A stretch of 64,000 nt of DNA from Ktedonobacteraceae bacterium (GTDB taxonomy: Bacteria; Chloroflexota; Ktedonobacteria; Ktedonobacterales; Ktedonobacteraceae), in the NCBI GenBank assembly GCA_035653615.1, contig DASRBN010000012.1, forward strand, positions 1 through 64,000, read 5' to 3'. Positions within the stretch are counted from its first letter, which is position 1. Each line of letters begins with the position of its first letter. The notes under the pieces were generated by a model that was not told the origin of the DNA, searched no databases, and saw only the letters and a list, made by a program, of their open reading frames with translations. A program made the translations under genes and the position numbers. Shown here piece after piece: positions 1 through 64,000 of this stretch.

Positions 1-1
1 G

Positions 2-130
2 GGAGCGACGGCCTTTTGTCGCATCCGCGGTTATTTGTCGACGTTGCGCAAGCAGGGCGTGGATCTGCTTTCTGCTTTGGAGGCCACGTTGCGCGGTCAT
101 CCTGTCCTTCCTTCATTTCAGACTACCTGA
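2..130 (+). CDS. IS66-like transposase, C-terminal fragment (cut by window edge)
   Basis: The frame from base 2 is open to a TGA at 128-130 and encodes 42 residues ending in a typical IS66 TnpC tail: an FCRIRGYLSTLRKQG segment followed by a leucine-rich helix and a proline-containing end. Only the C-terminus is visible, so I cannot say whether the element is intact upstream. IS66 transposases end with this GYLSTxRKQG-like segment; the assignment rests on that resemblance alone. A hairpin terminator follows at 168-203. Confidence 0.5.
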   Translation, partial: GATAFCRIRGYLSTLRKQGVDLLSALEATLRGHPVLPSFQTT

Positions 131-167
131 GTAGTTACGAAAACTTACTTTACCAAAACCAAATAAA

Positions 168-203
168 CGATGTAGAGACCTAACGAATTGCATCTCTACA
201 TCG
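168..203. terminator. bidirectional hairpin terminator
   Basis: An 11-bp perfect inverted repeat (CGATGTAGAGA at 168-178, its complement at 193-203) with a 14-nt loop lies between the transposase end and the end of the minus-strand acyl-CoA ligase gene. A short T run follows on the plus strand. It probably serves both converging genes. Confidence 0.55.
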
Positions 204-244
204 CTTTTCAGGCAGAATACTACCCATTGAGTGAGCAAACCCAA

Positions 245-1990
245 TCACGCCGTCCTGATGTTCCTCGCCTCCTCAAGCCCTAACATCTTGATAGCGTTCT
301 CGCGCAGGACAAATTTCTGCACTTTGCCGCTGCCCGTCATGGGATAGGACGTGACGAACTGGAAGTAGCGCGGAATCTTCTGGCTGCTGATGCGGCCCTT
401 GCAGTACTCACGCAATTCTTCCTCAGTGAGCTCCACACCCTCTCGAGGAAGCACCACGGCCAGCAGTTCTTCACCATAGAATTTGTCGGGAACGCCCAGC
501 ACCTGCACATCGGCTATCTTAGGATGGCGAATGAGGAATTCTTCAATCTCGCGCGGGAAGATATTCTCGCCGCCGCGGATCACCATTTCTTTGAGGCGGC
601 CCACAATGTTGACATAGCCGCGCGCATCCATTGTTGCCAGGTCGCCGGTATGCAGCCAGCCATCAGCGTCAATAACCTCGGCAGTTTTCTCCGGCATATT
701 GTAGTAGCCCTGCATCACCAGGTAGCCACGGCAGCAAATCTCGCCGCGCTCGCCGCATGGAACGACCTGCCCCGTCGCCGGATCAATGATCTTGACATCG
801 ACATACGGCTGCGGCACGCCTACCGTCGCCGCCTTGAGTTCGAATGGGTCTTCCGGGAAGGTCAGGGTGAAGCCGCCGGTGCTTTCGGTCTGACCGAAGG
901 TAATCGCTACATCCGCCCCCATACGCTCTTTTACTGCCTCCATCAAGGCGACTGGTACGGGAGCGCCTCCACAGAGTATCATTTTCAGTGACGAGAGATC
1001 GTACTTATCAAAGTCGGGATGCTGCAACATGGCAAGAAACATCGTAGGAACGCCGCCGGTATAGGTGCATCGTTCGCTACTGATGATCTGCAGGGCTTTC
1101 AGGGGATCGAAAGCGATCAGCGGATAGATGGTGCCACCCTGACTGAGCGCGGCTACCACGAAACCCACACAGCCGAAAACATGGAAGAAAGGAACGATGA
1201 CGCAGCCGCGCAGGTCCTGGTCAAACCCCAGACGCTTGCCACCGATCCAGCCAATGTTGATGACCGCGAGGTGTGAGAGGACGGCCCCCTTGGGAAAGCC
1301 GGTCGTGCCGGATGTATAGAGAATCATCACCGGGTCGTCAGGTGTAACGCTCGCCTGCCGCTCCTTGAGGGCCTCGGCGCTGATCTGGGCGCTACCGGCG
1401 ACCATCTCGCGGAACATCGTGGGCCGCCATTCCTGTTGCTCTAACAATCCCTGCGGTGGAGCACCGAGTAAGCTGACGTAACGCAGGTTGGGTAAACGCT
1501 CGCCCGTTACTTCGCCATTCTTCGTGCCGGGAGTCGTCAGAGAGCGTATCGTCGCCAGGCAATCGTGGTCGCGTATCTGCGCCATGAAGAACAATGCGGC
1601 AACGTCGCCCTGCTTCAGAATATACTCCAATTCGGCCCCGCGCAGCAGGGGATTGATTGTTACCAATACCAGGCCGATTTTAGCGGCGGCCAGCTGGATG
1701 AGCGGCCATTCCGGCAGATTAGCAGCCCAGATGGCGATATGCTCGCCCTTGTTCAAGCCAAGCGCCATCAGGCCGCGGGCCACGGCATTGACGCGCTCGC
1801 GATACTCGACATAGCTCCAGCGAATATCGAGCGCCCCGCCAAACTCTGGATAGCCGGAATAGACCAGCGCTTCCTTGGTGGGATATTCTTGAGCGCGCAG
1901 GTCTAAAAGATCGCCAATAGTGATTTCAAGCAGTGATTCGCCGTCAGTTTCAGCCTGCCAGTACGACAGGCCATCATTGGTCATGCCCAT
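245..1990 (-). CDS. fatty-acyl-CoA synthetase-like AMP-dependent ligase
   Basis: A 581-residue class I adenylate-forming enzyme, expected to activate a carboxylic acid with ATP and CoA in the cytoplasm. The P-loop-like motif YTSGTTGFPKG is at 225-235, the FGQTEST acid-binding region is mid-protein, a GWLHTGDLA motif follows, and the catalytic lysine of the C-terminal GSGKVQK motif is about K556. The length fits medium/long-chain acyl-CoA ligases (FadD/AcsF types). The start at 1990 has an AGGAGGAGG ribosome site at 2001-2009, 10 bases upstream; a second ATG two codons later is less well spaced. No operon partner is adjacent, so the acyl substrate cannot be fixed from context. Confidence 0.9.
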   Translation of the reverse strand: MGMTNDGLSYWQAETDGESLLEITIGDLLDLRAQEYPTKEALVYSGYPEFGGALDIRWSYVEYRERVNAVARGLMALGLNKGEHIAIWAANLPEWPLIQLAAAKIGLVLVTINPLLRGAELEYILKQGDVAALFFMAQIRDHDCLATIRSLTTPGTKNGEVTGERLPNLRYVSLLGAPPQGLLEQQEWRPTMFREMVAGSAQISAEALKERQASVTPDDPVMILYTSGTTGFPKGAVLSHLAVINIGWIGGKRLGFDQDLRGCVIVPFFHVFGCVGFVVAALSQGGTIYPLIAFDPLKALQIISSERCTYTGGVPTMFLAMLQHPDFDKYDLSSLKMILCGGAPVPVALMEAVKERMGADVAITFGQTESTGGFTLTFPEDPFELKAATVGVPQPYVDVKIIDPATGQVVPCGERGEICCRGYLVMQGYYNMPEKTAEVIDADGWLHTGDLATMDARGYVNIVGRLKEMVIRGGENIFPREIEEFLIRHPKIADVQVLGVPDKFYGEELLAVVLPREGVELTEEELREYCKGRISSQKIPRYFQFVTSYPMTGSGKVQKFVLRENAIKMLGLEEARNIRTA

Positions 1991-2297
1991 GATCGCATTT
2001 CCTCCTCCTGGGCAGCAGGTGAAAGCATCTATACAGACGGTTCAGTTAAGGATATAACTCAGTATAGCACGTCAACAATTTAGCGTATATGTTTTCTTGT
2101 ACGGCAAATCTTTATACAGAGATCATAGTGAGACTTTGGACACCGGAAACTGGGCAAACTACTCACCTTTAGGACTACACTCTCCCAATTTGAGGCAATA
2201 CGACATGAAGACGAAAATGGCAACGAGTATTGGAGCGCTAAGGTTTATTCCTTCTGATCATTTCAATTCAGGAAGGCAGCCATAAAAAGATCAAGGG
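1991..2297. other. intergenic region, upstream of the acyl-CoA ligase
   Basis: About 300 bases between two minus-strand genes. Apart from the ribosome site of the ligase at 2001-2009 I see no conserved gene. A 62-codon plus-strand frame here lacks a good ribosome site and looks accidental. The ligase promoter must lie here, but no convincing -35/-10 pair was found. Confidence 0.3.
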
Positions 2298-3320
2298 CTA
2301 CACCTTCACATACACATGCGTTGTCGCATCATAGCGATACGCCGGATTCCCCTTATGAAATATCAGGTTGCCGTTGTTGTCGAGCGTGAGCCAGAGCAGA
2401 ACCTGGGTACCGGCGGGGAGATGTAAGGGATAGCCCCAGTGATCAAGCGCGCCGGGTCCGGTGACTCCAAACAGCCAGGCGCCATTATCATCGATAATTG
2501 TGTTGGGGAGCAACTGGCTGCAGGAGAGTGAGTTATCATCATGGGTATTGTCTACCTGTAGATCACAGGCACGTAGCGACATTCCATTGAACGAAGCGGT
2601 AGGATCGGCATAGGGATAGTTCGGGAAACCAGGCACGACCTTGCGCGCAAGCGTGGCCTGCGCCCATACCCAGGAACCAACTTTAACCGGCAGAGATGTT
2701 TGCACAAGCAGGTGAATCTTCACGCCCGGAGCAACACGCACAGTGAGCCAGCAGCCGCCGGAACAATCGATGCCGATATTTTGCTGCTGCGCGACATTGA
2801 TTAAGGGCGTCGGTAATGGCTGCTGAGGAGCGGTTGGATTGATCTGCACAACTACGCCGCCCAGCGCTACCAGTGGATATTGCGGGGGCAGGGCCAGCAC
2901 CATACCGGGTTGTAGGGCGTGACAATTTTGACCAAGTACAGCATTCAGAGCTTTGACGGTATTTGGATTGGCATCACTGAAGATCTCGCTTGCATCTGCC
3001 ATGCGCATTTGCACAGTGAGTATTTCATCGCAGGAATCACCTGCCTGGACAGTATAGAGAATGGAACCTGCTTGCGGCAGCACCGGGGAAAATGGGGGCA
3101 AGGGCGTGGGGGTTGGGGCCGGCGGCGGACCGGAAATGTTATAGAAATACCTGGTCAGGGCCGGTAATAGCTGCTGGCCTTGCTTTGTGCCAAATAAAAA
3201 AGCAGGGAAAGCGACTATGATTAAAATAGGCAGCAAGAGCAGTAATCGCCAGGGGATAGCATGGACTACCGCACGTACATTTTCCCGTGGTGTGCTGCGA
3301 TGTTGAACACGGCCGTCCAT
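2298..3320 (-). CDS. LysM-domain membrane-anchored protein
   Basis: A 340-residue protein with a cytoplasmic N-terminal stretch, one hydrophobic helix at about residues 25-45, a proline-rich linker (GPPPAPTPTPLPPF) and then a LysM-like module beginning YTVQAGDSCDEI and ending near LQPGMVLALPP. LysM modules bind peptidoglycan or chitin-like glycans outside the cell. The C-terminal 170 residues are not recognised; they contain a beta-rich region with four cysteines. I chose ATG at 3320 rather than the upstream ATG at 3407 because a GAGGGG ribosome site lies about 9 bases before it and the extra 29 residues look like untranslated leader. Role unknown, probably wall-associated. Confidence 0.7.
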   Translation of the reverse strand: MDGRVQHRSTPRENVRAVVHAIPWRLLLLLPILIIVAFPAFLFGTKQGQQLLPALTRYFYNISGPPPAPTPTPLPPFSPVLPQAGSILYTVQAGDSCDEILTVQMRMADASEIFSDANPNTVKALNAVLGQNCHALQPGMVLALPPQYPLVALGGVVVQINPTAPQQPLPTPLINVAQQQNIGIDCSGGCWLTVRVAPGVKIHLLVQTSLPVKVGSWVWAQATLARKVVPGFPNYPYADPTASFNGMSLRACDLQVDNTHDDNSLSCSQLLPNTIIDDNGAWLFGVTGPGALDHWGYPLHLPAGTQVLLWLTLDNNGNLIFHKGNPAYRYDATTHVYVKV

Positions 3321-3519
3321 AGGTTTTTTCCCCTCGTTAAATCGTCTCTTCCAGAACGTATTATAGCAAGATGACACAGAAATTACCATCAATACATATG
3401 AACACATAAATTTTTCAATGGCTATTTTTAGCTATTCAGATGGCGGAATATACGCTTTATACTTTTTGCAAGGTATACTTTTTATTAGCGCAAGGTTTCA
3501 TTAGGAAGGGGTATTATTC

Positions 3520-3906
3520 GTGGCAAATGCACCAAAGGTTCTGATTGTTGACGATAGCGCTACGTCATGTTTATTAATGGCTCGCGCCCTGGCAAATGCC
3601 GGGTGCGATGTAATAACTGCATCCGATGGGAATGAGGGCATAGCTAAGGCTCTCATGGAACGCCCTCATTGTGTCATACTCGATGTTGTCCTGCCGGGAG
3701 TTAGCGGCTACGGTATATGCCGCCAGTTGCGAGCGTTGGACCCGGAACGCAACCTCTCCATCATCATGGTGAGTACCAAGAATACTTCGCTGGATCAAAG
3801 CTGGGGGCTGCGCCAGGGGGCAGATCGCTATCTGCCCAAGCCATTTACCGAAGAAACGCTGGTGCAAACTGTGGGAGAGGTGTTGACGGAACATATGTAT
3901 CGATGA
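3520..3906 (+). CDS. single-domain response regulator (CheY-like receiver)
   Basis: A 128-residue stand-alone receiver domain. The acidic pair D11/D12, the phospho-acceptor D55 (ILDVVLPG), the switch residue S85 and the conserved K107 (LPKPF) are all present, so it should be phosphorylatable. There is no output domain. The start is GTG with an AGGAAGGGG ribosome site about 8 bases upstream. No histidine kinase is next to it, so its partner is unknown. Similar PilG/PilH/CheY-type receivers pass phosphate to other proteins or act by protein binding. Confidence 0.9.
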   Translation: MANAPKVLIVDDSATSCLLMARALANAGCDVITASDGNEGIAKALMERPHCVILDVVLPGVSGYGICRQLRALDPERNLSIIMVSTKNTSLDQSWGLRQGADRYLPKPFTEETLVQTVGEVLTEHMYR

Positions 3907-3915
3907 TTGGTCCCC

Positions 3916-3951
3916 GGCAGAGAGGCGATGCCTATTATTCGCCTCTCTGCC
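3916..3951. terminator. hairpin between convergent genes
   Basis: A 13-bp perfect inverted repeat (GGCAGAGAGGCGA at 3916-3928, complement at 3939-3951) with a 10-nt loop lies ten bases after the receiver stop and just before the end of the convergent DUF402 gene. There is no long T tract, so termination strength is uncertain. Confidence 0.5.
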
Positions 3952-3966
3952 TGCTACTCCAGACTT

Positions 3967-4509
3967 TCAACCCGGCAGCTGCATCAATTGCTGATAGTGC
4001 GTTTCACTCAACCATAACAACGGGAACATATCTTCCTCGATTGCCAGCATCAGGGCGTCGGCTTCCTGCCAGGCAAAATCGTATGCCAGGGGGGATATTT
4101 TTCCCTCTCGCAACGCCTCATCCAATTCTTCAACATCCAGTAAGATTATTTCTCCGTCTGGTGTTACCACAATATCAAGATAAAGATCGTCATACCAGGG
4201 CACCCCATCTTCATCAACGCCCAGTTGCCAGCAAATGTCAATATACCACTGAATAACCTCGCCATCCGCATTAAACATGGTGGTCAAGGTATAATGGGCT
4301 CCTTCAGGAAAGTGCTGTAGCCATGATAAATCTCTGTCCGCAATGTATATCTTTTGATCTTGTAGTTCAATAGAGAGAGGCTCTTCTACCTCATCCATAT
4401 GTAGCAATGTGATATAACCGCTATATTCTTTCGCGTTCACACGTGTCATACGAAATCGGCTTCGGGTAATGCGTTTCCAATCGGCGCGGTCCGCGCGTTT
4501 GCGTTTCAA
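3967..4509 (-). CDS. DUF402 domain protein
   Basis: About 180 residues. The core (FPEGAHYTLTTMFNADGEV, then a QWYIDICWQ strand and a DDLYLDIVVTPDGEI segment) matches the DUF402 fold. Some members of that fold are phosphatases or nucleoside diphosphatases and others, as in FAU-1, act on RNA. The acidic DLYLDIVV segment is the usual metal-binding part. The frame is open further upstream to 4593, but a TTG at 4509 has AGGAGAG just before it and the upstream residues look non-conserved; ATG codon M49 of the long frame is a third option. Substrate unknown. Confidence 0.7.
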   Translation of the reverse strand: MKRKRADRADWKRITRSRFRMTRVNAKEYSGYITLLHMDEVEEPLSIELQDQKIYIADRDLSWLQHFPEGAHYTLTTMFNADGEVIQWYIDICWQLGVDEDGVPWYDDLYLDIVVTPDGEIILLDVEELDEALREGKISPLAYDFAWQEADALMLAIEEDMFPLLWLSETHYQQLMQLPG

Positions 4510-4692
4510 GCGTCTCTCCTGCCAGGTACTACTGAAACTCAACCAGAAGTGGTATACTGAATTGTACTGATTATTGTTGCTACATTTTAGCACGTTCTGA
4601 AATCAAGCAGGCAGATGAACATGGTAGAAGGCACAGGTCGTAGCCTTCTTGAACGCGCAGGAACACTCCTGACACTTTTTACGCTCATCGAC

Positions 4693-4734
4693 AAAAGGCC
4701 TGCCGGTTTCTTGAATTTCACCGGCAGGCCTTTT
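4693..4734. terminator. strong hairpin terminator after acs
   Basis: A 15-bp perfect inverted repeat (AAAAGGCCTGCCGGT at 4693-4707, complement at 4720-4734) with a 12-nt loop. The A run on one side and T run on the other make it a bidirectional intrinsic terminator. It lies about 20 bases after the acetyl-CoA synthetase stop. Confidence 0.85.
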
Positions 4735-4754
4735 ATGGATGGGTGCGAAATCAG

Positions 4755-6872
4755 CTATTCCGCGCTACCGAACTCCTTGATTTCCTGCATCTCCGTTTCG
4801 GAGAGTTCGCGTGGCACCTCTCCACGGTTAATCTTCTGGCTTTGTACATAACGGCGCGTACTTTCAACGATCTCCGGGTTGGCAAGCGTCGTCACATCGC
4901 CCACGGGAGCGAAGTTGGTAATCGAAGCAAGGACGCGGCGCATGATCTTGCCGGAGCGTGTCTTCGGCATATCCGCGACGATCCAGATATTCCTCGGTTT
5001 GGCGATCTTGCCGATCTCCCTTTCAATCGCCTGGGATACCTTATCCTCGATTTCCTTGCTTGCTGTGTAACCAGGTTTGAGCGAGACATACATCTCGACC
5101 ACTCTACCGCGCAACTCGTCCATCATGGGAACAGCGGCGGCCTCGGCAACCTCATCGACGGTCAGAGCGGCAGACTCAAGCTCCTTGGTGCCAAGACGAT
5201 GTCCGGCTACGTTGATCACGTCGTCAACGCGACCCAGGATGCGGAAGTAGCCGTCGGCGGCCAGTACCGCGCCATCACCGGCGAAGTACGGCCAGTCATG
5301 CCAGTCCTTACTTTCGGGATTCTTGCAGTACTTGGCATAATAGGTTTGCACAAAGCGTTCCGGCTGGCCCCAGATTGTCTCGAAAACACCTGGCCAGGGA
5401 TTGCGAATACAGATGTTGCCCGCGCGCCCGCTTCCGGCTGGAACCTCATTGCCTGCCTCATCATAGATCACCGGGTAGATGCCAAGCGCGCCGGGACCGC
5501 AACTGCCAGGCTTCATTGGCTGCAAGGCAGGTAGTGTAGTGCAGAGGAAGCCACCTGTCTCAGTCTGCCACCACGTGTCGACAATGACGGCTTCATCCTT
5601 ACCAATGGTATGGTAATACCAGCGCCAGACATCCGGCTCAATCGGTTCACCTACCGTGGTCATGTGCTTGAAATGGTAGTTGTATTTGGCCGGCTGATCG
5701 GAGCCAACCTTGCGCAGCATGCGAACAGTCGTTGGAGCGGTATGGAAGATGGTCACACCCAGCCGTTCAGCGATGCGCCAGGGTCGGCCAGGATCGGGAT
5801 AGGTTGGCACACCTTCGTACATTACACTTGTCGTTCCCAACGCCAGTGGGCCATACACGATATAGGAGTGACCGGTGATCCAACCGATATCGGCGAAGCA
5901 CCAGTAGGTATCATCGGGATGGATATCCTGATAGTACTTCGACGTTCCGGCCACATAGGACAGGTAGCCGCCGGTGCTATGCTGGCACCCCTTGGGCCGT
6001 CCGGTCGTGCCGCTAGTGTACATGAGGAACAATGGGGCCTCGGCAGGCATAGAAACCGGCGGGACGATTTTTCGTTGATAGTTGGCGAGCAGCTCATCAA
6101 CAAAGAAATCTCGCCCTTCGACCATCGGCGTATTAGAAGAATACTTGCCGGGATAGCGCCGCCAGACCAGAACCTTCTCAACCTCGACACCTTGTTCGCG
6201 GGCCGTTTTTACCGCCTCGTCTGCCTTGGCCTTGTGATCGACCAGCTCTCCATTACGGTAATAGCCATCCATTGTCACCAGGATACGACTGCCCGAATCT
6301 GCAATGCGGCCTCCACATGCTGCCCCGCTGAATCCACCAAATACCTCAGAATGAATCACGCCCAGACGGGCGCAAGCGAGCATGGAAACGGGCAGTTCAG
6401 GCACCATCGGCATGTGGAAAGTGACACGGTCGCCGGTCTTAACGCCGCCAAAATCGAGAAGCAATGCAGCGAATTCATTCACCCTGACATAAAGTTCTTG
6501 ATACGTGATGGCCAGTGTCTGTTCTGCTTCCGGCTCGGGCACCCAGATCAAGGCCGCCTTATTAGGATTCTTCTCGCGATGGCGGTCGACACAGTTGTAG
6601 CAGGCATTGAGTTTGCCGCCGACGAACCACCTCCAGAACGGCGGATTGCTCGTATCCAGCGTCGTGTGCCAGTACTGATCCCAGGTGAGCAGGTCGGCAT
6701 ATTCCTTGAAGCACTCTGGGAAATTTTTTTCTTTAAATCGCTCAAGGATAGCCGGATCGTTTACATTCGCCTGTCCAATAAACTTTGGGCTGGGATAGAA
6801 GTATTGCTCCTCGCGCCAGTGAACAGCAATCTGAGCTTCGGAGACTAATCCTTCCTCTTCTTCAATTGCCAT
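4755..6872 (-). CDS. acs: acetyl-CoA synthetase
   Basis: A 705-residue AMP-forming acetate-CoA ligase: acetate + ATP + CoA to acetyl-CoA. It has the long ACS N-terminal domain (EYADLLTWDQYWHTTLD, WFVGGKLNACYNCVDRH), the phosphate-binding motif TSGTTGRPKG at about 286-295, the WWQTETGG acetate-pocket motif and the C-terminal PKTRSGKIMRR motif with catalytic K642, the lysine that protein acetylases modify in this family. Length is slightly above the usual 650. The start has AGGAGG at 6883-6888. It is monocistronic, with a hairpin terminator downstream. Confidence 0.95.
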   Translation of the reverse strand: MAIEEEEGLVSEAQIAVHWREEQYFYPSPKFIGQANVNDPAILERFKEKNFPECFKEYADLLTWDQYWHTTLDTSNPPFWRWFVGGKLNACYNCVDRHREKNPNKAALIWVPEPEAEQTLAITYQELYVRVNEFAALLLDFGGVKTGDRVTFHMPMVPELPVSMLACARLGVIHSEVFGGFSGAACGGRIADSGSRILVTMDGYYRNGELVDHKAKADEAVKTAREQGVEVEKVLVWRRYPGKYSSNTPMVEGRDFFVDELLANYQRKIVPPVSMPAEAPLFLMYTSGTTGRPKGCQHSTGGYLSYVAGTSKYYQDIHPDDTYWCFADIGWITGHSYIVYGPLALGTTSVMYEGVPTYPDPGRPWRIAERLGVTIFHTAPTTVRMLRKVGSDQPAKYNYHFKHMTTVGEPIEPDVWRWYYHTIGKDEAVIVDTWWQTETGGFLCTTLPALQPMKPGSCGPGALGIYPVIYDEAGNEVPAGSGRAGNICIRNPWPGVFETIWGQPERFVQTYYAKYCKNPESKDWHDWPYFAGDGAVLAADGYFRILGRVDDVINVAGHRLGTKELESAALTVDEVAEAAAVPMMDELRGRVVEMYVSLKPGYTASKEIEDKVSQAIEREIGKIAKPRNIWIVADMPKTRSGKIMRRVLASITNFAPVGDVTTLANPEIVESTRRYVQSQKINRGEVPRELSETEMQEIKEFGSAE

Positions 6873-6888
6873 GACTTGATTTCCTCCT

Positions 6889-7411
6889 ACATGGTAAAAA
6901 TACTATGTTCCACGACTCTTGTGAACTTGTGATAATCATTCCAGTTGCAAGAATGTTACGGTGACATTGCTCTCTTATCCTTTCTCTCTGGTTGCATCCA
7001 GAATTCAGGAATATATGAATGATTTCAACCCCGGTCGGGCTTGCTAAAGCATTTAGCCTTCAGGAAATCACTATGTTCTTCTTGTTTCGTTTCAATCTCA
7101 AATGAGAAGCCAGGCCTTTTTAGCCTGATATAGCTCACAAGAGCCTGTGTTGAGCGTGGATTGTAGGGATCGAGTACCGGGCTAAAGCATGGCAGCACGT
7201 CTTTCCGCCAGAATGCGAGAAGTTTAAGTTTACTCTCCTGACTTGGATGTCGCTGTATGCTGGTTTCGTGCTGAAAAAGAGATCAAATATCATGGAACAG
7301 TTCTCGTGGATATAAGTTGGACGAATCTCTTTTCCTGCTGAAATACTACCATAACCAGAAGCTATTTACAAGGGAACAGGTTAGCTCTAGAGGTTCATTC
7401 ATGCAAACGAA
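6889..7411. other. non-coding region upstream of acs
   Basis: About 520 bases with no frame that resembles a gene. It must contain the acs promoter. I found no convincing -35/-10 pair, riboswitch or repeat of families A to D here. Confidence 0.3.
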
Positions 7412-7449
7412 AAAAGCCAGGATAACCTCGCCTGGTCATCCTGGCTTTT
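7412..7449. terminator. hairpin terminator after the SnoaL-like gene
   Basis: A 12-bp perfect inverted repeat (AAAAGCCAGGAT at 7412-7423, complement at 7438-7449) with A and T runs at its ends, immediately after the stop of the minus-strand gene at 7465. Confidence 0.8.
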
Positions 7450-7464
7450 AAACTCAGACCCTGT

Positions 7465-7905
7465 CTATGTCTGCGAGGGAAGTGGCACACCGATCTGTTG
7501 CAATACGCCTGGAACGCCACCACCAGGTACATTATCCGAGGATAGGCTGGCAATTTTATCACCCTGGAATGTGAACTCCAGATGTTCTTCGGGTAAGGCA
7601 ACCGCTTTGTTGGTTGCCGGAATGGGCGGGAGACCTGGGACCTGCAAGTCTCTAGTATGCGTGCCGGTAATGTGTACTGTTGCTACCACTTTGTCGCCCT
7701 GCTCTTCCAGAGAACCCAGGTTGAATGACCAGTCAGGGAAAGCATTCATAAATGCGCTCTGGATGGCGATGAATTCTTTTTTCCCGACCGGTTGCGGTGT
7801 TGGGCCACTGAGCGTGAAATCATCCGACAGGTACGTGGCTACTTTGTCCCAATCGCGCGCTTCCATGGCCTCGGAAAAGGCCTCGACGGTCTGTGTTTTA
7901 CTCAT
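7465..7905 (-). CDS. SnoaL-like / NTF2-fold protein (ester cyclase family)
   Basis: A 146-residue protein that begins with the alpha-helical VEAFSEAMEARDWDKVATYL pattern and continues with DDFTLSGP, AFPDWSFNLGSLEEQGDKV and a HITGTHTRDL strand. This is the SnoaL-like polyketide cyclase/ester cyclase subgroup of the NTF2 fold. Such proteins bind small hydrophobic molecules in a cone-shaped pocket; many have no known substrate. It is monocistronic with its own terminator. No polyketide genes are nearby, so a cyclase role should not be assumed. Confidence 0.8.
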   Translation of the reverse strand: MSKTQTVEAFSEAMEARDWDKVATYLSDDFTLSGPTPQPVGKKEFIAIQSAFMNAFPDWSFNLGSLEEQGDKVVATVHITGTHTRDLQVPGLPPIPATNKAVALPEEHLEFTFQGDKIASLSSDNVPGGGVPGVLQQIGVPLPSQT

Positions 7906-7985
7906 ACTGCCTGTACTCCTTCTCTTTTTATCATGCTTTGCATTTCAGAAAGGAGTTATGCGCGTACTTGCTCTTAGACGCCATA

Positions 7986-8043
7986 ACTCTCTCAATAGAA
8001 AGAGCGAGCATATTTTGCACATCGCTCTTTCTGCTGAGAGAGT
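7986..8043. terminator. two-part hairpin terminator of the purine cluster
   Basis: An outer stem (ACTCTCT at 7986-7992 with AGAGAGT at 8037-8043) encloses an inner 11-bp perfect stem (AGAAAGAGCGA at 7997-8007, complement at 8022-8032). It lies 30 bases beyond the ygeW-like stop and is the likely end of the long minus-strand transcript. Confidence 0.7.
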
Positions 8044-8072
8044 ACGTAAAGGTTTTCAAGATAGATCAATCT

Positions 8073-9056
8073 TTATCTTCCGCCCATCGTCAGGGCCATA
8101 ATCGCGTTCTGGGCGTGCATGCGGTTTTCGGCCTGGTCGTAGACGACGGACTGCGGGCCGTCGATCACGGCATCCGTGACCTCGACGCCGCGGTCTGCCG
8201 GCAAGCAGTGCATGTAGATGGCATCCTCTTTTGCCAGGGACATACGCCGCTCGTCGCAAATCCAGCTTTCGTAGCGGCGAATCGTATCGGTGAGCTTCGA
8301 TGGGTCCTTTACCGCGACGAGCGGCCCCCAGCTCTTGGGATAGACAACGTCGGCCCCCACAAAAGCCTCATCCATGTCGTGGACGATTTTGAAACTACCG
8401 CCGGTCTTGCGCGCATTAGAAGCCGCATTGTCCAGGATTTCCGGCATCAGTTCAAATTCGGGTGGATGAGCCAGTGTGACATCGGCTCCGAACTGCGTGA
8501 AGAGTTCGATGACCGACTGCGGAAGCGAAAGCGGCTTGGTATAGGATTTGGCATAGGCCCAGGACATGACGACTTTTTTGCCGCGCAGGTCGCCCTTCTT
8601 TTCGATCACGGTCATCAGGTCGGCCATGGCCTGGCAGGGATGGTAGATATCACATTGCATGTTGATGACAGGCACGCTGGCGTATTCCGCGACATCGCGC
8701 AGGTATTTGTTGCCCTCGCCCCAGTCGCAGTGCCGGATGGCGATGCCGTGTCCGTAGGCGGAGAGTATTTTGCCGATCTCCTTTGGCGTGTCACCGTGTG
8801 AAATCTGCATCTTATCGGGTTCGAGGAAAATAGCATGCCCACCTAGGCGCGTCATTCCGGCCTCGAACGAGTTGCGCGTGCGTGTCGAGGAAAAGAAAAA
8901 GAGCATGAAGAGCGTTTTGTCTTCCAGCAAGCGCGTTGGCAGGTCAAGTCCCCATTTCATTTTGAGGTCGAATGCCAGGTGCAGCACAGTCTCTAATTCT
9001 TCTTTTGTCCATTCCTGCGTACTGATAAAATCTCGTCCGCGTAAATTGGTTTTCAT
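8073..9056 (-). CDS. ygeW: YgeW-type knotted carbamoyltransferase
   Basis: A 327-residue member of the aspartate/ornithine carbamoyltransferase superfamily. The carbamoyl-phosphate site STRTR is at 57-61, the HPCQAMADL motif at 139-147, and HCLPADRG, the amino-acid-side loop, is near the C-terminus. The FFFSSTRTRNSFEAG context and the neighbours point to YgeW rather than ArgF. YgeW members are thought to transfer a carbamoyl group from a ureido intermediate of purine breakdown to phosphate; the true substrate is still debated. It is the last gene of the cluster and follows carbamate kinase by 26 bases, which would turn carbamoyl phosphate into ATP. The start has AAAGGA about 10 bases upstream. 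Confidence 0.85.
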   Translation of the reverse strand: MKTNLRGRDFISTQEWTKEELETVLHLAFDLKMKWGLDLPTRLLEDKTLFMLFFFSSTRTRNSFEAGMTRLGGHAIFLEPDKMQISHGDTPKEIGKILSAYGHGIAIRHCDWGEGNKYLRDVAEYASVPVINMQCDIYHPCQAMADLMTVIEKKGDLRGKKVVMSWAYAKSYTKPLSLPQSVIELFTQFGADVTLAHPPEFELMPEILDNAASNARKTGGSFKIVHDMDEAFVGADVVYPKSWGPLVAVKDPSKLTDTIRRYESWICDERRMSLAKEDAIYMHCLPADRGVEVTDAVIDGPQSVVYDQAENRMHAQNAIMALTMGGR

Positions 9057-9082
9057 TCTATCAAGTCCTTTCTATAGAGCAT

Positions 9083-10036
9083 TTATCTTTCTTCATCGGG
9101 CACAATCCAGGTTCCGGTCTGACCGGCCAGGGCCTGGTCGATAGTTTCGGGCATGGTTATTAGCGCGGCCTTTCCGCCTTGTTCGAGATAGTTGATGCAG
9201 GCCTGCACTTTTGGTCCCATGCTGCCCTTTGCGAAATGGCCCTGTTCGTAGTAACGCTTTGCCTCGCTCAGGGTAATACGGTCGAGATCGCGCTGGTCGG
9301 GTTTCTTGTAGTTCAAGGCAACCTTTTCCACGGCGGTTGAGATGAGGAAGAGGTCGGCATGTAATACCTGGGCAAGCAGGCTGGAAGCCAGGTCTTTGTC
9401 GATTACCGCCTCTACGCCTGAGAGCCTGCCCTCGCTATCGGCAACGACCGGAATGCCGCCGCCTCCCACGGCTACTACAATAACGCCGTTTTTGAGCAGC
9501 CAATCTATCACGTCGCGTTCGATTATTGCCCGCGGAAACGGAGATGATACAACGCGCCTCCACCCGCGCCCGGCATCTTCAACCATCTTCCAGCCCTCGC
9601 GCTCCATTTTGACGCGCGCCTCCTCTTCCTTGTAGAAAGAGCCGATGGGTTTGCTGGGATTGTGCATGGCCGGATCATTTTTATCGACCAGCACCTGCGT
9701 CACGACGGTCACGCACTGGCGCGAAATATCCCGGCGCAAAAATTCGTTGTGTAGCGCCTGCTGGATCATGTAGCCAATGGCGCCCTGCGTATCGGCCCCG
9801 CATGAATCGAGCGGGACGGTATGCAGCACGTGATGGGATAGCTCGGAGCGCAACAGGATGAAGCCGACCTGCGGCCCATTACCATGAGTGATGACCACAT
9901 TCCAGCCCTGCTCGATCATTCCGGCAATATGTACCGCCGTCTCGCGCACGGCATTGAATTGATCTGGTACGCTCTTGTGCGCCTCATCCTTGATTAAAGA
10001 GTTGCCGCCAATGGCAACCACGGCTAATTTACTCAT
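9083..10036 (-). CDS. arcC: carbamate kinase
   Basis: A 317-residue amino-acid-kinase-fold enzyme: carbamoyl phosphate + ADP to ATP + carbamate (then CO2 and NH3). Motifs VVAIGGNSLIKD at the N-terminus, THGNGPQVG, the VIVAVGGGGIPV loop and the IDKDLASSLLA segment are all typical, and the length is standard. The longer frame to 10081 is rejected: ATG at 10036 shares an ATGA overlap with the ygeY stop and has GGAGG just upstream, so the two are translationally coupled. It lies between YgeY and YgeW, the same association as yqeA in the E. coli purine cluster. Confidence 0.93.
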   Translation of the reverse strand: MSKLAVVAIGGNSLIKDEAHKSVPDQFNAVRETAVHIAGMIEQGWNVVITHGNGPQVGFILLRSELSHHVLHTVPLDSCGADTQGAIGYMIQQALHNEFLRRDISRQCVTVVTQVLVDKNDPAMHNPSKPIGSFYKEEEARVKMEREGWKMVEDAGRGWRRVVSSPFPRAIIERDVIDWLLKNGVIVVAVGGGGIPVVADSEGRLSGVEAVIDKDLASSLLAQVLHADLFLISTAVEKVALNYKKPDQRDLDRITLSEAKRYYEQGHFAKGSMGPKVQACINYLEQGGKAALITMPETIDQALAGQTGTWIVPDEER

Positions 10037-11238
10037 AGGGCCTCCAGGAACAATGGCAGCATGGCGTAGAAGTCCGCGCACTGCGCAACCTCTTCAGCCG
10101 GCACCTGGTCGAGCGTGGTATGCGCCCAGTGTTCTTCTCCGGGGCCGAAGCCAATCGACGGAATGCCTGCCTTGCCCATCCAGTAGGTTGCGTTGGTCGA
10201 AAAGACCCACTTGCCGGTCTTCGCGGGGCGTCCATAGCAGCTTTCAAAGGTCACTTTGCCCGCCTGTACGTAAGGATGGTCTTCCGCCAGCGCCCAGGCC
10301 GGGAAGATTTTTTCGACGGGGAAGACAAATCCGGTGTAACTCGGCACCTCGTACATGGGTACGACAATTTCGGCAAGGTGCGCGTTGGGCAGCGCGCGCA
10401 GTTCGTTCAGCACTACTTCCTTCGTTTCAGCCGGGTGCATGCGCCGGTCGATATAGAGGTCGCACTGGTCAGGCACGGCATTGAGTGAGGCGGTGCGCGT
10501 GCTGATGTTGGTCACAGTGATTGAGCCAGGGCCGAGGAACGGATCGGGACGGCTCTTCAACTCCTCGTTCAGTCGCTCGACGCCCTGAATAAAGGGAAGC
10601 GCCTTGTAGAGAGCGTTATCGCCGCGTTCCGGGGCGCTGGCATGACAGCTGCGACCCTTGAAAGTGACGCTGATCTCCGTACGCCCGCGATGGCCGCGAT
10701 AAATCTCCATGTTGGTCGATTCGCCGATCACGACAAAATCGGGACGAATGCCCTCGTGTTCGACCAGCGCATTGCCGGAGATGCCGTCGCACCATTCTTC
10801 CATATTGCCGAAATAATAGAGCGTCCAGTCTCTGGCCAGGCCTAGCTTCTTCAGTGTTGCCAGGGCGTAGATCATGGGCGGCGTGGAGCATTTTTCATCG
10901 CCCGCGCCGAGACCATAAATAATGCCGTTTTCGTATTTGCCCTGAAATGGGTCCCATTGCCACTGTGTGGGGTCGGCAATGCTGACCGTGTCGATATGGC
11001 TGTCGTAAAGCAGCACGCGGGGGCCATTGCCGATGCGTCCAAGGATATTGCCCATCGAGTCGCGGCGCACCTCGTCGAAGCCAAGATCAGCCATGCGCGC
11101 GCCTATAGCATCGCCAACCGGGCCTATCTGACTATCAAAGCTTGGTATGGCAACGATATCACGCAGGAACTGGATCATTGTATCATGATGTTGTGCCAGT
11201 TCTTGCTGGACGGCGATCTGAGATTCATGTGAGTTCAC
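10033..11238 (-). CDS. ygeY: YgeY-family M20 metallohydrolase
   Basis: A 401-residue M20-family (ArgE/DapE/Acy1-like) zinc hydrolase. Metal ligands are visible at H81 with D83 (SHIDT), D114 (GAGDEK), the catalytic/ligand pair at about E147-E148 (NMEEW) and a late histidine (EEHWAHTT). The family YgeY is tied by gene neighbourhood to selenium-dependent xanthine dehydrogenases and is thought to cleave an amide or ureido bond in a purine-derived intermediate. The stop overlaps the carbamate kinase start by 4 bases. A 200-base gap with a family A palindrome separates it from ssnA upstream. Confidence 0.85.
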   Translation of the reverse strand: MNSHESQIAVQQELAQHHDTMIQFLRDIVAIPSFDSQIGPVGDAIGARMADLGFDEVRRDSMGNILGRIGNGPRVLLYDSHIDTVSIADPTQWQWDPFQGKYENGIIYGLGAGDEKCSTPPMIYALATLKKLGLARDWTLYYFGNMEEWCDGISGNALVEHEGIRPDFVVIGESTNMEIYRGHRGRTEISVTFKGRSCHASAPERGDNALYKALPFIQGVERLNEELKSRPDPFLGPGSITVTNISTRTASLNAVPDQCDLYIDRRMHPAETKEVVLNELRALPNAHLAEIVVPMYEVPSYTGFVFPVEKIFPAWALAEDHPYVQAGKVTFESCYGRPAKTGKWVFSTNATYWMGKAGIPSIGFGPGEEHWAHTTLDQVPAEEVAQCADFYAMLPLFLEAL

Positions 11239-11294
11239 TCTTTTCGATTCCTCCTCATTTTGTTGAATTATTGGCCTGGCAGTCTCCCAGGAGT

Positions 11295-11323
11295 GTCATT
11301 CTTCGCTGCGCTCAGAATGACAG
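11295..11323. repeat. family A palindrome, short copy
   Basis: TGTCATTCT (11295-11303) and AGAATGACA (11315-11323) flank an 11-nt centre. The sequence matches one arm of the larger family A elements at 16712, 35889 and 43603. It sits in the gap between ygeY and ssnA. Confidence 0.75.
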
Positions 11324-11445
11324 GCCCAGGAGCGATGCAAAAAACCTACCTCCACTGCCCATGATTTTTAATGCCGCATCCAGACCGGGCGCCTGATCGG
11401 TGTCATGCATTTATTCTTCTATTTTCGCGATCCAATATAATAGAA

Positions 11446-12816
11446 TCATAACCTCTTCCATAAAGCCTGTGATAGTTCCCTTGCCCTGGCATGAATACGT
11501 GCCTCGTCAATCGTCAGCAACTGGCGGTTGCGCATCAACCAGCGACCGGCAACCATAGTCGAGTTGACCTGAGATCCATCCATGCCGAAGATGAGGTGCC
11601 AGGGAAAATTATCGCTGCTGAGCGGCGTGGGCGGCAGATAATCGAGCAAAACAATATCGGCGGCACCTCCAACGCTCAATTCGCCGACACGCGGGAAGTC
11701 GGCGCAGAACGGACTGAAAACGGCTTGCATAATCTGAGCGTTATCTTCAAATGCCAGCTTGAGTACCAGGTCTGCTGGCATGGCCCTGGGGTCTGCCAGA
11801 GCCAGTTTGTGCAGAAGATAGGCCGTCTTCATCTCCTGCATCATGTTCATGCTGAAGCCGTCGTTGCCGAGACCAACATTCACTCCGGTTCGCAGCAGTT
11901 CCTCGACAGGCGCTCGCCCGACGGCATTGTTCATATTCGAGCGCGGATTATGCACACTGCTGGTGCTTGTATCTGCCAGCCTGCCCATCTCACCACCCTG
12001 CACATGCACGCAATGCGCGGCTATTGTGCGCGACCCCAGAATACCCGCTTGCTCGAGACGGTCTACGACGCGCATATCATAGCGCGCAATGCTATCCTGC
12101 TCATCGGCAACATCTTCGGCGACATGAATATGAAAGCCAACGCCGAGATTCGCTCCGCCCTCTGCGCACCGTTCCAGCGTTAAAGGGCCGAGTGTGAACG
12201 AGGCGTGCAGGCCATAGCTCGCGGCAATCCTGCCTGCCTCAGCTGCTTGCCTGCGTTCGGAGCGTAACGAACGGATAAAGCGTTCATTCTCATGGATGCC
12301 CCCGGCGGTTACATCCGGCCCATCGCGATCTGAAACCTCGTAGGCGAGACAGGCTCGAACTCCTGCTTCCTCCACAACATCACCGATGACATCCAGGCTG
12401 CCCTCAATCGCATTCGGGCTGGCATGGTGATCGACGACACAGGTCGTGCCATGTCGAATGGCATCGACCATATATACTCCTGCACTGGCCTTAATATCTT
12501 CGAGCGTCAGGAGCTTATCCAGCCGCCACCATAAACGCTCAAGGATTTCAAGGAAATTACGCGGTGGTTCGCCTGGAATAGCCATGCCACGCGCAAAGGC
12601 GCTATAAAAATGGGTATGCGAACAGAGAAAGCTAGGCATAATCAGGCCATCGTTTGCATCCACATACTCGGCATCGGGATATTGCTGGCGCAACAGGCTA
12701 TCAGAATCGATGGCAGCAATGCGACTATCGCGAACCAGCACAGCTCCCCGCTCGATTAGCCGGTTTTCGGCACCCAGCGTGACCACTATGCCATTGCCGA
12801 TGAGAATCTCCGACAT
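11446..12816 (-). CDS. ssnA: SsnA-type amidohydrolase (putative aminohydrolase)
   Basis: A 456-residue metal-dependent hydrolase of the TRZ/ATZ branch. Metal ligands are visible as SHTHF (H67, H69), FHIHVAED, AAHCVHVQGG and GLGNDGFSMNMMQEMK, the last carrying the deaminase aspartate. SsnA is a marker of selenium-dependent purine hydroxylase gene sets; it resembles guanine/8-oxoguanine deaminases, but its substrate is not settled. ATG at 12816 with AAGGA upstream is preferred over ATG at 12840, because that codon lies inside a family D repeat. It follows the DUF3052 gene with a gap of about 80 bases holding that repeat. Confidence 0.85.
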   Translation of the reverse strand: MSEILIGNGIVVTLGAENRLIERGAVLVRDSRIAAIDSDSLLRQQYPDAEYVDANDGLIMPSFLCSHTHFYSAFARGMAIPGEPPRNFLEILERLWWRLDKLLTLEDIKASAGVYMVDAIRHGTTCVVDHHASPNAIEGSLDVIGDVVEEAGVRACLAYEVSDRDGPDVTAGGIHENERFIRSLRSERRQAAEAGRIAASYGLHASFTLGPLTLERCAEGGANLGVGFHIHVAEDVADEQDSIARYDMRVVDRLEQAGILGSRTIAAHCVHVQGGEMGRLADTSTSSVHNPRSNMNNAVGRAPVEELLRTGVNVGLGNDGFSMNMMQEMKTAYLLHKLALADPRAMPADLVLKLAFEDNAQIMQAVFSPFCADFPRVGELSVGGAADIVLLDYLPPTPLSSDNFPWHLIFGMDGSQVNSTMVAGRWLMRNRQLLTIDEARIHARARELSQALWKRL

Positions 12817-12832
12817 GCTTTTTCTGTCCTTA

Positions 12833-12896
12833 CCTGGCATCCGCGAGGTTGGTTACCTATCCCGGACAGGGTTCCCCCAAGAGGTGCCACTACACT
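12833..12896. repeat. family D element between ssnA and the DUF3052 gene
   Basis: Starts CCTGGCATCCGCGAGG and ends GGTGCCACTACA, the two signature ends of family D, with a 30-base insert in the middle that differs from other copies. It fills almost the whole intergenic space. Confidence 0.6.
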
Positions 12897-13293
12897 ACTT
12901 TCCAACTTTCTCTGATGGCCTGAAGCGCATAGCAGACCAGACATCGTTCAATGAAACAAGCGTAACACCGCTATAGCCATGTTGCGCAACTGCATCCCAC
13001 AGAATATCGCGATTCAAGTCGGTACCTGCTTTCGTTCCGCCTTTGGGATACGCAATCCACAATAATGCATCGTATTTGACGGCCTGCAGAGCAAGCGGCA
13101 GAAATCGCTCTAACTCACTTTTATTCTTCGCGAACACCTGCACAAAATCGCAGTTGCCTTCAGGATGTTCAACCAGCTCAATGCCCTCCGGCAAAAGACC
13201 AGGTTCGTCGAAGTAGCCAGGCGGCGGATTGATGATCATGGCTCGCTGCCCGGCTTTGAGCTGGAGTTTTTTGACGAGTGTACTATTGACCAT
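12895..13293 (-). CDS. DUF3052-like protein
   Basis: A 132-residue protein: a KKLQLKAGQRAMIINPPPGY start, an acidic middle (VQVFAKNKSELERFL) and a DALLWIAYPKGGTKAGTDLN segment followed by WSAMRFRPSEK. That arrangement matches DUF3052-type proteins of unknown function, often found as short companions of other genes. Its start lies 11 bases inside the end of the threonine synthase-like gene, so the two are probably translated together. I see no catalytic motif. Its place inside the purine cluster suggests an accessory role, but nothing in the sequence proves this. Confidence 0.7.
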   Translation of the reverse strand: MVNSTLVKKLQLKAGQRAMIINPPPGYFDEPGLLPEGIELVEHPEGNCDFVQVFAKNKSELERFLPLALQAVKYDALLWIAYPKGGTKAGTDLNRDILWDAVAQHGYSGVTLVSLNDVWSAMRFRPSEKVGK

Positions 13294-14530
13294 ATTCCAC
13301 TACTCGTTCGACTATCTCCATGCCTTCCTTTCCTGTGGCGACCGACACGACATTGCCGGCGGTTTCAACTACAGCATCGATACTCTTCAGGCCACTTCCT
13401 GTTACCAGCAGCACGACTCGTTCATCGCGGTCAATCTTGCCCTCTTCTAAAAGACGAAGTAGACCGGCATAGCTGGCGGCGCCTGATGGTTCGGCGAAGA
13501 CGCCGGTGAGGCGCGCCAGGGCCTTTTCCGCCGCTAAAATCTCTTCATCGGAGACGGTTACGCCAAAACCGTTGCTGGCACGGATCATGCGTACCGCCAT
13601 TGTGCCATTGCGCGGGAGACCGACAGAGATACCATCAGCTACCGTGTGTGCCGGATAAGGTCTCACTACCCCATCACCTTCCAGTGCGCGCACAATGGCG
13701 GGCGACCCTTCGGCCTGCACAGCGATCATACGCGGGATGCGCTCGATCATGCCCAGGTGGTAAAGGTCGTCAAAGCCCCGGTAGACGCCGCTGATAATGC
13801 AGCCATCTCCGGTTGGCACGATTACGCTATCAGGAACCTGCCAGCCCAGTTGCTCGGCGATTTCGAGACTGGCAGTTTTTTTGCCCTCGACAAGATAGGG
13901 ATTGTAGCCGGTATTGCGATTATACCAACCAAAAGCGTTGCAGGCTTCGATACACATATCAAAGGCATCATCGTAGCTGCCCTGCACGGCAAAGACGGTC
14001 GCCCCGCACATCAGCAATTGCACAATCTTGGCCCGCGGCGCATTATAGGGAACGAAGATATAGCAAGGCAGGCCAACCGATGCAGCCTGTACCGCCAGCG
14101 ATGAGGCCGCGTTGCCGGTAGAGGCGCAGGCTACCGTTTTCCCCTCCGCCAGCAGAACGGCAATAATACTGGCCCTATCCTTGAGCGAGGCACTGGGATT
14201 GCGTGTATCATCCTTCAGCCAGAGATTACTCATACCCAGATAGGATCGCAAGCGTTCAACCTGGTACAGCGGCGTTCCACCAATCGCCAGCGGGGGCCTT
14301 GTCTTCCGGCTATATGAAATGGGCAAGAGTGCGCGATAGCGCCAGATGGTTGGTTCGCGATCTTCTGCCAGCGTGTCGCGATTGATACGTGAGGCTATGC
14401 GCTCGTAATCGTAATGGACTTCCAGCACTCCAAGCGAGCCACAAGCAGGACAGCTATAGGTGACATCGGCGGGGCTATAGGTTGTTCCACACAGCACGCA
14501 TGTCAAATGATGAATGTGGTCAGGAACCAT
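13283..14530 (-). CDS. threonine synthase-like PLP enzyme
   Basis: A 415-residue fold-type-II PLP enzyme. The N-terminus carries a zinc-ribbon (C11, C14, C27, C30); the PLP lysine is K117 in NPSASLKDRA, followed by STGNAASSLA phosphate-binding and VTGSGLK motifs. By family it would convert O-phosphohomoserine to threonine. There is no homoserine kinase or aspartate-pathway gene nearby; instead it sits between a cysteine synthase-like gene and a DUF3052 gene within a purine cluster. In enterobacteria that position is held by YgeX, diaminopropionate ammonia-lyase, which has the same fold, so a beta-elimination role is possible. Confidence 0.8.
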   Translation of the reverse strand: MVPDHIHHLTCVLCGTTYSPADVTYSCPACGSLGVLEVHYDYERIASRINRDTLAEDREPTIWRYRALLPISYSRKTRPPLAIGGTPLYQVERLRSYLGMSNLWLKDDTRNPSASLKDRASIIAVLLAEGKTVACASTGNAASSLAVQAASVGLPCYIFVPYNAPRAKIVQLLMCGATVFAVQGSYDDAFDMCIEACNAFGWYNRNTGYNPYLVEGKKTASLEIAEQLGWQVPDSVIVPTGDGCIISGVYRGFDDLYHLGMIERIPRMIAVQAEGSPAIVRALEGDGVVRPYPAHTVADGISVGLPRNGTMAVRMIRASNGFGVTVSDEEILAAEKALARLTGVFAEPSGAASYAGLLRLLEEGKIDRDERVVLLVTGSGLKSIDAVVETAGNVVSVATGKEGMEIVERVVEYGQ

Positions 14531-14543
14531 TGTTTATGCCGCC

Positions 14544-15581
14544 TCAGGAAATCACTTCGAGTTTGACCCGTGCCAGTTTCGCCCGGTCTGCGTCGCTGAT
14601 GGGATGCTCGCGTTCCGGCACTTCCAGGTCGGTGTACACACCACATAGTTCGGTAGTGAAGTAGCGCAGGCCATTATCAGAAAGCACGGTAACAATCATG
14701 CCGATATCGGGATAGCGTTGCGCAACCTTGATTGCGGCAGCGACATTGCAGCCAGAAGAGATGCCGCAGAAGATGCCCTCTTCTCGTGCCAGGCGACGGG
14801 CCATCTCAATTGACTCATCCGAGGTGGTAGTGACGACACCATCAAGATACTCGACGTGCAGCACTTCGGGGATGAAGCCATCGCCGATGCCCTCGATCTT
14901 GTGCGCGCCCCATGAGCCGCCTGAGAGGATATCGCATTCGGCAGGCTCCACGGCAAAGACCTTGATGTTGGGATTCTGTTCCTTGAGATATTTGCCCGCG
15001 CCTGTGACCGTCCCGCCCGTACCCTGCGATAAGACAAGCGCGCCGATTTTGCCTCCGGTCTGCTCCCAGATCTCGGGGCCGGTCGTGCGATAGTGCGCCT
15101 CGACGTTATCCTGGTTGACAAACTGGCCGACCTCCCAATATTTGCCAGGAGCGGAAGCCTTCAGTTCCCGAACCTTCTCGATCACCAGGTCTACATCGCT
15201 TTCCGCACCTGGAGTCAGCACCAGCTCCGCTCCATAGGCGCGGATGGTCTTTTTGCGCTCCTCGCTCATGCCCTCCGGCATGACGATGACAACAGGGTAG
15301 CCCTTCGCGGCGCCAACACACGAGGTAGCAATGCCGGTGTTGCCGGTCGTCCCCTCGATAATGGTCATGCCGGACCGCAAATTGCCGCGCCGCTCGGCCT
15401 CCGAAACAAGAAATGGTAAAATGCGATCCTTGACGCTGCCGCTGGGACTAAAATATTCGACCTTGGCAACGATGGTAGGCTTCACATCGCCTACCACGCG
15501 GCGCAGGCGCACCATCGGAGTCATGCCTGCTGTGTCAAGGATAGTATCAGCAATTTGCGCGCGACGATTCCAGTCAACCAT
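14544..15581 (-). CDS. cysteine synthase-like PLP enzyme
   Basis: A 345-residue fold-type-II PLP enzyme of the cysteine synthase/cystathionine beta-synthase group. PLP lysine K51 in SGSVKDR, the substrate loop EGTTGNTGIA (about 76-85; canonical cysteine synthases have TSGNTG), a GTGGTVTG glycine loop and a final SDNGLRYF motif are present. The C-terminal 30 residues extend past the usual CysK end. The 13-base gap to the threonine synthase-like gene shows an operon. It may make cysteine, or may process an amino acid produced by purine breakdown; sequence alone cannot separate these. Confidence 0.82.
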   Translation of the reverse strand: MVDWNRRAQIADTILDTAGMTPMVRLRRVVGDVKPTIVAKVEYFSPSGSVKDRILPFLVSEAERRGNLRSGMTIIEGTTGNTGIATSCVGAAKGYPVVIVMPEGMSEERKKTIRAYGAELVLTPGAESDVDLVIEKVRELKASAPGKYWEVGQFVNQDNVEAHYRTTGPEIWEQTGGKIGALVLSQGTGGTVTGAGKYLKEQNPNIKVFAVEPAECDILSGGSWGAHKIEGIGDGFIPEVLHVEYLDGVVTTTSDESIEMARRLAREEGIFCGISSGCNVAAAIKVAQRYPDIGMIVTVLSDNGLRYFTTELCGVYTDLEVPEREHPISDADRAKLARVKLEVIS

Positions 15582-15646
15582 GAAAAATGCCTCCTCAATA
15601 CTCTATTGGAATAACCAGTATAGGCCGGTGAACGAAGAGATTAGCT

Positions 15647-16714
15647 CTACAACTTCAGCAGCGAACGATCAATAGAATCGATAGTTGGGCGACCGGCGAG
15701 GGCCATATCAAGCTCGAGTTCGTTACGCAGCAACTCGAGGACATGGCGCACGCCTTCCGCGCCGTTGACGGCAAGCCCCCACAGGACAGGGCGGCCAAGC
15801 AGCACTGCTCGCGCTCCCAGGGCCAGGGCTTTCAAAACATCGGTGCCGCGACGTATGCCACCATCCAGGTAGACTTCGCAGCGTCCGTTAACCGCTTCAA
15901 CGACTTCGGGCAGGGCTTCGATGCTAGGAATAGCTGTATCAAGCTGTCGCCCGCCGTGATTGGTGACAACGATGCCATCGACGCCATGCTCAACCGCCAG
16001 TACAGCGTCCTCCGCTGTCAAAATGCCCTTCAGGATGATTGGCAGCGAGGTGATGGAGCGTAACCATGACAGTGACTCCCAGGTAAGCGTCACCCACTCC
16101 TGGCCCGTCTTTTCAACGCCCACAAAATTCGCCTCTAAGTAAGGTTCTGGCGGTATGGTGACGCCATTGCGAATATCTTTCTCGCGCCTGCCGAGCCGGG
16201 GGAGATCGACGGTCAGCACAATCGCGCGATATCCTGCTGCTTCGGCACGCCGCACCAATTTTTCCGCGACTTCGAATGTTGGATAGACGTAGAGCTGGAA
16301 CCAGAGCGGGCCGGTAGCCGCCGCGGCAACCTCTTCGATGTTTTTGGTGGCAGTAGTGCTGACAATCATCAGCGTCCCGGCCATACCGGCACCCTGAGCA
16401 GTCGCGCACTCGCCATCGGGATGCGCCAGGCACTGTACAGCCGTAGGAGCAACCAGGATGGGCATGCGTACAGGAGTACCCAGAACAGTGGTGCCAGTCT
16501 CGCAATCGTGAACATCGACCAGCACGCGCGGGCGCAGCCGGATGCGTTCATATGCGGCACGGCTGCCACGCAATATCACCTCATCATCGCTGCCCCCAGC
16601 ATAAAATTCCCAGAAGGCAGGTTGCATGCGTTCCTGAGCAAGCTTCCCGTATTCGTAGAGATTTATCGGTTCCAATGGTTGCTCCTCTCCAAATCTATGT
16701 ACCGGTTCGCGCAT
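15647..16714 (-). CDS. FMN-dependent 2-hydroxyacid oxidase/dehydrogenase
   Basis: A 355-residue TIM-barrel flavoprotein of the LldD/glycolate oxidase family. The FMN lysine motif ILKGILTAEDA, the active-site histidine in VVTNHGGRQLD, the DGGIRRGTDVLKALALGA phosphate-binding segment and an early PILVAPTAVQ strand are all in place. It would oxidise an L-2-hydroxyacid such as lactate or glycolate to the ketoacid. It lies 65 bases upstream of the cysteine synthase-like gene and 265 bases (with two repeats) downstream of the xanthine dehydrogenase. The hydroxyacid cannot be named from the sequence. Confidence 0.88.
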   Translation of the reverse strand: MREPVHRFGEEQPLEPINLYEYGKLAQERMQPAFWEFYAGGSDDEVILRGSRAAYERIRLRPRVLVDVHDCETGTTVLGTPVRMPILVAPTAVQCLAHPDGECATAQGAGMAGTLMIVSTTATKNIEEVAAAATGPLWFQLYVYPTFEVAEKLVRRAEAAGYRAIVLTVDLPRLGRREKDIRNGVTIPPEPYLEANFVGVEKTGQEWVTLTWESLSWLRSITSLPIILKGILTAEDAVLAVEHGVDGIVVTNHGGRQLDTAIPSIEALPEVVEAVNGRCEVYLDGGIRRGTDVLKALALGARAVLLGRPVLWGLAVNGAEGVRHVLELLRNELELDMALAGRPTIDSIDRSLLKL

Positions 16715-16784
16715 GTCATTCTGAGTGTAGCGAAGAATCCGTATCCAACGACCAGAGATTCTTCGCTACACTCAGAATGACATG
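16712..16784. repeat. family A palindrome, full copy
   Basis: Two perfectly complementary 28-base arms (16712-16739 and 16757-16784) around a 17-nt centre. The arm reads CATGTCATTCTGAGTGTAGC and continues GAAGAATC. The left arm begins inside the start codon region of the hydroxyacid oxidase gene. Confidence 0.85.
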
Positions 16785-16942
16785 GTAGCGAGAGAGATTC
16801 TTCCCTTTCGTTCCTCAGGGCTTCGGCTCACACGCTCAGCATGATATGAGCGAACCTGATCTTTATTATTCATTATTCATTATGAAGCCCATCCCAGGAC
16901 ACGATCATGGGCTTCGAAAAAATCACCCAGCAATGGACGCAA

Positions 16943-16982
16943 GGCCGATGAATCGGCGGTGGGCGCGATCAATCGGCCCCTA
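16943..16982. repeat. family B repeat supplying the xdhD stop codon
   Basis: GGCCGATGAATCGGC followed by GGTGGGCGCGATCAATCGG and CCCCTA. Read on the minus strand, the element begins TAGGGGCCGATTGATCGCGC, and its first three bases are the stop codon of the xanthine dehydrogenase gene. Confidence 0.75.
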
Positions 16983-19955
16983 CACACCCCTCATTGCTCC
17001 CTCATCCTGGCTCTGAATAGCCTTTAACACCCTTTCAGGCGTCAGCGGTATTTGTCGTATGCGGAACCCTAGCGCATCGGCGACGGCGTTTGCCACGGCT
17101 GGGGCCATGCCGTCGATGGGTATTTCGGCGATGGCTTTGGCGCCAAATGGACCAAAAGGATCGCTGGTTTCAACGATGTAGGTCTCCATCTGCGGCATAT
17201 CGGGCGCACTGAAGATGCGATAATCGCTGAAATTGGTGGTGAGTAGCGCCCCGTGTTGGTCGTAAAGCATCTCTTCACACACGCCATAGCCGAGGGCCTG
17301 GGTCGCACCGCCCTCGATCTGCCCCTCTGCGGTGATGGGGTTGATGACGCGCCCGGCATCAATCGCTGAGACGGCCTTGAGAACGCGTACAACGCCGGTT
17401 TCGGTGTCTACCTCGACCTCCGCTCCCTGTGCGGCAAAAGGCGGCGGCGAGTCATAGCTCATCCAGGAAGCCGTGGCCATAATCTGCTGCTGATTTTCGA
17501 TGTGCAGCGAATGTAAGGCGACCTGCGAAACGGTGACTGTCTGCCCATTGGGAGCGGTGATGATGCGATCCTTGATGGTCAACGTTTCGGGGTTGGCTTT
17601 CAACATGCTGCCCGCGACCGCCAGTATCTGCTGGCGTACCTGTTCGGCCGCTTTTTTCGTTGCGCCGCCACTGATATAGGTGGTTGAAGAGGCGTAGGCG
17701 CCAGTATCAAACGGCGTGAAATCGGTGTCCGAGGAGTGCATGATGATATCTTCGACGCGCACGCCCAGCACTTCGGCGGCAATCTGCGCGATCACCGTAT
17801 CGGAGCCGGTGCCGATATCGGTCGCACCCACCAGCACATTGAAGGAACCATCATCATTGAGCTTGATGCTGGCTCCGCCCATGTCCAATCCGGCGATGGC
17901 GGTGCCGTGCATGGCGAGCGATACGCCGACGCCCCGGCGCAGGCGTTCCGTGCCGCCCTTATTCTTACCGCGCTTCTCTTTCCAGTCAAGCCGCTCCTCG
18001 ACGATTTGCAGGCATTGGGGCAGGCCGCAGCTTTCGATGATCTGCGTATAGCCCTCTTTGCCCTCGCCCAGAACTTTGGCAAGCGGATTTTCCTCGCCCT
18101 GTTGAATCCAGTTTTTGCGGCGCAGTTCCAGTGCGTCCATGCCGAGTTGCTTTGCGATCTCGTCGATATGGCTTTCGAGCGCGAAGAAGCCCTGTGGTAC
18201 GCCGTAGCCGCGAAACGCGCCAGGGGGCGGCAGGTTGGTATAGACAACATCGGCCACAAAACGAATATTGGGACAGGGATACATCGGCAGCGTTTTCGAG
18301 CCGGTATTGCTCTGCACGGTAAGCGAGTGCGTCCCGTAGGCGCCGGTATTGGCAAGCAGTTCCATCGAGTTGGCGATGATAGTGCCGTCACGCATGACAC
18401 CGGTCTTCATGCGAAGAATCTGGGGGTGGCGCGAACGGCTGCTGCGGAACTCCTCGGCGCGCGATAATTCCAGCTTCACGGGCCGATTTGTAGCGATGGT
18501 CAAGAGCGCGCAGATATCCTCGATCAAGACCTCCTGCTTAACGCCGAAGCCGCCACCGATGCGCGGCTTGACGACGCGAATGCGCCGCGGGGGCAGGCCG
18601 ATGACCGGTGCGATAATACGCCGCACGTGGTAAGGCACCTGCGTGCTGGTGCGCACAACCAGCCGGTCATCTTCATCCCAATAGGTGATGACAATGTGCG
18701 TTTCGATAGGCGTCTGCTGCACCTGCGGAACAATATATTCGCCTTCGACGACCAGGTCCGATTCGGCAAAGCCGCGCTCTACGTCGCCGACCTCCGCTTC
18801 CAGGTGCGCGGCGATGTTGCGCGAGGCATCGTGGATGCGATAGGACTCTGGTTCAGGATGAATGCGCGGGGCATCGGGGTCCATGGCTTTACGTGGATCG
18901 AGCAGGGCCGGCAAAACCTCGTAATCGACCTGAATGAGCCTGAGAGCCTGTTCGGCAATTTCCGGCGTCTCGGCGGCAACGGCGGCGACGCGGTCGCCCA
19001 CGAAGCGCACGCGATTGTCCAGGCAATATTGATCGTGCGGGCCGGGTTCGGGCCAGGATTGTCCGGCGGTTGTATAGGGGATGCGCGGCACATCCTTATA
19101 GGTGAGAACGGCATGCACTCCCGGTAGCGCACGGGCCTGGGATACATCGATATCGCGAATGATGGCATGGGCGTGCGGGCTGGTCAGCAAGCGCGCATAG
19201 AGCATACCGCGCAAATCAATATCATCAACAAAGGCAGGTTTGCCGGTGGCCAGCTTGACGGCATCCACCTTGCGCTCGGCCTTGCCAACGACGCTCAGTT
19301 CAGTGGAGACGCGCGTATCGACGAGCGTTGCAATTCCACCACCCGACGCCTCTTTGCCTGAACCATGTCCGGCAGGCTTGTCTTCTACATCAGGGTTGGT
19401 CGCACCATGTTCGGCATGCTCAAGGGGGGAGCGTCCGGGGTCCCAGGGACGAAAGTTCTCATTGGAGTTGGGGCGGCTGATCGGTTCTACCGTCTCGCCG
19501 CGCATAATGGCAGCGGCCCGTAAAACGGCCTGGACGGGCTTGACGTAGCCGGTGCAGCGACACAGATTGCCGGAGATGGCATCGCGAACCTCTTCTTCCG
19601 TTGGCCGCGGATTGCGTTTGAGCAGCGCGTAGGCGGAAAGCAGCATACCGGGCGTGCAGAAGCCACATTGAATGGCGCCAGTATCGATAAATGCCTCTTG
19701 CAATGGATGCAGCTGGCGCGCATTGCCCAGGCTCTCAACGGTGGTTAATGTGCAGCCGCCTGCCTGCGCCGCCAGCGTGACGCAACCTGGACGCGGCACG
19801 CCATCGACCAGCACAGTGCAGGCTCCGCATTCTCCGGTCTCACAGCCATGCTTAACACTGAAATAGCCTTCGTTGCGCAGCGTCGTCATTAATGATTGGT
19901 TCGGGTCAACATCCATGCTTCTGACGACGCCATTGATGCGTAATTCTAATTCCAT
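16980..19955 (-). CDS. xdhD: xanthine dehydrogenase, fused 2Fe-2S and molybdopterin subunits (XdhD type)
   Basis: A 991-residue molybdenum hydroxylase that would hydroxylate purines (hypoxanthine/xanthine). The first 150 residues hold two [2Fe-2S] clusters: C38, C43, C46, C58 of plant-ferredoxin type, then C97, C100, C132, C134 (CGFC and CRC). After a poorly conserved linker (about 160-215) comes the aldehyde oxidase/xanthine dehydrogenase molybdopterin domain, with IGGGFGVKQE, PPPGAFRGYG and a late FGPFGAKAIAEIP motif holding the catalytic glutamate. The fusion order is that of E. coli XdhD and the selenium-dependent group. The FAD domain is a separate gene 3 bases upstream. Confidence 0.92.
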   Translation of the reverse strand: MELELRINGVVRSMDVDPNQSLMTTLRNEGYFSVKHGCETGECGACTVLVDGVPRPGCVTLAAQAGGCTLTTVESLGNARQLHPLQEAFIDTGAIQCGFCTPGMLLSAYALLKRNPRPTEEEVRDAISGNLCRCTGYVKPVQAVLRAAAIMRGETVEPISRPNSNENFRPWDPGRSPLEHAEHGATNPDVEDKPAGHGSGKEASGGGIATLVDTRVSTELSVVGKAERKVDAVKLATGKPAFVDDIDLRGMLYARLLTSPHAHAIIRDIDVSQARALPGVHAVLTYKDVPRIPYTTAGQSWPEPGPHDQYCLDNRVRFVGDRVAAVAAETPEIAEQALRLIQVDYEVLPALLDPRKAMDPDAPRIHPEPESYRIHDASRNIAAHLEAEVGDVERGFAESDLVVEGEYIVPQVQQTPIETHIVITYWDEDDRLVVRTSTQVPYHVRRIIAPVIGLPPRRIRVVKPRIGGGFGVKQEVLIEDICALLTIATNRPVKLELSRAEEFRSSRSRHPQILRMKTGVMRDGTIIANSMELLANTGAYGTHSLTVQSNTGSKTLPMYPCPNIRFVADVVYTNLPPPGAFRGYGVPQGFFALESHIDEIAKQLGMDALELRRKNWIQQGEENPLAKVLGEGKEGYTQIIESCGLPQCLQIVEERLDWKEKRGKNKGGTERLRRGVGVSLAMHGTAIAGLDMGGASIKLNDDGSFNVLVGATDIGTGSDTVIAQIAAEVLGVRVEDIIMHSSDTDFTPFDTGAYASSTTYISGGATKKAAEQVRQQILAVAGSMLKANPETLTIKDRIITAPNGQTVTVSQVALHSLHIENQQQIMATASWMSYDSPPPFAAQGAEVEVDTETGVVRVLKAVSAIDAGRVINPITAEGQIEGGATQALGYGVCEEMLYDQHGALLTTNFSDYRIFSAPDMPQMETYIVETSDPFGPFGAKAIAEIPIDGMAPAVANAVADALGFRIRQIPLTPERVLKAIQSQDEGAMRGV

Positions 19956-19958
19956 ATA

Positions 19959-20969
19959 TTATGACCTTCCGTAGGGACTGCTTTGATTGCGTCCAGCCAT
20001 ACCTCGCCAGCGCGAAATATTGGCAGCCTCTTCGAGCGCGCGATAGGCCAGGTGCATACCGCTTAAATGCCGGTAATCACTGCTGGCGCGAAAATCGGAT
20101 GGTGGCCGGAACTCGGCCATGCCGGACTCAACGGCGCGCTGCAGCGAGAAAATTGGCTTATCCGTTCCCTCATTTTGAGCGGCTGTCGCTGCCTCAACGG
20201 GCTGTCCCAGCAGTTGCTTTTCAACTGCTTGCAAGCGTACCGGTTCCATATTGACTCCGCCCAACGCCAACCGCACCTGGCTATAAACACCATCTTTTAT
20301 CTCGACAAGGGCGGCAACGTTTAATAGCGCGATATCCGTGGGCGTGCGTCCTACGCGCAGGAAGGACGTACCACAGGTATAATTTGGGCGGGCGACGATG
20401 ACCTCGATAATCAGTTCGCTGGCACGGCGCTCCCTGCTCAGGAAATTACACGCGACACGACGCTCCTGCTTGCCCTTGAAGGTGACGCCGGAAAGCGCCA
20501 GCCCGGGACGTTCGACGGTGCCTGCGCCCAGGTTCACCTGTGTTTTCGAGGCGGAACGCAGTACTACCTCGGTATCGAGAATGGCCAGCGCGGTAAGTAG
20601 ATCGGCTCGTGAAGCGATGCCTGCGCCCAATGTGCCGCCAAGTGTGGCGCTCTCACGAATGACGCGCGAGGGCGAAGAGGCCTGGGCCGCCCGCGAGAGC
20701 AATCCAACGGCAAACTCTTTGAGGAGCGGCGAATCCACCATTGCTTGCAGGGTCGTCATCGCGCCGATATGCACGCCGCGCGCGTCCTCAGAAATATAGG
20801 CCAGCTCGAGATCGCGCAAATCGACCACAGCCTGAATGGTATCATCCACCAGGCCAAGCAAATAGGTGCCACCGGCCAGGGGGACGGTTTTCGTATCGTT
20901 GCGGGCCAGCAGCAGCAAGGCCTGATCGATATCCTCCGGCCAGTTATATTCGAGCAAATTCAGCAACAT
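19959..20969 (-). CDS. FAD-binding subunit of xanthine dehydrogenase (YgfM-like)
   Basis: A 336-residue protein of the CO dehydrogenase flavoprotein/xanthine dehydrogenase FAD family. FAD contacts are seen in PLAGGTYLLG (about residue 30) and SATLGGTLGAG (about 107-117), and a C-terminal RLALGGVNMEPVR segment fits the CO_deh_flav_C domain. It would pass electrons from the iron-sulfur clusters of the neighbouring XdhD to NAD+ or another acceptor. It is 3 bases upstream of xdhD and 5 bases downstream of adenine deaminase, so the three are one operon. Confidence 0.88.
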   Translation of the reverse strand: MLLNLLEYNWPEDIDQALLLLARNDTKTVPLAGGTYLLGLVDDTIQAVVDLRDLELAYISEDARGVHIGAMTTLQAMVDSPLLKEFAVGLLSRAAQASSPSRVIRESATLGGTLGAGIASRADLLTALAILDTEVVLRSASKTQVNLGAGTVERPGLALSGVTFKGKQERRVACNFLSRERRASELIIEVIVARPNYTCGTSFLRVGRTPTDIALLNVAALVEIKDGVYSQVRLALGGVNMEPVRLQAVEKQLLGQPVEAATAAQNEGTDKPIFSLQRAVESGMAEFRPPSDFRASSDYRHLSGMHLAYRALEEAANISRWRGMAGRNQSSPYGRS

Positions 20970-20974
20970 TGATT

Positions 20975-22702
20975 TTACCTTTGTAGTGGCAGCAATGTGA
21001 ACGTTTCAACATCAATCAGCCCCTGGTCGGTCAATTTCAGCGCCGGAATGACCGACAGCGAGAGGAAGCTGAGCGTCATACACGGATGTTCGAGCCTGCA
21101 ACCAAGCTCAGCAGCAGCAGCATCCAGGGCTTCCAATTGCTGCACCAGTTCGGCGGCAGGTAGTGGCGAGACGAGCCCACCCAACGGCAAGGGTACGCTG
21201 GCACGCACTTCCCCATCGACCACGCAGGCAAAGCCGCCGCCCATTTCTTCGAGAACCTGGGCGGCTCGCAAAATATCGCCGTCGTTCGCGCCCGCTACAA
21301 CCAGGTTATGCGCGTCATGCGCTACGCTGGAAGCGACTGCTCCTTTGCGCAACCCGAAGCCCTTGACCAGGCCCAGGCCTACTTTGCCGCTGGCATGGTG
21401 CCGTTCAATGACGACGAGTTTGAGCAAATCGCGTTCCGGGTCGGCGACAATCTCGCCATTCCTGATGGGGGCCTCTTCCCGCAGGTGTTTTGTGGTGATC
21501 TGCCCAGGCTCAATGCCGATCACCTCGACCATTCCAGGCTTACCTGGGATGCGCAGGTCTGCCTCATGGATAGCGCCAACATGGATGGTGCCGGTGACGC
21601 TTGAAAAATCCATGGAAGGTACATCTGCCAGCAAGTGGCCATGCTGCACAACCAGCTTCCCATCCTTGTACACCGATTCGACCTGAAAGGTGTTGAGGTC
21701 ATCCAGCACCACCAGGTCGGCGATAAAGCCGGGGGCAATGGCACCACGATCATACAGCCGGAAATATTGGGCAGTATTATAGGAAGCGAGACGAATGGCT
21801 TCGACCGCATCGAGTCCGAGTTCGATTGCGCGGCGTACCATGGAATCGATATGCCCGCGCGTGGTCAAATCCAGCGGGTCGCGGTCATCGGTGACAAAGA
21901 AGACGCGCGGCGGATGCAGCTCTTTGACCAGCGGCAGCAACGTATCCAGGTTGCGCGCCGCCGACCCTTCGCGAATCATCAGCCACATACCCAGGCGAAT
22001 GCGCTGGCGAGCCTCTTCAAGCGTCGTGCATTCGTGGTCGGACATGATACCGGCGGCGGCGTAGGCGCACAAATCGCGATCATTCAGCCCCGGCGCGTGT
22101 CCATCGACGACCAGCCCATGCTCGCGAGTAGCAACGATCTTTGCCAGCACCTGCTCATCGCCTTGCAGCACGCCCGGCATGTTCATCATCTCAGCCAGGC
22201 CCAACACGCGCTCATCTTCCAACAAAGGCAGGAGATCAGCAGCCATCAGTACCTGGTAAGGACTTTCAAAGGACGAAGCGGGGACACAGGATGAGAGCAT
22301 GACATAGGCGGTAAGTGGCAGATTGCGCCCCGATTCAAGGACGTAGCGAATGCCCGCGACTCCCATCACATTGGCGAACTCGTGCGGGTCAAGCATGACG
22401 ACGGTAACACCACGGGGTACGACGATGCGAGCGAATTCGGGCAGGACAAGCATCGTGCTTTCAATGTGCATGTGACCATCGATCAATCCGGGAGCCAGCC
22501 AGCGGCCCTGCAAATCACGCTCCTCGTTGCCCCGGTAGCCATTGTTTGAGGCATTTATTCCGACCACACGCCCGCCATCGATAGCAACATCAGCGAGGTA
22601 ACATTCTCCGCTACAAACATTCACGAGCCTGGCATTACGCAGCACCAGCTCTGCGGGCAATTGCCCACGCGCAATCTGGATGCGACGTTGAAGTTCGTCC
22701 AT
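20975..22702 (-). CDS. ade: adenine deaminase
   Basis: A 575-residue amidohydrolase converting adenine to hypoxanthine and ammonia. The HxH metal motif is at H77/H79 (GLIDGHMHIEST), followed by VMLDPHEFANV and VDGHAPGL, typical of the AdeC group. The C-terminal beta domain (VARDAHNLVV-like, here VAHDAHNLVVAG) is complete. ATG at 22702 with GGAGGAAG upstream is chosen over a longer frame to 22756. It is the first gene of the purine cluster and feeds hypoxanthine to the xanthine dehydrogenase downstream. Confidence 0.93.
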   Translation of the reverse strand: MDELQRRIQIARGQLPAELVLRNARLVNVCSGECYLADVAIDGGRVVGINASNNGYRGNEERDLQGRWLAPGLIDGHMHIESTMLVLPEFARIVVPRGVTVVMLDPHEFANVMGVAGIRYVLESGRNLPLTAYVMLSSCVPASSFESPYQVLMAADLLPLLEDERVLGLAEMMNMPGVLQGDEQVLAKIVATREHGLVVDGHAPGLNDRDLCAYAAAGIMSDHECTTLEEARQRIRLGMWLMIREGSAARNLDTLLPLVKELHPPRVFFVTDDRDPLDLTTRGHIDSMVRRAIELGLDAVEAIRLASYNTAQYFRLYDRGAIAPGFIADLVVLDDLNTFQVESVYKDGKLVVQHGHLLADVPSMDFSSVTGTIHVGAIHEADLRIPGKPGMVEVIGIEPGQITTKHLREEAPIRNGEIVADPERDLLKLVVIERHHASGKVGLGLVKGFGLRKGAVASSVAHDAHNLVVAGANDGDILRAAQVLEEMGGGFACVVDGEVRASVPLPLGGLVSPLPAAELVQQLEALDAAAAELGCRLEHPCMTLSFLSLSVIPALKLTDQGLIDVETFTLLPLQR

Positions 22703-22887
22703 AAAACAACTTCCTCCGTGTCTAACATAGGATATGTTGCATGTTTTACTGGACATCCTATCAGAAACCCGGCAAATCGTCGAGGGTTCAGGTAGAAGGC
22801 TACCGGTGATGAAGACGTTGTAGTTAAGTATACTCCCTTTAAGGGGGTTGTGGAACGCTTTTCCACTGGACGGGATAAGGAGAACCG

Positions 22888-23080
22888 ATGAATATCGTCG
22901 CTTATCAAGTTGACTGCTCTTGCGGGCGGCGCAGTACTCGGTGCGCTGCTGGCACGCTGGCTCGATGAGGTAGCGACAACACGTGCTGAAGAGCGGTCAG
23001 AACGCGATAGAACACGCTACGCGCAGGGACTTTCACCGATTGCTGATGAGGGCAGGAATAGGCAGGGAACACAGCAGTAA
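22888..23080 (+). pseudogene. small membrane-anchored ORF, possibly frameshifted
   Basis: ATG at 22888 has a good AAGGAG site but its frame stops after 26 codons. A second frame, open from about 22893 to TAA at 23078-23080, reads like a real small protein: LTALAGGAVLGALLARW, a membrane-like helix, then a charged RAEERSERDRTR tail. Either translation begins at TTG 22910 or a one-base shift separates start and body. It would be about 55 residues. Function unknown. The 180 bases after it, up to the next gene, hold nothing I recognise. Confidence 0.3.
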
Positions 23081-23260
23081 CAATGTAGCTACATTACCAT
23101 GATACCTGCAAGCAATGTCATCAAAAGCATTAGCTAACACGATGTGCGAGGAAAACCTTTCTGTTGCTCTGCATCCTAAGAAAAAAGTGAATCACAATTT
23201 TTCGCGAGTCCTGAAATTTGTAGCCTCCGTTACCAAGTTTTCCAACCAATATTGGCAATA

Positions 23261-24013
23261 CTAGCTTGACGAATTGGTTAGGACCCTGATGGTGTACGCT
23301 GTCTGTACCCAGGCAGAAAAATCGCGATTTTTCTGCCTTTCTACCAATGCGTACCCATCCCTATACGGTTGCACGGGAACAAGTGGGGTCGGCTGGGAAT
23401 CGACGTCCAATAGAGCCCAGCTGGTCCCATCAAAATTACCAAGAAACCAGCCGCGCTGAACAGAAGTGACCACCGTAACCCATTTGCCGCTACTAAAGAG
23501 CCCCTTCTTCAGTTGGCTCTCGATCTGATAGATAGCGACAGGCTCCTCTTTGCTAGAGAGGAGGGCCTTTCTCGCTGCACCCGACAGCAAGTATTCACGA
23601 GCTTCAACGGCTTCGGCTCGCTGTCTGGCTCGCTTCGCTTCCTCTGAGGAATTATCGAAACAAGGTCTACATCTAGGAACGTAGATTTCTGGCTGAAAAA
23701 CTGTTGTGGGAAGTCGCTCAAATATCCTGTGTGTGGCACAGATAGCTCGCTTACAGATACCACAATGATCAACCGCAGTAACACCGCAGTTGTCTACTTC
23801 GCATCGTTGCTTGCCTTCTTCAGTCTTAGGAAAGCAAGGGGCGCAGGTATCCGTATAGACACGCTGCAAGAAGCGAGCTCTGTGCGTATCACAGAAAGCA
23901 TGTCCACAAAAAACACAACGACCAACTGCGATAACCCCGCAAGCTTGTCCGTTTTCAAGCTGTACCTCGCACACGGCTGGCGTTGCTACTCTCTGAATCG
24001 TCTCTTCATCCAT
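23261..24013 (-). CDS. tandem B-box-like zinc protein
   Basis: A 250-residue protein with two similar cysteine/histidine modules: C15, C25, C33, C36, C41, H44 with C57/C60, then C71, C76, C84, C87, C92, H95 with a later CRPC pair. Each module has the CxxC then C-x2-H (CDTHR, CATHR) spacing of B-box-type zinc fingers, and they are clearly repeats of one another. The C-terminal half (about 140-250) is unrecognised, with a KRALLSSKEEP-like helix and a KWVTVVTSVQRGWFLG beta segment. ATG at 24013 is chosen over 24064 because of a nearby AGAGGAG site. Probably a scaffold or binding protein; no enzyme motif. Confidence 0.6.
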   Translation of the reverse strand: MDEETIQRVATPAVCEVQLENGQACGVIAVGRCVFCGHAFCDTHRARFLQRVYTDTCAPCFPKTEEGKQRCEVDNCGVTAVDHCGICKRAICATHRIFERLPTTVFQPEIYVPRCRPCFDNSSEEAKRARQRAEAVEAREYLLSGAARKALLSSKEEPVAIYQIESQLKKGLFSSGKWVTVVTSVQRGWFLGNFDGTSWALLDVDSQPTPLVPVQPYRDGYALVERQKNRDFSAWVQTAYTIRVLTNSSS

Positions 24014-24288
24014 ATTATCCCCACTCCTCTCATTGTGTCTGTCTAGTGCATCTACACTTGACATGTTCGGGTTTGGCTACTATACTCTTCCCACGCAGAA
24101 GCGGCAGGAACTGGACCTTTTCCCAACTTCCCGCTGGGGATTCCTGTGGAAATAGCTCATATGGATGAGCTACAAGCGCCTTTCCATGCTCCTCTCTGAC
24201 ACCGCGGTGTCATGGCGCTTGAAACTAGAAAACTTGCACATCGGGTTAGCTAAGACTTATGAGTGGCCTATATAGAGGGCAGCGCGGC

Positions 24289-25242
24289 TTATGTCAGATT
24301 ATCGACTAATCTGCGGGCGACGTGTAGCCATTCCTCAGATACGTCATCAGGCACAGAACACCCGTTTGCCAGGATGAACTTTCGTCCTTTTGTCTGACTG
24401 ATTGCTGAGAGGATTTCGTTTTCCAGTTCGGTTTCGCTACCGTGCGTGAGCGGGCCGCGCTCCCATAGGCCACCCATCAGGCATTTATCGGTAAGGGTTT
24501 GAGCTTCGCTGAGGCTTGGTCCTGTAATGCGGTCGCTCCAACTCATGACCGAGACGGGATAATCGGTGAAGGCTTCGAAGTAGATTTCATCACCGGTCTG
24601 CGTAGGGTCGGCATGGACGTGGACGGCATTGAGCCAGCCATTGCCCGCGCCCTCTAACGCATGGAGATCGTAAGGGCGTCCGATGCGCGCATACTCCTCG
24701 CGCGTAAAGTCGGCGCTGGTCGCTCCCATACAGGAGAAGAAGATGCCGCTCGCGCCGGTCTCGATGGCCGCTTCCATGAGCCTGCGCAAGTTGGCCGCGA
24801 TGGTACCCAATCCTTCCTCAAACGGTTCGGGATTCTGGCGTGCAACCTCGATGGCCTTTTGCTTGCCCATGAAGCGCAGCACATAGGTCAACGGGCTGAA
24901 GAGGGTCAGCAGGATCGGATAATCATTGCCCAGGCGCGAGCGAAGTGCGCGAATGCATGTGAGCTGCTCCGCGAACATAGGTGTATCCAGGTCAAGGCGG
25001 GGTAGCATTTGTACCTGTTCGGCCTCGACCAGCGGCTCCGAAGGCGCCGGATAGGGCAGGTCAGGCATGATCTTGGCGATATCTAAATGAAACTTCTCGA
25101 CGAAAAACTCTATTGTGTAGGCTGCCAGTCGTTCGCCGGAACCCTCCGGTTTGAAGTGATGCCAGAAACAGATTGGTACGCGATCTACATGCTCACCCTT
25201 TACTGCGGCGCGAACACGTTCCCCAGGTGTCATACTTGCCAT
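24289..25242 (-). CDS. URO-D family protein (uroporphyrinogen decarboxylase-like)
   Basis: A 317-residue TIM-barrel protein of the uroporphyrinogen decarboxylase/corrinoid methyltransferase superfamily: MTPGERVRAAVKGEHVDRVP at the N-terminus, IMPDLPYP, and a C-terminal KFILANGCSVPDDVSEE segment typical of the family. It lacks the substrate-arginine motif of true HemE, and heme genes are not nearby, so it is more likely one of the many uncharacterised members, some of which move methyl groups or demethylate aromatic ethers. The start has GAGGG upstream. It stands alone, with 220 bases of plain intergenic DNA on its downstream side. Confidence 0.75.
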   Translation of the reverse strand: MASMTPGERVRAAVKGEHVDRVPICFWHHFKPEGSGERLAAYTIEFFVEKFHLDIAKIMPDLPYPAPSEPLVEAEQVQMLPRLDLDTPMFAEQLTCIRALRSRLGNDYPILLTLFSPLTYVLRFMGKQKAIEVARQNPEPFEEGLGTIAANLRRLMEAAIETGASGIFFSCMGATSADFTREEYARIGRPYDLHALEGAGNGWLNAVHVHADPTQTGDEIYFEAFTDYPVSVMSWSDRITGPSLSEAQTLTDKCLMGGLWERGPLTHGSETELENEILSAISQTKGRKFILANGCSVPDDVSEEWLHVARRLVDNLT

Positions 25243-25268
25243 ACGTTATCCCTCAAAATAGTTGTTCT

Positions 25269-25295
25269 CTGGCATCCGCGAGGGATGCCACTACA
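25269..25295. repeat. family D palindrome, compact copy
   Basis: GGCATCC (25271-25277) and GGATGCC (25283-25289) form a small hairpin, followed by ACTACA. This is the simplest copy of family D in the window. Confidence 0.65.
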
Positions 25296-25370
25296 TTTCA
25301 CATAGTTCCCACGAATTATATCACGTTTCGGTCCCGGTCTTTATGAAATTTTCTCACCGAAAGGGGAGTG

Positions 25371-25464
25371 CTGTAGGGACAGCGGCTGGTTCCTGTCCTG
25401 GCTGGGGTCCTGGTTCCTGTGCTGCACCCCCTGAGAGGACAGGGACCAGCCACTGTCCCTACAG
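25371..25464. repeat. family C palindrome, full copy
   Basis: Two 29-base arms (25371-25399 and 25436-25464) complementary at 27 of 29 positions. The arm begins CTGTAGGGACAGCGGCTGG and ends TCCTGTCCT. It lies just upstream of the toxin-antitoxin promoter. Confidence 0.8.
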
Positions 25465-25499
25465 GTCTTTTCAGTCGCCCAGTGGATGCGATCTCAGCA

Positions 25500-25528
25500 T
25501 TGTAAGCAGGGAGCGGACTTGGTATAAT
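25500..25528 (+). promoter_or_regulatory. sigma-70-type promoter of the toxin-antitoxin operon
   Basis: TTGTAA at 25500-25505 and a perfect TATAAT at 25523-25528, spaced by 17 bases, lie about 35 bases before the first antitoxin start. Antitoxins of this type usually repress their own promoter, but no clear operator palindrome was found over it. Confidence 0.65.
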
Positions 25529-25561
25529 GTGTCTGTACAAATTACTAGACAGGAGGCAGCT

Positions 25562-25846
25562 ATGAAATCATTCGAGATTGACGAGTTATACGAAGTAGAC
25601 AAGTTAAAGCAACGTATAGAAGAGATATTGCGTATGGTTGAGGAAAAGGGGGAATCTATAGATGTGACTAGAGGCGGTAAAGTGATTGCACATCTGATAC
25701 CGGCAAGTGAGCCAGAAAAGCCGGTCAAAAGGGACTCTCAGGATTTCCTGGAGCGACTTGATCGGTTAGCTGCCGAGATTGGTGCAGCCTGGAAAGGAAA
25801 TATGGATGCGGTTGAGGCAGTGCGTGATGTAAGACGAGATCTATGA
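25562..25846 (+). CDS. Phd/YefM-like antitoxin, first copy
   Basis: A 94-residue protein with the Phd-type core: a helix (LKQRIEEILRMVEEKG) followed by DVTRGGKVIAHLIP, the beta-hairpin that gives DNA binding in this family. The C-terminal helix (FLERLDRLAAEIG, ending VRDVRRDL) would wrap the toxin. ATG at 25562 has AGGAGG at 25551-25556. Its stop overlaps the start of a second, similar antitoxin gene. Expected to repress the operon and neutralise the PIN toxin. Confidence 0.75.
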   Translation: MKSFEIDELYEVDKLKQRIEEILRMVEEKGESIDVTRGGKVIAHLIPASEPEKPVKRDSQDFLERLDRLAAEIGAAWKGNMDAVEAVRDVRRDL

Positions 25847-26124
25847 TAAGAGGCACCTATGAAGACTCTCAGGCAAACGAATTCATTGAACATATCAACG
25901 AAGTTTTACGCATGGTTAAAGAACAGGGCGAAACCATTGCGGTTACTGAACAGGGCAAGGTCATTGCCCGTGTAGTGCCGACAAATGAACAAAAATCTTC
26001 CTTCGCAGAGAGAGATGCCGCTGCCTGGGAGGATTTGAAAAGGATAGCCTCAGAACTTGGCCCTTATTGGCCTGAAAATACTGATGTAGTTGAAATAGTG
26101 CATGATATCAGGCGTGATTTATAA
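25843..26124 (+). CDS. Phd/YefM-like antitoxin, second copy
   Basis: A 93-residue paralogue of the gene before it: NEVLRMVKEQGETIAVTEQG and KVIARVVP align with the first copy, and both end in (V/I)RRDL-type tails. It overlaps the first antitoxin by 4 bases (ATGA) and the toxin by one base (TAATG). The divergence between the copies is considerable, so the duplication is not recent. Either both bind the single toxin or one has taken a different partner. Confidence 0.72.
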   Translation: MIRGTYEDSQANEFIEHINEVLRMVKEQGETIAVTEQGKVIARVVPTNEQKSSFAERDAAAWEDLKRIASELGPYWPENTDVVEIVHDIRRDL

Positions 26125-26579
26125 TGAGTGTTTCGGTAGTTGTAGATGCAAGTGTGTGGGTAAGTTTATTGAGGGACGAGGACATAAACCATATCCCAAG
26201 TCGCCTCTGGTTGGAACAATATATCGCCATTAATGGTGCGATGACATCTCCAACATTTTTGTTGATTGAGGTAGCGGCTGCTATATCAAGGCAAACAGGT
26301 CAAGCAGAGTTAGCTAAAAAGGCTCTTGAAGAACTGAAAGGAAATACCGTCCAGTTTGTTGCCATAGATGATAATTTAATACAATCTGCTATTGATGTTG
26401 CGACCAATATGCAACTACGTGCAGGTGACACCATCTATGTAGCACTGGCGCGTCAATTAAACCTTCCTCTCATTAGCTGGGATAAGGAACAACTTCTAAA
26501 AGCGAGCAAAGTTATTACAACGTACACCCCCAGTACTTATCCTTTTTCAAAAAGCGAGGACTTGAAAGAATCCGAGTAA
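26124..26579 (+). CDS. PIN-domain toxin (VapC-like ribonuclease)
   Basis: A 151-residue PIN protein. The metal-binding acidic residues are visible: D8 (VVVDASVWV), E49 (LLIEVAAAI), D102 (AGDTIYVALA) and D120 (SWDKEQ). VapC enzymes cleave tRNA or rRNA when freed from the antitoxin. The last about 20 residues form a charged tail rich in serine, lysine and glutamate. Translation is coupled to the second antitoxin by a TAATG junction. Confidence 0.85.
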   Translation: MSVSVVVDASVWVSLLRDEDINHIPSRLWLEQYIAINGAMTSPTFLLIEVAAAISRQTGQAELAKKALEELKGNTVQFVAIDDNLIQSAIDVATNMQLRAGDTIYVALARQLNLPLISWDKEQLLKASKVITTYTPSTYPFSKSEDLKESE

Positions 26580-26612
26580 TAACCTGAACCTTGGATCAAG
26601 CTGTTCCCACCC

Positions 26613-28779
26613 TCAATCCTGATTGAGCCGCAAGACCTGACTAAGTGATGGACGCACAGCCACACCTGCCATTGTTCCCAGCGTAAGCGCGCAAATGGCG
26701 ATAAATGCGATGAATGCCAGCACTAGCGAAAGTGGCAGAATAATTTGCACAGGAATGATTTGCTGAATAGCATAGAATTCGTCGTTGCTGATGCCGCTCA
26801 AGGCGCTACCGGCCGGTGCAGTGGTAAAAGTAAGCAAGGGTATGGCTGTAGCTGAAAACACTCCACCGAAGAGAATACCCAGCACGAGTGCTGTCATATA
26901 TATTATCCCCTGCTCCCAGAAGAGAACAGCGATAATCTGCCGTGGAGCCGCTCCTAGCGAACGCAGTACAGCGAAACCGGTCAGGCGAGAACGCACACTC
27001 ATCCACGAAGAGAGCAAATCTCCCACCAACGTCAACAGCAGCGCGGTCGTGGCCCCGGTTACAAGCAGGATAATGATGCTCAGATAGAGAGGGTCGCTGC
27101 GCATGCTCTCGATCAGCTGCTGGCGGTCATAGAGGTTATCAAGATGCAGCGGGCCTGGTTGTACCAGCACTGAACGCACATTTGTGAGTGCTACCGGATC
27201 ATCACTTGTATGGAGCCACACATGGTTCACTGGTAAATAGGGATGTGCTATTAAACCGCTTCTCAAGTAATCACGTGTATAGATGCTGGCATAAGTACTA
27301 TAGTCGAGCAGCACTCCACCGGGTAGTGTAGTGTCGCCGGTAGTGCTGCCGTCACCACTATTATTGATGGTAGGAATATGCCATACAGTAGCGATTACAA
27401 CACAATTCAGACTATCATAGGGCAGATTGTTCATCGTGACAGAAAAGGTGCTTCCAGTCTTCAAATCCAGCGTATTCATGACCTCAGCGTCGATAATTAC
27501 GGGAACAGTATCATTCAGGCTCCCATTCAACACATCTTGCTTTTGGGCGAGAAGCTGAGCCATTAATGAAGTAAGTGGTTGTGAAGAATCTTCAGGCGTC
27601 CAGATGGCCGTCTGCGCGAAAGTGCTGGCATCTACCGCACGAATTTGTAGAGGAATAATCGGTGAGGTGCCTGCTGAAGTCGCGGTATCCGTAAATCCAA
27701 CTGTAGCTGAAAGAACGCCTGCAATGTGTTGATAACGTGCAGTTTCCTGCGAGATAGAAGGGAGTTGATCAATTTGCTGAGCGAGAATGGGCCGGTCGCC
27801 GCTGAAGTCGGCTCCGGTTTCATACGCCGCAATATTAGCAATATGTGCCGACTGGGAAGCGGCAAAGACAAGTGTGAAGATGGCAAAAGCAACTGCCAGG
27901 GCCAGCAATAGTATCATGCGCAAAGCCTGGCGGGGAGCGCGAGCCATCTGCGCTAAGGCCAGTATAGCCGTCGCTCCACGACCCTGTGCAGAAAGCCGCG
28001 CTCCCCAACGCAACAATAGGGGAAAACCGCGTAGGAAGAGCAACAACACGGCGATCAGCAGAAAGAGAGGAGCAACCAGCGCGAGCGGCGTTGCAATCAG
28101 CGCCCGCGTGCGTGTATCTAACCACGTACTCAGGCTAGAAATATAGAAGGACATTCCATAGCCGGTAAGAGCAACCAGCGCGGCCAGTCTATCGAGATTG
28201 AGGCGTTGCCAGAGAGAAGGCTGCGTCGCGCGTGCTGCCTCACGCCGGGCAAGCAGGATGTTCAAGCCCAGCGCTCGGAAAAGTAAGAAGATCGTTACGA
28301 CTACTACTAACACAGCGGTTCCAAGCGCATACATTCCTACTCCTACGGCTTGAGATAGCAGCGAAAATGTGCCTGGAGAAAAAACATGCTGTCCAGCCGT
28401 CCCAAGAAAACGCTCGGAAATCGCTGAAACGAGCAGCACCGCCAGCACTGGCCCGGTAAGCATAGCCATAATACTTAGACTCGCGCTCTGGGTGAGTAGC
28501 GCGGTAAAAATCTGACCTGAACTTGCCCCGCGACTGCGCAGCAGGGCAATAGCCTCTTCCTGTCGTTCGACGAGCAGCTGGATCATCAAGGCAACGAAGA
28601 AAAGCAGGAGACCAAGTATCTCCAGCGAAAGCACTGTTATAGGGATGGACACGGCGGCGATATGATTACGATACTGATCCAGTGTATCCACAATGGAGTA
28701 GGAGCCTGGGGCAGGGTTATAGATGTTTACCTGCACCAGATAGGGAGAACGCAAACTGCCATCTGGTTGTGTTTCATTA
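26613..28779 (-). pseudogene. FtsX-type ABC permease, 5' end removed by an IS
   Basis: About 720 residues of a large permease with two FtsX cores: one near the surviving N-terminus (four membrane helices, then LLVERQEEAIALLRSRGAS, the coupling segment) and one near the C-terminus (WMSVRSRLTGFAVLRSLGAA). The N-terminal membrane helix and part of the first extracellular domain are missing: the reading frame runs into the IS1634-like element at 28780, and no matching 5' part exists beyond the other IS end. No ATPase gene is adjacent. It is therefore probably non-functional. Related intact proteins export or release lipoproteins, peptides or lipids. Confidence 0.75.
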
Positions 28780-30574
28780 CTCAGGGTTCGGTCAAAGAGT
28801 GACAAGATTTTGAAAATGCGGTAAGCTATCTGCATGGTAGAACAGATGAATATCACAACAGAACGAGTCGACGATCTTCCCCTCTTGCTGGGTCAAAGTG
28901 ACAAGATGGGAGTGCCAGAATTGCTGAATACCTATTTCAAGCCTCATGGGAACTGGGAGGGAATGAGCCTGGGCTGGACAACAGCGATCTGGATAACGCA
29001 CATCTTGTCGGAAGGCGATCACCGCATGAATCAAGTTCAAGGCTGGGCGGGGCAGCGCGTCCACACGCTCTCGGTCTGCAGCGGGCAAGAGGTGACCGAG
29101 CGCAGCTTGAGCGATGACCGCCTGGCACTGGTGCTCGATGCCCTCAGTGATGAACAGAAGTGGCAGCCGTTTGAGACGGCGTTGAACCGACAGCTCATTC
29201 GAGTCTACAACTTGAAGCCCAAGCGAGTGCGAGTCGATCGTACGACGGTCAGCGGCTACTGGAGCGTCAGCCAGGAGGGCTTGTTCCAATTCGGCTACAG
29301 CAAAGATCATCGTCCGGCCTTGCCGCAACTCAAGGTGATGCTCTCGGCCCTGGATCCGCTAGGGTTGCCGGTCGCGACGCAAATCGTCTCGGGGGAACGG
29401 GCCGACGATCACCTCTATCTTCCGGCCATTGCCCAAGTCAGTCAGAGCCTGGATGAGCATGGTCTGCTCTACATCGGCGATTGCAAGATGGCCGCCCTGG
29501 ACACCCGGGCGTATCTGCAGGCCCAACAGGACTACTATTTGTGTCCGCTGTCGGCTAAGCAGATGCCAGAGGAGGTCCTGGACGAGTACTTGAAGCCGGT
29601 GTGGGCAGGGGAGCAAGCCTTGACGCCGATCGTGCGCGAACGGGAAGGGGGCAAGCCGGAACAGATTGCTGAAGGATACGAGAAACGGGTCACGCTCTCG
29701 CGCGAAGTGGCAGGAAAGACGATCAGTTGGACGGAACGGCAGTTGATCGTGCGTTCCTCCAAGCTGACTCAAGCGGCGACCCAGGCGCTGCATGCCCGTT
29801 TGGCCAAAGCTCAGGCCGAACTGGAAGCGCTCAATGAACACAAACAAGGCAAAAAACGCTACACGGAGACGGCGGCGTTGCGAGCCGCTGCCCAAGCCAT
29901 CCTCAAGCAGTATCACGTCGAAGGATTGGTGCAGGTGAGCATTGAAGAACAGGTCCAAGAGCGAGCGGTGCGGGGGTATGGAGGCCGTCCTGCTGGCGTG
30001 CGCGTGGAAGGCAGCCTGCACCTGCACATCAAGGTCGATGAGCAAGCGCTCGCCAGAGGAGTGCGCCGCCTGGGATGGCGGGTCTATGTCACCAATCATC
30101 CGGCAGAGGAACTCTCGCTCTCGCAAGCGGTGCTGGCGTACCGCGAAGAATACCTGGTGGAGCACGGCTTTGCTCGCTTGAAAGGCAAACCCCTCTCGCT
30201 CTCGCCCATGGATGTGCAGAGTGAGCAGCGCGCCATTGGCTTGGTGCGCTTGCTCTCTATCGGCTTGCGCATCTTGACCCTGCTGGAGTTCCGGGTGCGT
30301 CAGCGCTTGGCTGAGCAGCAAGAACCTCTGGCAGGGTTGTATGCGGGCAATCCCAAACGCAGCACGCAACGTCCCACAGCTGAGGCGTTGTTGACAGCTT
30401 TTCAAGGGATTCATTTGTCTCTCGTTATCTTGCAGCAGCAGCTTCACCGTCATCTCACTCCTTTGTCAACCTTACAACAGCGCATCTTATCTCTGTTGGA
30501 CTTTTCGTCCGATCTCTATGAGCAGCTTCTGTGCTGAATTTCCAAAACCTCCTAGAAAATGACCGAACCGTGAG
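28780..30574 (+). mobile_element. IS1634-like insertion sequence
   Basis: Terminal inverted repeats CTCAGGGTTCGGTCA (28780-28794) and TGACCGAACCGTGAG (30560-30574) match at 14 of 15 positions and bracket a single 567-codon transposase gene. Length is about 1.8 kb. I could not find a target-site duplication outside the repeats, which fits the loss of the permease 5' end by an adjacent deletion. Confidence 0.8.
28834..30537 (+). CDS. IS1634-family transposase (DDE type)
   Basis: A 567-residue DDE transposase. Catalytic candidates are D135 (VRVDRTTVSG), D216 (YIGDCKM) and the glutamate in LVEHGFARLKG near the C-terminus. The ERADDHLYLPAI segment and the C-terminal helix LVRLLSIGLRIL are typical of IS1634/IS4-superfamily members. 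The frame is complete and unbroken. ATG 28834 and ATG 28846 are both possible starts; neither has a strong ribosome site, which is usual for transposases. Confidence 0.88.
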   Translation: MVEQMNITTERVDDLPLLLGQSDKMGVPELLNTYFKPHGNWEGMSLGWTTAIWITHILSEGDHRMNQVQGWAGQRVHTLSVCSGQEVTERSLSDDRLALVLDALSDEQKWQPFETALNRQLIRVYNLKPKRVRVDRTTVSGYWSVSQEGLFQFGYSKDHRPALPQLKVMLSALDPLGLPVATQIVSGERADDHLYLPAIAQVSQSLDEHGLLYIGDCKMAALDTRAYLQAQQDYYLCPLSAKQMPEEVLDEYLKPVWAGEQALTPIVREREGGKPEQIAEGYEKRVTLSREVAGKTISWTERQLIVRSSKLTQAATQALHARLAKAQAELEALNEHKQGKKRYTETAALRAAAQAILKQYHVEGLVQVSIEEQVQERAVRGYGGRPAGVRVEGSLHLHIKVDEQALARGVRRLGWRVYVTNHPAEELSLSQAVLAYREEYLVEHGFARLKGKPLSLSPMDVQSEQRAIGLVRLLSIGLRILTLLEFRVRQRLAEQQEPLAGLYAGNPKRSTQRPTAEALLTAFQGIHLSLVILQQQLHRHLTPLSTLQQRILSLLDFSSDLYEQLLC

Positions 30575-30674
30575 GATAGAGTTAAGAAACAGAAATGTTC
30601 TGAATGACCATCTTTCTCTTGAGTTTTGCCTTTGACTGTTGTGAAAAATAGGTAACTTCCCATTGGAGGAAACA

Positions 30675-31991
30675 ATGAAAGGTACTGAAGACGAGCAGAT
30701 ACAAAAGGGGTCTGAATACTCACAACATCAGCGTTTTTTCAAACTAGCTCTGCGGGTTGGGATCGTGGTGTTGGTGGCACTTGTTATTGTCGCAGGTTTT
30801 CTAGCCGCTCGTACATTGGGATTTGGTGCTTTCGCTCCATCTCATACCTCTACTGGAACACCCATTCCTGGTTCTAATCTTTTCTATATTCAAGCTTCTC
30901 CCCCTTGGGGCCGTGTTTCGGTTGATGGACAAGTTTTGAAGCAAGTGCCTGATTCTGGAACAGGTAAGCCTCTCCAATTATCCCAGGGTACACATCTGGT
31001 TGAATGGAGTGCTCCGCCATTTCTCATGCAACGCTGCACAGTTATTGTTCCCTCACAAGCTGTAGCAGATTCCTGTACAGGCGGTGGAACCAATACTGTC
31101 CAACCAGAACCTGGCGCCTGGACGATTACCTTTTCTGAGTCATTGGATACTCTACCTAATGTGCAACGCTCGATGCTGGTACAAGCGACACAATCCTTGT
31201 TAAACAGCTTTCAGGCGACCACAATAGTGCAGCCAGGAGAGCGGTTTGTCAATCTACAAGCGAGCCAACATATTGATATGGCTAGCCAGCCGCTCGAAGC
31301 AACTGAAAGCTTTCAGCTGGATACCAATCCTAACTCTAGCAGCCTGTGTGCCAGTTTTGTTTTAGGGATGTCATGCGAAGCGAATTCAGACTGTCACCTG
31401 CTCTGTGATCCAATTTATGATGTGCCAATCTCGCAGGCAGGCATAAAAGGGTGGGATGTCTATGTCGTGATGCGAACATCATGGACCTATACTACTATGA
31501 ATGGGCAGCTCATTGCCAGGAGCCAACCAGACGGATCTGATAGCGGTGGAACGGAATATCTCCTACTTCTTTTTATCACTTGGGATGGCGCGAACTGGCA
31601 TGTGACAAGTAAACCAGGCACAGATGGTCAGAGCGTTTATATTGCTCCTCTCAATCCGGTTGATCCTCCTTGTGTAGTCGCGCAGTATAAGACGCAAGGA
31701 GATAGAATGTTTAGCGTTGTAAATCCAGGAAATACAGCTCAAACAGTCAACTGGCACTTCGTGACCGGATCAAATCCTGCTCAGGGTTGCCTGGCAGTTG
31801 CAACCTTACCATCTACTAACCCGGTTACCCCCACCTCGTCTCGGTTGGCAGGGGCCTATTGTCTTTATCGGTTCGGCGTACTCCTGGCCGCCAATAATCT
31901 AGCACATCGTTATTGGCCCCAACTACCGATGGCGGATGCCTATGAGCAAGATTTAGCATCCCATTTAGCAACTTTAATTGCCTCACAATAG
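30675..31991 (+). CDS. membrane-anchored exported protein, unknown function
   Basis: A 438-residue protein: a charged N-terminus, one membrane helix (ALRVGIVVLVALVIVAGFLAA) at about residues 27-47, then an extracytoplasmic domain. Residues about 70-130 (PPWGRVSVDGQVLKQVP...LSQGTHLVEW) resemble a PEGA-type surface module. The rest contains paired cysteines (CASFVLGMSC, CHLLC) suggesting disulfides. ATG at 30675 has GGAGGAA just before it; the longer frame from TTG at 30663 overlaps that ribosome site and is rejected. It begins 100 bases beyond the IS. Confidence 0.6.
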   Translation: MKGTEDEQIQKGSEYSQHQRFFKLALRVGIVVLVALVIVAGFLAARTLGFGAFAPSHTSTGTPIPGSNLFYIQASPPWGRVSVDGQVLKQVPDSGTGKPLQLSQGTHLVEWSAPPFLMQRCTVIVPSQAVADSCTGGGTNTVQPEPGAWTITFSESLDTLPNVQRSMLVQATQSLLNSFQATTIVQPGERFVNLQASQHIDMASQPLEATESFQLDTNPNSSSLCASFVLGMSCEANSDCHLLCDPIYDVPISQAGIKGWDVYVVMRTSWTYTTMNGQLIARSQPDGSDSGGTEYLLLLFITWDGANWHVTSKPGTDGQSVYIAPLNPVDPPCVVAQYKTQGDRMFSVVNPGNTAQTVNWHFVTGSNPAQGCLAVATLPSTNPVTPTSSRLAGAYCLYRFGVLLAANNLAHRYWPQLPMADAYEQDLASHLATLIASQ

Positions 31992-32122
31992 ACGTTTTTG
32001 TAACTCATGAGGGGAGCGGAGAAAATAGTGCCGTATTGAGCGTGCTTGTTCTTTGATAGATAAAGAACAACTGAAAGGTTAAACTTAGTACCGTCAGATA
32101 TTGTTGAGTTCAACAATGACTG

Positions 32123-33085
32123 CTACGATGATACTACCGATGGGATTGTACTTAGCAGCTCTCGTAAGAGATCATAGTTACTTACTGCTCCTTTCGCGCG
32201 AACTACGTTTTTATCATCAAGTACAAAAAGAAATGGGAAAACGTGTACATGATAAATATCTTCCAAAGGGCCTGGAATAGAGGTAAGGACAGGTATATCA
32301 ATTTGATGCTCAGTAACATATTTACGATTCACATCAAGATTAGGACTTGCTACAACAAGTCCTGCGAGTTCTGGCTCTTCTTGAAGTACACGATTAAGAG
32401 CCTTAAGCGCATGAGGACAAGCAGGGCATCCAGGCGAGATAAATAAGAGTAGGAGCCATTTAGCCTTGAAATCATTCAGGCCGACACTTTTACCATTTTG
32501 ATCTCTAGTAGTAAACCCAGGAGCCATCTCGCCCACCTCAATTCCCCCAAGTTCTGTATAATGTGTAGAAGTTGGAGAAAACTTTTCTTTGCTTTTAACC
32601 AGCATTTTTATCGCAAGAAATCCCTCACCTACAATAAATAGAGTAATCCCTATTGATCGCCACATCCAGTTTACTGAAGGTACCCAAATGATCAGGCCCA
32701 AGTGGATAAGGGTACATAGAATCAGTATAACTGAGACTACAATGCTGCTACCACTGATCTCCTCTATTTTTGCATTTCCGTAGCAACCGCAGTCTTTGGC
32801 ACGTCCTGTGATTAAAAGAATGATCTTTGTACTAAGGAAACTGCCAAAAAGAATGACTACAATTATCGCATTAATTACTTTTGCAAAGCCTGTAACGAGA
32901 AAGAAAGCTATAACTATTTCTAACCAAGGCAAGATTCTTGCAACTGATTTTATACTCCAAGATGGTATAATGTGCTGACGAGACAATATTTCTTCGAAAT
33001 TACTCAGGTCATCAATTTTTGTTAAACCTGATACACCCAGCATGGCTGCAAAGTAGAGTTCAAGCGCAAAAGAGATAAGACTCAT
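32123..33085 (-). CDS. fusion of MauE/DoxX-like membrane protein and thioredoxin-like domain
   Basis: A 320-residue protein. The N-terminal half has four to five membrane helices and a MauE/DoxX-type cysteine motif DCGCYG (C99, C101); the C-terminal half is a TlpA/redoxin-like thioredoxin domain with active site CPAC (C220, C223), preceded by GEMAPGFTTRDQNGKSVGL. MauE and MauD, the separate counterparts, form disulfides in methylamine dehydrogenase light chain. Here both are one polypeptide that would carry electrons across the membrane and act on an exported substrate. The small cysteine-rich protein 125 bases upstream is the obvious candidate. ATG at 33085 has AGGAGAT before it. Confidence 0.8.
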   Translation of the reverse strand: MSLISFALELYFAAMLGVSGLTKIDDLSNFEEILSRQHIIPSWSIKSVARILPWLEIVIAFFLVTGFAKVINAIIVVILFGSFLSTKIILLITGRAKDCGCYGNAKIEEISGSSIVVSVILILCTLIHLGLIIWVPSVNWMWRSIGITLFIVGEGFLAIKMLVKSKEKFSPTSTHYTELGGIEVGEMAPGFTTRDQNGKSVGLNDFKAKWLLLLFISPGCPACPHALKALNRVLQEEPELAGLVVASPNLDVNRKYVTEHQIDIPVLTSIPGPLEDIYHVHVFPFLFVLDDKNVVRAKGAVSNYDLLRELLSTIPSVVSS

Positions 33086-33210
33086 ACTATCTCCTGATTC
33101 GGATAGCTGCACTACCTATTAATAGATTTACGCTTATTCAGGTTTTGATTTACTGGCTGAACGAGGGTCTAACGTAATTGTTGAAACAAATATAATTGTT
33201 TTCTTACAAT

Positions 33211-33525
33211 CTAAGGACACTTTGCAGCGAAATTATAGCAGTAGCAAAATCCAGCACCACAACAGTCATAACACCAGTAATTAAGATTTGGATCTATTGA
33301 ACACCATGTTGACTGAAAGACGCAATACACATTCTGGCACGGGTAGTAATTGGGAGTTGCCTGACGTTGTGATACTTTTATTCGGGAACCCTTAGCTAGA
33401 GCCTGTGCCGCTGGAATGAATGCAAAAAGGCCTGCTCCAATTTCTGCAGCTATTTTAAATAAATGACGACGTGGTAATTTTTCCTGCTGATGGAGTTCAT
33501 CATTTTGCCGATTCTTGTCTGCCAT
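33211..33525 (-). CDS. Tat-exported cysteine-rich small protein
   Basis: A 104-residue precursor. A twin-arginine motif (LPRRHLFK) precedes a hydrophobic stretch ending IPAAQALA, a good Tat signal with cleavage after ALA. The mature part, about 70 residues, holds nine cysteines in its last 40 positions plus two tryptophans (STWCS, NYWCYDCCG). This is like a much shortened MauA light chain, but the tryptophylquinone arrangement cannot be confirmed. ATG at 33525 has AGAGG upstream and is preferred over ATG 33546. It is cotranscribed with the MauE-thioredoxin fusion. Confidence 0.7.
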   Translation of the reverse strand: MADKNRQNDELHQQEKLPRRHLFKIAAEIGAGLFAFIPAAQALAKGSRIKVSQRQATPNYYPCQNVYCVFQSTWCSIDPNLNYWCYDCCGAGFCYCYNFAAKCP

Positions 33526-33841
33526 AGGATTGCCTCTTTCTGACATAAAACTACAACAAGAATAGCTGGTGACTCAAATTGAGTTCCATGAATATAGTAC
33601 TTGAGATTATGCCATTTGTCAAGCTTTACGTGAACAATCGTAAATTTGCGTTGTCATGTCTTTGAACTCAGTTAATTCGACTTTTATGAACTTTAAATAA
33701 TTTATTAGCAGTATGCACTGTGCCAATTTCTACTCCCATTAATTTTTTAAACTCCATAATAGCCCTACATCAGTTCCGCCCCAAATATGTTATGATTGAA
33801 CCAGCCAACCGAACATTCTTGCTCATTCACTCATAACTTTC
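33526..33841. other. AT-rich divergent intergenic region
   Basis: About 315 bases between the divergent small Tat protein gene and the GH9 gene. It is noticeably richer in A and T than its surroundings and must hold both promoters. No repeat of families A to D and no clear promoter pair was found. Confidence 0.3.
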
Positions 33842-33854
33842 AGGAGAGACAGTT

Positions 33855-35819
33855 ATGATAGTCCATGCACCTCTAACCAGAAGCAGAACTGGAATACCCG
33901 ACCCGCTACTCATCACAGTTCTCGCCCTCAGCCTCATCTTCTCTCCATTGCTCGTCCGTGGCATCACTTATGCTAGAGGCAGCGCGTATGTCAGACTAAA
34001 CCAGATAGGATATGTCAATGGTGAGACGAAGCAGGCGATATTGATGGCGACGGGTTCCGAAAATGGGGCCAGCTTCGATGTCGTCGATGTCTCAACGGGA
34101 AAGACGGTCTATTCGGCCCCGATTGGTGCCGGGCAGGGCAAATGGAACTCGACCTTCCCCAACACGTATTTGCTCGATTTTTCTTCCGTCACGACAACCG
34201 GAAGCTACTCTATTCAGGTCAAAGGCCCGATTGCCGCAAATTCACCTACCTTCAGAATCGATACTGCCAGTAACCTTTACTCCGGTTTGCTGCCGAACGC
34301 GTTGTTCTTTTACCTGGCGCAGCGCGATGGGCCGCATGTTGATCCGCATGTCTTGCAGCGCCAGCCTTCGCATTTGACTGATGAACACGCTTATACCTAC
34401 GACATCCCCGTTTACAAACATGGTGTGTTACAAGGGCTGACCAGGATAGGCAGGCCTATCGATGTCTCGGGTGGATGGTTCGATGCCGGAGACTATCTGA
34501 AGTTTGTAGAGACGGCCAGCTATACCGATGCGATTATGCTATATGCGGTGCGCCAGTATCCCAACCTTTTCAACGGCGGTTCGTCCGATTTCAATACGGA
34601 GGCCAGATTTGGCCTGGACTGGCTGCAAAAAATGTGGGACGACCACAGCAAGACGCTGTATTACCAGGTTGGCATCGGCGACGGCAACTCACATATTGTC
34701 GCCGATCACGATATCTGGCGCCTGCCACAAGCCGATGATAAGTTGAACGTGAAGCCCGGCGACCCGAAGTATTACATCAAATATCGCCCTGTTTTTCGCG
34801 CCGGGCCTCCTGGCTCGCCCATCAGTCCCAACCTTGCTGGTCGCATGGCGGCAGACCTCGGCCTGTGCTACCAACTCTATGACGGTAGCGACCCGGCTTA
34901 TGCCAATAAGTGCATTGCCAGCGCGGAGCATATTTTCGATCTTGCCCAGATAAGCAATATCAAGCAGCTACTCACCGCTTCGCCACATGGATACTATCCG
35001 GAGGTCGAATGGCGCGACGATATGGAGATGGGAGCTACTGAACTCTATTTCGCTACGGCGATGGGCAATCTACCGCCCGGACTGCCGCATACCAACCCGA
35101 TGTATTATCTCGCAGCAGCGGCACATTGGGCGAGGCAATACATGCTGAGCCCGAACGATGGAAAGGATTCTCTCAACCTCTATGATGTCAGCGGACTGGC
35201 CCACTACGAACTCTATCATGCCATCACCCAGGCAGGAAATCCCCAGGGCTTAGAGGTATCGCAACAAGAGCTGCTGCACGATCTGAATAAGCAATTGGTG
35301 AATGGGATAACACAGTCGAAAAAAGACCCGTTTGGGTTGGGTATTGCCTACGGTGGAGAGGATGCTACGCCGCATGCGTTGGGATATGCATTAGAGGCCG
35401 ATTTTTATGATGAACTCGCTGGAGTGAACACATATGAAACGTTCGGCCTGACGCAGCGCAACTGGGTGCTGGGCGATAACGTCTGGGGCGTCTCATTTAT
35501 CGTGGGGGACGGCAGTACGTTTTCGGATTGCCTGCAACACCAGGTCGCGAACCTGGTCGGTTCACTGGATGGGAAACCTCCCATCTTGCTCGGTGCCGCC
35601 GTCGATGGGCCAAACGCAATTTCATCCTTTAAGGGACTGGGCATACCAAAAGGAGCCAGAAAGTGTCCGCCCAATGGCGGCGACCCGTACAAGGTATTCA
35701 CAGGCATGGGAGCGCGTTACTTCGACAACGTGGTGGCATGGCCAAGCACGGAGCCGAGCGACGATTACACGGCATTGAGCATCGTGTTGTTCGCGCGAGA
35801 GGTGACGGGCGGGATGTAG
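33855..35819 (+). CDS. glycoside hydrolase family 9 enzyme (endoglucanase-like)
   Basis: A 654-residue secreted enzyme expected to hydrolyse beta-1,4-glucans. An N-terminal membrane/signal stretch (about 17-36) is followed by an Ig-like CelD_N domain (about 44-135, YVRLNQIGYVNGE) and a GH9 (alpha/alpha)6 barrel. The catalytic base motif is WFDAGDYLKF (D210-D213). The late histidine region is present as CLQHQVAN rather than the usual HPHHR, and the catalytic acid region reads PSTEPSDDYTAL. These changes make the exact substrate uncertain. The start has AGGAGAG upstream. The TAG stop is supplied by a family B repeat. Confidence 0.85.
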   Translation: MIVHAPLTRSRTGIPDPLLITVLALSLIFSPLLVRGITYARGSAYVRLNQIGYVNGETKQAILMATGSENGASFDVVDVSTGKTVYSAPIGAGQGKWNSTFPNTYLLDFSSVTTTGSYSIQVKGPIAANSPTFRIDTASNLYSGLLPNALFFYLAQRDGPHVDPHVLQRQPSHLTDEHAYTYDIPVYKHGVLQGLTRIGRPIDVSGGWFDAGDYLKFVETASYTDAIMLYAVRQYPNLFNGGSSDFNTEARFGLDWLQKMWDDHSKTLYYQVGIGDGNSHIVADHDIWRLPQADDKLNVKPGDPKYYIKYRPVFRAGPPGSPISPNLAGRMAADLGLCYQLYDGSDPAYANKCIASAEHIFDLAQISNIKQLLTASPHGYYPEVEWRDDMEMGATELYFATAMGNLPPGLPHTNPMYYLAAAAHWARQYMLSPNDGKDSLNLYDVSGLAHYELYHAITQAGNPQGLEVSQQELLHDLNKQLVNGITQSKKDPFGLGIAYGGEDATPHALGYALEADFYDELAGVNTYETFGLTQRNWVLGDNVWGVSFIVGDGSTFSDCLQHQVANLVGSLDGKPPILLGAAVDGPNAISSFKGLGIPKGARKCPPNGGDPYKVFTGMGARYFDNVVAWPSTEPSDDYTALSIVLFAREVTGGM

Positions 35820-35839
35820 GGGTCGATTGATCGCGCCCA
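35816..35839. repeat. family B repeat fragment at the GH9 stop
   Basis: GTAGGGGTCGATTGATCGCG followed by CCCA, one arm of family B. The TAG within it is the GH9 stop codon. Confidence 0.6.
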
Positions 35840-35888
35840 ATCTCGATGATGAACATGAACAAGCAAATTGGTCAGCGCCCTCTCGCCA

Positions 35889-35958
35889 TGTCATTCTGAG
35901 CGAAGCGAAGGATCTCGGTCTCCCCGAGCGCGGATTCTTCGCTTCGCTCAGAATGACA
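35889..35958. repeat. family A palindrome, full copy
   Basis: Arms at 35889-35914 and 35933-35958 complementary at 25 of 26 positions. The arm begins TGTCATTCTGAGCGAAGCG and ends AAGGATC. It lies between the convergent GH9 and permease genes and may act as a terminator. Confidence 0.8.
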
Positions 35959-36047
35959 CGACCAGCGCAACGCGGATTGCCGATTTGGCCGTGATGGCCG
36001 GCCCAAGGCCTGTTACCAGAATCGTTTGTCAAGCGCCATCATCTCCC

Positions 36048-38891
36048 CTACTCATAGCGTAACACGTCCAGCGGGCGCACTCGTACCGCGCTCCATGCAA
36101 CGAAAGTAGCCACCAGCATCGTCACCAGTGAGGTTGAGGCGATGATGAGTGTTACCAGCCAGGGACCAATATTCAGGTCGGTGTGGAAGACGAAGCGACT
36201 GAGCGCCGTAATCGCGCCCGTCACCAGCAGCATCGCGACCAGGGAACCGAGCAAACCCACCAGGCCATTCTCGATCAGTACGGTGGCAAGTACCGATTTG
36301 CTGGTATGGCCGACGGACTTGAGGATGCCGATCTCGCGGCGCCGCTCAAGCATTGCCAGCGCGACGGCGTTGGCGATGATGATTAAGCCGGCAATCATAG
36401 CCAGCGACGCAATAGTCGTCAGCATGATGACCAGGTTGTCAAGGATCTGGTTGACGAAGGTATCGATATCGACGACGCTGAGAATGATGGCCGTGGGTAC
36501 GGATTGGTTGAGAGCTTTGCGCAAGGCGGGTACGGCGTTGGGATCAACCTTCAACGAGAAGACTTCCAGCGTGAGCGATTTTCCGAGCTGCAGCGTCACG
36601 GAGTCATCCGCCAGGATGCCCGCGAAATCAGGATTGCTGGTAAGGGTCGAACTATCATAAAAGCCGACCACCTTCAGCACTCGCGTGACGGAGCCATCGG
36701 CGCTCTGCACGACTACGCTATCGCCTAGATGCAAGTTGACAGGTGCCTGTTCGAGTTGGGAATCGAGGATCACATTGTTGGTGCCGGCATCCTGCGCTTC
36801 CAGATTGCGGCCATTTTTCAGTGTAATGTCCGGCAGGTTATTCTTGCCGCCACTCAGGTCGAAGCCCTGGATGCTTGTCAGGTCGCCGACAATATCACCT
36901 TTATCGATCTTATCGGCCTTTGTGACGCTACGAACGATAGTATTGATATCGCGTCCACCGACCAGGACGGGATAAATTTGCGGCACGACCGGATTGACCA
37001 GCGTCTTATCGGCATCAACGCCTTTCAATGTTGCCAGCTGGTTTGTGACCGTTTGCTCCTGTTTGGGAGATACCACGACGAAGACGTTATGGGTGAAGAG
37101 CGTACTCAGCGTGCTATTGACGGAGTCTTTGATGCCCTGCCCCAGGATCAGCACCATGCCAATGGCAAAGACGCCGACAAAGAGCGCGGTTAGCGTAGTC
37201 GTCGTGCGCAATCGCTGCCTGCCGAGGTTACGATAAGCCAGCATCACGGCGGTCTTCCACGAACGCGGCGCGAACAGGATCAGGCCATTGAGGATTGAAG
37301 CAAGCAGGTAAACCAGCGACCCACCTACCAGGATAATTCCAAGACCACCCAGCACAACCAGAACATATGTGCCGAGGAGGCTGTTGCCTGAACGTATCGC
37401 CAGGTTATTCGCGGCCTGTCCCAGGAAGAGCAGAGCAACCAGAATGACTGCGGAAGCTAAAGTGAGACCGAGCGCCACAAGTATCCATAGCAACATACGC
37501 GGGCGAGGGCGCTCATAAACGGGCAGCTTCGAGATGGCCAGCACTAACAGGCCAAAGCCGAGTCCGAGCGCAAAGATTACGCCTGCGCCACCGTAGACCG
37601 CGATGGCCGCCGTTATCAGGTCGCCCAGGATGGTTGAGGCCAGCACGACAAAGAGCAGCGACAATACCACGAGCAGTATAGCGGTCAGGAGCCAGGAGAA
37701 GCGCCTGTTTCCTTCAGGCAGTTCGCGCAACACCGCGAGCGGGCGCACCTGGCTGGCCTGCACAATCGGCAGCAGGCCGAAGATCAACGCGGTTGCCAGC
37801 CCAATAAACAGGCCCGATGCAATCGTCAGGCTGTCTAATACAACCGGCAGGTGAATGAAGAAGGCGTGTTCGACGACGAGGCGCACAAGAAAACTGGCAC
37901 CCACACCGACAAGCGTCCCAAATATTCCGCCCATAATGCCCAACAGGGCAGCTTCCAGTCCAAAGAGCGCATAGAGATCGACCTGGCGATAGCCGGTAGT
38001 CTTGAGCATGGCAATCTCGATCTGGCGACGGCGCAGCAACACCTGGATGGTATTGATGATGCCGATGCCGCCGATGAAGAGCGCCAGCAAACCGACGATG
38101 CGCAAGAAGAGTCTTATCTGATCAACCTGCGACTGGCGCTGCTTCAGCAAATCGTTGGCCGTGATGACATTCGTCGTCGGAAATTGCGCGCTCAACTGCG
38201 CCTTGACCGAATTGATATTCGCCTGGGGAACGGTCATATAAATCGTGCCGTATTGCGTAGGGGGTACAATGCCGTCAGCATTGGGGATAGCGGCCAGGGC
38301 CGTTTGCGAGATGATGACCTGCGGCCCCCGAAAGACGCCATTCTCCTGAATTTCCGCGGCAACCGTAATGGCTACGTAGCGCCCATCCAGCGTCTTCACC
38401 TCATAGACGCTGCCGATATGGGCATTCAGGTCCTTGAAGACGGTCGAACTCATCGCTACATTTCTGCCATGGACAACGCTTTGAATTGTGAGGCTCGTAG
38501 ATGGCGCGATGAAATCTGCCTGGCCAACCAGGGGAAAGTTGCTCGAGACGGCGATAAAGGAAAAGGACTCTTCGCCGCCTGCCGGAAGCGCGATACTTCC
38601 GCCCGGATCATAAGCGGTAGCATAATCGGTGATGCGTCCCTGCTGCTTCAATCTATCGAAAAAGGCCAGGTCTTTCTGACGTAGGGGAGCGAGTTCGGCA
38701 TTGAGGCGAATATCTCCGCCATTCGCCTCGACAATATTGCCAATCAAGGCCGAATTGACGCTGAGGCCGACCAGTTGCAGGGCGACAATAGCCATCACCC
38801 CCACCGCGACACAGAAAATAGCGAGTACCGTGCGCTGTCCGCCGCGCATCAATGAGCGCGTGGCATAGGACCAGTACAGTCCAAGTTTCAT
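36048..38891 (-). CDS. MacB/FtsX-type ABC transporter permease
   Basis: A 947-residue permease with a MacB-like periplasmic domain after the first helix (about 20-270), a first FtsX core of three helices (about 260-390), a middle block of extra helices (about 400-540), a second extracellular domain and a final FtsX core (about 815-940, RRREIGILKSVGHTSKSVLA). Two core domains in one chain let it work as a monomeric permease. Such proteins move lipids, lipoproteins or peptides with a LolD-type ATPase. No ATPase gene is next to it. It is intact, unlike the relative at 26.6 kb. Confidence 0.87.
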   Translation of the reverse strand: MKLGLYWSYATRSLMRGGQRTVLAIFCVAVGVMAIVALQLVGLSVNSALIGNIVEANGGDIRLNAELAPLRQKDLAFFDRLKQQGRITDYATAYDPGGSIALPAGGEESFSFIAVSSNFPLVGQADFIAPSTSLTIQSVVHGRNVAMSSTVFKDLNAHIGSVYEVKTLDGRYVAITVAAEIQENGVFRGPQVIISQTALAAIPNADGIVPPTQYGTIYMTVPQANINSVKAQLSAQFPTTNVITANDLLKQRQSQVDQIRLFLRIVGLLALFIGGIGIINTIQVLLRRRQIEIAMLKTTGYRQVDLYALFGLEAALLGIMGGIFGTLVGVGASFLVRLVVEHAFFIHLPVVLDSLTIASGLFIGLATALIFGLLPIVQASQVRPLAVLRELPEGNRRFSWLLTAILLVVLSLLFVVLASTILGDLITAAIAVYGGAGVIFALGLGFGLLVLAISKLPVYERPRPRMLLWILVALGLTLASAVILVALLFLGQAANNLAIRSGNSLLGTYVLVVLGGLGIILVGGSLVYLLASILNGLILFAPRSWKTAVMLAYRNLGRQRLRTTTTLTALFVGVFAIGMVLILGQGIKDSVNSTLSTLFTHNVFVVVSPKQEQTVTNQLATLKGVDADKTLVNPVVPQIYPVLVGGRDINTIVRSVTKADKIDKGDIVGDLTSIQGFDLSGGKNNLPDITLKNGRNLEAQDAGTNNVILDSQLEQAPVNLHLGDSVVVQSADGSVTRVLKVVGFYDSSTLTSNPDFAGILADDSVTLQLGKSLTLEVFSLKVDPNAVPALRKALNQSVPTAIILSVVDIDTFVNQILDNLVIMLTTIASLAMIAGLIIIANAVALAMLERRREIGILKSVGHTSKSVLATVLIENGLVGLLGSLVAMLLVTGAITALSRFVFHTDLNIGPWLVTLIIASTSLVTMLVATFVAWSAVRVRPLDVLRYE

Positions 38892-39122
38892 AAAAATCTA
38901 TCCTTAAGCTCTTATAGAGAATGTTTTATTTACCGGCAATCAAACAATAGCAATTTGTATGATAGAGGAACAGAGCAAGTTCTGCAATGGTTACAAACCC
39001 CTTTCCTCAAATCTTAACCATATCATAACCGCTTTTCAATTCCGCAGCCCATGGTTTATCCTTATCCTCTACATTAGGCTCTCTGAATGAACCGATGAAA
39101 ACCAATACGGGAGACCGTCATT

Positions 39123-40850
39123 ATGCTGAAAAAGTATCGTAAATATATCGTTTCGCTCATTATACTCGTGGTGGCCTTACCTGGGATATCAGGCACAGGT
39201 CTCATAGTCGCTCACGGCCAGAATAGCAGTCCGAGCGCCGGCACAATTATAACCGGCTCCGCCGAAGCTGTCACATCGTCCCTGGTGTACAGGCACACCA
39301 TCAATATGCGCACCACACCACCAGCTAAATCTACATCATCACATACATCCACTGTCAAAAACAGGCCATTGCTAACGGGTGTCAATGCTTCGACGTATGC
39401 TCAACTCAAAGCAGCAGCGGCACATAATCCATCCGCTCCCGTTGCTACTCATATTCTCCAGAACACCGGAAATATTCTTCCAGATACTCCGCCTACAATT
39501 ACGAAGTTCAACGGCATGGCCGATTCACCGTCAATCTGCCCGCCGATTGGATGCGAACCGCCGGATATGGCAATCGCCGCGTCTACACAGTGGGTCTTCC
39601 AGGGAGTTAATACGGCTTTTGCCGTCTATGACACAAATGGAAACGTACAAAATGGATGGCCAAAGACGAGCCAGGATTTCTTCGGCATCCCCAATCCGGG
39701 CAGTTGCGATCCCAACGGCGCATATGTGACCGACCCACGCGCCTTCTACGACTATGTCGATGGGCGATTCTGGGTAGCTATGCTCCAATTGCAGGGGGGC
39801 TTTGTCGACCGCTGCCCACCACTCTCGCTCTACTGGGTAGGGATCAGCCAGACGAGCGATCCCAATGGCGCCTGGAACATGTATGCGTTCGATATGCTGC
39901 TCGGCACGCAGTACATTGCCGATTACACCCAGTTCGGATTCAACCGCACGTCTGTTTTCTTCTCGGTCAACATGTACAATAAAACCGGTGATAATTTCAA
40001 GTACGCTCAGGTGCTGGCGGCGAACAAGGCGCTCATGGAAGCCGGATCACCTGCCACTGCCAGGGGCTTCAGGAGGCTGAAGGTTGGAACAACTCTGGTA
40101 GATACCGTCCAGCCGGTCGAAACACTGGCAAAAGGCCAACAAGCGCCAGATGCAGAATTATTGATCAGTTCGTTCGATATCAATTCGGGCGGAAGAGAAT
40201 GCAACCAGGGATGCAGCGGGCTGGTTGTATGGTCATTCGCGAACGCGGATGAAAAAAATCAATTACTGACCCAGGTCAGTGTTTCGACACCAGAATATAT
40301 TCTGGCTCCTGAAGCGGATGAACCGGGATGCTCGCAGTGCATCGAAACGCTTGATACGCGTATCACCGGCACGCCCGTCTATCAAAGTGGCTTCATCACC
40401 TTCGCCCTTGAGACGGGGGTGAATAATGGAACGCAGGTTGTGCCGGGCATTTTCTGGGGCGAGGTGCAGCCCACACTCGATCAGAATGGCAAGATCACAG
40501 GAGCCACGCTGCTTCAGGATGGCATTCTTGCATTCCAGGGCGACCAGGCTGCTTCCTTCGGCTGTACGATGATCAATAGAGGCGGCAACGTGCTGATGGT
40601 CTTCGATACCATGAGCAGTTCGCTAAACCCCAGCATCATGTATACCGTGCATAAGAAAAGCGACCAGCCGGGAATGCTGGAGAATCCCAAATTCCTTATA
40701 AAAGGGCTACAACCGACGAATAATGATCGCTGGGGTGATTTCGAGGCCACCTCTTATGATGGCGTGGGCAAGAATCACGTCTGGTTCGCCTCAGAATATG
40801 CCGGTGAGAATCAGGATTGGGCCTCGTATATCGGAGAAGCGCAAATATAG
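39123..40850 (+). CDS. large secreted protein, unknown function
   Basis: A 575-residue protein with a signal peptide (KKYRKYIVSLIILVVALPGISG). A low-complexity Ser/Thr linker to about residue 75 is followed by a globular region. It contains a CPPIGCEPPDMAIAAS segment, several cysteine pairs (CNQGC, CSQC) and aromatic-rich WVGISQTSDPNGAWNMYAF. The repeated W/Y-rich strands suggest a beta-propeller, but this is a guess. No catalytic motif is seen. ATG has GGGAGA 8 bases upstream. It is divergent from the permease gene, with 231 bases between. Confidence 0.55.
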   Translation: MLKKYRKYIVSLIILVVALPGISGTGLIVAHGQNSSPSAGTIITGSAEAVTSSLVYRHTINMRTTPPAKSTSSHTSTVKNRPLLTGVNASTYAQLKAAAAHNPSAPVATHILQNTGNILPDTPPTITKFNGMADSPSICPPIGCEPPDMAIAASTQWVFQGVNTAFAVYDTNGNVQNGWPKTSQDFFGIPNPGSCDPNGAYVTDPRAFYDYVDGRFWVAMLQLQGGFVDRCPPLSLYWVGISQTSDPNGAWNMYAFDMLLGTQYIADYTQFGFNRTSVFFSVNMYNKTGDNFKYAQVLAANKALMEAGSPATARGFRRLKVGTTLVDTVQPVETLAKGQQAPDAELLISSFDINSGGRECNQGCSGLVVWSFANADEKNQLLTQVSVSTPEYILAPEADEPGCSQCIETLDTRITGTPVYQSGFITFALETGVNNGTQVVPGIFWGEVQPTLDQNGKITGATLLQDGILAFQGDQAASFGCTMINRGGNVLMVFDTMSSSLNPSIMYTVHKKSDQPGMLENPKFLIKGLQPTNNDRWGDFEATSYDGVGKNHVWFASEYAGENQDWASYIGEAQI

Positions 40851-40910
40851 GATGTGTGAATGTAAAGATGATGATCAACTTTGACCAAATCATCCGATAA
40901 TGGACGATGG

Positions 40911-40935
40911 GCCCATCACCGATTTATCGGCTTCG
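40911..40935. repeat. family B repeat, degenerate copy
   Basis: GGGCCCATCACCGATTTATC followed by GGC. This matches the CGCCCACCGCCGATTTATCG end of the copy at 61071. Confidence 0.45.
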
Positions 40936-40977
40936 CTGAGTTGCTGAACCATTTTGTTTAACTATATCACCTGGCTG

Positions 40978-41733
40978 CTATGTCCCCTGAGCGGACCACT
41001 GTCCAGGCCGGGCAGAGTACAATACTTGAGTAGTACCCGAAAGATGCCGTACCAGCCTGATGAATTGCTCTATTGTATCGCGCTGACCCTCGAATGCATG
41101 GGTAACGAGCAAGTAAACCAGAGCTGTATGAGGTATATTCTTCATTCCGCCCTGCGCGCTCAACATCACGCGCGCAATGATCTCTGGTGTAAGCACATCT
41201 CCCATAGTAATGCTTGCCACTTTTGCGACCTGCTCGGGCCGGTGCGCAACCTCTGCGCTCAACGGCTGATTGATCGCCCCCGCACTCATCATCAGGAATG
41301 CGACATTTGTTTGAGGGGGTACGACCGGCTCGTGTTCTGCCGGGGCCTTGATCATATGGTGGCGGGCGCCGTCGGCTTCGACGATGACGACATCCGCGCC
41401 GCTTTTCATCAGTAGTTCGTAAGGTTGATCAACCTGCAGCCCGGCTAGTTTGCCCGCGCCGGTGGGACTGGCGGCTACAGTAATTCGTTGATGCTGCTCC
41501 CAGCTAGCACGGATCATTTTGAGCAGGCGGGGTGTTTCCGGTGAGACGATGAGCGTATCGGTTTCGCCTTGCTGTGGAAAGTAGATGTTGGTGGTCGTGG
41601 TGGTAATGACCCGCTTGCCCTGTTGAGCCAGTTCCTGGGCCAGGGTATACATAGTGGTGGTTTTGCCGCCCGCGCCCACGAGGGAGATAAGTGGATGAGC
41701 GGGTAATGTAATGAGATCAGAAAGTAAGGGCAT
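40978..41733 (-). CDS. yqeC: YqeC-like P-loop protein (selenium cofactor gene set)
   Basis: A 251-residue protein with a Walker A motif VGAGGKTTTM (about 19-28), a TTTTTNIYFP segment and an IVEADGARHHMIKAPAEHEP motif. This combination defines YqeC, a putative accessory factor for selenium-dependent molybdenum hydroxylases that occurs with SelD, YqeB and XdhD. No SelD or YqeB is in the window. Its presence 18 kb from the xanthine dehydrogenase supports the view that the enzyme needs a labile selenium cofactor. The start lacks a strong ribosome site. Confidence 0.82.
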   Translation of the reverse strand: MPLLSDLITLPAHPLISLVGAGGKTTTMYTLAQELAQQGKRVITTTTTNIYFPQQGETDTLIVSPETPRLLKMIRASWEQHQRITVAASPTGAGKLAGLQVDQPYELLMKSGADVVIVEADGARHHMIKAPAEHEPVVPPQTNVAFLMMSAGAINQPLSAEVAHRPEQVAKVASITMGDVLTPEIIARVMLSAQGGMKNIPHTALVYLLVTHAFEGQRDTIEQFIRLVRHLSGTTQVLYSARPGQWSAQGT

Positions 41734-41763
41734 GTTATTCGGGCTCTTTTCAGTTGCAGGCTA

Positions 41764-41829
41764 ATCAATCGGCCCCCACGGCTTCGCCGTGGGGGCCGAT
41801 TGATCGTACACACCGCCGATTCATCGGCC
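41764..41829. repeat. family B repeat with perfect hairpin
   Basis: A perfect 19-bp stem with a 3-base loop (41764-41782 with 41786-41804: ATCAATCGGCCCCCACGGC and its complement) followed by the CACCGCCGATTCATCGGCC end. This is the most hairpin-like copy of family B. It could terminate the aldehyde dehydrogenase transcript or be the yqeC leader. Confidence 0.75.
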
Positions 41830-41898
41830 TTGACGGGATTACCACACTAATTCGTTAACCCCATCACCTGGCTCCTACAGGGCTTTTGCCGTGATACA

Positions 41899-43392
41899 TC
41901 AGGCATCGCCAAAGATGGTGTAGTGCCAGCCCTTGCGAGCCTCGCCCGACAGCTCGATCATCACGTGCTTGATCTGCGTATAATCCTCGAAGGCGTACAT
42001 CGACATATCCTTGCCAATGCCACTTTCCTTATAGCCACCATGCGGCATCTCTGAGGTCAGGGGTAGGTGATCGTTGACCCAGACGGTTCCGAATTGCAGC
42101 ACTCTACTGGCGCGCATGGCCTTGTAGATGTCGTTCGTCCAGACCGAAGCCGCCAGGCCGTATACCACGTCGTTGGCTTTCGCCAGCACCTCTTCCTCGG
42201 TACCGAAACGAGCAACTACGACGACAGGGCCAAAGACTTCCTTCTGTATGATCTCGGCATCATTGCGGTCTTCCGCAATTACCGTCGGCTCAAAGAAAAA
42301 TCCCTTTTCCAGGCCCTTGACTGTGGCACGCTTGCCGCCGGTGACGATGTTAGCTCCAGCACGCAATGCGCGCTCGACGAAGCCCTCAACGGTCTCGCGC
42401 TGCGTAGCAGAGATCAATGGACCCATATCGGTTGATTCCTGCGATGGATCGCCGACGCGGATCTGCTTGACCTTGCTCAGAAACGAGTTCAGAAAGCTAT
42501 CGTACACATCGTCCTGGACATAGATGCGCGTGGCAGCCGTACAGTCCTGGCCGCAGTTCACGAAGGCTCCGACGACCGCGCCATGAGCGGCTGCTTCGAG
42601 GTCGGCATCGTTATACACGATGAATGGGGCTTTGCCGCCGAGTTCGAGATGTACATGCTTGATCGTGTCGGCGCCCGCGCGCATGATATGCCTGCCGCTT
42701 TCGGTGCTACCCGTCACGGAAACCATATTGACCTTGCTATGGCCGGCCAGCGCCTGCGCAACGCCGGGGCCGCTGGTAATGATATTGAGGACGCCTGGGG
42801 GTAAGCCCGCTTCCATGGCAAGCTCGCCGAGTTTGAGCGTGGTGAGCGGCGTTTCAACCGACGGTTTGAGGACGACGGTATTGCCGGCAGCCAGGGCCGG
42901 GCCAATCTTCCAGGCCGCCATCATGAACGGATAGTTCCAGGGGGCGAGTGAGGCAACCACGCCGACAGGCTCGCGGCGAATGATGCTGGTATGGCCGCCG
43001 CTGTATTCGCTGGCGGCAACACCGGCAAGGTGGCGCGCGGCACCAGCAAAGAAATGCAGGTTGTCGATGGCAAACGGAATATCGCTATCACGCGCCAGCT
43101 TGATCGGTTTGCCAGCATCCTGCGACTCCAGCTGGGCCAGTTCCAGGGCATGTTCCTCTATCAATGTAGCCAGCTTCTCCAATGTGGTGGCGCGCGCTCC
43201 ATGCGGCAGGCCGGACCAGCGTCCATCATCGAACGCCTCGCGGGCGGCGGCAACTGCGCGTTCCACATCCTCAAGCGTACTCTGAGGAACCTGGGCAATT
43301 GGTTCGCCCGTAGCAGGGCCGATATCGTCAACAGTCTTGCCCGAACTGCTATTGACGAGTTCGCCATTAATAAGCAGTTTGTACTCGGCCAT
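41899..43392 (-). CDS. NAD(P)-dependent aldehyde dehydrogenase (aminobutyraldehyde type)
   Basis: A 497-residue ALDH: aldehyde + NAD(P)+ to acid. N153 (PWNYPF), general base E250 (LELGGKAP) and nucleophile C284 (GQDCTAATR) are present, with the NAD-binding VTGSTESGR loop at about 227. It resembles the gamma-aminobutyraldehyde/betaine aldehyde dehydrogenase group. ATG at 43392 has AAGGAG 8 bases upstream; the longer frame to 43485 covers a family C repeat and is rejected. Downstream of an aminotransferase and a lysine dehydrogenase-like gene, it likely oxidises the semialdehyde they make. Confidence 0.9.
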   Translation of the reverse strand: MAEYKLLINGELVNSSSGKTVDDIGPATGEPIAQVPQSTLEDVERAVAAAREAFDDGRWSGLPHGARATTLEKLATLIEEHALELAQLESQDAGKPIKLARDSDIPFAIDNLHFFAGAARHLAGVAASEYSGGHTSIIRREPVGVVASLAPWNYPFMMAAWKIGPALAAGNTVVLKPSVETPLTTLKLGELAMEAGLPPGVLNIITSGPGVAQALAGHSKVNMVSVTGSTESGRHIMRAGADTIKHVHLELGGKAPFIVYNDADLEAAAHGAVVGAFVNCGQDCTAATRIYVQDDVYDSFLNSFLSKVKQIRVGDPSQESTDMGPLISATQRETVEGFVERALRAGANIVTGGKRATVKGLEKGFFFEPTVIAEDRNDAEIIQKEVFGPVVVVARFGTEEEVLAKANDVVYGLAASVWTNDIYKAMRASRVLQFGTVWVNDHLPLTSEMPHGGYKESGIGKDMSMYAFEDYTQIKHVMIELSGEARKGWHYTIFGDA

Positions 43393-43436
43393 TCGAGATT
43401 CTCCTTTCGGAAAAGTAAATAACGGGTCATTCCGGC

Positions 43437-43466
43437 AAGGACAGGCACAAGGCGCTGTCCCTACAG
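43437..43466. repeat. family C repeat, one arm
   Basis: AAGGACAGGCACAAGGCGCT followed by GTCCCTACAG, in opposite orientation to the copy at 51064. Confidence 0.65.
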
Positions 43467-43602
43467 ACTTCAAATTTCGTGTCAAAATGACAAAATAGAT
43501 ACGAATCTACAAGGCGAAATGATCTACTGCTGCCATTTTATCACGACAATGATATGTAATAAAAACCTTCACCATTTGGTGATTCCCTCGAAGGTGGGCC
43601 GG

Positions 43603-43682
43603 GATTCTTCGTTTCACTCAGAATGACATGCTGGCGCCATGGCATGTCCTCCGGCATGTCATTCTGAGTGAAGCGAAGAATC
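43603..43682. repeat. family A palindrome, full copy
   Basis: Arms at 43603-43630 and 43655-43682 complementary at 27 of 28 positions. The centre holds a second small palindrome, GGCGCCATGGC. It lies between the lysine dehydrogenase-like gene and the aldehyde dehydrogenase gene. Confidence 0.8.
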
Positions 43683-43747
43683 TACCCCGCACCATCCTGA
43701 GATCAATCAGCTCCTCTTATTCCGGGGTATTCTGAACAATCACCAGT

Positions 43748-44917
43748 TCACGAAATCGTCACAGTGCGCGTCTCGGTAACGTGCATGTCGTATTTTGCCA
43801 GTTCGCGGAAGAATGGCGCGGTGGGTACGCATGCCTCGGGGCCGAAACAGCCACGCCGCGTTATTTCACCGTTCGCCAGCATGCGTCCCGCGATGGCGAG
43901 TGGCACGCCGGTATCGAGCGCGCCCGCGCTGATACCCCAGCGCCGGTAGGGCAGGACAACGATTTGATTCGTGATTTCTACAGGTTGCCCATTAGTTTCA
44001 CCATTCGCGACGATGCGCAGCACATCACAATCCTGTGGCTCTACATCCTCGGCAGGGATCATGTCAAGCAACTGCGCCAGCACTTCACGGGGCGAAACCT
44101 TGACGCCCTGCACGGTAATCGGTTCGGCACTACCGAATCCAAGGTCAACCAGGAACTTCAATTTCGTCATGAAGTCGGGCGGGAAGGCGATCTTAAATGA
44201 GACGTGACGGATGCCCTTGTCTCGGAAGGACACCGGGAAGGTCGCGCATTCCGAATGCAGCGAATAGGTGGCAGTCGCACGCCCAATCGGCAAAGGAAAA
44301 ACCATCTCTTCCACCCCGCTCAACGGTTTCTGTGGATACCACTTGCCGTCCTGGAAGACCTGTGGCTCCTTGGTAAATTCATCGAGGATGGTGCGGATAG
44401 AGTAGGGCGCGACCAGGGGCGCCTTTGAAGGCGTCTCGTCGCCACAGCCAAGCTGCACCCGAATGCTGTCGACGCTATCCAGTTGGTCGACGGCGGCGCG
44501 AGCGAGCAGATTGGTGACGCCGGGTGTGCCGCCCATCCCTACAATAGCGGTAATACCCGCCGCTTCGGCTTCCGCGGTCATATCCGTGAGCTTGCGCGTC
44601 ATATGGAAGAGGCCGCCAAGGTCGGCATAATGCACCTTTTCCTGAATGCACGCCCGCAATACAGGCAGGTTGAAGACGTATTCGACTGCGTTCAGCACGG
44701 TATCGGCTCCGTGCAGCAGCTTGCGCAGGCGCTCCTCGTCATTGACATCGATCTGCTTGACCTCGATTTTGCTGCTGGCAAGCGCTGCCGCGACCTCGTG
44801 AGCGCGTTCCTCGTTATAGTCTGCGATAGTAATGTGATCTACGTCGGGAAATTCGGTCAGTGCGCGCACGGCAATACGTCCCATAGCGCCGGCGCCACCA
44901 AGTACAATGATTTGCAT
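43748..44917 (-). CDS. saccharopine dehydrogenase-family protein (lysine 6-dehydrogenase-like)
   Basis: A 389-residue Rossmann-fold dehydrogenase beginning IIVLGGAGAMGR, with IADYNEERA as the second strand and helix and a GMGGTPGVTNLLA motif typical of the Sacchrp_dh_NADP family. The domain order and length match L-lysine 6-dehydrogenase, which makes alpha-aminoadipate semialdehyde and ammonia. Context supports this: an aminotransferase 67 bases upstream and an aldehyde dehydrogenase downstream. Saccharopine reductase activity is the alternative. The start has AGAAAGGG upstream. Confidence 0.8.
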   Translation of the reverse strand: MQIIVLGGAGAMGRIAVRALTEFPDVDHITIADYNEERAHEVAAALASSKIEVKQIDVNDEERLRKLLHGADTVLNAVEYVFNLPVLRACIQEKVHYADLGGLFHMTRKLTDMTAEAEAAGITAIVGMGGTPGVTNLLARAAVDQLDSVDSIRVQLGCGDETPSKAPLVAPYSIRTILDEFTKEPQVFQDGKWYPQKPLSGVEEMVFPLPIGRATATYSLHSECATFPVSFRDKGIRHVSFKIAFPPDFMTKLKFLVDLGFGSAEPITVQGVKVSPREVLAQLLDMIPAEDVEPQDCDVLRIVANGETNGQPVEITNQIVVLPYRRWGISAGALDTGVPLAIAGRMLANGEITRRGCFGPEACVPTAPFFRELAKYDMHVTETRTVTIS

Positions 44918-44950
44918 AAAGCCCTTTCTGTGTGGTGTAAAAGATACACG

Positions 44951-44983
44951 GGCCTGGCATCCGCAAGGAATGCCAGGCTACAC
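44951..44983. repeat. family D palindrome
   Basis: CCTGGCAT (44953-44960) and ATGCCAGG (44970-44977) form a hairpin with the family D centre CCGCAAGG, followed by CTACAC. It ends at the stop codon of the aminotransferase gene. Confidence 0.7.
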
Positions 44984-44984
44984 G

Positions 44985-46430
44985 TCATGCTACTGCCGTT
45001 GTGGAAACATGAGGCACTACGGCTGGGGAAGCGGTTGCAATCAGCGAAGGCTCCATTACTGGAACTGCCGGTATCGAAAGGCTCGCGCGCAGTTCCTGCA
45101 ATGTATCTTCCAGGCGATTGAGGATAGTATCGATCTCCTCGCGCGTAATGACCAGCGGCGGCTCAACACGAATCACACGCGAGTTATTGAGCGTGCCTGA
45201 GATGAGAACTCCGCGCTTGAAGAGACCCGAGGCGACAGCATAGCCAACGTCATCATTCACGAAGTGCTGGCCGATCAACAACCCCTTCCCGGTAATGCCG
45301 GTGTACACATCGGGATGGCGTGCGGCAATGCCCTTCAATTGCTGGATAAAGTAGGTGCCTTTTTCAGCCGCCTGCTCGGGAAGGCGCTCTTCAAGTGTCA
45401 CATTGATCGCGGCGATAGCAGCGGCGCAGGCCAGCGGGTTGCCACCGGTCGTGGTCGTATGAATGAAAGGATTGCTGTTCATCACGCTCCAGATTTTGGG
45501 CGTGGACATGAAAGCGCCGATGGGCATGACACCACCACCGAGAGCCTTCGCGGAAGTGATAATATCGGGGGCAACATCCCAATGCTCAACACCCCACAAT
45601 TTGCCGGTACGCCCCATACCGGTCTGCACCTCATCCGCTATCAGTAATACCTCATATTCATCGCAAATCTGACGCAGGCGCGGCCAAAAATCATCAGGGG
45701 GAACAATGGCGCCAGCTTCACCCTGCACCGGTTCCATGATGACGGCAGCAATATCGTTGCCGACCTCGCGCGCGATGCGCAACTGCTGCTCAACCGCGTC
45801 GGCATCGCCGTAAGGCACGTGAAAGACGTTGTTGTGCAGGGGCATGGCAGGGCGACGGAAGATGGCCTTGCCTGTGAGGGATAAAGAACCGGCGGTCTTA
45901 CCGTGGAAGCCGCGCACAGCAGCAATGAAGCCACTCTTGCGCGTGTACAATTTGGCGAGTTTCATCGCGCCTTCAACGGCCTCTGTCCCGCTGCTGACGA
46001 AGAAGCTATACTGGATATCGCCCGGGGTAATCTCGGCCAGCAGATGGGCAAGCATACCGCGCAGGGGATCAAGTAGTTCCTGCGTCGGCAAAGGGCTTTT
46101 TTCTAATTGTGCCTGAACGGCCCTCACGACTTTGGGATGAGTCCAACCGAGGTTGAATAACCCGAACCCACCCAGGCAATCGATGTATTCGCGGCCCAGC
46201 ACATCCCTGAAGGTTGCACCATGCCCCGTCCATTCGACTGCCGCAAAGTCACCAGCCTCGGCGACCGATTTGCGGTACTCGATAAACCCGCTGTTGTAAT
46301 ACCTGGCAAAGTTGCTGACAGTGGTTTCGATCAACCACTCCGCCTCGCTTTTGCCCAGGCGCGGTTTTTGCACAATATCAAGGTACCGCTGCGAATCGTT
46401 GAGGGCCTTGAGTAAGCCATCGCTACTCAT
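44985..46430 (-). CDS. class III aminotransferase (putrescine/lysine-type)
   Basis: A 481-residue PLP-dependent class III aminotransferase. SSGTEAVEGAMKLA (about 146-159), FHGKTAGSLSLTG, D266 (IADEVQTGMGR) and PLP lysine K295 (TSAKALGGG) are present. The long N-terminal extension (about 60 residues) and the sequence style match putrescine aminotransferase (PatA/YgjG). It would transfer the amino group of putrescine or cadaverine to 2-oxoglutarate, giving the aldehyde for the downstream ALDH. The C-terminal 30 residues are a low-complexity tail. The start has AAAGG upstream. Confidence 0.87.
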   Translation of the reverse strand: MSSDGLLKALNDSQRYLDIVQKPRLGKSEAEWLIETTVSNFARYYNSGFIEYRKSVAEAGDFAAVEWTGHGATFRDVLGREYIDCLGGFGLFNLGWTHPKVVRAVQAQLEKSPLPTQELLDPLRGMLAHLLAEITPGDIQYSFFVSSGTEAVEGAMKLAKLYTRKSGFIAAVRGFHGKTAGSLSLTGKAIFRRPAMPLHNNVFHVPYGDADAVEQQLRIAREVGNDIAAVIMEPVQGEAGAIVPPDDFWPRLRQICDEYEVLLIADEVQTGMGRTGKLWGVEHWDVAPDIITSAKALGGGVMPIGAFMSTPKIWSVMNSNPFIHTTTTGGNPLACAAAIAAINVTLEERLPEQAAEKGTYFIQQLKGIAARHPDVYTGITGKGLLIGQHFVNDDVGYAVASGLFKRGVLISGTLNNSRVIRVEPPLVITREEIDTILNRLEDTLQELRASLSIPAVPVMEPSLIATASPAVVPHVSTTAVA

Positions 46431-46986
46431 AAAAAACCTTTCTCGTTAAGCGGACGAATAATAACTACTCACACCGACCCGCCTATCGGCTTAGCACTCT
46501 CTCTATTTCTCATCATTAATGGCTATAAGAAAACGAGGTGCTTGTAAGTAGTAAGGCGCCTATCCCTGGGGATAAACGCAAGGAAAAACTAAGGACGCTT
46601 GCTTGTGAATAGAATGAGATAAAGCTGAATAAACTCAGGCTATCCGCAAGAAAGCCAGACATTGTAAGAAGTGGAATCAATAGTGAGATGCTGAAATGTA
46701 CAAAAACACTTCAAGCAGCCGGGTTCAATTCGTATGGATGGGGAGAAGGCGGTTCAGGGGTAGCAGGTAGACAGGTGGAAGCCGCGAAATACGTAGTATT
46801 TCGGAATGTAACGGCCTCGTTTTTTTCCCGGAATCTCGGTAATTTTCACGGAAAACACCTGGTTTCTTTGCATTTTTTGCGATGTAGCAATTCCTCTTTT
46901 CTTAGTATAGCCTATAAAGCGCGTAGAAGCAAGTCTTTTTTCAACCTGTTGACGCTGCTCTACTATACATGGTACTATCACTTAAA
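46431..46986. other. non-coding divergent region
   Basis: About 560 bases upstream of the aminotransferase (minus) and of the regulator gene (plus). A 104-codon plus-strand frame at 46688-47002 has no ribosome site and an unnatural composition, and I treat it as accidental. No promoter or RNA was identified with confidence. Confidence 0.3.
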
Positions 46987-47026
46987 GGAATCCTCTCCGT
47001 AGGAGCTTTTCGAGGATTCCACTACA
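46987..47026. repeat. family D palindrome variant
   Basis: GGAATCCTC (46987-46995) and GAGGATTCC (47012-47020) with centre TCCGTAGGAG, followed by ACTACA. The arms differ from other copies but the layout and the ACTACA end are those of family D. Confidence 0.55.
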
Positions 47027-47103
47027 TTCTGGAGATCCATATAACTGTAAACATCACCCGGGACGCGTATCTGGAATCAGGCTTGAAGCAAAGGTAGAGC
47101 AAA

Positions 47104-48084
47104 TTGGGAACATCATCCTGGCGTGAGCTGCTTAAGACCATCGTCAGCATCCCAGCAGAGCGCAATCGCCTCGCTGAGGCTGCCGGAGTGCGCTCGATTA
47201 CATTGATGCGCTGGATTAGTGAAGCTGCCCAGCCACGTCCTGAGAACATGCGCCGCCTGATTCAGGCCCTCCCACCCCAGTATCGAGAACAATTCCTGGA
47301 ACTGCTCGAGCAAGAAGGTGGGGAGATTCCTATTCTTTCAACGAACGAAATCGTCGAACAGCACGAGATCCCTTTCACCCTGATCGATGAGATTCTGCGA
47401 ACGCGCGCAACTACTGCTGATGCGCTCCGCTTCTGGGCCGTCAGCAGAATGATTCTACAACATGCGTTGCGACACCTTGATCCCGAATCTTCAGGCATGG
47501 CTATAACAGTGGTTCGCTGCATGCCTCCGACGCAAGACGGAAAAGTTCATAGTCTGCGTGAAAGCATAGTATATGGAACGCCTCCCTGGCATAACGAAGC
47601 GGAGCAACAAGGGTTGTTCCTGGGAGCAGAGTCGCTTGCCGGATATGTGGTGGCAACCTGCCACCCGGCCGCCATTCAGAACCTGCAAGACAATACCAAC
47701 TATATCCCTTCTCAGCAAGGCGAGTATGAAGTAAGCGCTGCCGCGGCACCTCTCCTTTTCGCGGGCCGTATAGCAGGTTGCCTGCTCTTTTCCAGCACTC
47801 AGGCGGATTATTTTAACGAGTCCCGCTTCCCATATATCCAGGCCTATACTCACTTGATGACCCTGGCGCTCGATCCCGAGGATTTTCACCATTCCTCGCT
47901 CATCGATTTGCGTGTAATGCCATCCCTGCAAATACAGCGAACATATCTTGCCGATTATAAAAAGCGCGTGCAGCAGATACTGCGCGATTCTTTACAAAAA
48001 GGAGAACCTATAACATTTCTTGATGCAGAGCAGATGGCCTGGCAATATCTTGAAGAGTTGCTGCTGAGTCTGCCTCATCAATAG
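47104..48084 (+). CDS. HTH-GAF transcriptional regulator
   Basis: A 326-residue protein. Residues about 12-65 (ERNRLAEAAGVRSITLMRWI) form an XRE-like helix-turn-helix, and residues about 95-260 look like a GAF sensor domain (FWAVSRMILQHALRHLDPE, LLFAGRIAGCLLFSS). The start is TTG at 47104 with a weak AAAGG-type site. Such single-chain regulators bind a small molecule or respond to redox in the GAF domain; the ligand is unknown. A methyltransferase gene begins 41 bases after its stop and may be its target or partner. Confidence 0.65.
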   Translation: MGTSSWRELLKTIVSIPAERNRLAEAAGVRSITLMRWISEAAQPRPENMRRLIQALPPQYREQFLELLEQEGGEIPILSTNEIVEQHEIPFTLIDEILRTRATTADALRFWAVSRMILQHALRHLDPESSGMAITVVRCMPPTQDGKVHSLRESIVYGTPPWHNEAEQQGLFLGAESLAGYVVATCHPAAIQNLQDNTNYIPSQQGEYEVSAAAAPLLFAGRIAGCLLFSSTQADYFNESRFPYIQAYTHLMTLALDPEDFHHSSLIDLRVMPSLQIQRTYLADYKKRVQQILRDSLQKGEPITFLDAEQMAWQYLEELLLSLPHQ

Positions 48085-48125
48085 GAATATAAAGGTACAG
48101 CGAATACAAAGTGAGGAGCACTACG

Positions 48126-49013
48126 ATGGCAACGACACCGGAGCCTTATGGTTTACGGTCTAATGAAAGCGACTACTTTATCCAGGACAGTGGCGCAGAA
48201 CTTGCGCGTCTTGTAGAGCAAGAACGGGCATTCGAACAGGCCCTCGGCGGCCTACTACCGGAATACGCAGATGAAGAAGCATTTGCAAGCTCACTTCATC
48301 GCATACTCGATGTCGCCTGTGGTTCCGGCGGGTGGGCGCTCACGCTGGCCCATACATATCCACATCTGGAAGTGATGGGCTGCGATATTGATGAACGAAT
48401 GATCGGCTATGCCAACTCGCAGGCCCAGGTAGGAAAGCTGGACAATGCCAGCTTCCGCGTGATGGATGCGCGCAAACCACTGGATTATCCAGATGACTAC
48501 TTCGACCTGGTAAATGCTCGTTGGATGGCTGTTATTGGAACTGCGGCATGGCCGGGAGCTGTGAGGGAGATGTTTCGCATCACCCGCCCTGGGGGTATCA
48601 TCCGGCTGACCGAGAGCGAAGATTTCAGTATTACCAGCAGTCCAGCTTTTGAGCGCTGGAGTGTGCTTATGTTGCAAGCACTCAAACGAGCAGGAACCGG
48701 CTTCTCTCCTACAGGCCGTACCGGCGGTCAGACCGTCATGCTACGTCACTTCCTGCGTGACGCCGGATGCCAGAATATTGAAGAGAGGGTATTCCCTATC
48801 AACTGGTCGGCAGGAACCGACAGCCACGAACCGATGGTGATCGATCACCTGGCAATTGTCAAGTTAAGCCAGCCATTCATCATACGCTTTGGCATGGCTA
48901 CCCAGGAAGAACTTGACCGGTTATATGCAGAGGCCGAAGTCGAGATGCGGCTCGACGATTTCTGCGCATTATGGTACCTCTACACCATCTGGGGCCAAAA
49001 ACCCGCGGAATAA
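48126..49013 (+). CDS. SAM-dependent methyltransferase (class I)
   Basis: A 295-residue Rossmann-type methyltransferase. Motif I ILDVACGSGGW (about 62-72), the acidic ribose-binding residue in GCDIDERM, and motif VI-type MFRITRPGGIIRL are present. It resembles UbiE/COQ5-like proteins that methylate small molecules. ATG at 48126 with GAGGAG 8 bases before it is chosen over a GTG at 48111 inside that site. It follows an HTH-GAF regulator. Substrate unknown. Confidence 0.85.
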   Translation: MATTPEPYGLRSNESDYFIQDSGAELARLVEQERAFEQALGGLLPEYADEEAFASSLHRILDVACGSGGWALTLAHTYPHLEVMGCDIDERMIGYANSQAQVGKLDNASFRVMDARKPLDYPDDYFDLVNARWMAVIGTAAWPGAVREMFRITRPGGIIRLTESEDFSITSSPAFERWSVLMLQALKRAGTGFSPTGRTGGQTVMLRHFLRDAGCQNIEERVFPINWSAGTDSHEPMVIDHLAIVKLSQPFIIRFGMATQEELDRLYAEAEVEMRLDDFCALWYLYTIWGQKPAE

Positions 49014-49091
49014 TATCTAAAGCCATCAGTATACCTACGGGAGAACCATCTTCGAACGCGCAGTACCGGTTGCGTAACATTGAACACAACC

Positions 49092-49138
49092 ACAAAATGA
49101 GGGGCGGTTTATAGTGTATGAACCACCCCTCATTTTGT
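49092..49138. terminator. strong bidirectional terminator
   Basis: An 18-bp stem with one mismatch (49092-49109 with 49121-49138; core AAAATGAGGGG) and an 11-nt loop, with A and T runs at the ends. It closes the regulator-methyltransferase unit and separates it from the hydrogenase region. Confidence 0.85.
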
Positions 49139-49279
49139 TTGTAACACACTCGGCCATTCCAGACCCGCCTTTACACCTGAAATTCTTTAAACTCTTCTAT
49201 AATAAACTCTACTAATATTGTTATATTAGAATATGCTGAGAAAGTTCTACAGTTATCTAATAATTAGCCTGGTCACGTA

Positions 49280-49308
49280 TTGATTAATGCTCAATTGTGT
49301 GCTACACT
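49280..49308 (+). promoter_or_regulatory. candidate sigma-70-type promoter
   Basis: TTGATT (49280-49285) and TACACT (49303-49308) with a 17-base spacer. If used for hhyS the leader RNA would be about 700 bases. Moderate matches only, so it may be chance. Confidence 0.3.
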
Positions 49309-49641
49309 CGAAAAAGAGACCACAGATGGCCCATGAGAAGCGCCCTACCAGGCTCACAGCCGGGAGAATATCTCATAGTATACCGTCGAAACTGTCCAGT
49401 TTTACTTGAGACTGAAGTAATCTAAAGGACTACCCGAAGTACCTCGCAAATACTGATCGTTGTTCTTTAGTTATTTCTTAAGTAAGCTGCCTTTTCAGTA
49501 ATGGCGGAAGGATAAAGCATCAGTTGCTGCGAACCTTTCCCTACTGAACCAGGATGCGAGAGAAGCAAGCCTATGACGTGGTTATTTTTAGAGGCTTTTG
49601 CATTCACACCCTCCAGATGCAATTTCTTTGTTACGTCAAAA

Positions 49642-49665
49642 TTCGATGTAATAAACTTCGACGTA
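49642..49665. promoter_or_regulatory. direct repeats, possible regulator site
   Basis: TTCGATGTA (49642-49650) and TTCGACGTA (49657-49665), 15 bases apart start to start. Flanking TACGTC/GACGTA and AAAATTC/GAATTTT inverted repeats interlock with them. The site could be a protein-binding tandem or an RNA pseudoknot; neither is proven. Confidence 0.25.
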
Positions 49666-49746
49666 GAATTTTCTCTGTTACTGTTTTAGCCCCTAAAAGG
49701 TAATCTGCCCAGGCAAGCAGGCGTATTATTTAAAAGGAGGGTTTAA

Positions 49747-49857
49747 GTGGTGGGAATTTCGGTCGTTGACGAACGAGATACGCAAGGATGCAGTATTTCA
49801 ATGTCGTTTCACCTCACTTTTGCAACACTGCATCATTTCCGGACTTCCTATATTTGA
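49747..49857 (+). CDS. possible 36-residue leader peptide
   Basis: GTG at 49747 follows a strong AAGGAGGG site and opens a 36-codon frame starting VVGISVVDERDTQGCSI and ending HHFRTSYI. It lies 157 bases before hhyS. The ribosome site is better than that of many genes here, but the peptide has no recognised family and might be chance. If translated it could be a leader or a small hydrogenase-linked peptide. Confidence 0.3.
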   Translation: MVGISVVDERDTQGCSISMSFHLTFATLHHFRTSYI

Positions 49858-50014
49858 GAGGAGGTATGCAAGCAAGGATTTAGCCGGTTGCCAGATTCGC
49901 GAAACCCCTGATCGTCGTAAAGTTTAGCAGAGGCATTTTCCGTAGGTTGTAGTTACGGTTAATTTATGCAACTGTTTAAGATGCTCGCAGTGGCATCGTT
50001 CAAGGAGGTACAAC

Positions 50015-51043
50015 ATGGCGACCAAAGTGGAGGATGTCCACGTTATCTGGATTGTGGAGGGGTTGGGATGTGAGGGGGACACAATCTCGGTCACCGCGGC
50101 GACCCAGCCCAGCATAGAAGATGTTGTGTTAGGCGCCATCCCTGGCCTGCCCAGGGTTCACATCCATAACAAGTGTATTGCCTTTGAGTGGGGCAAAGAC
50201 TTTATGGATTGGTGGTACAAAGCGGAGCGCGGTGAACTCGATCCTTTTGTTCTCGTCTTTGAAGGCTCGGTGCCAAACGAAAAGATCAAGGCCGAGGGCT
50301 ACTGGGCGGCCCTGGGTGTCGATCCCGCAACAGATCAGCCTATCCCCGTGACTGATTGGATTGATCGCCTGGCGCCTAAAGCGCTAGCAGTGGTCGCGGT
50401 AGGGACCTGCGCCACCTATGGTGGCATTCACGCTATGCAGGGCAATCCCACAGGTGCCATGGGTGTTGCCGACTACCTGGGCTGGAACTGGAAATCTAAA
50501 GCCGGCATTCCCATCATTAACGTCCCCGGATGTCCTGTGCAGCCGGATAACTTCATGGAGACCATCCTTTACCTGCTCTATATGGCAGCTGGCATGGCCC
50601 CTATGATTCCCCTGGATAAGGAAGGACGGCCCACCTGGCTGTTCGGAAAAACCGTTCACGAAGGCTGCGACCGCGCCGGTTATTACGAGCAGGGCGATTT
50701 TGCTACCGAGTATGGCTCTCCCAAATGTCTTGTGAAGCTGGGCTGCTGGGGTCCCGTTGTGAACTGCAACGTGCCGAAGCGAGGTTGGATGAACGGCATT
50801 GGAGGCTGCCCGAACGTCGGCGGAATCTGCATCGGCTGTACCATGCCAGGATTCCCCGATAAATTTATGCCTTTCATGGATGAGCCAACCGGTGCGAAGA
50901 TATCGACGAATTTGATCAGCACCTACGGTAATGTGATTCGCAGGCTGCGCAGTCTCACCAATAGCACCGACAACAAGGAGCCATCCTGGAGGCACAAGGG
51001 TAAGGAACTCACGACAGGCTACCAGCCCACATGGCGTCGATAA
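50015..51043 (+). CDS. hhyS: [NiFe]-hydrogenase small subunit, group 1h (actinobacterial type)
   Basis: A 342-residue electron-transfer subunit of a high-affinity, oxygen-tolerant H2-oxidising enzyme. Proximal cluster ligands are C19, C132 and C173; the usual second cysteine of CxGC is aspartate here (CEGD, D22), the 3Cys-1Asp site known from the Ralstonia eutropha actinobacterial-type enzyme. Distal ligands are H215, C218, C238 and C244. The medial site has four cysteines (C251, C265, C272, C275), implying [4Fe-4S] rather than [3Fe-4S]. There is no Tat signal, as expected for this group. AAGGAGG precedes the ATG. Confidence 0.95.
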   Translation: MATKVEDVHVIWIVEGLGCEGDTISVTAATQPSIEDVVLGAIPGLPRVHIHNKCIAFEWGKDFMDWWYKAERGELDPFVLVFEGSVPNEKIKAEGYWAALGVDPATDQPIPVTDWIDRLAPKALAVVAVGTCATYGGIHAMQGNPTGAMGVADYLGWNWKSKAGIPIINVPGCPVQPDNFMETILYLLYMAAGMAPMIPLDKEGRPTWLFGKTVHEGCDRAGYYEQGDFATEYGSPKCLVKLGCWGPVVNCNVPKRGWMNGIGGCPNVGGICIGCTMPGFPDKFMPFMDEPTGAKISTNLISTYGNVIRRLRSLTNSTDNKEPSWRHKGKELTTGYQPTWRR

Positions 51044-51063
51044 CCAGTACAAGTACAGGTACC

Positions 51064-51092
51064 CTGTAGGGACAGTGCCTCGTGCCTGTCCT
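51064..51092. repeat. family C repeat between hhyS and hhyL
   Basis: CTGTAGGGACAGTGCCTCGT followed by GCCTGTCCT. It lies inside the operon, 20 bases after hhyS and 25 bases before the hhyL ribosome site. Confidence 0.7.
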
Positions 51093-51123
51093 CGCCGGAA
51101 TCCCTAGTAAAGGAGACAGTAAT

Positions 51124-52920
51124 ATGGCTACAGAGGTCAAACGCGGTGAGACCCCAACCGAGCCGCCACAACTTGTAGAGATGTCCTGGGATCCGATGAC
51201 GCGCATCGTTGGCAGCCTGGGCATCTATACCAAGATCGATTTCAAGCAGCGCAAGGTGGTTGAGGCCTTCAGCAGTTCCCATATCTTCCGTGGCTACAGC
51301 ATTTTCATGAAGGGCAAAGACCCACGCGATGCCCACTTCATCACGAGCCGCATTTGTGGCATCTGCGGCGACAATCACGCCACCTGCTCCGTCTACACAC
51401 AGAACATGGCCTATGGCGTCAAACCACCGGCCATCGGCGAATGGATCATCAACCTGGGCGAAGCAGCAGAGTACATGTTCGACCACAACATCTTCCAGGA
51501 AAACCTGGTCGGTGTTGACTTCTGCGAGCAGATGGTCAAAGAGACCAACCCAGAGGTACTCGAGAAGGCGAACAATACGCCCGCACCACACGCGGCAGAT
51601 CACGGCTATCGCACCATCGGCGATATCATGCGCTCGCTCAACCCTTTCACCGGTGAGTTCTACCGTGAAGCACTCCACGTGAGTCGCTATACGCGTGAGG
51701 CGTTCTGCTTGATGGAGGGCCGCCACGTCCATCCCTCGACGCTCTATCCCGGCGGTGTTGGAACCGTCGCCACCGTGCAGCTCTTCACGGACTACCTGGT
51801 CCGCCTGATGAGATACATCGAATTCATGAAGAAGGTCGTGCCGATGCACGACGACCTGTTCGACTTCTGGTACGAGGCCCTGCCCGGCTATGAGCAGGTC
51901 GGCTACCGCCGGACACTGCTGGGTTGCTGGGGATCGTTCCAGGACCCCGACGTGTGCGACTACGATTATCGCACCATGGATAAATGGGGACGCGCCATGT
52001 TTGTGACTCCGGGAGTTGTCGTGGACGGCAAGCTCGTCACCACGAGCCTGGTCGATATCAACCTCGGCATTCGCATCCTGCTTGGCAGCTCCTATTATCA
52101 GGACTGGGAGAACGAAAGAACCTACGTGGATCGCGACCCACTCGGCAATCCGGTCGATAAGCGCCATCCCTGGAACCAGACGACCATCCCCAGGCCGCAG
52201 AAGCGCGACTTCAACGACAAGTATAGCTGGACGATGTCGCCGCGCTGGTACGATAAGCGCACCGGCGATTACCTGGCGCTCGATACCGGCGGTGGACCGC
52301 TCGCACGCCTGTGGGCAACGGCTCTGGCCGGACTGGTGAACCTGAACGGGTATGTCGAGGCCACCGGAAACAGCGTCAAGATTCGACTGCCGAAGACGGC
52401 TCTGAAGCCGGAGGTGGAGTTCGAGTGGAAGATTCCGCATTGGAGCAACGCCATTGAGCGCGACCGCGCGCGAACGTACTTCCAGGCCTATGCTGCCGCC
52501 GTCGGTCTATACTGCGTGGAAAAGGCGCTTGCCGAGTTGCATAAAGGTCATACTCAGACCTGGAGCGACTTCACGGTGCCAAAGGAAGCTATCGGCTGCG
52601 GCTTCCACGAGGCCGTGCGCGGTGTGCTTTCTCACCACATGGTCATCGAGAACGGCAAGATCGCCAATTATCATCCGTACCCGCCTACGCCGTGGAATGG
52701 CAGCGTGCGTGATATCTATGGCACCCCCGGCCCATACGAGGATGCCGTGCAGCACACACCGATCTTCGAGCAGAATGGCCCGGACACCTTCAAGGGTATC
52801 GATATCATGCGAGCCGTTCGCAGCTTCGACCCCTGCCTGCCATGCGGTGTCCATATGTACCTGGGCGAAGGGAAAGAGCTGCAGAAGGTTCTTTCACCAA
52901 CCTTCGGCGTACACCAGTAG
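51124..52920 (+). CDS. hhyL: [NiFe]-hydrogenase large subunit, group 1h
   Basis: A 598-residue catalytic subunit. The two nickel-binding motifs are RICGICGDNHATC (C78, C81) and DPCLPCGVH (C571, C574). The maturation protease would cut after H577, removing 21 residues. The sequence matches the group 1h (formerly group 5) enzymes that scavenge atmospheric H2. The first 14 residues of the longer frame (from 51082) are rejected: ATG at 51124 has AAAGGAG and the region before it is a family C repeat. The TAG stop comes from another family C copy. Confidence 0.95.
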   Translation: MATEVKRGETPTEPPQLVEMSWDPMTRIVGSLGIYTKIDFKQRKVVEAFSSSHIFRGYSIFMKGKDPRDAHFITSRICGICGDNHATCSVYTQNMAYGVKPPAIGEWIINLGEAAEYMFDHNIFQENLVGVDFCEQMVKETNPEVLEKANNTPAPHAADHGYRTIGDIMRSLNPFTGEFYREALHVSRYTREAFCLMEGRHVHPSTLYPGGVGTVATVQLFTDYLVRLMRYIEFMKKVVPMHDDLFDFWYEALPGYEQVGYRRTLLGCWGSFQDPDVCDYDYRTMDKWGRAMFVTPGVVVDGKLVTTSLVDINLGIRILLGSSYYQDWENERTYVDRDPLGNPVDKRHPWNQTTIPRPQKRDFNDKYSWTMSPRWYDKRTGDYLALDTGGGPLARLWATALAGLVNLNGYVEATGNSVKIRLPKTALKPEVEFEWKIPHWSNAIERDRARTYFQAYAAAVGLYCVEKALAELHKGHTQTWSDFTVPKEAIGCGFHEAVRGVLSHHMVIENGKIANYHPYPPTPWNGSVRDIYGTPGPYEDAVQHTPIFEQNGPDTFKGIDIMRAVRSFDPCLPCGVHMYLGEGKELQKVLSPTFGVHQ

Positions 52921-53019
52921 GGACAGCGGCTTGTCCCTGCCCCGTGGCCCTGAGGCGGACAGGAACCTGTAGGACAGCGCCTCGTGCCTGTCCTGGTATG
53001 GGGGACGAGGACAGGTAAC
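52917..53019. repeat. family C repeat cluster supplying the hhyL stop
   Basis: GTAGGGACAGCGGCTTGTCC opens the element; a second partial copy (GTAGGACAGCGCCTCGTGCC) and a third (GACGAGGACAGG) follow. The TAG of the first copy is the hhyL stop codon. Confidence 0.7.
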
Positions 53020-53135
53020 CAGGCCACCATTAGCGCGTTTTGAGGTAATGCAGGAATCCGCAATTGTTGCGCTTCCTGCATTGCCGACTCATAAACAGAC
53101 CAGCCTGTAATATGCTGGTCAGAGGAGCAAGGGTA

Positions 53136-54071
53136 ATGCAACAAGGCATGCAGGAACACGAGCGGCGCGCGGCACGTATCGAGGCACTGATTTCGGAGGT
53201 TGCGGCCTTCCCCGATCCGCATGTTCGCGCCACGACCGAGGAACTGATCCAGGCGCTCATGGACATGTACGGCGATGGGCTGGCAAGACTGCTGGAAATC
53301 ACAGCGCAGAGCGAAGCATCGGGACTGGCGCTGATTGAGACGTTCGCGAACGACGAGCTGCTGAGTGCCCTGTTCATGTTGCATGGACTGCACCCCCTGG
53401 ACCTCGAAACACGGGTCTTGCAGGCGCTGGACGAGGTGCGGCCCTACCTTAAATCACATGGCGGCAATGTCGAATTAGTGCATATTGAGGGCAATGTGGC
53501 ACACCTGCGCCTTCAGGGCAGTTGCCATGGATGTTCATCCTCAACCATGACACTCAAAATGACTATCGAGGAGGCTATTTACAAAGCCGCTCCAGACCTT
53601 GATGGTATCCAGGTAGAGGGAGTCGTATCACCGCCGGCACGACAGGGCCTTCCTATGACATTCGTCGCTCCACGAAAACGCAAGGACAGCACGCAGGCGG
53701 CGGATCAGGGCAATGTATGGAGCATAGTAGAAGAGATCCAATCTCTTCCAGCCGGGATTCTCAAAGCGGTCACTGTGCGGGGTCAGCGCCTGCTTTTCTG
53801 CCGCGTCGACGCTACTTACTATGCTTACCATAATCACTGCGCAAACTGTAACGGGCCTCTTGAGAACGGAACATTAGCGGCAACTACCCTCACCTGTGCG
53901 AATTGTGGACGAGCATACGATATCAGCCGCGCAGGGCGATCTCTGGATGCTTCTGACCTGTTTCTCCAACCCGTCCCGTTGCTCCTGGACAACGGCAAGG
54001 TGAAAGTGGCTCTACCATCATTGTCAAAAGATGATCAATCCGAGGCTATTCTATCGACGCCCGCTAGATGA
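53136..54071 (+). CDS. NifU-like and Rieske-like fusion protein of the hydrogenase operon (HhyE-like)
   Basis: A 311-residue protein. An N-terminal helical part (about 5-85) is followed by a NifU C-terminal-type domain (about 90-160, with the CHGC cluster-binding pair), a linker, and a Rieske-like fold (about 200-295). In the Rieske part the usual CxH and CxxH ligands appear as CANC and CANC, so it has four cysteines instead of two cysteines and two histidines. The equivalent gene in mycobacterial hhy and huc operons is thought to carry electrons to the respiratory chain. ATG at 53136 has AGGAG 8 bases upstream. Confidence 0.8.
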   Translation: MQQGMQEHERRAARIEALISEVAAFPDPHVRATTEELIQALMDMYGDGLARLLEITAQSEASGLALIETFANDELLSALFMLHGLHPLDLETRVLQALDEVRPYLKSHGGNVELVHIEGNVAHLRLQGSCHGCSSSTMTLKMTIEEAIYKAAPDLDGIQVEGVVSPPARQGLPMTFVAPRKRKDSTQAADQGNVWSIVEEIQSLPAGILKAVTVRGQRLLFCRVDATYYAYHNHCANCNGPLENGTLAATTLTCANCGRAYDISRAGRSLDASDLFLQPVPLLLDNGKVKVALPSLSKDDQSEAILSTPAR

Positions 54072-54082
54072 GGTAAGCAGCT

Positions 54083-54769
54083 ATGTCATCGTCAGAGCCA
54101 ACGAACAACAATGGTCAGGGCTTTGCTACCCCCTATGATGTGCTGCGGCAATTCGCGCGCAAGCGAGAAACGCAGCTGCCCGAAGAACAGTGCGAACTGT
54201 GCAGCGTCGGAATATTGCCGAAACATCGCCACCTGCTCGACCTCTCAAATCGCACGTTGGTCTGCGTCTGCCATCCGTGTTCGATTCTCTTCAGCGATTC
54301 CAGCGCGGGTGGTGGGAAATACAGACTTGTGCCTTCGCGCCACCTGTTCTTGCAGGATTTCCAGATGACGGACGAGCAATGGGATAGCCTGATGATTCCG
54401 GTAAACATGGTCTACATGTTTTATAGCTCAATAGAGAAGCACGTCGTGGCTTACTATCCCAGCCCCGCCGGAGCCATGGAATCCCTACTCAGCCTGGAGG
54501 GTTGGAACGAGCTTGTCAGGGATAATCCCATCCTGAACGAACTGGAGCCGGATGTCGAGGCGCTGCTCATCAATCGCGTGCGCAACAGGGGCGTCGAGGA
54601 GGATTATCGCGAGCATTTTATCGTCCCGATAGATACCTGTTACGAGCTGGTTGGCTTGATCCGGCTCAAATGGCGCGGTCTGAGCGGTGGGCAAGAGGTA
54701 TGGCAATCAATTGCGGATTTCTTCGCGGATTTACGGGCGAAATCACGCGTTGTTGAGAGGAGCGTCTGA
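54083..54769 (+). CDS. DUF5947 family hydrogenase-associated protein
   Basis: A 228-residue protein that matches the DUF5947 group found in group 1h hydrogenase operons. A cysteine-rich N-terminal part (C37, C40 in EQCELC and C61-C66 in CVCHPC) probably binds zinc; the core RLVPSRHLFLQDFQMTDEQW follows, and the C-terminus has a YRLVGLIR-like strand. Function is unknown. Its stop overlaps the next start (TGATG), so it is translated with the DUF6084 gene. Confidence 0.85.
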   Translation: MSSSEPTNNNGQGFATPYDVLRQFARKRETQLPEEQCELCSVGILPKHRHLLDLSNRTLVCVCHPCSILFSDSSAGGGKYRLVPSRHLFLQDFQMTDEQWDSLMIPVNMVYMFYSSIEKHVVAYYPSPAGAMESLLSLEGWNELVRDNPILNELEPDVEALLINRVRNRGVEEDYREHFIVPIDTCYELVGLIRLKWRGLSGGQEVWQSIADFFADLRAKSRVVERSV

Positions 54770-55419
54770 TGCCTGATTTGAATTTCGAGGTAATCGGCGC
54801 TGAGGCACCACCCTATACCGCCATTCCAATGGTACTCTTCAAACTGCGCATCACCAACGCGAACGAGGAAGAGCAGGTACAAAATATTAATCTGAAGAGC
54901 CAGATCATGCTTGCAGTCACACTCCGCCGCTATAATGGTGATGAAAAAGCTAAACTGTATGAACTCTTCGGCGAGCCTGAGCGTTGGGGTGAAACATTGC
55001 GCGGCTTTCTATGGACGCATGTGACATCGGTGGTTCCGCGTTTCAACGGCAGCACTGTTGTCGATCTACCTGTTCCCTGCACCTACGATTTCGAAGTGGT
55101 CAGCACGAAATATTTCAACGCGCTCGAAGAGGGCGATGTTCCTCTCACCTTCCTGTTCAGCGGCACTATCTTCTACCAGGGCGAGTCCGGTAATGTGCAG
55201 ATCGAACAGATTTCCTGGTCGAAGGAGGCATCCTTTCGGCTCCCGGTTGCGACCTGGAAAGCTGCAATGGAGCATCACTTCCCCAACAGCGCCTGGATTC
55301 GCATGCGCAAAGACATCTTCGACCAACTCTACCAGTATAAGATGCGCTCCGGCCTGCTCACCTGGGATGATGTACTTGAGCGCCTGCTGCGAGCAAGTAG
55401 CGAGGAGGTACAGCGATGA
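54769..55419 (+). CDS. DUF6084 family hydrogenase-associated protein
   Basis: A 216-residue protein with a beta-sandwich appearance: PDLNFEVIGAEAPPYTAIP at the start, FKLRITNANEEEQVQNI, VPRFNGSTVVDLPVPCTYDF in the middle and VATWKAAMEHHFPNSAWIR near the end. DUF6084 occurs almost only in hydrogenase operons. It could be a structural partner or assembly factor. The start and stop overlap both neighbours. Confidence 0.85.
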   Translation: MPDLNFEVIGAEAPPYTAIPMVLFKLRITNANEEEQVQNINLKSQIMLAVTLRRYNGDEKAKLYELFGEPERWGETLRGFLWTHVTSVVPRFNGSTVVDLPVPCTYDFEVVSTKYFNALEEGDVPLTFLFSGTIFYQGESGNVQIEQISWSKEASFRLPVATWKAAMEHHFPNSAWIRMRKDIFDQLYQYKMRSGLLTWDDVLERLLRASSEEVQR

Positions 55420-56456
55420 AGCTCGAGCAAATTCAGGAGATTGCCAACGCCGTCCTCTACGAGGGCTACCTGCTCTACCCCTACCGGCAGTCGGCCATCA
55501 AAAATCGCACCCGCTGGACGTTCGGCGTCGTCTACCCGCGCGAGTACAGCGAAGCAAATGGCGGCATCGACCCCTGGACGATGCGTACCGAATGCCTGGT
55601 CGAGGGCAGCGCGGATGAGACCGAACTGGATATTCGAGTACGATTTTTGCACCTGCTTTTACGCACGATTGTGAAGCAAGGGTCAACGACGCAGCACGCA
55701 GAGGAAAACGCGAAAGAATGGAGCCTGGCCGGACGGCTCGCGGATGAACCGTTGCAAGAGGGCATGGAGCGTGAGGTAAGCGCCCTGAACCTTCCCTTAA
55801 GCGAGGCGCTTGCCCAACCCCGGCGCGTGCCAATCGAATTTCCCACTTCGCGCATGGCCGAACATCCGGCAAGCGCACCAGGAACCGAGATTATGCGAGA
55901 GCAGCACGCCATTTCCGGTGCATTCGCCATCTCAGCGCGGCAATTAGACGCCAATCTTTTCAAACTGACCATCGAGATCGAAAACACAACGCCTGAGACT
56001 GGAATCGTGACGAGCAGGCGCGATGCGATACTATTCCAATCCTTCGTCTCCACTCATACTATTTTGCAGGTACGACAGGGCGCATTCATTTCCCTGATGG
56101 ACCCGCCTGGGGATTTGCAGAGGTTCGCAAGCGAATGCCAGAATATGAGTACGTGGCCGGTGCTGGTAGGCGACGAGGGAGAACATAGCGCGATGCTCTC
56201 GTCACCCATCATTTTATACGATTATCCTCAGATTGCCCCGGAAAGTCCGGGGGCGCTGTTCGACGGCACTGAAATCGATGAAATTCTCAGTTTGCGCATT
56301 CTGACGCTGACCGATGAAGAGAAGGAACAGATGCGGCAGGATGAGCGGGCGCGCGAAATCCTGGAACGGACAGAGGCTCTGACGCCCGAGCAATTTATGA
56401 AGCTGCATGGTACCATTCGCGACCTGCGTCCCATTGGAGAGGGAGGTGAAGGATGA
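55416..56456 (+). CDS. hydrogenase-operon protein of unknown function
   Basis: A 346-residue protein beginning MKLEQIQEIANAVLYEGYLL with a YRQSAIKNRTRWTFGVVYP segment, and later PVLVGDEGEHSAMLSSPI and IRDLRPIGEGGEG. The same kind of gene sits at this place in other group 1h operons, so it is conserved in the module. No catalytic or metal motif is seen. ATGA overlaps link it to the genes on both sides. Confidence 0.7.
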   Translation: MKLEQIQEIANAVLYEGYLLYPYRQSAIKNRTRWTFGVVYPREYSEANGGIDPWTMRTECLVEGSADETELDIRVRFLHLLLRTIVKQGSTTQHAEENAKEWSLAGRLADEPLQEGMEREVSALNLPLSEALAQPRRVPIEFPTSRMAEHPASAPGTEIMREQHAISGAFAISARQLDANLFKLTIEIENTTPETGIVTSRRDAILFQSFVSTHTILQVRQGAFISLMDPPGDLQRFASECQNMSTWPVLVGDEGEHSAMLSSPIILYDYPQIAPESPGALFDGTEIDEILSLRILTLTDEEKEQMRQDERAREILERTEALTPEQFMKLHGTIRDLRPIGEGGEG

Positions 56457-56779
56457 TACGCCGCGGGGGTTGGGATTTCCCAGGCGAGGATTACCCGCCG
56501 CCAGAGTCAATAACCATTGATGGGAAGGAGATTCGCGCAGGAGATCGCGTGCGTTTACACCCAAGGAAAGGACGCGCCGATATTTTCGATCTGATGCTGG
56601 ACGGCAAGACCGGGACGATTGAGGTCATCCACCAGGATTTCGAGAATCGTATCTACCTGGTCGTCACGGCGGACGATGATCCCGCGCTGGAGCAGATGCA
56701 AGCTGACAAGCGCATCTTCCCCGGTCATCTTTTCTATTTTTTCCCGGACGAGGTAGAAGTGTTGGAGGATACGCCGTGA
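56453..56779 (+). CDS. small hydrogenase-operon protein
   Basis: A 108-residue protein of mixed strands, beginning RRGGWDFPGEDYPPPESITI. The middle GDRVRLHPRKGRADIFDLML and HQDFENRIYLVVT suggest an SH3-like barrel, and it ends FYFFPDEVEVLEDTP. Function unknown. The stop overlaps the GTG start of the protease gene, so the operon is tightly coupled here. Confidence 0.65.
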   Translation: MIRRGGWDFPGEDYPPPESITIDGKEIRAGDRVRLHPRKGRADIFDLMLDGKTGTIEVIHQDFENRIYLVVTADDDPALEQMQADKRIFPGHLFYFFPDEVEVLEDTP

Positions 56780-57327
56780 ACCATTCCCTGCCGTTAGAAG
56801 ATACTTCACAGAGTGCGACCGGGCGCATCCTGATCGCCTGCATTGGCAATATCTTTCTCGGTGATGATGGCTTCGGGGTCGAGGTGGCACAGCGACTGAT
56901 GGGCCGCAACTACCCGCCGCAAGTGCGTGTCGTTGATTTCGGCATCCGGGGCATCGACCTGGCGTATGCGCTGATGGATGACTATGATACACTTATTCTG
57001 GTAGACGCTGTGCCACGTGGAGGTTCGCCAGGTACGGTATATCTTATCGAGCCGGATTTATCGGGCCTGAGTTCTGAGAAAGGCGAGGAAGCGGGCAGAG
57101 TTGCGCTGGATAACCACAGCATGGACCCGGTGAAGGTACTCGCTTATGCCAGGACGCTTGGCGCCAGAGCAATTCGCACCCTGCTCGTCGGCTGCGAGCC
57201 AACCCCAATGGGCGAGGGTGAGAGCTACGAAGAAATGCAGATGGGATTGAGCGAGCCGGTACAGGCCGCCGTTGACGAAGCAGTGAAGTTGATCGATTCG
57301 CTGGTCGAGGAGTTGATTCCGGCGTAA
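56776..57327 (+). CDS. hydrogenase maturation protease (HyaD/HybD type)
   Basis: A 183-residue endopeptidase that would cut the large subunit after the DPCxxCxxH motif once nickel is inserted. It shows the GNIFLGDDGFGVEVAQ loop with nickel-sensing acidic residues, an ILVDAVPRGG second acidic site and a DNHSMDP histidine region. The start is GTG overlapping the previous stop. It should act on HhyL, the only large subunit in view. Confidence 0.92.
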   Translation: MNHSLPLEDTSQSATGRILIACIGNIFLGDDGFGVEVAQRLMGRNYPPQVRVVDFGIRGIDLAYALMDDYDTLILVDAVPRGGSPGTVYLIEPDLSGLSSEKGEEAGRVALDNHSMDPVKVLAYARTLGARAIRTLLVGCEPTPMGEGESYEEMQMGLSEPVQAAVDEAVKLIDSLVEELIPA

Positions 57328-57342
57328 TATTACTCGTAGATG

Positions 57343-57371
57343 GCATCAAGGGCAACTCCGCAAGGTTGCCG
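57343..57371. repeat. family D palindrome
   Basis: GGCAAC (57351-57356) and GTTGCC (57365-57370) with centre TCCGCAAG. A short copy of family D inside the operon. Confidence 0.55.
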
Positions 57372-57423
57372 GGTGAATATAGCTCATGAAATTGGCTTTT
57401 AGTCCAGGAAAGGGAAGGAAACC

Positions 57424-57534
57424 ATGAAAGTTGTCGCTATAGCAATAGGCGTGCTGGTTGCAGCAGGTATTGGTTACTTGATCGTCCAGTCATATCCTGA
57501 TATCCAGCGGTACATGAGGATACGCTCGATGTAG
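57424..57534 (+). CDS. 36-residue membrane peptide (DUF6893-like)
   Basis: A complete small gene: GGGAAGGAA site, ATG at 57424, 36 codons, TAG. The peptide is one hydrophobic helix (KVVAIAIGVLVAAGIGYLIV) followed by PDIQRYMRIRSM. That tail, with P-D-x-x-R-Y-x-x-I-R-S-M, is the mark of the DUF6893 small proteins known from actinobacteria. It lies between the protease and hypA genes and may help anchor or assemble the hydrogenase at the membrane; this is inference. Confidence 0.7.
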   Translation: MKVVAIAIGVLVAAGIGYLIVQSYPDIQRYMRIRSM

Positions 57535-57571
57535 TGCTTTGACAAGTGTACCACTGGAAACGAGGCCGGTC

Positions 57572-57955
57572 ATGCATGAACTCGCTATTGCCGAGAGTAT
57601 CTATGATGCTGTTGTAGCCAAAGCAACCGAATGCAGCGCCACGCGGGTGAAAAGCGTACGACTGAAGATTGGCGAGGCCACCAGTATCGAGCTTGACTCG
57701 CTAACCTTCTGCTTCGAGATGATGGCCGACCTCGATCCACTTCTATCAAGGGCGCAGTTATTGATAGATACTGTGCCACATCGCGCGCGATGTCGTTATT
57801 GCGACAAAGAATTTGCGGTCAGAAACTTTATCGCTCAATGTCCGGCGTGCCAGGAATGGTCCGATGAGATTGTTTCTGGCACCGAAATGCAGATCGTAGA
57901 GATGGAGATCGACAGTGCCGAAAGTGACCATCGCTCAGAACATCCTGGCCGCTAA
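57572..57955 (+). CDS. hypA: hydrogenase nickel incorporation protein HypA
   Basis: A 127-residue nickel metallochaperone. The nickel ligand H2 (MHELAIAES) fixes the start at 57572; the zinc site has two CxxC pairs (CRYC and CPAC). It hands nickel to the large subunit with HypB. The last 41 bases overlap hypB in another frame. Confidence 0.94.
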   Translation: MHELAIAESIYDAVVAKATECSATRVKSVRLKIGEATSIELDSLTFCFEMMADLDPLLSRAQLLIDTVPHRARCRYCDKEFAVRNFIAQCPACQEWSDEIVSGTEMQIVEMEIDSAESDHRSEHPGR

Positions 57956-58571
57956 CGATACCATTGCCCAGGAGATAAAACAGTCCCTGGCGGCACGCGG
58001 CATTCGCGTCCTCAACATCATGAGTTCGCCGGGGGCAGGGAAGACGACGTTGCTTGAGCGCACTATCGAGCGGCTGCGCGGGCAATTGAGCATCGGCGTG
58101 ATCGAGGGCGATATCGAGACCAGCGCCGACGCCGAGCGCATCGAGGCATGGGGCGCCGAGACGGTACAGATCAACACGCAAGGCGCGTGCCACCTGGAAG
58201 CGCATATGATCCGTGACGCGCTGCAACAGGTGGACCTGGAACGCATCGAACTGCTCATCATTGAGAATATCGGAAACCTGGTCTGCCCGGCCGATTGGAA
58301 CCTGGGAGAGGATATACGCGTGGTGGTCGTCAGTACCAGCGAAGGCGATGATAAGCCGGCCAAGTACCCGCAGATGTTCGCTGCCTCGCAGATTCTGATC
58401 GTCAATAAAATCGACTTACTGCCCTATGTGGATTATAACGTCGAAAAGGTCAAAAGGCAGGCGCTCGCTATCAATCCACACCTGCGGATATTCGAGATGA
58501 GCTGCCGGACAGGTGAAGGGCTGGATGCGTGGTGCGATTGGTTACTATCATTTGCGCGTTCTGGCAAATAA
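57915..58571 (+). CDS. hypB: hydrogenase accessory GTPase HypB
   Basis: A 218-residue SIMIBI GTPase: P-loop SSPGAGKTTLL (about 37-47), GDIETSADAERI and an NKIDLLPYV guanine motif. The N-terminus is short and lacks the histidine-rich nickel store seen in some HypB. The start is GTG inside hypA. It regulates nickel release from HypA to HhyL. Confidence 0.94.
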   Translation: MPKVTIAQNILAANDTIAQEIKQSLAARGIRVLNIMSSPGAGKTTLLERTIERLRGQLSIGVIEGDIETSADAERIEAWGAETVQINTQGACHLEAHMIRDALQQVDLERIELLIIENIGNLVCPADWNLGEDIRVVVVSTSEGDDKPAKYPQMFAASQILIVNKIDLLPYVDYNVEKVKRQALAINPHLRIFEMSCRTGEGLDAWCDWLLSFARSGK

Positions 58572-58625
58572 TTGGCTGGTAGGGCCGATCATGAATGTTC
58601 ACAACAGATTACGGTAACGGGTGCG

Positions 58626-58666
58626 GGCCGATGAATCGGCAGTGGGCGCGATCAATCGGCCCCTAC
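58626..58666. repeat. family B repeat upstream of hypF
   Basis: GGCCGATGAATCGGC followed by AGTGGGCGCGATCAATCGGC and CCCTAC, matching the copy at 16943 almost base for base. It lies in the operon between hypB and hypF. Confidence 0.75.
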
Positions 58667-58679
58667 AAAGGTGTTATCT

Positions 58680-61070
58680 ATGACATCGACAATAGGATCG
58701 ACAATCCAGCGCAGGCGTATTCTCATTCATGGCATCGTGCAGGGCGTGGGTTTCCGACCTTTCGTGTATGGACAGGCCCAGCGCCGCGGATTGGCCGGCT
58801 TTGTCTTGAACGATAGCAACGGTGTGACCATCGAGGTCGAGGGGCCAGCAGAATCGCTTGATGCCTTCGAGTGGGCGCTGCGCCAGGAACCACCACCCCT
58901 GGCCCGCATCGATTCGCTTATCTCGCATGAGATGGCGCCTCGAAATGAAACGAACTTCAGGATAGCGCACAGCCATGCTGGTACGGAACGCAATGCGCTC
59001 ATCTCTCCTGATACCGCGACCTGCGATGATTGCCTGCGCGAGCTCTTCGACCCCAATGATCGCCGTTTCCGCTATCCATTCATCAACTGCACCAACTGCG
59101 GCCCGCGTTTCACCATTGTGCAGGATGTACCATATGATCGAGAAAAGACGACCATGCGTGTCTTCGCCATGTGTCCGGCCTGCCGGCAGGAATACGAAGA
59201 CCCGCTGAACCGGCGCTTCCACGCGCAACCGAACGCCTGCCCCGTCTGCGGCCCCCAGGTGAAACTGGTCAATTGGAACACTGATGCTCCTATCCATACC
59301 GGAAATGCTTCAGCACTGACGGAAGCAGCACACTATCTCGCCGGTGGCGCAATTCTCGCCATCAAGGGATTGGGCGGCTATCACCTGGCCTGTGACGCCA
59401 TGAACGTTGAGGCAGTGCAGCGACTACGGCAACTGAAGCACCGTGAGGCCAAGCCTTTCGCGCTCATGGTGCCTGACCTGGAAACTGCCCGGCAACTGTG
59501 TTTCATCAACGATGCCGAAGCGCGACTGCTACAATCCCACAAACGCCCCATCGTCCTGCTGAATGCCCGCAGGGGCCATTTGATCGCGCCCGCCGTCGCC
59601 CCGGCCTACAACACGCTCGGCATCATGCTGCCCTACACGCCGCTGCATCACCTGCTGTTGCACGATTTTGCCGCGTGTATAGGCCAGGGACGCCCGGCAG
59701 TGTTGGTCATGACGAGTGGAAACCTGAGCGACGAGCCGATTGCCTACCAGGACGAAGACGCGCAGGAGCGGCTATCAACCATTGCCGATGGAATGTTAAC
59801 CCATAACCGGGCTATCCACATGCGCTGCGATGATTCCGTTGTGCGCGTGACGACTGCCGGAGAACAACTTTTCCGTCGTTCTCGCGGCTACGCACCCGAA
59901 CCGGTATCCTTATCGTTCCACCTGCCAATGCCAATTCTGGCATGCGGTGGACATCTCAAAAACACCTTTTGCCTGGGCAAGGGGCGACAGGCATTCCCCA
60001 GCCATCATATCGGCGATCTGGAGAATCTCGAAACCCTGACTTCTTTCAAAGAGGGTATTGAACATTTCCAGCGCCTGTTCGATATCCAGCCACAGGCAAT
60101 CGCCTACGACCTGCATCCCGAATACCTGGCGACCAAGTATGCCCTTGATAGCGCTATTCCGCACAAAATTGGCGTTCAGCACCATCACGCCCATATCGCC
60201 AGCGTGCTGGCGGAACACGGGCTGCAAGGGCCGGTCATCGGGGTCGCCGCCGATGGGACAGGCTACGGGACAGACGGAGCTGTCTGGGGCTGCGAGATTA
60301 TGAGCGCCGACCTGAGCAGCTTTGAACGCCTGGCGCATCTCGCTTATGTAGCGCTGCCCGGCGGCGAGCAGGCCGTTCGCCAGCCCTGGCGCGTGGCAGC
60401 AACTTACCTTCAGCAGGCATATGGGGATGAATTCCTGAAGTTGAATATCCCATTTGTGCAAAGACTTGATCGCTCAAAGTGGCGCACGCTATCGCAGATG
60501 GCCGCGCGCGGTATCAACAGCCCACCTACTTCCAGCCTTGGACGGTTGTTCGACGCCGTCGCTGCCTTGCTTGGGCTGCCTGCAGGAGCGGGTGTCGAAC
60601 CCTACACGGGAACCTTACTCTACGAGGGTCAGGCAGCTATCGAACTTGAAATCGCCGCGCAGTTCGTCGGCTCCGAAGCAATTGAGGATACGCCGGGCAT
60701 CTATCCCTTTACGCTCAAAATGCGCGATGCGAAGGCAACACTATTGGATGTGACGCCAATGATTCGCGCCATTGTCAGCGATATCCAGCAGGGCAAACCT
60801 GCATCATTAATAGCCAGTTGTTTCCATCGTTCCATCTCCGCGTTGCTGGCAGCGACCTGCGCCGGAGTACGCGCCCACACGGGCATAAACATCGTCGCGC
60901 TCAGTGGGGGCGTATTCCAGAACAGGTTGCTGCTCGAGCAACTGGTGGCACGCCTGAAGGAGATGGGTTTTCAGATCTACATCAACCGGCTCGTACCACC
61001 AAATGACGGCGGATTAAGTCTCGGTCAACTGGCGGTCGCCGCTGCACAACTGGAACACTCGAAAACGTAA
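58680..61070 (+). CDS. hypF: carbamoyltransferase HypF
   Basis: A 796-residue enzyme that activates carbamoyl phosphate and passes the carboxamido group to HypE for cyanide-ligand synthesis. Domains in order: acylphosphatase (IVQGVGFRPFVYG at about 19-31), two zinc fingers (CDDC/CTNC and CPAC/CPVC), a YrdC-like domain (about 200-380) and a Kae1-like domain with HHHAHIASVLAEHG and ADGTGYGTDGAVWG. ATG at 58680 with AAAGGTG before it is preferred over GTG 58671. HypE is not in the window and is expected after hypD. Confidence 0.94.
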   Translation: MTSTIGSTIQRRRILIHGIVQGVGFRPFVYGQAQRRGLAGFVLNDSNGVTIEVEGPAESLDAFEWALRQEPPPLARIDSLISHEMAPRNETNFRIAHSHAGTERNALISPDTATCDDCLRELFDPNDRRFRYPFINCTNCGPRFTIVQDVPYDREKTTMRVFAMCPACRQEYEDPLNRRFHAQPNACPVCGPQVKLVNWNTDAPIHTGNASALTEAAHYLAGGAILAIKGLGGYHLACDAMNVEAVQRLRQLKHREAKPFALMVPDLETARQLCFINDAEARLLQSHKRPIVLLNARRGHLIAPAVAPAYNTLGIMLPYTPLHHLLLHDFAACIGQGRPAVLVMTSGNLSDEPIAYQDEDAQERLSTIADGMLTHNRAIHMRCDDSVVRVTTAGEQLFRRSRGYAPEPVSLSFHLPMPILACGGHLKNTFCLGKGRQAFPSHHIGDLENLETLTSFKEGIEHFQRLFDIQPQAIAYDLHPEYLATKYALDSAIPHKIGVQHHHAHIASVLAEHGLQGPVIGVAADGTGYGTDGAVWGCEIMSADLSSFERLAHLAYVALPGGEQAVRQPWRVAATYLQQAYGDEFLKLNIPFVQRLDRSKWRTLSQMAARGINSPPTSSLGRLFDAVAALLGLPAGAGVEPYTGTLLYEGQAAIELEIAAQFVGSEAIEDTPGIYPFTLKMRDAKATLLDVTPMIRAIVSDIQQGKPASLIASCFHRSISALLAATCAGVRAHTGINIVALSGGVFQNRLLLEQLVARLKEMGFQIYINRLVPPNDGGLSLGQLAVAAAQLEHSKT

Positions 61071-61129
61071 CCACGCGGCTTCGCCGCGTAGGGGCCGGTT
61101 CACCGCGCCCACCGCCGATTTATCGGCCC
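61071..61129. repeat. family B repeat after hypF
   Basis: CCACGCGGCTTCGCCGCG makes a small hairpin, then TAGGGGCCGGTTCACCGCGC and the CACCGCCGATTTATCGGCC end. It starts directly after the hypF TAA. Confidence 0.7.
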
Positions 61130-61187
61130 ACGCCGGTGCAGCTATAATCCAACGGCAACCATAGCCGTCCATACAAAGGAGGCAGTC

Positions 61188-61460
61188 ATGTGCTTAGGTA
61201 TTCCGGGCAAAATTATCGACATCGTAGATGATGAAAATTCGATTGCGAAGGTCGATGTATCTGGCGTCAAGCGCAACGTAAGCATTGCGCTGGTGCGTCC
61301 AGATGGTATCGCACCAGGAGATTGGGTCTTGATTCACGTCGGCTTCGCTATGAGCAAGATCGACGAAAACGAGGCACACGAAACGATGAAAGCCTTGCAA
61401 CTGCTGGGCGAAACCTATACTGACGAACTGCAAATGCTGCACTCGAGTCAGATCGAATGA
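61188..61460 (+). CDS. hypC: hydrogenase assembly chaperone HypC
   Basis: A 90-residue chaperone starting MCLGIPGKI; C2 is the cysteine that binds the Fe(CN)2CO intermediate with HypD and then the large subunit. AAAGGAGG precedes the ATG. Confidence 0.93.
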   Translation: MCLGIPGKIIDIVDDENSIAKVDVSGVKRNVSIALVRPDGIAPGDWVLIHVGFAMSKIDENEAHETMKALQLLGETYTDELQMLHSSQIE

Positions 61461-61489
61461 CGCAATTGAGATGGTGAATGGAGATTGAG

Positions 61490-62092
61490 ATGGCAAGGTC
61501 CGACCTGGTGGAAGTTGTTACCGCTCGCTTCGAGCAAAGCATGACCGTACCCGAAGCATTTTTTACGGCAGAAGCGGAACGGATTGCCGAGGCTTGCTGG
61601 GCAATGGCACGCCGTTTTCACGCGGGCGGGCGGTTGCTGGCTTTCGGCAACGGCGCGGGAGCAACAGATGCACAGCACGTCTCGGTCGAGTTTGTGCATC
61701 CCGTCATCGTCGGCAAACGAGCATTGCCTGCTATCGCGCTGACCAACGACAGCGCGACCCTGAGCGGACTGATGGCCGGTGGAGACGCTGAAATGCCTTT
61801 TGTGCGCCAGCTTCAGGTATTGGCACGCCCGCAGGATATAGCAATGGGCTTTTCACCTGGTGGCACCTGTGCTAATGTTGTCGCGGCACTGCGATTGGCC
61901 AGGCAGATGGGCCTGCTGACAGTTGGTCTGGCAGGAGCCGGTGGGGGCCAGATGCGGCAAACGGAAATGGATTTTTGCTTCCTCGTCCACTCGCAGGACG
62001 CAATGGTAATCCAGGAAACACATGAGACACTCTACCATGTCCTCTGGGAGTTGGTACATATTTTCTTTGAACACGAGGGGTTGTTGACATGA
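61490..62092 (+). CDS. SIS-domain protein (phosphoheptose isomerase-like), first copy
   Basis: A protein of about 200 residues of the GmhA-type SIS family. LLAFGNGAGATDAQHVSVEF corresponds to the GmhA phosphate loop and ligand, and IQETHETLYHVLWELVH to the C-terminal catalytic histidine region. GmhA converts sedoheptulose 7-phosphate to D-glycero-heptose phosphate, but no heptose pathway genes are near. It lies between hypC and a second hypC-like gene. ATG at 61490 has GGAG close by; ATG 61478 is also possible. Confidence 0.75.
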   Translation: MARSDLVEVVTARFEQSMTVPEAFFTAEAERIAEACWAMARRFHAGGRLLAFGNGAGATDAQHVSVEFVHPVIVGKRALPAIALTNDSATLSGLMAGGDAEMPFVRQLQVLARPQDIAMGFSPGGTCANVVAALRLARQMGLLTVGLAGAGGGQMRQTEMDFCFLVHSQDAMVIQETHETLYHVLWELVHIFFEHEGLLT

Positions 62093-62427
62093 GCGATGAC
62101 AATACAATTGTAAGGATGGGGGAAGTGGAGACAAGCGGCGGGGACCCTGGTGGTCGCCCTCAGATACGCCTGGATCGGAGCTTCATGATTGATGGCGGCA
62201 TGTATTGCATTCCTGATGAGGATGGTCATTGCACGACATGCTCGGACGAGGCATTACAGGCAAAAGTCTTGCGCATCGACGAGGAGACCGGCCTGGCGCT
62301 GGTGGAAATGATGACGGAGGAGCCACGAACAGAGGAGGTCGATATCAGCCTGGTTGAGAATGTCGTGCCGGGCGATTTGTTGCTGGTCCATGGCGGAGTG
62401 GCAATTGGGAATGCCGATATGGTCTAG
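62089..62427 (+). CDS. second HypC/HupF-like chaperone
   Basis: A 112-residue protein. The C-terminal 65 residues (TTCSDEALQAKVLRID, VPGDLLLVHGGVAIG) match the HypC/HupF fold, but a 35-residue N-terminal extension replaces the usual MCxx start, so the N-terminal cysteine is internal. An additional YCIPDEDGHCTTC motif could bind metal. ATGA overlap with the SIS gene before it. It may serve a different step or subunit from HypC. Confidence 0.75.
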   Translation: MSDDNTIVRMGEVETSGGDPGGRPQIRLDRSFMIDGGMYCIPDEDGHCTTCSDEALQAKVLRIDEETGLALVEMMTEEPRTEEVDISLVENVVPGDLLLVHGGVAIGNADMV

Positions 62428-62439
62428 AAGAGATAAACA

Positions 62440-63120
62440 ATGAGCGACTCGGAGGGTTCTGAATACGACCGGCTATTTTATCCTTTCCTTTTTGAGGGAG
62501 GTAAATCTAGTAAAGAGGATGTGCTTGCGCAGGTACGCCATTCGACACTGGAAAAGTGCCGCGAGGTGATTGAGCTGCGACGCGCAACCCTGGAGCATTC
62601 TGGCGAGCGCATCGTTGCCGCGGCTGAGGCGATGGCGAGCGCTTTTGCGCGTGGAGCTACGCTGCTGGCCTTCGGTAATGGCGGAAGCACCACCGACGCT
62701 CAGGACCTGGTGACAGAACTGCTCAATCCGCCTTTTCCTGACTGGTCGCCGCTGCCGGCCATCGCGCTGACCAACGATATCGCCGTAGTGACAGCAGTGG
62801 CAAATGATGTCGGCTTCGACAATGTCTACGCGCGCCAGGTGATTGCTTTCGGCAGGCCGGGAGATATCGCGCTCGGCATCTCGACGAGTGGCAATTCGAC
62901 GAATGTGCTGGTTGCGCTCGAACAGGCCAAAAAGCAGGGACTTATGACGGTAGGATTGACCGGTTACGACGGCGGCAAAATGATGCGTTCCAGAGTAGTC
63001 GATTTTTGCATCAATTCGCCGGGAGACCATATTCCGCGTATTCAGGAGGCGCAGGCAACGGCCTATCACGCGCTCCTGGAGGTGATCCATGTTCTCTTGA
63101 AGGAAGGGAAAACCAGATGA
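62440..63120 (+). CDS. SIS-domain protein (phosphoheptose isomerase-like), second copy
   Basis: A 226-residue paralogue of the SIS gene at 61490. It keeps FGNGGSTTDAQDLVTEL and GISTSGNSTNVLVAL, the sugar-phosphate-binding loops, and ends with IQEAQATAYHALLEVIH. Its N-terminus is longer. The stop overlaps the hypD start (ATGA). The two copies are clearly related but not near-identical, so they may form a heteromer. Confidence 0.75.
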   Translation: MSDSEGSEYDRLFYPFLFEGGKSSKEDVLAQVRHSTLEKCREVIELRRATLEHSGERIVAAAEAMASAFARGATLLAFGNGGSTTDAQDLVTELLNPPFPDWSPLPAIALTNDIAVVTAVANDVGFDNVYARQVIAFGRPGDIALGISTSGNSTNVLVALEQAKKQGLMTVGLTGYDGGKMMRSRVVDFCINSPGDHIPRIQEAQATAYHALLEVIHVLLKEGKTR

Positions 63121-64000
63121 GCATGAAGTATGTTGACGAGTACCGAGATCCAGAACTGGCCAAACGCATCGCCGCCGAGATCGCGAGGATGAGCGAAGCT
63201 CGACCCCTCAAGTTCATGGAGGTCTGCGGCGGCCACACGCACACCATCTACAAACACGGGATCGAGGACGTATTGCCGCATAATATTGACCTGGTGCATG
63301 GGCCGGGCTGTCCCGTCTGTGTCCTGCCCATGGGCCGCATCGATGACGCCATCGCCATTGCTCGTATGGACAATGTCATCTTCACTACCTTTGGCGATAT
63401 GATGCGCGTGCCGGGTTCAAAAGGCAGCCTGCTCGATGCCAAGGCCGAGGGAGCCGATGTGCGCTTCGTCTATTCGCCGCTTGATGCCTATAAGCTGGCC
63501 CGCCAGAATCCGGACCGCCAGGTAGTCTTCTTTGCCATCGGCTTTGAGACCACCGCGCCCTCAACTGCCGTAACCCTGCTGCGAGCGAAGGCTGAGGGAC
63601 TCAAGAATTTTTCCGTCTTCTGCAATCATGTCACCATCATCCCGGCAATGAAGGCCATCCTTGACTCGCCCGACCTGCGGCTGGATGGCTTTATCGGCGC
63701 GGGGCATGTCAGCATGGTCATCGGCATGCGACCCTACAATTTTGTTGCGCGCGACCACCACAAACCGGTCGTGATCGCCGGCTTCGAGCCGCTCGATATC
63801 ATCCAGGCTGTGTATATGCTTGTGAAGCAGATCAACGAGGGGCGAGCCGAGGTCGAGAACCAGTATTCGCGCGTCGTGCGACCGGAAGGGAATGTCAAGG
63901 CGCTAGAGGCAATGGCGCGTACCATGGAATTGCGGCCATTCTTCGAGTGGCGCGGCCTCGGTTTTATCACGCACAGCGCGCTGAAGCTGCGTCCAGAATT
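63117..64000 (+). CDS. hypD: HypD, hydrogenase Fe-ligand assembly protein (partial)
   Basis: The first 294 residues of HypD, which with HypC assembles the Fe(CN)2CO centre. MEVCGGHTHTIY and HGPGCPVCVLP hold the conserved cysteines of the active site, and FFAIGFETTAPST and GAGHVSMVIG are typical. The gene continues past the window end and is otherwise intact. ATG overlaps the preceding stop by ATGA. Confidence 0.93.
   Translation, partial: MSMKYVDEYRDPELAKRIAAEIARMSEARPLKFMEVCGGHTHTIYKHGIEDVLPHNIDLVHGPGCPVCVLPMGRIDDAIAIARMDNVIFTTFGDMMRVPGSKGSLLDAKAEGADVRFVYSPLDAYKLARQNPDRQVVFFAIGFETTAPSTAVTLLRAKAEGLKNFSVFCNHVTIIPAMKAILDSPDLRLDGFIGAGHVSMVIGMRPYNFVARDHHKPVVIAGFEPLDIIQAVYMLVKQINEGRAEVENQYSRVVRPEGNVKALEAMARTMELRPFFEWRGLGFITHSALKLRPE

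What the first reader, a model, noticed from the sequence alone, without database searches (positions are those of the whole stretch)
32123..33525. Tat-exported nine-cysteine protein with a fused MauE-thioredoxin partner
The small protein has a twin-arginine signal and packs nine cysteines and two tryptophans into its last 40 residues. The adjacent protein fuses a MauE/DoxX-like membrane part to a thioredoxin domain with a CPAC site. In methylamine dehydrogenase, separate MauE and MauD proteins shape disulfides in the light chain. This looks like a compact system to oxidise a new exported cysteine-rich or quinone-bearing peptide, without the heavy-chain gene.
Basis: partly seen in the sequence, partly recalled or inferred. 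Interest (0 to 1): 0.7.

Follow-up and report, generated by a model that had tools for sequence, protein, structure and literature searches.

The report
Disulfide-making pair for exported cysteine-rich peptide
A bacterium of the class Ktedonobacteria carries a small protein packed with cysteines and, next to it, a membrane-bound thioredoxin fusion that probably forms its disulfide bonds outside the cell; the same kind of pairing recurs across the phylum and at nine of ten such genes in this genome, but what the peptides do is not known.

Summary
A 104-residue protein (33525-33211, minus strand) has a twin-arginine leader and nine cysteines plus two tryptophans in its last 42 residues. Next to it, probably in one operon, lies a 320-residue MauE-TlpA fusion with a CGC loop and a CPAC site.

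The pairing recurs. Three relatives of the small protein in two other Ktedonobacteria genomes each sit beside a MauE gene. More generally, 31 of 86 MauE loci in Chloroflexota have a Tat-type cysteine-rich small ORF within 3 kb (36 ORFs in 521 kb, against 3 spurious ones in 418 kb of control DNA). In this genome 9 of 10 MauE genes have such a neighbour, if leader peptides without a Tat motif are counted.

The quinone half is not: no similarity to the methylamine dehydrogenase light chain above shuffled controls, tryptophans not conserved, no MauG in the genome.

MauE/MauD with cysteine-rich precursors was already proposed in Streptomyces (decRiPPter, PMC7794033). This is a Tat-delivered, fused variant of that kind in another phylum. 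The peptide's function is unknown; a secreted disulfide-rich effector is the best guess.

The parts
33211..33525 (-). Tat-type cysteine-rich small protein, 104 aa (111 aa from the upstream ATG at 33546)
   Evidence: ORF and RBS; family with three relatives in other genomes
33394..33525 (-). Predicted Tat leader, MADK...RRHLFK...AQALA
   Evidence: Read from the sequence; TatC is present in the genome; Pfam TAT_signal itself did not hit this member but hits relatives weakly
33454..33471 (-). Twin-arginine motif RRHLFK
   Evidence: Translation; RR and an AGLFAFIP-like stretch are kept in the relatives
33211..33339 (-). Cysteine-rich tail with 9 Cys and 2 Trp
   Evidence: Translation; four of the Cys columns are invariant in the family
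32123..33085 (-). MauE-TlpA fusion, 320 aa
   Evidence: Pfam MauE 1.6e-20 and AhpC-TSA 8e-12; AGGAG ribosome site before ATG 33085
32702..33082 (-). MauE membrane domain
   Evidence: PF07291 match; hydrophobic segments
32783..32791 (-). CGC motif in a loop between membrane segments, invariant in the subfamily
   Evidence: Alignment A1
32195..32536 (-). TlpA/AhpC-TSA thioredoxin-like domain
   Evidence: PF00578 match; ResA and other thioredoxin-family structures by sequence
32417..32428 (-). CPAC redox site
   Evidence: Translation
33594..33622 (-). Promoter-like site TTGACA-17-TACTAT upstream of the small gene (consensus match only)
   Evidence: no terminator-like site on the minus strand between the two genes

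Best explanation
The pair is a dedicated disulfide-forming module. The small protein is exported by the Tat system (inferred from the leader; TatC is present). Outside the membrane its cysteines are oxidised by the CPAC thioredoxin domain of the fusion protein. That domain is re-oxidised by the CGC loop of the MauE part, which passes the electrons to the membrane quinone pool, as DsbA and DsbB do together in Escherichia coli (inferred). In most other loci MauE and the thioredoxin are separate proteins; here they are one. The product is a small disulfide-rich exported peptide, more likely a secreted or cell-surface effector or antimicrobial-like peptide than an enzyme subunit (weak inference). 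Shown: domains, gene pairing, recurrence, conserved cysteines. Inferred: export, direction of redox flow, substrate relation, function.
For: The domain hits. Co-occurrence: three relatives of the small protein in G035 (two) and G021, each adjacent to MauE. MauE loci generally: strict Tat plus Cys-rich ORF within 3 kb at 15 of 45 loci in the class and 16 of 41 elsewhere in the phylum, 36 ORFs in 521 kb against 3 spurious ones in 418 kb of control DNA (two-sided binomial p 8e-7). Nine of ten MauE genes of this genome have a Cys-rich leader or Tat protein nearby. The genome already has two VKOR proteins for general disulfides, so ten MauE copies suggest dedicated use. The Tat core is more alike (53%) than the mature part (31%, 27% without Cys) in the family, the pattern of a shared export leader with a fast-changing product. 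Published precedents with the same logic: MauE/MauD with precursors of at least 8 Cys (PMC7794033); SviE (DoxX) plus SviF (thioredoxin) in class I lasso peptide clusters (PMC9266682).
Against: No biochemical evidence. All four family members have an odd number of cysteines in the tail (9, 9, 7, 5), so at least one is left unpaired within the chain, which simple full pairing does not explain. TlpA-type domains are often reductants or isomerases. In class I lasso peptides the corresponding genes could be deleted without losing the product (PMC9266682). One relative (L045) has a frameshifted MauE gene. Structure prediction was uninformative (pLDDT 47).
Confidence: 0.66

Rival explanations
1. The small protein is a reduced or truncated relative of the methylamine dehydrogenase light chain that carries a tryptophan-derived quinone.
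For: MauE partner, Tat leader, a DCCG string that resembles MauA by eye; true MADH light chain homologues exist in other Chloroflexota MauE loci.
Against: hhalign against a MauA profile is no better than column-shuffled controls (5/60 for the family, 7/60 for the protein alone reach the score), while a known homologue gives 98.9% and 0/60. Trp not conserved in the family. No MauG in the genome, with controls ringing. Heavy chain not found, though that control was silent.
Confidence: 0.03
2. The cysteines bind a metal, and the thioredoxin domain keeps them reduced so that the metal can be loaded; the pair is a metal-handling module.
For: Odd Cys numbers in all four members; TlpA/ResA-type domains often act as reductants, and ResA is among the nearest solved relatives.
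Against: MauE in its known system is thought to act on a disulfide-rich protein (PMC7794033 citing van der Palen 1997); number and spacing of Cys vary strongly within the family and between the families beside MauE, unlike a metal site.
Confidence: 0.12
3. The neighbouring genes are independent: a general TlpA-MauE thiol system next to an unrelated small exported protein.
For: The two genes are 125 bp apart; genomes of the class have many TlpA-like genes.
Against: The pair is kept with the small protein's relatives in other genera, in both gene orders, and MauE loci are strongly enriched for such ORFs.
Confidence: 0.1
4. The module makes a disulfide-rich bacteriocin-like or signalling peptide, i.e. 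it is a RiPP-like cluster whose only modification is disulfide bonds. This adds a purpose to the best explanation rather than replacing it.
For: Leader more conserved than product; several paralogous families per genome; a sister set of non-Tat Cys-rich leader peptides with MauE, TlpA and, in several loci, a fused ABC exporter, once with four tandem precursors.
Against: No exporter, protease or immunity gene recognised at the window locus; the nearest permease is of another family and truncated by an IS element. No activity shown.
Confidence: 0.3

Closest known systems
mau operon maturation pair MauE/MauD with light chain MauA (Paracoccus denitrificans, L223)
   Same: MauE homologue over the Pfam cut-off; thioredoxin-like partner; Tat-type leader on a disulfide-rich protein; adjacent genes
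   Different: MauE and thioredoxin fused; the small protein's mature part is about half the size and has no detectable MauA similarity; no MauB, MauG, MauF or amicyanin recognised at the locus; thioredoxin part scores 42 bits against the MauD cut-off of 188.6
decRiPPter candidate RiPP families with mauE (and mauD) homologues and precursors of at least 8 Cys in Streptomyces (PMC7794033)
   Same: MauE/MauD homologues beside a small Cys-rich precursor, outside methylamine metabolism
   Different: Here the precursor has a Tat leader, the partners are fused, and the phylum is Chloroflexota; sequence relation to the Streptomyces precursors not tested
Class I lasso peptide genes sviE (DoxX) and sviF (thioredoxin)
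   Same: DoxX/MauE-type membrane protein plus CXXC thioredoxin proposed for disulfide bonds of a secreted peptide (PMC9266682)
   Different: No lasso enzymes were recognised among the neighbours examined here; nine Cys instead of four; deletion of the svi/msl genes did not abolish the product
Chloroflexota MADH-light-chain homologues in MauE loci (L218, L211, Thermomicrobium roseum L222)
   Same: Tat-type leader and MauE in the same locus, same phylum or neighbouring group
   Different: Those match PF02975 (E 1e-10 and 3e-9) and have Trp at the TTQ positions; the window protein does not match

Membership tests
Methylamine dehydrogenase light chain (PF02975) | Sequence profile match | tested here: not met
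   No Pfam hit; no hit over cut-off in 47 genomes of the class; hhalign at shuffle level with working positive control
Methylamine dehydrogenase light chain (PF02975) | Two conserved Trp that form TTQ | tested here: not met
   Trp not conserved among the four family members
Methylamine dehydrogenase system | MauG for TTQ synthesis | tested here: not met
   PF03150 absent from the genome; controls and Paracoccus ring; genome estimated 95% complete
Methylamine dehydrogenase system | Heavy chain MauB | tested here: inconclusive
   PF06433 not found, but no control genome rang
MauE family (PF07291) | Profile over the curated cut-off | tested here: met
   74.2 bits against 27
MauD (TIGR02661) | Equivalog cut-off 188.6 bits | tested here: not met
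   42.2 bits: thioredoxin relative, not a MauD equivalog
MauE-type Cys-rich precursor clusters (decRiPPter kind) | MauE homologue beside a precursor with at least 8 Cys, outside a mau operon | tested here: met
   9 Cys, MauE adjacent, no MADH parts; relatives have 9, 7 and 5 Cys
Tat substrate | Twin-arginine motif, weakly hydrophobic stretch, AxA site, Tat translocase in the genome | tested here: met
   Sequence reading; TatC at E 8e-62; Pfam TAT_signal did not report this member
Tat substrate | Actual export | not testable with these tools
   Needs an experiment
Disulfide-oxidising pair (DsbA/DsbB-like function) | Oxidising redox potential and substrate oxidation | not testable with these tools
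   Needs biochemistry
Class I lasso peptide cluster | Macrolactam synthetase and split B enzymes beside the precursor | not tested
   Only some neighbouring genes were scanned against Pfam; none looked like these enzymes

The most novel reading that the evidence does not exclude
Chloroflexota, and Ktedonobacteria above all, use MauE/TlpA modules as a general platform for a large, fast-evolving set of exported disulfide-rich peptides (Tat-delivered and ABC-exported), a class of disulfide-only ribosomal products of which the methylamine dehydrogenase light chain is one specialised offshoot.
Probability: 0.3. Interest if true: 0.75.

Novelty: new variant of a known kind. Interest (0 to 1): 0.5.

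Why it matters
If true, MauE, known mainly from methylamine dehydrogenase, is a widespread dedicated disulfide-forming enzyme for exported small proteins. That would make the open question of what MauE and MauD do chemically testable on a 60-residue substrate with a one-protein enzyme. It also points to a large uncharted pool of disulfide-rich peptides in Ktedonobacteria.

Tried and rejected
MauA homology of the small protein: rejected by profile comparison with shuffles and a positive control. The DCCG string shared with MauA is a five-column match of no weight. Quinone cofactor: rejected. A third component at the window locus: the ~110-residue gene downstream of the small protein in L045, L046 and L050, and the 'GRVIVELW' protein of the TatB-type loci, were sought in the window by tblastn and not found. 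FtsX permeases in the window as partners: the 947-residue one and the truncated 747-residue one do not belong to the permease family that accompanies the TatA-type loci. Database scans with the small protein alone: nothing in plasmids or GTDB contigs; the fusion found no relative in viral contigs. Weak further candidates from the profile search (L229, L230, L233) were read and are not Tat/Cys ORFs.

Full report
What is there. The window lies in a 6.6-Mb, 44-contig genome. On the minus strand a small gene (33525-33211) is followed after 125 bases by a fusion gene (33085-32123). A promoter-like site lies upstream of the first, and no terminator-like site on that strand lies between them. The small protein reads MADKNRQNDELHQQEKLPRRHLFKIAAEIGAGLFAFIPAAQALA followed by a 60-residue tail with nine cysteines, two tryptophans and seven tyrosines. 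It has no Pfam, NCBIfam or plasmid match and no significant PDB match. The fusion has a MauE domain, a CGC loop and a TlpA-type thioredoxin domain with CPAC.

Recurrence of this very pair. A profile of the family finds four members in 47 genomes of the class: the window, two in G035 and one in G021. All four are next to a MauE gene, in both gene orders. The leader core is 53% alike on average, the tail 31%, and 27% once cysteines are removed. In the other three loci MauE is not fused to a thioredoxin, and a ~110-residue protein with weak mutual similarity follows the small gene; the window lacks it. One of the MauE genes (L045) is frameshifted.

Recurrence of the arrangement. MauE genes were located in 47 genomes of the class and 301 of the phylum and their surroundings fetched. 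A fixed rule (start codon, RR, hydrophobic stretch, mature part of at most 150 residues with at least 6 Cys at 7.5% or more) finds such an ORF within 3 kb at 15 of 45 class loci and 16 of 41 other loci, 36 ORFs in 521 kb. In 158 kb around weak DoxX-like hits and 260 kb of arbitrary regions of the same genomes it finds three, all of which look spurious (p 8e-7 for the rates; at least one of the 36 also looks spurious). The rule was fixed after looking at some of the class loci; the other-phylum set was surveyed with an earlier form of it before the strict form. The rule misses further types seen by eye: one family member with 5 Cys (L046), two Tat types (L124; L115/L119), and a family of leader peptides without a Tat motif (MQTLLNNTDALISK...APQARAKA followed by a Cys-rich core) at eight loci, once in four tandem copies, accompanied by MauE, TlpA and, in several, a fused ABC exporter. 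Counting these, at least 27 of 45 class loci and 9 of the 10 MauE genes of the window's own genome have a Cys-rich partner; the hand-added ones were not put through the control.

Relation to methylamine dehydrogenase. Some Chloroflexota MauE loci do hold light-chain homologues (PF02975, E 1e-10 and 3e-9; PDB light chains at E about 1e-9 to 1e-10), and Thermomicrobium roseum has an annotated one beside a MauE gene. The window family is not one of them by any test run here. Its profile score against MauA is reached by 5 of 60 column shuffles (7 of 60 for the protein alone), while a held-out true homologue gives 98.9% probability with 0 of 60. The tryptophans are not conserved. The genome has no MauG and no detected heavy chain (silent control).

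Mechanism. The best reading is a DsbA/DsbB-like relay in one polypeptide: CPAC oxidises the exported peptide, CGC re-oxidises CPAC, quinone takes the electrons. This needs the CGC loop and the thioredoxin domain both outside, which follows if there are five membrane segments with the N terminus inside; the hydropathy plot is compatible, but the second and third segments are not resolved from each other. The genome has TatC and two VKOR proteins, so a general disulfide system exists and the MauE copies look dedicated. None of the chemical steps is shown.

Novelty. The pairing of MauE/MauD homologues with precursors of at least 8 Cys was proposed for three Streptomyces candidate families in 2020 (PMC7794033), and DoxX plus thioredoxin genes accompany class I lasso peptides (PMC9266682). 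What is new here is Tat delivery, the fused enzyme, the phylum, and the scale. No paper on it was found in the library searched, which lacks most subscription journals.

What is left unexplained. All four family members have an odd number of cysteines in the tail (9, 9, 7, 5), so one thiol is free, links two chains, or carries something. The product's function is open. The shared leader with a variable tail, and the sister set with ABC exporters, point to secreted effector-like peptides, but no activity, immunity gene or protease was identified at this locus.

Noticed in passing
L116:6163-7837 (+), also L064, L108, L113, L117, L122, L123, L127: A family of Cys-rich peptides with a conserved non-Tat leader (MQTLLNNTDALISKFAPLSHLLDSLAQRIAPQARAKA-type) beside MauE, TlpA and in several loci a fused ABC exporter; four tandem copies in L116. 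Possibly an undescribed disulfide-rich secreted peptide family of Ktedonobacteria.
   Followed up: partly
L218:3332-3751, L208:996-1733, L211:6094-6543, L222:1696-2148 and about 7001-7291: Methylamine dehydrogenase light-chain homologues in MauE loci of Chloroflexota and Thermomicrobium; PF02975 confirmed for L218 and L211. In L211 both TTQ tryptophan positions are kept by alignment, yet no MauG was found in the genomes searched (for Thermomicrobium roseum only the plasmid).
   Followed up: partly
window 28780-30574: IS1634-family element with 15-bp imperfect inverted repeats; the FtsX-type permease at 26613-28780 lacks about 225 N-terminal residues relative to a homologue in L131 and begins at the element.
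   Followed up: partly
L126:6800-7369 and 9123-9686, L055:2464-2736, L211:14206-14499, L050:148-411: A small protein with the motif YLGRVIVELWE, sometimes duplicated, accompanies most TatB-type Cys-rich genes and also occurs in the G021 locus of the window's family; no Pfam match for the one tested.
   Followed up: partly
L060:1-10523: Cys-rich Tat proteins with MauE-TlpA-TlpA fusions alternate with five paralogues that look like secreted phospholipase C/phosphoesterase-type proteins (family recalled, not searched).
   Followed up: no
L045:7047-7627: The MauE gene beside a member of the window's family is frameshifted near its start; no intact MauE is seen in that locus.
   Followed up: no
window 33572-33584 and 32103-32114: Short palindromes (ACTCAAATTGAGT and GTTGAGTTCAAC) flank the two genes; possibly operator sites, possibly chance.
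   Followed up: no
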